This document shows positions 1-16,990 of a stretch of DNA of 16,990 bases, one piece after another (the stretch's first letter is position 1; every line of letters begins with the position of its first letter). The notes below the pieces were generated by a model. The model did not search any database. It had not been told where the DNA came from and was given only the letters and a program-made list of their open reading frames with translations. This DNA is from Pseudomonadota bacterium (GTDB lineage Bacteria > Pseudomonadota > Alphaproteobacteria > Rhizobiales > Beijerinckiaceae). The DNA is taken from positions 1 through 16,990 of the forward strand of contig JAJXZN010000194.1 in the NCBI GenBank assembly GCA_021780015.1. Direction: 5' to 3'. The position numbers and the translations under genes are program-made.

Positions 1-180
1 GGGCCAGAGTTCGATCTCAAGCTGAGACTGGACGCCCGAGCGGCCGACGACCGTGGGGACCGAGATGCAGACGTCGCGCATCCCGTACTGACCATTGACC
101 AGAGACGAGACCGGCAAGATGCGCCGGGAGTCGAGCGCGATGGCGTGGACGACCTCGCGAATCGACAGGCCGACGGCGAA
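1..180 (-). pseudogene. L-lactate dehydrogenase, C-terminal fragment
   Basis: Reading the minus strand from 180 down to 1 gives an uninterrupted 60-residue stretch. It contains ALDSRRILPVSS, GQYGMRDVCISVPTVVGR and a final LEIELWP, the typical C-terminal third of bacterial NAD-dependent L-lactate/malate dehydrogenases (pyruvate to L-lactate, cytosolic). The frame runs off the left edge, so the true C-terminus is outside the window. Upstream of the Phe codon at 178-180 the frame stays open to an ATG at 237, but those residues no longer look like LDH. They are antisense to the conserved start of the ATP-grasp gene. The N-terminal three quarters of the enzyme (Rossmann fold, catalytic His) are therefore absent, and the gene is 5'-truncated at about 170-190. 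The family call is strong. Whether the truncation is biological or an assembly artefact cannot be decided from this sequence. Confidence 0.8.
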
Positions 181-1050
181 ACCCGCGCCGTCTATGAAAA
201 AATTGCCCGCTGGCTGCGGGAGACGCCGCCCGAACATCTCGCTTTACGGCGCGGCCAAGCCGAGCTCTTGTTTCGCCGCATCGGCATTACCTTCGCTGTC
301 TACGGCAACAAGGACGCTGCCGAACGGTTGATTCCCTTCGATATCGTACCGCGCATCATCGGCCGCGCCGAATGGGCCAAACTTGAAGCCGGCCTATTCC
401 AGCGGGTGAAGGCGCTGAACATGTTTCTGGCCGACATCTACGGCAGCCAGGAAATCCTGAAAAGCGGCCGCCTGCCACCGGACATCGTGCTCCAAAATCC
501 ATTCTATCTACCGGCGATGCGCGGGCTTAAAGTGCCGCACGACATCTATATTCAGATCGCCGGAATCGATGTCGTGCGCATCGACGCGAACGACTTCTAC
601 GTTCTTGAGGACAATCTGCGCACCCCGTCCGGCGTTTCCTACATGCTCGAAAACCGCGAGGTGATGATGCGGCTCGCGCCCGACCTCTTTGCCGAGCATC
701 GCGTCGCGCCGGTCGAAAATTATCCGGACTCGCTGCTTGCGACCCTGCGTTCGGTCGCACCGGACACCACGCCGGGCGAGCCGACCATCGTCCTGTTGAC
801 GCCCGGGCAATATAATTCCGCCTATTATGAACATTCGTTTCTTGCCGACCGGCTCGGCGTCGAACTGGTCGAAGGCCGCGATCTTCTGGTGCGCGACGAT
901 GTCGTCTATATGCGCACGACCGAAGGACCGAAGCGGGTCGATGTCATCTACCGGCGCATCGACGATGCCTTTCTCGACCCGCTCGCCTTCCGGCCGGATT
1001 CGGTACTCGGCGTACCCGGTCTATTTTCTGCTACAAAGCAGGCAATGTGA
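145..1050 (+). CDS. Circularly permuted ATP-grasp protein, 5' part (frameshifted)
   Basis: N-terminal about 300 residues of a circularly permuted type 2 ATP-grasp protein (DUF404/DUF407 family), predicted to ligate or amidate a peptide or amino acid; the substrate is unknown. Recognisable blocks are [24 protein letters not shown], the [21 protein letters not shown] signature, [20 protein letters not shown] text, and [25 protein letters not shown]. After VPGLFS the frame runs into a stop at 1048-1050, whereas the family continues [11 protein letters not shown]. That continuation is found one frame back, so this and the next entry are two halves of one gene. The listed GTG start at 145 lies in sequence that is antisense to the lactate dehydrogenase fragment. 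Family-like protein sequence begins only near base 172-190 ([15 protein letters not shown]), so the native N-terminus is probably lost. The frame has no stop back to base 1. Confidence 0.75.
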
Positions 1051-1628
1051 CGCTGGCCAATGCGGTCGGCACCGGCATCGGCGACGACAAGGCGATCTAC
1101 AGCTATGTGCCGGAGATCGTCGAATTCTATCTCGGCGAGAAACCCATCCTGAAAAATGTGCCGACATGGCGCTGCCGCGAGCCCGAGGCGCTAGCCTATG
1201 TTCTCGCCCACCTGCCGGAACTGGTGGTCAAGGAGGTCAACGGCTCGGGCGGCTATGGCATGCTGATCGGACCGCATGCGACCCAGGCGGAACTCGCGCT
1301 TTTCAGTGAAAAGCTGCGGACCGATCCGAACAATTTCATCGCCCAGCCGACCCTGGCGCTTTCGACCTGCCCGACCGCGCTCGATAGCGGCATCGCGCCA
1401 CGCCATGTCGATCTGCGGCCCTTCGTGCTCTCGGGTTCGGATGGCGTGCGCGTCGTGCCGGGCGGCCTGACCCGCGTTGCGTTGAAGGAAGGCTCGCTGG
1501 TGGTCAATTCCTCGCAGGGCGGCGGCACCAAGGACACCTGGGTCGTCGAAGACTGGCGCGCCGAAGACCAGGCTGCATTCCTGGACGCAATGGATTTTAT
1601 GGCTCAGTCTCAAATCGCGTCGCATTAA
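1047..1628 (+). CDS. Circularly permuted ATP-grasp protein, 3' part (frameshifted)
   Basis: C-terminal half of the ATP-grasp protein, formally startable at a GTG at 1047 inside the conserved N-V-T-L-A-N block. Family text is already readable in this frame from the codons at 1029-1046 (C-Y-K-A-G-N), which shows that a single-base loss, not a separate gene, explains the break. Later blocks are [35 protein letters not shown] (nucleotide-binding strand and Gly-rich loop), [49 protein letters not shown] and [12 protein letters not shown]. Joined to the upstream part the protein would be about 490 residues, normal for the family. The alpha-E gene follows after 22 bases, consistent with the usual operon order. 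As a separate polypeptide this half would lack its N-terminal module, so function as drawn is doubtful. Confidence 0.75.
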
Positions 1629-1650
1629 ACGCCTTTGCGTGGATCCGATC

Positions 1651-2625
1651 ATGCTGGCTCGCACCGCCGACAATCTCTACTGGCTCGCCCGCTATATGGA
1701 ACGTGCCGATTTTCTGGCGCGCATTCTCGATGCGACGCGGCGGCTTGCGATCGTGCCCACCGCCAATGCCGGACCGGGCACCGGAACGGAATGGGACAGC
1801 GTGCTCGAAGCCTCGGGCGCAGCGGAGGGCTTCCGCAAGACCGGCAACCTGCCGGACGAACTCGCCGTCGTCGATTATCTGACTTTCGCCGAGGATAATC
1901 CTTCGTCGATCTGCAATTGCATCGAGAAAGCGCGCACCAACGCGCGCGCCGTGCGCACCGCCCTCACCGCCGAAATGTGGGACGCGATCAACGGCGCCTG
2001 GATCGAGCTCAAGCGTTATCTGCAGACGCGCACCCGCAACTCATATTACGACCGGGTGGAATTGACGCGTTTTCTCGATTTCGTGAAAAAGGCTTCGCTC
2101 GACTATGACGGCGCCGCCCATCGCACCATGCTGCGCAACGACGCTTATTGGTTCTCGCGTCTCGGCCTCTACATCGAACGCGCCGACAATACGGCGCGCA
2201 TCCTCGACGTCAAATATAACATCCTGCTGCCGGAAACCGAGACGATCGGCGGCTCGCTCGATTATTTCCAATGGGCCTCGATCCTGCGCGCCGTGTCGGC
2301 GCTCAACGCCTATCATTGGGTCTATCGCACGAGCCTCAAACCCTGGCTCATCGCCGATCTTTTGATCCTGCGGACAGAGATGCCGCGATCGCTCATCGCC
2401 TGCTATGACAATATCGTCCGCTTTCTCGATTCGATCAGCCAAGCTTACGGCCAAAAGGGTACCGCACAAGTTCAGGCGCATCAGGTGATGGCGCGGCTTA
2501 TGAAATCGTCGACGAAGGAGATTTTCCAGTCCGGCCTGCATGAATTCGTCACCGCTTTCGTCGAGGACAATACGCGCCTCGGCACGACCATCTGCCAGCA
2601 ATATCTGTTCGAATGCCCGACCTGA
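1651..2625 (+). CDS. Alpha-E domain protein (DUF403)
   Basis: 324-residue all-helical alpha-E protein, the standard partner of circularly permuted ATP-grasp proteins. The pair is thought to belong to a peptide-synthesis or peptide-modification system whose product is not established. The N-terminus MLARTADNLYWLARYMERAD is the family signature. A second copy of the motif (YWFSRLGLYIERADNTARIL) sits at about residues 166-186, so the protein has two related halves. The C-terminus ends near CQQYLFECPT, as in relatives. I chose the ATG at 1651 because family members start M-L-A-R-T; an in-frame GTG at 1639 would add four residues. The gene is 22 bases after the ATP-grasp stop and probably co-transcribed. 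The transglutaminase-like and Ntn-type protease genes that often follow are not present downstream. Confidence 0.88.
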   Translation: MLARTADNLYWLARYMERADFLARILDATRRLAIVPTANAGPGTGTEWDSVLEASGAAEGFRKTGNLPDELAVVDYLTFAEDNPSSICNCIEKARTNARAVRTALTAEMWDAINGAWIELKRYLQTRTRNSYYDRVELTRFLDFVKKASLDYDGAAHRTMLRNDAYWFSRLGLYIERADNTARILDVKYNILLPETETIGGSLDYFQWASILRAVSALNAYHWVYRTSLKPWLIADLLILRTEMPRSLIACYDNIVRFLDSISQAYGQKGTAQVQAHQVMARLMKSSTKEIFQSGLHEFVTAFVEDNTRLGTTICQQYLFECPT

Positions 2626-2727
2626 GTCTCGATAGAGAACCCGTGTGCGCGGGGGCCGCGAAGGGCATAGATTTTTCGTCACAATCATGCCAAGACGCTC
2701 GTCGATAAAGGCGCGCGGCAGGGACTT

Positions 2728-3153
2728 GTGACGCAAACGCACGAAAATATCGCAAGCTTTCGCAAGGTCGAGGCGAGCTCGGACCGCAAATTCGGCCTCA
2801 CGCTCGGCGCGTTGTTCGCTGCTGCGAGCCTGGCCCCGCTCCTGCACCATCGCGCCCCGCATTGGTGGCTCATGGTCCTCGCCGGCGCGCTTCTTCTCGC
2901 CGGGGCCTTCTTTCCGGCCGCATTGACAGGAGCGAACCGGGCGTGGTTCAAACTCGGCCTCGCGCTGAACAAGATTGTCAGCCCGCTCGTGATGGGCTTG
3001 CTCTTCTTCGGCGCGGTGGTTCCGGTCGGCTGGTTTCTGCGTAAGAAGGGCGAAGATATTCTTGCCTTGCAATACGCGCCTGAATCCACGACCTATTGGA
3101 CGCGACGCGATCCGCCGGGTCCCGCCCAAGGCACATTGAGCAAACAATTCTAG
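2728..3153 (+). CDS. SxtJ family membrane protein
   Basis: 141-residue small integral membrane protein of the SxtJ family, named after a gene in the saxitoxin cluster and generally found beside O-carbamoyltransferases. Hydrophobic segments are visible at about residues 22-39, 46-65 and 85-104. A short charged N-terminus precedes them, and a soluble tail with RRDPPGP follows. The GTG start at 2728 is preceded by a purine-rich GGCAGGGA about 5 bases upstream. The next gene begins 12 bases after its stop, so the three genes from 2728 to 5162 look like one operon. The biochemical role is unknown. By context it may present or recruit the acceptor of the carbamoyltransferase at the inner membrane (inference). 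Confidence 0.8.
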   Translation: MTQTHENIASFRKVEASSDRKFGLTLGALFAAASLAPLLHHRAPHWWLMVLAGALLLAGAFFPAALTGANRAWFKLGLALNKIVSPLVMGLLFFGAVVPVGWFLRKKGEDILALQYAPESTTYWTRRDPPGPAQGTLSKQF

Positions 3154-3164
3154 GGAGATCGGGG

Positions 3165-3314
3165 ATGTCGATTTTCGCCGAGCTTTTCGAATTTCTTGGA
3201 ACGCGGAAGAAGTTCTGGCTGATCCCGCTGCTCGTCTTATTCCTCGTTTTCGGCGGCCTGTTCGTGCTGACGCAGGGCTCTGTCGTCGCGCCCTTCATCT
3301 ATACGCTGTTCTGA
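3165..3314 (+). CDS. DUF5989 family small membrane protein (SxtK-like)
   Basis: 49-residue protein with one strongly hydrophobic segment at about residues 17-37 (F-W-L-I-P-L-L-V-L-F-L-V-F-G-G), preceded by an amphipathic start ending in GTRKK and followed by a second short hydrophobic tail. This matches DUF5989, the tiny membrane protein found between SxtJ and carbamoyltransferase genes. The start is clear: ATG at 3165 follows GGGAG (3153-3157) at 7 bases. An upstream in-frame extension overlaps sxtJ and is not credible. It sits 11 bases after sxtJ and 6 bases before the carbamoyltransferase start, so it is almost certainly translated with them. Function unknown. It is short enough to be missed by automatic gene callers. 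Confidence 0.85.
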   Translation: MSIFAELFEFLGTRKKFWLIPLLVLFLVFGGLFVLTQGSVVAPFIYTLF

Positions 3315-3320
3315 TCGCGC

Positions 3321-5162
3321 GTGCGGGTTCTCGGTCTCTCCGCGTTTTATCACGACAGCGCTGCGGCGCTGGTCGAGGACGGCCGGATTCTCGCCGCCGC
3401 CCAGGAAGAGCGCTTCACGCGCAAGAAGCACGATCCGGCTTTTCCACGCAACGCAATCGATTATTGCCTCAGCCAGACGCCGAGCGGCGCAGCCGGCATC
3501 GACCGGATCGTCTTTTACGAAAAGCCCTTCGTGAAATTCGAACGCCTGCTCGAAACCTATCTCGCCTTCGCACCGCAGGGCTTTGCCTCCTTCCGTAAGG
3601 CGATGCCGCTGTGGATCGGTGAAAAGCTTTTCCAGCGCGATCTCCTCTTGCGCGAACTGAAGGCGATCGATCCGGCGCTGGGCGACAGGAAGAAGCTTGG
3701 CTTCGGCGAACATCATTATTCGCATGCCGCCTCCGCTTATTACCCCTCGCCCTTCACGTCGGCGCTGGTGCTGACCATGGACGGCGTCGGCGAATGGGCG
3801 ACGACGACGGCGGCGCTCGGCCGCGGCGACGATCTTGAGATCATCAAAGAGATTCGCTTTCCGCATTCGCTCGGGTTGCTCTATTCGGCCTTCACTTATT
3901 ACACCGGCTTCAAGGTCAATTCCGGCGAATATAAAGTCATGGGGCTTGCGCCCTATGGGACGCCGAAATATGCGCAGACGATCCTCGAGCATCTGATCGA
4001 CGTAAAGGCCGACGGCTCGTTCCGTCTCAATATGGATTATTTCTCCTATTGCACTGGCCTCACGATGACCGACGCGCGCTTCGACGCGCTTTTCGGCGGA
4101 CCGCCGCGCCGCCCCGATGAGCGGCTCGAACAGCGCCACATGGATCTCGCCGCCTCGATCCAGGCCGTGACGGAAGACGTCGTGCTGCGCCTGACCCGGG
4201 CGCTTGCGGCGGAGACGGGCGAGAAGAATCTCTGCCTTGCCGGCGGCGTCGCGCTGAACTGCGTCGCCAATGGCAAGGTTTTGCGCGACGGCGCCTTCGA
4301 ACGCATTTTCATTCAGCCCGCCTCGGGCGATGCGGGCGGTGCGCTCGGCGCGGCGCTGACGGGCTATTATGACGGCCGCCGCGATGCACGCAAGAAATCG
4401 ATCGTCCAAGAGCCGGACGCGATGCAGGGCTCCTATCTCGGGCCATCCTATGCACAAGCGGATATCGAAGAACGGCTTGAGAAGGCCGGCGCCAAATTCC
4501 ATGTCGTCGACGATGCGGCGCTCATCAGCGAGACTGCTGCGGCGCTTGCCGCCGGCCAAGCGGTCGGCTGGCATCAAGGCCGAATGGAATTCGGCCCGCG
4601 CGCCCTCGGCGGGCGCTCGATCCTCGGCGATCCGCGCTCGCCGACGATGCAGAAAGTACTGAATCTGAAAGTCAAATATCGCGAGAGCTTCCGGCCCTTC
4701 GCGCCGTCCGTGCTACGCGAAAAGGTCGCCGACTGGTTCGATCTCGACACCGATTCGCCCTACATGCTGCTCGTCGCCGATGTCAAAGATTCGCGCTGCC
4801 GCAAAATGTCGGCCGAAGAACAACAGCTCTTCGGCATCGACAAGCTGAATGTCCTGCGCTCCGAAATCCCGGCGGTGACGCATGTCGATTATTCAGCGCG
4901 CATCCAGACCGTTCATAAAGAGACGAACCCGCGCTATCACGCCCTGATCGAGGCCTTCGCCGGATTGACCGGCTGCCCCGTGGTCGTCAACACGAGCTTC
5001 AATGTGCGCGGCGAACCGATTGTCGCCACGCCGGAAGACGCGTTCGCCTGTTTCATGGGAACCGAGATCGAGTTTCTCGCCGTCGGCAATTGCATCCTGC
5101 GCAAGGACGAGCAGAACCCGGCACTCAAGCGCGACTACAAAGACGCGTTCGAGTTGGATTAA
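3321..5162 (+). CDS. O-carbamoyltransferase (NodU/CmcH/SxtI family)
   Basis: 613-residue enzyme that transfers a carbamoyl group from carbamoyl phosphate, through carbamoyl-AMP, to a hydroxyl of a sugar or small molecule. The N-terminal domain starts RVLGLSAFYHDSAAALVEDG. Its metal-binding histidines lie in GEHHYSHAASAYY (H131, H132, H135), followed by LTMDGVGEW and SGEYKVMGLAPYG. The nucleotide-binding motifs LCLAGGVALNCVANGK (about 304-319) and PASGDAGGALGAA are intact. The C-terminal YrdC-like domain has WHQGRMEFGPRALGGRSIL, YRESFRPFAPSVL and VVVNTSFNVRGEP. Length is normal. The start is a GTG at 3321, 6 bases after the DUF5989 stop. The acceptor is unknown: relatives act on Nod factors, antibiotics and saxitoxin. 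The sxtJ/sxtK-like companions suggest the SxtI-like subgroup. Its stop overlaps that of the convergent SGNH hydrolase. Confidence 0.93.
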   Translation: MRVLGLSAFYHDSAAALVEDGRILAAAQEERFTRKKHDPAFPRNAIDYCLSQTPSGAAGIDRIVFYEKPFVKFERLLETYLAFAPQGFASFRKAMPLWIGEKLFQRDLLLRELKAIDPALGDRKKLGFGEHHYSHAASAYYPSPFTSALVLTMDGVGEWATTTAALGRGDDLEIIKEIRFPHSLGLLYSAFTYYTGFKVNSGEYKVMGLAPYGTPKYAQTILEHLIDVKADGSFRLNMDYFSYCTGLTMTDARFDALFGGPPRRPDERLEQRHMDLAASIQAVTEDVVLRLTRALAAETGEKNLCLAGGVALNCVANGKVLRDGAFERIFIQPASGDAGGALGAALTGYYDGRRDARKKSIVQEPDAMQGSYLGPSYAQADIEERLEKAGAKFHVVDDAALISETAAALAAGQAVGWHQGRMEFGPRALGGRSILGDPRSPTMQKVLNLKVKYRESFRPFAPSVLREKVADWFDLDTDSPYMLLVADVKDSRCRKMSAEEQQLFGIDKLNVLRSEIPAVTHVDYSARIQTVHKETNPRYHALIEAFAGLTGCPVVVNTSFNVRGEPIVATPEDAFACFMGTEIEFLAVGNCILRKDEQNPALKRDYKDAFELD

Positions 5163-6409
5163 TCGGCGCTGCCTGAAGCCGTCGCCCCCTGGCATTGCGG
5201 ATCGGATGCCGATTGCAAGAGGCTCGGGGCATGTTCGGCGAGGTAATTCTTTAGAATCGAAGCGCGGAGCTGATTGGCATAAGGCGTCGGATGGCCGTCG
5301 CCCTGAATGCTGATTTTCGCGGGCGGTTCTTTCTGCAGGCTGGCATCGATCACCGTGGCGCCGCCTTGGCGCAGCCGCTGCATGATTTCATCATCCGTAA
5401 ATCCTGTGCCGCGGAAGAAGCTGGCGTCCGAGCGTAGGTAAAGAATGACCGTCGATGCATTATATTTCGTTTTGGCGAGTTGGACCGCCGCATCCGTGAT
5501 GCGAATATAAAGCTCGATATCGTCGTGCGTCAGTTGCCGCCGATAGGGTTCCACGAATTCGCGATAAAGAGCCGTATTCTCGAGCCAATCGCGGAACCAG
5601 CGGCTTGGCCCGTGCGGATTGCAGTCGCCGACATAGACGACCTTGTCGTTTTTCACGACGTAGCGCGGCGCGATCGCCGTCCAATAGGCTTTGCAGGCCG
5701 TGCGCTCGGCGTGCCAGACGGCGGTGAGAAAGACGAAGAGCTTGGGATCGGGGCCGATGACTTTATCAAACCGGCCGGTCTCCTCCTCGCGCAGGAATTG
5801 CTGCGGGCCATAGCCGGTGAACCCCAGATTCAGAACCCGGAGTTTGCGGTCGAGCAGATCGGAAAAATTCTGCGGCAGGGTCTCGTTGTCGTTGACGCCA
5901 TCGCCGAAAGTGAAGGAACAGCCGAAGAAGACGACCGGCGGGCCCTTCTTGCAGGAGAGGGTCTGGCGCAGAAGATTGTGGTCGATAGTATAATTGGCGT
6001 CGTAGATCGTCTTGCCCGCGCTATCGATGCGGTAATCATGAAAACGCCCCGGCGCTGCCGGCCCCCAGCCAATGATGGGTTGGGCCGGCGAGAAAACACC
6101 GCGCGGCGCCAGGGTGCCGCCCGTCTGATGCATCATCGAATCCGAGACCCCCTCGATGATGATGAGGCCGACGGCGAGCGATGTGAGGATGATGAAAAAA
6201 TCGCGCAGCTTTCCGCGCGTCAGCCATGCGATATCAGCCAGCAGCAAGGCGACGGCGCTAAAGGTGAAAACGCGGAAGAAACTGACGAAATGCCACGATT
6301 CGAACAGGGCGATGAGGCCGATGAAAACTGGAATTGCAAAATAGGCCAGTTTCGGACGCGGATTGTTATCGGCGGTCGCCAAGTCGAACCTCTCCGGCTG
6401 ATGCAGCAT
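5159..6409 (-). CDS. Membrane-anchored SGNH/GDSL hydrolase family protein
   Basis: 416-residue protein with three N-terminal hydrophobic segments (about residues 21-38, 42-63, 69-88), then a periplasmic or extracytoplasmic SGNH hydrolase domain. Block I is VVFFGCSFTFGDG with the probable nucleophile S165. Block II is LNLGFTGYG. Block V is GDGHPTPYANQ, which supplies the Asp-x-x-His pair. The block III Asn expected in GxND is not visible: the corresponding stretch reads LTAVWHAERT. Such proteins often add or remove acyl groups on glycans or lipids. The gene converges on the carbamoyltransferase, a common neighbour of SGNH proteins, so both may tailor the same molecule (inference). No strong ribosome-binding site precedes ATG at 6409. 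It could also be co-transcribed from dnaN, 73 bases upstream. Confidence 0.8.
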   Translation of the reverse strand: MLHQPERFDLATADNNPRPKLAYFAIPVFIGLIALFESWHFVSFFRVFTFSAVALLLADIAWLTRGKLRDFFIILTSLAVGLIIIEGVSDSMMHQTGGTLAPRGVFSPAQPIIGWGPAAPGRFHDYRIDSAGKTIYDANYTIDHNLLRQTLSCKKGPPVVFFGCSFTFGDGVNDNETLPQNFSDLLDRKLRVLNLGFTGYGPQQFLREEETGRFDKVIGPDPKLFVFLTAVWHAERTACKAYWTAIAPRYVVKNDKVVYVGDCNPHGPSRWFRDWLENTALYREFVEPYRRQLTHDDIELYIRITDAAVQLAKTKYNASTVILYLRSDASFFRGTGFTDDEIMQRLRQGGATVIDASLQKEPPAKISIQGDGHPTPYANQLRASILKNYLAEHAPSLLQSASDPQCQGATASGSAD

Positions 6410-6437
6410 GATCGGCGAGATTGTCTAAGCTAGTCCG

Positions 6438-6462
6438 TCGCCGGGTTCAACGACCCCGGCGA
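6438..6462 (-). terminator. Hairpin between dnaN and SGNH hydrolase gene
   Basis: A perfect 8-bp inverted repeat, TCGCCGGG at 6438-6445 and CCCGGCGA at 6455-6462, flanks a 9-base loop in the 73-base gap after the dnaN stop. It would form a GC-rich hairpin in the dnaN transcript. No U-run follows on the minus strand, so it is a weak or attenuating terminator at best, and an mRNA 3'-end stabiliser is equally possible. Confidence 0.4.
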
Positions 6463-6482
6463 TCACAGAAGTCTGAAGATCG

Positions 6483-7601
6483 TTAGACCCGCATCGGCAT
6501 CAGAACATAAAGCGCCGCCGCGCCCTCGTGATCGAGCACGAGCGTCGGCGAGCCGGGATCGGCAAGCTTGAACAGAGCCGTGTCGCCGTCGAGTTGATTG
6601 GTGATGTCGAGCAGATAGCGCGCATTGAAGCCGATCTCGAGCGGTGCCGCGTCGTAATCGACCTCAAGCTCCTCGACCGCAGAGCCCGAATCGGGATTGG
6701 TGACGGAGAGCGTCAGCTTGTTGTCGCCGACGGCGAGCTTCACGGCGCGGCCGCGTTCAGACGAAATCGTCGAGACGCGATCGACCGCCGCGGCGAAGGG
6801 CTGGCGGTCGACCGTCAGCAATTTGTCATTGCCGGCCGGAATGACCCGGACATAGTCCGGGAAGGTGCCGTCGATAAGCTTGGTGATGAGCACGACATCG
6901 CCGAAGCTGAAACGCGCCTTGGTCGGCGAGATTTCCAGCTCGACATCGGCGTCGAGGTCTTCGATCAGCTTTTGCACTTCGGCGACGGCCTTGCGCGGAA
7001 TGATGACGCCGGGCATGCCGGCGGCGCCTTGCGGCGCCGGGATTTCGACACGCGCCAAGCGATGGCCGTCGGTTGCGACGGCGCGCAGCATGGCGTGGCC
7101 GCCGACATCGACCGTGTGCAGATAAATGCCGTTGAGATAATAGCGCGTCTCTTCGTTCGAGATCGCAAACTGCGTCTTGTCGATCAGCTTTTTCAGATCG
7201 GCGGCGGTGAGCGTGAAGCGATGGGTAAAATCGCCGGCGGCGAGATCGGGAAAATCGCTTTCCGGCAAAGCCTGGAGGTGGAAGCGTGAGCGGCCCGAGC
7301 GCAACAGCAATTGCGCCGCGTCGCCCGTCGCGTCGAGCGAGACCTGCGCGCCCTCCGGCAGCTTGCGGACGATCTCATAAAGGATGTGGGCCGGCAGCGT
7401 CGTCGCGCCCGCCTGGCCGACATCGGCCGGCAGCCGCTCGGTGACCTCGAGATCGAGGTCGGTCGCCTTGAGCAGGACGGAATTGCCTTCGGCAGCGAAG
7501 AGGACGTTGGAGAGAATTGGGATCGTCGTGCGCCGCTCGACGACGCGGTGCACATGGCCGAGCGCCTTCAACAGAGCGGCGCGTTCGAGAGTGACTTGCA
7601 T
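6483..7601 (-). CDS. dnaN: DNA polymerase III subunit beta (sliding clamp)
   Basis: 372-residue ring-forming processivity clamp that holds DNA polymerase III on DNA. The sequence follows the bacterial family from MQVTLERAALLKALGHV through RRTTIPILSNVLF, the YYLNGIYLH and AVATDGHRLARVE blocks (domain 2 centre), LIDGTFPDY, ISSERGRAVKLA and the C-terminal YVLMPMRV. I chose ATG at 7601 because it gives the normal start and length. A longer in-frame reading to 7682 adds 27 arginine-rich residues absent from the family. Here dnaN is not next to dnaA or recF, unlike the classical order. It is divergent from the penicillin-binding protein gene and followed by an SGNH hydrolase in the same direction. 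Confidence 0.97.
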   Translation of the reverse strand: MQVTLERAALLKALGHVHRVVERRTTIPILSNVLFAAEGNSVLLKATDLDLEVTERLPADVGQAGATTLPAHILYEIVRKLPEGAQVSLDATGDAAQLLLRSGRSRFHLQALPESDFPDLAAGDFTHRFTLTAADLKKLIDKTQFAISNEETRYYLNGIYLHTVDVGGHAMLRAVATDGHRLARVEIPAPQGAAGMPGVIIPRKAVAEVQKLIEDLDADVELEISPTKARFSFGDVVLITKLIDGTFPDYVRVIPAGNDKLLTVDRQPFAAAVDRVSTISSERGRAVKLAVGDNKLTLSVTNPDSGSAVEELEVDYDAAPLEIGFNARYLLDITNQLDGDTALFKLADPGSPTLVLDHEGAAALYVLMPMRV

Positions 7602-7653
7602 GGGACGAATCCGAACTCTTTGAAGCTTCCGGTTGGAGCTTGCGGGCGGGCAG

Positions 7654-7671
7654 GCGCGGCGCGCGCCGCGC
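7654..7671. repeat. 18-bp perfect GC palindrome
   Basis: GCGCGGCGC at 7654-7662 is directly followed by its reverse complement GCGCCGCGC at 7663-7671. It lies 53 bases upstream of the dnaN start, so it is either in the dnaN 5' leader or in its promoter. It may be a protein-binding site or a cruciform/hairpin, or a chance product of high GC content. Confidence 0.6.
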
Positions 7672-7682
7672 AAGGGGCGCAA

Positions 7683-7705
7683 ATTTGGCGCGGCTCAAGC
7701 CAAAT
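7683..7705. repeat. 7-bp inverted repeat, operator-like
   Basis: ATTTGGC at 7683-7689 and GCCAAAT at 7699-7705 are perfect inverted copies separated by 9 bases, 11 bases beyond the GC palindrome on the PBP1A side. The size and spacing fit a dimeric regulator site. No regulator is identified. Confidence 0.35.
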
Positions 7706-7881
7706 CGCAAGCGCCGCGGTCGTCAATGCCCAGTTTTCGGCAGGGCTTGGGCCGCGGCTGAAAGACCTCTGTTCCGCCATGCTGCGACCGGCTTTCCACC
7801 GTTTTACCCCACCTTAATCGCACCGATCTAGGCTCGCGCCAGCCGCCGGGCAGGCGGCCTCTGCGAGCGGCGGCACAGACG

Positions 7882-10050
7882 ATGGCCAAGGGCAGGAACA
7901 GCGAGCGGCGGGAACCGATCTTCGATGCCTTCCCGGAGGACGAGGAGGAAAAGCCGCGCCGCGCCCGCAAAAAAAAGCGCACCGCGAAGCGCAAGCGGGC
8001 GTCGATCCTGAGCCGCCTCATCTATTGGGTCCTGATGCTCGGCGTCTGGGGCGCCGTCGGCGTCTCGATCGTCGTCGCCTATTATGCGGCGCAACTGCCG
8101 CCGATCGACCAGCTTACGATCCCCAAGCGACCGCCCAATATTGCCATCCTCGCCGAAGACGGGACACTGCTTGCCAATCGCGGCGATACCGGCGGCGCGG
8201 CCGTTCCCCTGGCCGAATTGCCGCCCTATCTGCCGAAAGCCTTCGTTGCCATCGAAGACCGCCGTTTCTACGACCATTGGGGCATCGATCCGATCGGGAT
8301 TTTGCGTGCCCTGGTGCGCGATGCGATCGGCCACGGCGGCATGGAAGGCGGCTCGACGCTCACCCAGCAGCTCGCCAAAAACCTGTTCTTGACCCAGGAG
8401 CGCACGCTGCCGCGCAAAATCCAGGAAGCGATCCTCGCCGTCTGGCTGGAGCACAAATATTCCAAAGATCAGATCCTCGACCTCTATCTGAACCGGGTCT
8501 ATTTCGGCGCCGGTGCCTTTGGCGTCGAAGCCGCGGCGCAGAAATATTTTGGCCATAGCGCCCGCGCGGTGAGCCTCGCCGAGGCCGCCATGCTCGCCGG
8601 ATTGATGAAGGCGCCGTCGCGCTACGCGCCGAATCACAACCTCGCCGCGGCGACGCAACGCGCTGCCGAGGTGATCGAGGCTATGCGCGAGCAAGGCTTT
8701 ATTACGGGACCGATGGCGGAACTGGCCCTGGCCGAGCCGGCGAAGCCCATGCAACCCAAGGCCGGCGGCACGATCAATTATGTCGCCGATTATGTGATGG
8801 ATCAGCTCGACGACCTCCTTGGCCCGGTCGACGAGGACATTGCCGTCCGCACCACGATCAGCGCGCCGCTGCAGAGCGCGGCGGAAAAGGCGCTGCGCGA
8901 CACCCTCGCCGCCAAAGGCGCCCATTACGACGTGAGCCAGGGCGCCCTCGTGGCGCTCGATCCGGACGGCGCGCTGCGCGCCCTCGTCGGCGGCCGCGAC
9001 TATGCCGAGAGCCAGTTCAATCGCGCCACCACCGCCAAGCGGCAGCCGGGCTCGGCCTTCAAGCCCTTCGTCTATTTGACCGCGCTCGAACACGGACTGA
9101 CGCCGGATTCGATCCGCAATGATGCGCCGATCAATCTGCGCGGCTGGCAGCCGGAAGATTACGAACATCGCTATATGGGACCGGTGACGCTGACCACGGC
9201 GCTTGCCCAATCGCTCAATACGGTGGCGGTACGGCTGGCGCTCGAAGTCGGCCCCGCCAATGTCGCGCGCACGGCGCGGCGGCTCGGCATCACCTCGGCG
9301 CTCGATGTCAATCCGACGATCGCGCTTGGCACTTCGGCGGTCACGCCGCTCGAACTCGTCGCCGCCTACGTGCCCTTCGCCAACGGCGGCATCGCGGTGG
9401 CGCCCTATGTCGTTGCCAAGATCACGACCGCCGGCGGCCGCCTGCTTTATCTGCACGAGCCGGCGGCGGGCGACCGTGTCATTGCCCCCGAACATGTGGC
9501 GATGATGAACCGGATGATGGCGGAAACGCTGGCGACCGGCACGGCACGGCGCGCCGACCTGCCGGGCTGGCCGGCGGCGGGCAAAACCGGCACCAGCCAG
9601 GATTTCCGCGACGCCTGGTTCGTTGGCTATACGAGCCACATGATCTGCGGCGTCTGGCTGGGCAATGACGACAATTCGCCGACCAAACGCGCCTCCGGCG
9701 GTTCGCTGCCGGTGGTGATCTGGTCGCATTTCATGCAGGTCGCGCATGCCGGCATTCCGCCGGCACCGCTCAACGGCGGTGTCTGGATGGCGCCGGCCGC
9801 GGCGCCGAACGTGCCGATCGCCAACGCGATCTTGAATTTCTTCGGCGGGCAAGGCAGCGGCCAAGCTCAGCCGCCGGCGAGCCGGGCGACGCCCTGGGCG
9901 CCGCCGATGGCCTTGGGCCAGACGCCGCGGCGCCGATCCTATGCGCCGCCGCCCAGGGACGGCGAAGGTGACGGCCTGCCGCCGGCTTCCATCCCGAACG
10001 GCGGCGAAGCCAGCCAACAGGCGGCCAGACCATTTTTCGGGCTTTTTTGA
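7882..10050 (+). CDS. Penicillin-binding protein 1A family (bifunctional PG synthase)
   Basis: 722-residue class A penicillin-binding protein that polymerises and crosslinks peptidoglycan. A very basic cytoplasmic N-terminus (about residues 24-40) precedes one membrane anchor (about 43-68). The GT51 glycosyltransferase domain has catalytic Glu125 in EDRRFYDHWGID, GGSTLTQQLAKNLFL, and RKIQEAILAVWLE with NRVYFGAGAFGVEAA. The transpeptidase has SxxK at S391-K394 (RQPGSAFKPF), SxN at S444-N446 and KTGTS from K568. The two domains lie close together, so the extra OB-like insert of long PBP1A proteins seems absent. The last 65 residues are Pro/Gln-rich and disordered. The ATG at 7882 gives a typical start; no strong Shine-Dalgarno is visible. 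Confidence 0.95.
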   Translation: MAKGRNSERREPIFDAFPEDEEEKPRRARKKKRTAKRKRASILSRLIYWVLMLGVWGAVGVSIVVAYYAAQLPPIDQLTIPKRPPNIAILAEDGTLLANRGDTGGAAVPLAELPPYLPKAFVAIEDRRFYDHWGIDPIGILRALVRDAIGHGGMEGGSTLTQQLAKNLFLTQERTLPRKIQEAILAVWLEHKYSKDQILDLYLNRVYFGAGAFGVEAAAQKYFGHSARAVSLAEAAMLAGLMKAPSRYAPNHNLAAATQRAAEVIEAMREQGFITGPMAELALAEPAKPMQPKAGGTINYVADYVMDQLDDLLGPVDEDIAVRTTISAPLQSAAEKALRDTLAAKGAHYDVSQGALVALDPDGALRALVGGRDYAESQFNRATTAKRQPGSAFKPFVYLTALEHGLTPDSIRNDAPINLRGWQPEDYEHRYMGPVTLTTALAQSLNTVAVRLALEVGPANVARTARRLGITSALDVNPTIALGTSAVTPLELVAAYVPFANGGIAVAPYVVAKITTAGGRLLYLHEPAAGDRVIAPEHVAMMNRMMAETLATGTARRADLPGWPAAGKTGTSQDFRDAWFVGYTSHMICGVWLGNDDNSPTKRASGGSLPVVIWSHFMQVAHAGIPPAPLNGGVWMAPAAAPNVPIANAILNFFGGQGSGQAQPPASRATPWAPPMALGQTPRRRSYAPPPRDGEGDGLPPASIPNGGEASQQAARPFFGLF

Positions 10051-10230
10051 AATTTTTGGCCTTCAGCGCCGCGTTTTTTCGAAAATTCGGGTCGAAAATG
10101 CTGATTTTTGGCCTCGAGAAACGCGATCTTTGCCGATTTTAATGCCGCAGGGTGGCCAAGAGACATGGATTTTTTATGCCCGGACGGCCAATTCAGGACC
10201 CGTAGTCGATTCTCGGCTTCGGAGACCAAA
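10051..10230. other. AT-rich region downstream of PBP1A gene
   Basis: 180 bases with T- and A-runs. The near-repeat ATTTTTGGCCT occurs at about 10051-10062 and about 10103-10114, and a palindrome TTTTCGAAAA sits at 10076-10085. No GC stem with a following U-run was found, so no terminator is called. It probably carries the promoter of the small ORF that follows. Confidence 0.4.
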
Positions 10231-10470
10231 ATGAGAACAAAAACACAAATTCAAAAAGTTTCGGGGCAACCGAGCAAGCTGGCGCCGGAAATATCTCTGA
10301 TTGCGATTTTGCTGAGCGCGATCCTGCTGCGCGTGGTCGACATCTGTGCGGCGACGCCAGCGGTCGATCCCGCCTGCAGCCCGACCCCCGCAAACCGCGC
10401 CGTCGTTTCCTGCGCCGTCCGCGGGGACCAGAATTGGAATGCCCTGCCCGTTCACACCCGCTCGCGGTAA
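10231..10470 (+). CDS. Hypothetical small protein with one hydrophobic segment
   Basis: 79-residue ORF that I do not recognise. ATG at 10231 is preceded by GGAG (10221-10224) at a good 6-base spacing, the main reason to believe it is translated. Residues about 19-35 (S-L-I-A-I-L-L-S-A-I-L-L-R-V-V) could be a membrane helix or an uncleaved signal anchor. A basic start (RTKTQIQK) lies before it, and three cysteines lie after it in a Pro/Ala-rich tail. The longer frame starting at 10108 has no ribosome-binding site. It converges on DUF1150, with 58 bases between stops. It could be a chance ORF. Confidence 0.35.
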   Translation: MRTKTQIQKVSGQPSKLAPEISLIAILLSAILLRVVDICAATPAVDPACSPTPANRAVVSCAVRGDQNWNALPVHTRSR

Positions 10471-10528
10471 TTGTCCCCGACGCCGTTCGGCCAACCTACG
10501 CGGACGCCTGAGCGTGCCGAGCTCTGGC

Positions 10529-10798
10529 TCAGTGCACGCTCACCGTCTGCAGCTCGTGCTGCAAAGCATTGGCGAGGGCCGCATCGCGGGAATCGGTGAG
10601 GACGATGGGCGTGCCGTCGGCGCCGAGCAAAGCGAAAAGCTGAAGGCCGGGCTGCAGCGGCGGAGCCTGCGGGAAAAGCCGGCTCACATCCTCGGACCGG
10701 ATGGCGCGCACATAGGCGAGCGAACCGCCGCCTAGATGGGCAAACTGTTCTTCGGTCAGGGGGGCCGTTTCCGTGACCTCTTTGAATTCGTCCAACAT
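10529..10798 (-). CDS. DUF1150 family protein
   Basis: 89-residue protein matching DUF1150, a small alphaproteobacterial family of unknown function that is regularly encoded next to small heat-shock proteins. Visible family text includes L-T-E-E-Q-F-A-H-L-G near the start, LAYVRAIRSEDV and LFALLGADGTPIVLTDSRDAALANA. The start is ATG at 10798, with AAGGAG six bases upstream. The extended reading to 10846 adds residues before this ribosome-binding site and is unlikely. It lies 49 bases downstream of the Hsp20 stop on the same strand and is probably transcribed from the same heat-shock promoter. Confidence 0.85.
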   Translation of the reverse strand: MLDEFKEVTETAPLTEEQFAHLGGGSLAYVRAIRSEDVSRLFPQAPPLQPGLQLFALLGADGTPIVLTDSRDAALANALQHELQTVSVH

Positions 10799-10847
10799 TC
10801 CACACTCCTTCTGCGGTCTCTCCGAGACCCGCGCGGATGCGAACATC

Positions 10848-11276
10848 TCAGTCTCGCATCATGATATCGATCTTCTTAACCACTCGTGACGGCTCCGGCC
10901 GGACGAGGTCCACCGTCAACAATCCATGGGCCAGGTCGGCGGTTGCCACGCGCATCCCCTCGGCGAGGAGAAAAACCCGCTGGAACTGCCGCGCCGCGAT
11001 CCCCCGGTGGAGGAAATCGCGCGGCTTCTCGTCCTGCTGGCGGCCGCGGATGACCAATTGGCCCTCCTCGACCGTCACCTCGAGCTGTTCGCGCATGAAC
11101 CCGGCCACGGCCAAGGTGATACGCAGCCTTTCCGGCTCCGCATCGGTCTTTGCGACCCGCTCGATGTTGTAGGGCGGATAGCCGTCCGAACTCGCCCGCG
11201 TCACCCGGTCGACCATCCGCTCGAACTCCTCGAACCCGAGCAGAAACGGCGAATTGATGGTCAACATACGCGACAT
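10848..11276 (-). CDS. Hsp20/alpha-crystallin small heat-shock protein
   Basis: 142-residue ATP-independent holdase that binds unfolding proteins in the cytoplasm. The N-terminus MLTINSPFLLGFEEFERMVD and the YPPYNIERV entry into the alpha-crystallin domain are typical of the rhizobial IbpA-like class. The domain (about residues 37-130) includes LRITLAVAGF, LVIRGRQ, FQRVFLLAEGM and the G-L-L-T-V-D-L consensus. A C-terminal I-D-I supplies the I-x-I motif. ATG at 11276 is preceded by GAAGG at about 8 bases. An RpoH-type promoter lies about 63 bases upstream, and DUF1150 follows in the same transcript. Confidence 0.93.
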   Translation of the reverse strand: MSRMLTINSPFLLGFEEFERMVDRVTRASSDGYPPYNIERVAKTDAEPERLRITLAVAGFMREQLEVTVEEGQLVIRGRQQDEKPRDFLHRGIAARQFQRVFLLAEGMRVATADLAHGLLTVDLVRPEPSRVVKKIDIMMRD

Positions 11277-11338
11277 GGGCGAAGCCTTCAGGCCTTCGGA
11301 CTTCCTGGAGGCCCATTATGGCGCCTCCGCTTCTCGGA

Positions 11339-11366
11339 ATATGGCGATTGGGGACGCCCCTTCAAG
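11339..11366 (-). promoter_or_regulatory. RpoH (sigma-32) heat-shock promoter of hsp20
   Basis: On the minus strand CTTGAA (11366-11361), 16 bases, then CCATAT (11344-11339). This agrees closely with the alphaproteobacterial RpoH consensus (CTTGAA / CCATAT). It lies between the ABC exporter stop (11412) and the Hsp20 start (11276) and would give a leader of roughly 55 bases. It indicates heat-shock control of hsp20-DUF1150, independent of the exporter operon upstream. Confidence 0.8.
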
Positions 11367-11411
11367 GGCGCAAAGCCAAGCCCGGGTTCAGGCCGGCGGG
11401 ACGCGCGACGC

Positions 11412-13559
11412 CTAGAGCGTGGTGGCGGTCGCCGGCCGGCGCAATATCCGGCTTGCCCTTGTCCATTGGCCGAAGGGGATGACGACATCGGCATGCGCCA
11501 GCGTCGCCGGCCGATGCGCGGCAATGACGCGGGTTATGCGCAGGCTGCGCAGGGTTTCGGCGATGATCGCCTCGGTCGCCTCGTCGAGATGGCTCGTCGC
11601 CTCGTCGAGGAACAAGATCCTTGGTCGCTGATACAGCGCGCGGGCCAGGATGATCCGCTGCTTCTGGCCGCCGGAGAGCGCGCTGCCCATATCCCCGACC
11701 AGCGTCTCGAAGCCCATCGGCATCCGGCGAATGTCGTCGATGATCGCCGAACGCATGGCACATTCTTCGATCAGCGCATAATCGGGCTGGTCGTCGAAGC
11801 CGGTAATATTTTCGGCGATCGAGCCGGCGAACAGACCGTCGTTTTGCAGCACGCCGCCGATATAGCGGCGATAATCATCCGTGCCGAGGCCGCGGACATC
11901 GACATTGTCGATCATCACCGCGCCCTCGGTCGGTTCGAAAAGCCCCATCAGGATTTTCAGGAGCGAGGTCTTGCCGCAACCGGACGGTCCGGTGATCGCG
12001 CAGCATTGCCCGGCGTCGATGGTCAGATTCACATTGCGGAAGATCCACGGCTCGTTATCGCCATAGCGCAGCGACAGGCCCGAAGCGACTAAGGTCGCGC
12101 CCCGATAGCGGGGCCCCGGCGCGATCTGCGGCAAGCTCGCGGTCTTCTGCGGTTCGGGTTCCGCCAGAGCGATATCGGACAGCCGTTCCGTCTGCACGTT
12201 CAAGGTCCGCAATTGCAAACCCGACGTCAGCAGGTTGCCGACACGCGCGGTAAACTGGTCCTTATAGGCGAGGAAGGCGACGAGCATGCCGAGCGTCATC
12301 CGGCTGTCGAGGACCATGGTCGCGCCGAGCATCAGCAGGATCACCCGGTCGGCGCCGAACAGAAACTCGTTGGCCCGGCTGAAGATCAGGTCGAGACGCT
12401 GCAATTGCAGGCGCGCATTGAGCGAATCGATAAAATAATTGATCCAGATGCCGCGCCGCCGCTCGGCAAGGCCGAGGAGCTTGACGGTGGCGATGCCGCG
12501 CATCGTCTCGATGAAATGGCTCTGCTGTTTCGCCTCGTTGATGATCGCGTCCTCGGTGCGCTCGCGGTAGGAGCGATAGGCGACGACACGCAGCACGACG
12601 TTCAGCGAGACCGATGCGATCGCGACGAAGCCCAGCCAGCCGCCATAGATGAACAGCATGACCAGCATGCCGATCGCCATGATGCCGTCGAGAACGGCCT
12701 GGACCAGATCGGTCGTCAGCGACTTCTGGATCACCGTCAAAGCGGAGAAGCGGGAAATCAGATCGCCGACATGCCGGCTCTCGAAATAATTCAAGGGCAG
12801 CCGCGCGAGGTGATCGAACAGGCTCGTGTTCCATTGCAGCGAGATGCGCGTGCTCGTCAGCATGATCGCCCAGGTGCGCGCCGTAGCGATGGCGAGTTGC
12901 GAGAGAAGCAGCAGCCCGAGGCCGAGCGCGACGACGAGCAGAAGATCGCGGTCCGCATTGACGATGACTTCGTCGATGATCACCTGCGAGGCGATCGGGA
13001 TCAGCAGGGTCGTGACCTCGATGCCGAGCGAGAGGAGCAGGATCTGGGCGAGCGACGGCGCGAGGCCGGAAACTTTGCGGAACAAGTCTCGCAGACGCAG
13101 CGATTGCCGCTCGTCCGCCCGAACGAACATTTCGGAGGGCAGCACTTCAAGGGCGATGCCGGTGAAGGATTTTGACAGAGCGCTGACCGGCAGCGTGCGG
13201 CGTCCCGCGGCAGGATCGTGGATGACGGCTGTCTTGGGGTCGATCTTTTCCAGCACGACGAAGTGGTTGAGGTCCCAATGCAGGACGCAGGGCAGCCGCA
13301 GCCGCGACAAGTCGGGAATTTCGAGCCGCAGCGCGCGGACCGAGAGGCCGGTGGCACCGGCGATCTCCATCAAGTGACGCAGCGTCGTCCCTTTGAGAGA
13401 GATCGCGTAGCGCCGGCGCAGCACGGTCAGATCGATCGGATGCCCGTAAAAGGCAAGGATCATGGCCAAGCATGCCAGACCGCATTCTGCCGCTTCGCTT
13501 TGCAGAATGACGGGAAGGCGGCGGCGGAATCCGAATTGTAATTGCCTTTCCCAGATCAA
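11412..13559 (-). CDS. C39-peptidase ABC exporter (CvaB-like)
   Basis: 715-residue peptidase-containing ABC transporter that cleaves double-glycine leaders and exports the peptide across the inner membrane. The C39 protease (about 1-140) has Q20 and catalytic C26 in QSEAAECGLACL, H99 in HWDLNHFVVL and D115 in IHDPAAGR, so it appears active. A six-helix membrane domain spans about 165-445. The ATPase has Walker A GPSGCGKT (524-531), LSGGQKQR (628-635), Walker B RILFLDEA (647-654) and H682 in AAHRP. The start is a TTG at 13559, overlapping the TGA of the adaptor gene. It is preceded by a GGGGG run at about 6 bases and gives the family-typical R-R-L-P-V-I-L-Q entry. With the adaptor gene it forms an operon; the outer-membrane TolC partner is not in the window. 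Confidence 0.95.
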   Translation of the reverse strand: MIWERQLQFGFRRRLPVILQSEAAECGLACLAMILAFYGHPIDLTVLRRRYAISLKGTTLRHLMEIAGATGLSVRALRLEIPDLSRLRLPCVLHWDLNHFVVLEKIDPKTAVIHDPAAGRRTLPVSALSKSFTGIALEVLPSEMFVRADERQSLRLRDLFRKVSGLAPSLAQILLLSLGIEVTTLLIPIASQVIIDEVIVNADRDLLLVVALGLGLLLLSQLAIATARTWAIMLTSTRISLQWNTSLFDHLARLPLNYFESRHVGDLISRFSALTVIQKSLTTDLVQAVLDGIMAIGMLVMLFIYGGWLGFVAIASVSLNVVLRVVAYRSYRERTEDAIINEAKQQSHFIETMRGIATVKLLGLAERRRGIWINYFIDSLNARLQLQRLDLIFSRANEFLFGADRVILLMLGATMVLDSRMTLGMLVAFLAYKDQFTARVGNLLTSGLQLRTLNVQTERLSDIALAEPEPQKTASLPQIAPGPRYRGATLVASGLSLRYGDNEPWIFRNVNLTIDAGQCCAITGPSGCGKTSLLKILMGLFEPTEGAVMIDNVDVRGLGTDDYRRYIGGVLQNDGLFAGSIAENITGFDDQPDYALIEECAMRSAIIDDIRRMPMGFETLVGDMGSALSGGQKQRIILARALYQRPRILFLDEATSHLDEATEAIIAETLRSLRITRVIAAHRPATLAHADVVIPFGQWTRASRILRRPATATTL

Positions 13560-14827
13560 CGAACGCCCCCGTTGCTGACCAGGGCGACGCTGCGCTGGAT
13601 GTGATAAAGCGGGTCGAAAAGCCAGCGATAGAGACGGCGCTTCTCGAGTGCGATGTCGGCATCGACCCGCATCCCCGCCTCCAACGGCTTGTGCTCGCCG
13701 TTCGCCAGGACGTAATTCATTTCCGGCGTTACGATGATGCGGTAGATGGAATCCGCATCCTCCTTCTGCACGCCATTGGCGAAATCGCCGGCGCCGACGG
13801 GCGCATGCGTCGATTCCGCGACGCGGCCGTGGTAAAGTCCATAGCGCTGAAATGGATAAGCCGCGTAACGAAGCACCACCGGCGCGCCTTTTTCGACGAA
13901 GCCGATGGCCGCGCTATTGACGAAGAGATTGACTTCCAACGTGCCGGTGCGCGGCAGCAAGGTCACGAGCGGTGCGCCGGAGGGGACCTGCTGCCCGACA
14001 TGCACACGAATCGACGTTGCAGTGCCGGATTCGGGGGCGCGGACCTCGATGCTCTGCTTGGCCTGGTTTTCGGCGATCAATTGATCGATGCGGAGCAACT
14101 CGCTGTTCAGCTGAAAAATGTCCTGCGCGAGCTTGTCGTCGAACATCAGAAGCTGATGATCGACATCCGATAGCCGGGCTTGCACCTGCAGATCGTTCTG
14201 CTGGAACTGCGCCGCTTGCGACAAGGCTTGGATGTAGATGAAATTCTGGCTCTGGTAATCCGGGTCGCTGACGATCCCCCGGCGCACGCCGCCCTGCAAT
14301 TGTTCGGCCTTGGCCTTCATTGCCGCGACGGCGGCGTTTTGGATGGCCATCTGCTGTTGCAGCTGCTCATGCTGGCTCGCGAGATTGGTGCGCTGGTCGT
14401 GCAAAGCTTGTTTTTCGATCTTGGCGATCGACAGGCGATTGGCGCGCTGCTTCTGAAGATTGGCTTTTTGCTGCATCAATTGCGCAATGACCTGCTGCTC
14501 GGTCGCGCCCTCGGCCGAATGGGTGTCGAGATCGAGCACATAAAGAAGCGCGCCCTTGGCGACGATATCGCCCTCCTTGACCGCGGCGCTGGTCACGACG
14601 CCGGCTGTCGGACTGGCCAGCGTGATCAGTCCGGCCCGCGGCATGAGGATGCCGGCGGCGTGGACGCGGCGCGTATAGGTGCCGAAAATCGCAAAGGCCA
14701 GCACGGCACACAGCAGGCCGATGGTGACCCCGGAAACGGCCCGGACCGGCAGGGGTTGGGCGAGTTGAACCGGGCCGAGCCAGGCACTTCTCCGCGCCTC
14801 CACGACTTCATCGCGAAAAAGGGCCAT
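13556..14827 (-). CDS. HlyD-family membrane fusion protein (CvaA-like)
   Basis: 423-residue periplasmic adaptor that links the ABC exporter to an outer-membrane channel. After a cytoplasmic start (MALFRDEVVEARRSAWLG, typical of the CvaA branch) comes one membrane helix at about 32-50. Next is a lipoyl-type half-motif (about 62-105), then a long Gln/Ala-rich coiled-coil hairpin (about 106-260, including DPDYQSQNF). The second lipoyl half is IEVRAPESGTATSIRVHVGQQV, followed by beta-barrel residues to the end. It overlaps the ABC gene by 4 bases, so translation is probably coupled. No strong Shine-Dalgarno precedes ATG at 14827. It is transcribed away from the double-glycine peptide gene across a shared control region. 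Confidence 0.93.
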   Translation of the reverse strand: MALFRDEVVEARRSAWLGPVQLAQPLPVRAVSGVTIGLLCAVLAFAIFGTYTRRVHAAGILMPRAGLITLASPTAGVVTSAAVKEGDIVAKGALLYVLDLDTHSAEGATEQQVIAQLMQQKANLQKQRANRLSIAKIEKQALHDQRTNLASQHEQLQQQMAIQNAAVAAMKAKAEQLQGGVRRGIVSDPDYQSQNFIYIQALSQAAQFQQNDLQVQARLSDVDHQLLMFDDKLAQDIFQLNSELLRIDQLIAENQAKQSIEVRAPESGTATSIRVHVGQQVPSGAPLVTLLPRTGTLEVNLFVNSAAIGFVEKGAPVVLRYAAYPFQRYGLYHGRVAESTHAPVGAGDFANGVQKEDADSIYRIIVTPEMNYVLANGEHKPLEAGMRVDADIALEKRRLYRWLFDPLYHIQRSVALVSNGGVR

Positions 14828-14864
14828 GACACATCAATAAGTAGAAATTACCGGTATGGCCGAA

Positions 14865-14892
14865 TTCAAGCCAGAGACTCTGGCCATTTGAA
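14865..14892. repeat. Dyad GCCAGAG-A-CTCTGGC with TTCAA/TTGAA flanks
   Basis: GCCAGAG (14870-14876) and CTCTGGC (14878-14884) are perfect inverted arms around one base. TTCAA (14865-14869) and TTGAA (14888-14892) extend the symmetry with a 3-base offset on the right. It lies 38-65 bases before the adaptor gene start, which suits an operator or an mRNA leader hairpin for the exporter operon. Confidence 0.6.
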
Positions 14893-15006
14893 GGACATTG
14901 TGTGGAGAAATTGCAATAACCAAGCTCAAGCCTGATAGATTGCCAATATATATTTGTTTTATTGAGGATCTATTCGAAAGCTAAGTTTTCACGTCGTCGA
15001 TTTAAT

Positions 15007-15034
15007 ACCTTAGCTATTCGCTTATTGCTAAGGT
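15007..15034. repeat. 8-bp inverted repeat ACCTTAGC-N12-GCTAAGGT
   Basis: ACCTTAGC (15007-15014) and GCTAAGGT (15027-15034) are perfect inverted copies with a 12-base AT-rich spacer. They lie about 150 bases before the peptide gene and abut a TATACA hexamer. The arrangement fits a dimeric regulator site. No U-run follows, so it is not a terminator. Confidence 0.5.
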
Positions 15035-15180
15035 TATACAGCAAAGCTGCCAACGAATTTCCATAGTCGCGCTACGAAAATGCCCCATGCCCGCTTTTAG
15101 GTGCGCGCATCGTGGTCGCGTGCGTCGCTCAGAGAGACGGCGGCGATCTCGATTCCGACCAACCCAATAGGGAGAACAAA

Positions 15181-15399
15181 ATGCCGGAATTCGAAACGAT
15201 GCGTGAATTGACCAGCTCGGAAATCGATCAGGTCGCCGGTGGCCTCTCGGTCAACCTCGGCCTCGGCGCCCATCTGGGTGTCAATGCCAGCGACGTCACT
15301 GGGGCGGTCTCGGGCCTCGTCGGACAAGTCGGCGGCCTCGTCAGCGGCCTCCTCGGCAGCGTTCTCGGCGCCGTCGGCGGCCTGACCGGCGCGCTCTAA
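15181..15399 (+). CDS. Double-glycine leader secreted peptide, microcin/bacteriocin-like
   Basis: 72-residue precursor. The leader MRELTSSEIDQVAGG (residues 7-21) fits the C39 substrate consensus at every key position: L at -12, T at -11, E at -8, I at -7, V at -4, GG at -2/-1. It resembles the microcin V leader MRTLTLNELDSVSGG. Cleavage after G21 would release a 51-residue core of Gly, Leu, Val, Ala and Ser, with 14 Gly, one Asp, one His and no Cys, Lys, Arg or aromatic residue. ATG at 15181 has GGGAG six bases upstream; an earlier GTG frame from 15112 lacks this. The gene is divergent from the C39 exporter operon, its evident processing and export system. Being uncharged and lacking disulfides, it differs from classical cationic bacteriocins. 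A structural, signalling or pore-forming role is also possible. Confidence 0.85.
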   Translation: MPEFETMRELTSSEIDQVAGGLSVNLGLGAHLGVNASDVTGAVSGLVGQVGGLVSGLLGSVLGAVGGLTGAL

Positions 15400-15459
15400 G
15401 CCTCGCTCATCGCGGCGGGGCATCTTTCACGGTGGCCCGCCGTGTCCACGGGGATGGAC

Positions 15460-15645
15460 TTACGCTTTCCACCAATGCGACCGCGAATGCAGCCGCAGAT
15501 ATTCGGCAAATTCCTGGTCTGACATGATTCGCAGCTGAGCTTCGATATCGTCGGCGGTGCGGTTCAGTCTTCGGATAGTCCAGGGTTCGTTCTTCCGAGA
15601 CGCAATCTTCCGTACGGCGCGGCGCAACAAACGGGCGATGTTCAT
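15460..15645 (-). CDS. Hypothetical 61-residue basic protein
   Basis: I do not recognise the family. ATG at 15645 follows a strong Shine-Dalgarno, GGAGGA, at 6 bases. The protein begins MNIARLLRRAVRKIASRK (strongly basic, possibly an amphipathic helix). It continues with WTIRRLNRTADDIEAQLR and MSDQEFAEYLRLH, predicted helical, and ends HWWKA. There is no transmembrane segment or signal peptide. It converges on the secreted-peptide gene (60 bases between stops) and follows the dehydrogenase gene on the same strand, 123 bases downstream. A cytoplasmic immunity or accessory protein for the peptide is conceivable, but only position supports that. A small regulator unrelated to the peptide is just as likely. 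Confidence 0.6.
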   Translation of the reverse strand: MNIARLLRRAVRKIASRKNEPWTIRRLNRTADDIEAQLRIMSDQEFAEYLRLHSRSHWWKA

Positions 15646-15651
15646 CGGCGT

Positions 15652-15671
15652 TCCTCCGTCCTCTTGGAGGA
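15652..15671 (-). promoter_or_regulatory. Hairpin that can mask the ribosome-binding site of the 61-residue ORF
   Basis: On the minus-strand transcript TCCTCC (15671-15666) precedes an 8-base loop and GGAGGA (15657-15652), the Shine-Dalgarno for ATG at 15645. The six bases are perfectly complementary, so the mRNA can fold with its ribosome-binding site closed. This is an RNA-thermometer-like or antisense-controlled arrangement. The pairing is read directly; regulation is inference. Confidence 0.5.
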
Positions 15672-15768
15672 TAGTGCGGCAAGCATCATCGCCAAGATGG
15701 CCAAACGGTCAATACCGTCGCCGGCCGCTTCGACCTTGACCAAGATCAATTTTGATTTTTGGCGCGAT

Positions 15769-16764
15769 CTAGACGGCGCTGGGGAGAACCCGGTCCGGCG
15801 GGCGGTGGCCGTCCATAAACATTTTAACGTTGATGATGACCTTCTCGCCCATGTCGACGCGGCCCTCGCGCGTCGCCGAGCCCATGTGCGGCAGGATCGT
15901 CACCTTGCCGGCCTCGGCAAGCTTGACCAGCCGCTCGGAGACGGCCGGCTCGTGTTCGAACACATCGAGCCCGGCGCCGGCGAGTTCGCCCGCTTCCAGC
16001 ATTTCGATCAGCGCCGTCTCGTCGATGATCTCGCCGCGCGCCGTATTGACCAGGATCGCCTGCGGCCGCATCTGCTGCAGCCGGCGCGCCGAGAGCAGAT
16101 GGAAGGTCGCCGGCGTATGCGGGCAATTGACCGAGACGATGTCCATCCGCGCCAGCATCTGATCGAGCGAATCCCAATAGGTCGCCTCGAGCGCCTCCTC
16201 GATCGAGGCGGCGACGCGGCGGCGGTTATGATAATGGATCTGCAGGCCAAAGGCCCTTGCGCGATAGGCCAGTGCCTGGCCGATTCGGCCCATGCCGACG
16301 ATGCCGAGCCGTTTGCCGGTGATGCGCGTCCCGAGCATCCAGGTCGGTGACCAGCCGACCCAATTGCCTTGCGGAATGACCTCCGCGCCTTCGACGATGC
16401 GGCGCGCCACGGCGAGAATGAGCGCCATCGTCATGTCGGCCGTGTCCTGCGTGAGCACCCCCGGCGTATTGGTAACGGTGATGCCGCGTTTCGCCGCCGC
16501 CGCGACGTCGATGTTGTCGACGCCGGTGCCGAAATTGGCGATGAGCTTCAACTGGCTGCCGGCCTGTTCGATGAGCGCGGCGTCGATCCGGTCGGTCACC
16601 GTCGGCACCAGCACATCGGCGCTGCGCACGGCCGCAACCAGATCGTCCTGGCTCATCGGCTTATCGTCGAGATTGAGGCGGGCGTCGAAGAGCTCGCGCA
16701 TCCGCGTCTCGACCACATCGGGCAATTTGCGCGTGATGACAACGAGCGGTTTCTTTTTGACCAT
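15769..16764 (-). CDS. D-2-hydroxyacid dehydrogenase (glyoxylate/hydroxypyruvate reductase-like)
   Basis: 331-residue NAD(P)-dependent enzyme that interconverts 2-oxo acids and D-2-hydroxy acids. The closest fit is the glyoxylate/hydroxypyruvate reductase or D-glycerate dehydrogenase group. The substrate domain has NFGTGVDNIDV and TPGVLTQDTADMTMALIL. The Rossmann motif is GIVGMGRIG (G157, G159, G162), followed by HNRRR at 179-183, whose arginines suggest NADP(H) preference (inference). Catalytic residues are R243 (VNTARGE), E272 (FEHEP) and H293 (LPHMGSAT). ATG at 16764 follows the purine-rich GGGATAGAGG. Length and motifs are complete. It probably serves glyoxylate or serine-cycle type metabolism. 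No functional link to the secreted-peptide genes is apparent. Confidence 0.93.
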   Translation of the reverse strand: MVKKKPLVVITRKLPDVVETRMRELFDARLNLDDKPMSQDDLVAAVRSADVLVPTVTDRIDAALIEQAGSQLKLIANFGTGVDNIDVAAAAKRGITVTNTPGVLTQDTADMTMALILAVARRIVEGAEVIPQGNWVGWSPTWMLGTRITGKRLGIVGMGRIGQALAYRARAFGLQIHYHNRRRVAASIEEALEATYWDSLDQMLARMDIVSVNCPHTPATFHLLSARRLQQMRPQAILVNTARGEIIDETALIEMLEAGELAGAGLDVFEHEPAVSERLVKLAEAGKVTILPHMGSATREGRVDMGEKVIINVKMFMDGHRPPDRVLPSAV

Positions 16765-16990
16765 CCTCTATCCCGTCCGTCCGCCGCCGAACCGCACCCA
16801 CGCCAAAACCGAGCCGGGCTTTTCACGTGGCCTTAACCTCGCGCGACGCACTTAAATGCGGGCGACCGAGGCAGGCGAGGCTGCGCGGCAAGGCACCGCG
16901 CCTCTCTAGCAGATGGCCGTCCAAACACAAGAATGCCAAAGGGCAACAGGCGCCGCCGCGGGGCTTTGAGGTTGCGCGTGCGACGCTCGC
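16765..16990. other. Right-edge region upstream of the dehydrogenase
   Basis: 226 bases with no gene I can support. It should contain the dehydrogenase promoter. A plus-strand frame from ATG at 16933 stays open to the edge, but it is short, arginine-rich and lacks a clear ribosome-binding site. A second open frame at the edge (reading A-K-G-Q-Q-A-P-P-R-G-F-E) has no start codon. A neighbouring gene may begin here. Confidence 0.3.

Follow-up and report, generated by a model that had tools for sequence, protein, structure and literature searches.

A three-gene cassette for a C39-type exporter and a predicted glycine-zipper peptide, possibly bacteriocin-like, in Beijerinckiaceae

Results

Exporter, adaptor and precursor genes

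The window analyzed here comprises 16,990 nucleotides of a Beijerinckiaceae contig and contains an exporter gene, an adaptor gene and a small, divergently oriented gene for a peptide precursor (Table 1). The exporter gene is intact, and its product bears the Pfam domains Peptidase_C39 (1.4e-34), ABC_membrane and ABC_tran. The C39 motif residues Gln20, Cys26, His99 and Asp115 were found, including the Cys-His-Asp triad listed for the PCAT of class II microcins (PMC9746304), together with Walker A (524-531), LSGGQ (628-632), Walker B with its Glu (648-654) and the His of the H-loop. The triad residues are 73 and 16 residues apart, the same spacing as in Cys32/His105/Asp121 of CvaB, as given in PMC9746304. 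The C39 domain could be aligned with the solved domain 6mpz (E 6.6e-26), and full-length likeness was seen to solved chains of bacteriocin exporters and of ComA. The adaptor matched HlyD_3 at 1.8e-14, corresponds to the membrane fusion protein listed among the class II microcin components (PMC9746304), and is 50-69% identical in five relatives; its stop codon overlaps the TTG start of the exporter gene in the shared string TTGA.

The original prediction of a C39 exporter with all catalytic and ATPase motifs, and of a CvaAB-like unit formed with an overlapping HlyD-type adaptor and a divergent 72-residue precursor with a double-glycine (GG) leader, was thereby confirmed. Its description of the system as complete needs qualification: the unit contains no gene for an outer-membrane channel and no recognizable immunity gene. 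OEP domain (TolC-type) matches were obtained eight times in the genome, none of them on the contig of the window.

Table 1. Features of the exporter-peptide locus in the window.
Feature	Position	Strand	Basis or remark
DNA absent from empty-site relatives (approximate extent)	11383-15767		four empty sites compared with the window by blastn
C39-peptidase ABC exporter (PCAT), 715 aa, TTG start	11412-13559	-	Pfam and motifs
HlyD-type periplasmic adaptor, 423 aa	13556-14827	-	HlyD_3, HlyD_D23, Biotin_lipoyl_2
Probable ribosome-binding site GGGAG, six bases upstream of the peptide ATG	15170-15174	+	read in sequence
Peptide precursor ORF, 72 aa, divergent from exporter and adaptor	15181-15399	+	
Double-glycine leader, residues 1-21, colicin V-like	15181-15243	+	GG at 20-21
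Predicted mature peptide, 51 residues, glycine zipper	15244-15396	+	GxxxG count, AlphaFold2 model
Orphan ORF, 61 aa, within the inserted stretch, outside the conserved unit	15460-15645	-	without Pfam match

Properties of the precursor peptide

A purine-rich stretch ahead of the peptide ATG is kept in four same-genus relatives. In a family alignment of 26 rows, with precursors of 62-79 aa, the GG at positions 20-21 is invariant (26/26), and both leader and core keep their conserved positions in register across several genera. If unmodified, the predicted mature peptide, which begins with LSVN, would have an average mass of 4555.2 Da; its predicted charge is about -1, and G, A, V and I make up 55% of its residues. 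GxxxG occurs seven times in the peptide against 3.3 expected on shuffles, a count reached in a fraction of 0.013 of the shuffles, while the longer motif GxxxGxxxG (at residues 48 and 59) is by itself not enriched (0.18). Five AlphaFold2 models were considered, the best of which shows a helix at residues 37-71 with modest confidence (mean pLDDT 64.8; other models 48.8-55.8). The C-terminus of the window peptide, GLTGAL, is free of D, E, K, R and H in its last six residues; 20 of the 26 family rows have at least one of them there. In all ten pairs from five same-genus loci, pN/pS of the precursor was 0.18-0.48. The core is a hydrophobic, Gly-rich glycine zipper under purifying selection.

None of the Pfam and NCBIfam models matched the window peptide above its cut-off. 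The Pfam model MccV (PF17508) reached 13.7 bits (E 0.099), below its cut-off of 27. Bacteriocin_IIc (PF10439) matched five of the 26 family peptides at E<=0.01 (best 2.6e-5), the window peptide not being among them; these matches are probably driven by the leader and the glycine content.

Conservation and linkage of precursor and exporter

The precursor is retained beside the exporter in relatives. A glycine-rich precursor with a GG leader was found in the fetched DNA of all 37 named loci whose adaptor is 49-69% identical, by a scan that required a GG leader and a core rich in glycine and thereby favoured such ORFs. The unit was found in Methylobacterium, Methylorubrum, Methylopila and Beijerinckiaceae MAGs, among others, and several Methylobacterium loci carry two precursors. 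Cultured, non-pathogenic strains with the unit include Methylorubrum thiocyanatum DSM 11490 and M. rhodesianum DSM 5687. An adaptor at E<=1e-150 was present in 30 of 397 family genomes sampled, and a peptide profile matched 30/30 of these, but gave only three matches, all weak, among the other 367. Because exporter-linked peptides went into the profile, the more impartial part of this linkage test is how seldom a peptide is matched where no exporter is present. The original prediction was to be refuted if a conserved exporter lacked a conserved peptide ORF beside it, and the opposite was observed in both sets. Among 385 sampled genomes of the class, the profile matched only that of the window and that of G018, and none outside the family. 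Distribution of the adaptor is patchy, with 43 of 111 genomes of the genus of G018 holding it.

Over 496 pairs from 32 loci, the median pN was 0.241 for the core, 0.185 for HlyD and 0.143 for the ABC exporter, so that divergence of the core exceeds that of the exporter only to some degree and the core is not hypervariable. The notion of a core better conserved than its exporter was dropped, being true in only 176 (HlyD) and 25 (ABC) of these pairs; among the ten same-genus pairs, this was the case in five (HlyD) and three (ABC).

On plasmids, tblastn of PLSDB with the peptide gave no match, but this search was insensitive and missed a record holding two family peptides. The adaptor search returned 1041 plasmid records, all below 60% identity. 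Four records were fetched: the plasmid of Methylobacterium bullatum carries two family peptides, and those of Kozakia, Gluconobacter and Agrobacterium vitis encode GG precursors with other cores. By these comparisons, the peptide is real and belongs to an apparently unnamed family; among the papers listed by literature searches, none describes this family in its title or abstract opening.

Genomic setting and neighbouring genes

In the window, the unit sits between an Hsp20 gene and a 2-hydroxyacid dehydrogenase gene, which adjoin each other as an empty site in four relatives, and four same-genus genomes hold the unit at another site. In G001, a damaged peptide remnant is accompanied by loss of the adaptor and of the greater part of the exporter. 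With two homes in one genus and empty sites in relatives, the three-gene unit behaves as a cassette. Besides itself, the orphan ORF in the inserted stretch had only marginal matches (E 0.004-0.01) in 12 genomes.

Crude hydropathy and shared-ORF searches of 30 loci revealed no conserved immunity candidate. Only five of the 248 ORF clusters common to at least two of these loci are small and hydrophobic; each occurs in just two to four loci, and none in the loci of the window, L018 or L020. In 8/30 loci, isolated small hydrophobic ORFs lie no more than 1.5 kb from the peptide, including one antisense to the dehydrogenase gene in the window, and none recurs across genera. An immunity gene could sit elsewhere or have been missed. 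Outside the inserted stretch, the window also contains an ORF of 120 aa that has a single hydrophobic stretch and no Pfam match (10108-10467, plus strand).

An AraC-like regulator is encoded nearby in 18 of the 30 loci (Pfam run on one of them). A radical SAM/B12 gene, located beside the unit at its other site, was rejected as a modification enzyme, being matched in 12/12 genomes whether or not the unit is present; in G001 it is truncated at a contig end, and in G018 it is 56% identical and located elsewhere.

Discussion

Relation to known systems

The closest described kind is Cdz of Caulobacter, a contact-dependent killing system with surface aggregates, the exporter CdzA/B, the glycine-zipper proteins CdzC and CdzD and the dedicated membrane immunity protein CdzI (PMC5380434), with which the unit was compared by the published description and criteria. 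These criteria ask for several, not all, features (PMC5380434). The window peptide has a length within 60-151 residues, a leader ending in G[G/A/S], one to two glycine zippers without interruption by proline or charged residues, and, no more than 10 kb away, a type I secretion system, its ABC and HlyD genes being directly adjacent. Further shared traits are a dedicated exporter and adaptor for small precursors, a cluster without a TolC gene, two divergent transcription units and a patchy distribution. In contrast to Cdz, a single peptide is encoded in the window (some Methylobacterium have two, and one is also the usual number in published Cdz-like systems), a CdzI-like gene was not found, and the charged tail of Cdz-like proteins is missing. 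Moreover, G, A, V and I contribute 75% of mature CdzC/D, well above the share in the window core, and Cdz-like proteins vary substantially (PMC5380434), whereas the core of the window family is well conserved between species. The claim that the peptide resembles no bacteriocin that could be named stands in so far as the family is apparently unnamed, but in kind it is like the Cdz-type glycine-zipper bacteriocin-like peptides: a new family of a known kind, whose members may already be among the 239 Cdz-like proteins that have been listed (PMC5380434).

Microcin V and CvaAB share with the unit the leader type, the C39 exporter with identical triad spacing and the HlyD-type adaptor; they differ in the sub-threshold MccV match, the immunity gene not found here and the glycine-zipper core. 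With Bacteriocin_IIc, the common trait is the GG-leader class, and only some family members match. By description, the Neisseria Naps are also comparable: according to PMC11798529, they are small bacteriocin-like peptides from a horizontally acquired island that act on the producer, with no antimicrobial activity detectable, and they are cationic, which the core of the window peptide is not.

Possible function of the peptide

The cassette very probably makes, trims and exports a hydrophobic, Gly-rich peptide, and by analogy with Cdz we give about even chances to this being a glycine-zipper, bacteriocin-like antagonist. The exporter would recognize the GG leader, its C39 domain would cut after Gly21, and the product would pass through exporter and adaptor and then a TolC-type channel whose gene lies elsewhere. 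Most likely, the 51-residue hydrophobic helix would oligomerize in or on membranes, and the mature peptide could antagonize neighbouring cells in a bacteriocin-like manner, perhaps on contact. For antagonism, we point to the CvaB-spaced triad, the peptide-exporter linkage, the relocation, the decay in G001 and the patchy distribution, together with the Cdz-like length, leader and zipper and the Bacteriocin_IIc matches in 5/26 peptides. Against it stand the lack of a conserved immunity candidate, a core that is not hypervariable, whereas those of microcins are described as highly variable (PMC9746304), the missing charged tail, the lower G+A+V+I content and the modest AlphaFold2 confidence. Antagonism is plausible, and a surface or signal role without toxicity is likewise possible. 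As many species of Methylobacterium and Methylorubrum that can be cultured carry the family, contact weapon, microcin and surface or signal peptide can be distinguished directly by experiment, which bears on whether Cdz-type antagonism extends to the Methylobacterium group.

That the precursor is a chance ORF adjoining an exporter of another substrate is very improbable. Similarity could arise spuriously from the low-complexity Gly/Ala/Val/Leu composition, and the locus scan demanded the very features it reported, but this explanation is contradicted by the conservation in register across genera, by pN/pS below 0.5 in all ten same-genus pairs and by the rarity of peptide matches without exporter. 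A class II microcin that diffuses freely, or a class IIb-like two-peptide bacteriocin, with an unrecognized immunity gene would agree with the leader, PCAT and adaptor of the microcin V type and with the paired precursors of several Methylobacterium loci; we consider it improbable in view of the very hydrophobic, Gly-rich core, the MccV match under the cut-off and the missing conserved immunity candidate.

Better placed, though still doubtful, is a conserved, non-lethal secreted peptide, either a surface amyloid- or adhesin-like glycine zipper or a kin signal. Such a peptide would do without an immunity gene, and its core would be preserved over long periods, in line with the immunity search and the moderate divergence of the core; the slightly negative core charge, the glycine zippers known also from amyloids (PMC5380434) and the nearby AraC-like regulator fit as well. 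Patchy presence, relocation and decay are more weapon-like than expected of core biology, and genes for a receptor or cognate surface structure were not identified. In a tentative extension, the family would not be a bacteriocin at all: machinery usually read as a weapon would serve a signal for self-recognition or a public good that assembles on the surface or modulates membranes, and the conserved core and the absence of an immunity gene would follow from an action on or for the producer's own population.

Exporter, adaptor and precursor peptide

The window comprises the entire contig C194, and its source genome is incomplete (60% complete, 320 contigs). In the exporter ORF, Gln20, Cys26, His99, Asp115 and the ATPase motifs were all found. 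The spacing of Cys, His and Asp (73 and 16) is the same as in CvaB, whose triad is described as Cys32/His105/Asp121 (PMC9746304), and solved C39 domains align to the exporter's domain across these three residues. As the end of the HlyD ORF doubles as the exporter start, the overlap suggests that both genes may be translationally coupled. No outer-membrane channel gene lies within the unit; OEP domains are present in all six genomes checked. The case for a peptide-exporting unit is strong.

Features of the unit and its surroundings
Feature	Position	Strand	Remarks
ABC exporter ORF	11412-13559	-	C39 peptidase, ABC membrane and ATPase domains
HlyD-type adaptor ORF	13556-14827	-	ends in string TTGA
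Precursor peptide ORF, 72 aa	15181-15399	+	GGGAG site ahead of start; GG at residues 20-21
Orphan ORF, 61 aa	15460-15645	-	inside inserted stretch; marginal matches only (12 genomes)
AraC-like regulator	L060:3803-4729		in locus L060, none seen in the window; one of 18 such loci

The predicted mature peptide comprises 51 residues including 14 Gly, with a charge of about -1 and an average mass of 4555.2 Da; Gly, Ala, Val, Ile and Leu make up 76% (55% without Leu). GxxxG pairs (7 vs 3.3 in shuffled sequences; 0.013) and small-xxx-small motifs (16 vs 10.2; 0.0009) are enriched, while GxxxGxxxG shows no enrichment over shuffles (0.18). The best AlphaFold2 model of the precursor has helices at residues 12-28 and 37-71 with a mean pLDDT of 64.8; from position 41 onward, averages over ten residues are 64-79. 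A solved-structure search with the peptide profile gave no close match; carnobacteriocin B2 (E 0.5) matched profile positions 6-36, mainly leader. Among the 26 family peptides, five matched Bacteriocin_IIc (Pfam), and two each matched RiPP TigB and CTB family bacteriocin weakly (both NCBIfam).

For the precursor, pN/pS was 0.18-0.48 in 10 pairs from five same-genus loci, these ratios being rough because of large synonymous differences. In 496 pairs of 32 loci, the leader had a median pN of 0.156 and the core one of 0.241, compared with 0.185 (HlyD) and 0.143 (ABC exporter). Thus, the core is under constraint and not hypervariable, with a divergence somewhat more rapid than that of the exporter. 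Alignment of the spacer separating adaptor and peptide is poor and gap-rich, averaging 54% identity per column.

Conservation of the peptide with its exporter

In a comparison of 60 genomes including the window's own, close adaptors (50-69% identity) were found in five others: four from the window's genus, plus the family member G018. A GG precursor lies near the adaptor in all five, in two copies in G018, and the seven peptides including that of the window have 24 invariant positions in common. A scan of named genomes yielded 43 loci. For 37 of them the adaptor is 49-69% identical, and the fetched DNA of all 37 contains a GG-leader glycine-rich precursor; among these, L058 has a divergent, repeat-type core, in L055 only a core of a second type was seen, L078 is interrupted by a contig end, and L051-L053 are probably the same as genomes G005, G003 and G008. 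Members of the peptide family were not found in the six named loci with adaptors at 27-31% identity. In some Methylobacterium (L054, L056, L057), the main precursor is accompanied by a second one whose core differs, hinting at a two-peptide version.

In a sample of 397 genomes of the family, the adaptor was detected in 61 at E<=1e-40 and in 30 at E<=1e-150. The peptide profile A3 (26 rows) matched 33 genomes, namely all of these 30, of which G236 is the weakest with divergent peptides (5.7e-9 and 6.0e-5), and three more: a damaged peptide remnant in G001, a match to the leader in G341, where the core is unrelated, and a related glycine-rich GG peptide in G379, with no such exporter within the 11 kb fetched. 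No match occurred in the 31 genomes whose adaptors are all remoter (E<=1e-40, not <=1e-150). Since the peptides from which A3 was derived are linked to exporters and come partly from the same species, the agreement in 30/30 genomes is partly by construction; the scarcity of matches without the exporter is not. Among 385 sampled genomes of the class, A3 matched the window genome and G018 only.

Three loci (L173, L174, L175) encode related GG precursors in which an MRELTNEE leader precedes a repetitive, glycine-rich core; no such exporter was seen in the fetched DNA of L173 and L174.

Insertion sites and losses

The unit is flanked in the window by genes for Hsp20 and a 2-hydroxyacid dehydrogenase, which lie 138-222 bases apart in G004, G007, G005 and G008 and are widely separated in G006 and G018; the remaining genomes are uninformative, with the genes on separate contigs or one missing. 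By alignment, the inserted stretch covers approximately 11383-15767 and replaces about 30 bases of G004, with no target duplication seen. A second site, flanked by a radical SAM/B12 gene and scpB, is occupied in G003, G005, G006 and G008, empty in G002, G004, G009 and G010, and reaches a contig end in the window genome and G007. At this site in G001 (L172, about 5047-8207), what is left is the damaged remnant of the peptide and the final portion of the exporter; the adaptor and the bulk of the exporter have given way to unrelated DNA carrying a family 8 glycosyltransferase, a natural joint loss of exporter and peptide.

Among the 11 same-genus genomes, several of them incomplete, the unit is present in five, a remnant in one, and neither was found in five; in the genus of G018, 43/111 genomes have the adaptor. 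Adaptor identities within the window's genus follow the order of the dehydrogenase, not that of Hsp20, in which G005 is lowest. A move to new sites combined with losses, or exchange among genomes of the genus, appears a better fit to these sequence patterns than recent arrival from a distant source.

Neighbouring genes and comparison with Cdz

No immunity gene was recognised in a hydropathy scan of five loci (window, L018-L021) or among ORF clusters shared by 30 loci. Beside the unit, the scan picked up the peptide itself, reading frames that overlap it or the exporter, and a single ORF of 120 aa that lies outside the insert. Of 248 clusters in at least two loci, five consist of small ORFs containing a hydrophobic stretch (2-4 loci each). 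The distance to the peptide is about 3.8 kb or greater for four of these; the other comprises an 81-aa L065 protein, to which an ORF in L070 is related. An AraC-like regulator lies within 4 kb of the peptide in 18/30 loci, with the Pfam check covering L060. Its orientation varies, and visual inspection suggests two types of sequence; this regulator might govern the peptide's production. In the window no such gene was seen.

The closest kind of system is Cdz of Caulobacter, described in PMC5380434 as small GG-leader glycine-zipper proteins with a type I exporter and a patchy distribution, mostly with one toxin. By analogy with this published description, the unit probably works like Cdz. Unlike the Cdz criteria given there, the window peptide lacks a charged tail, which is present in 20/26 relatives, and, also unlike Cdz, no immunity gene was recognised; for these reasons, and with the comparison confined to the published description of CdzC/CdzD, we do not file the unit as a Cdz member. 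With no immunity gene recognised and a steady core, the peptide may instead have a non-toxic or self-directed role.

Relatives of the exporter on Kozakia and Gluconobacter plasmids (L095, L096) are accompanied by GG precursors whose core differs and is rich in Gly, Ser and Thr, and an annotated retropepsin-like protease gene adjoins the Kozakia adaptor. Downstream of a distant adaptor in Mitsuaria, two short GG precursors (L090:7373 and 9279) have near-identical leaders and FFSK cores.
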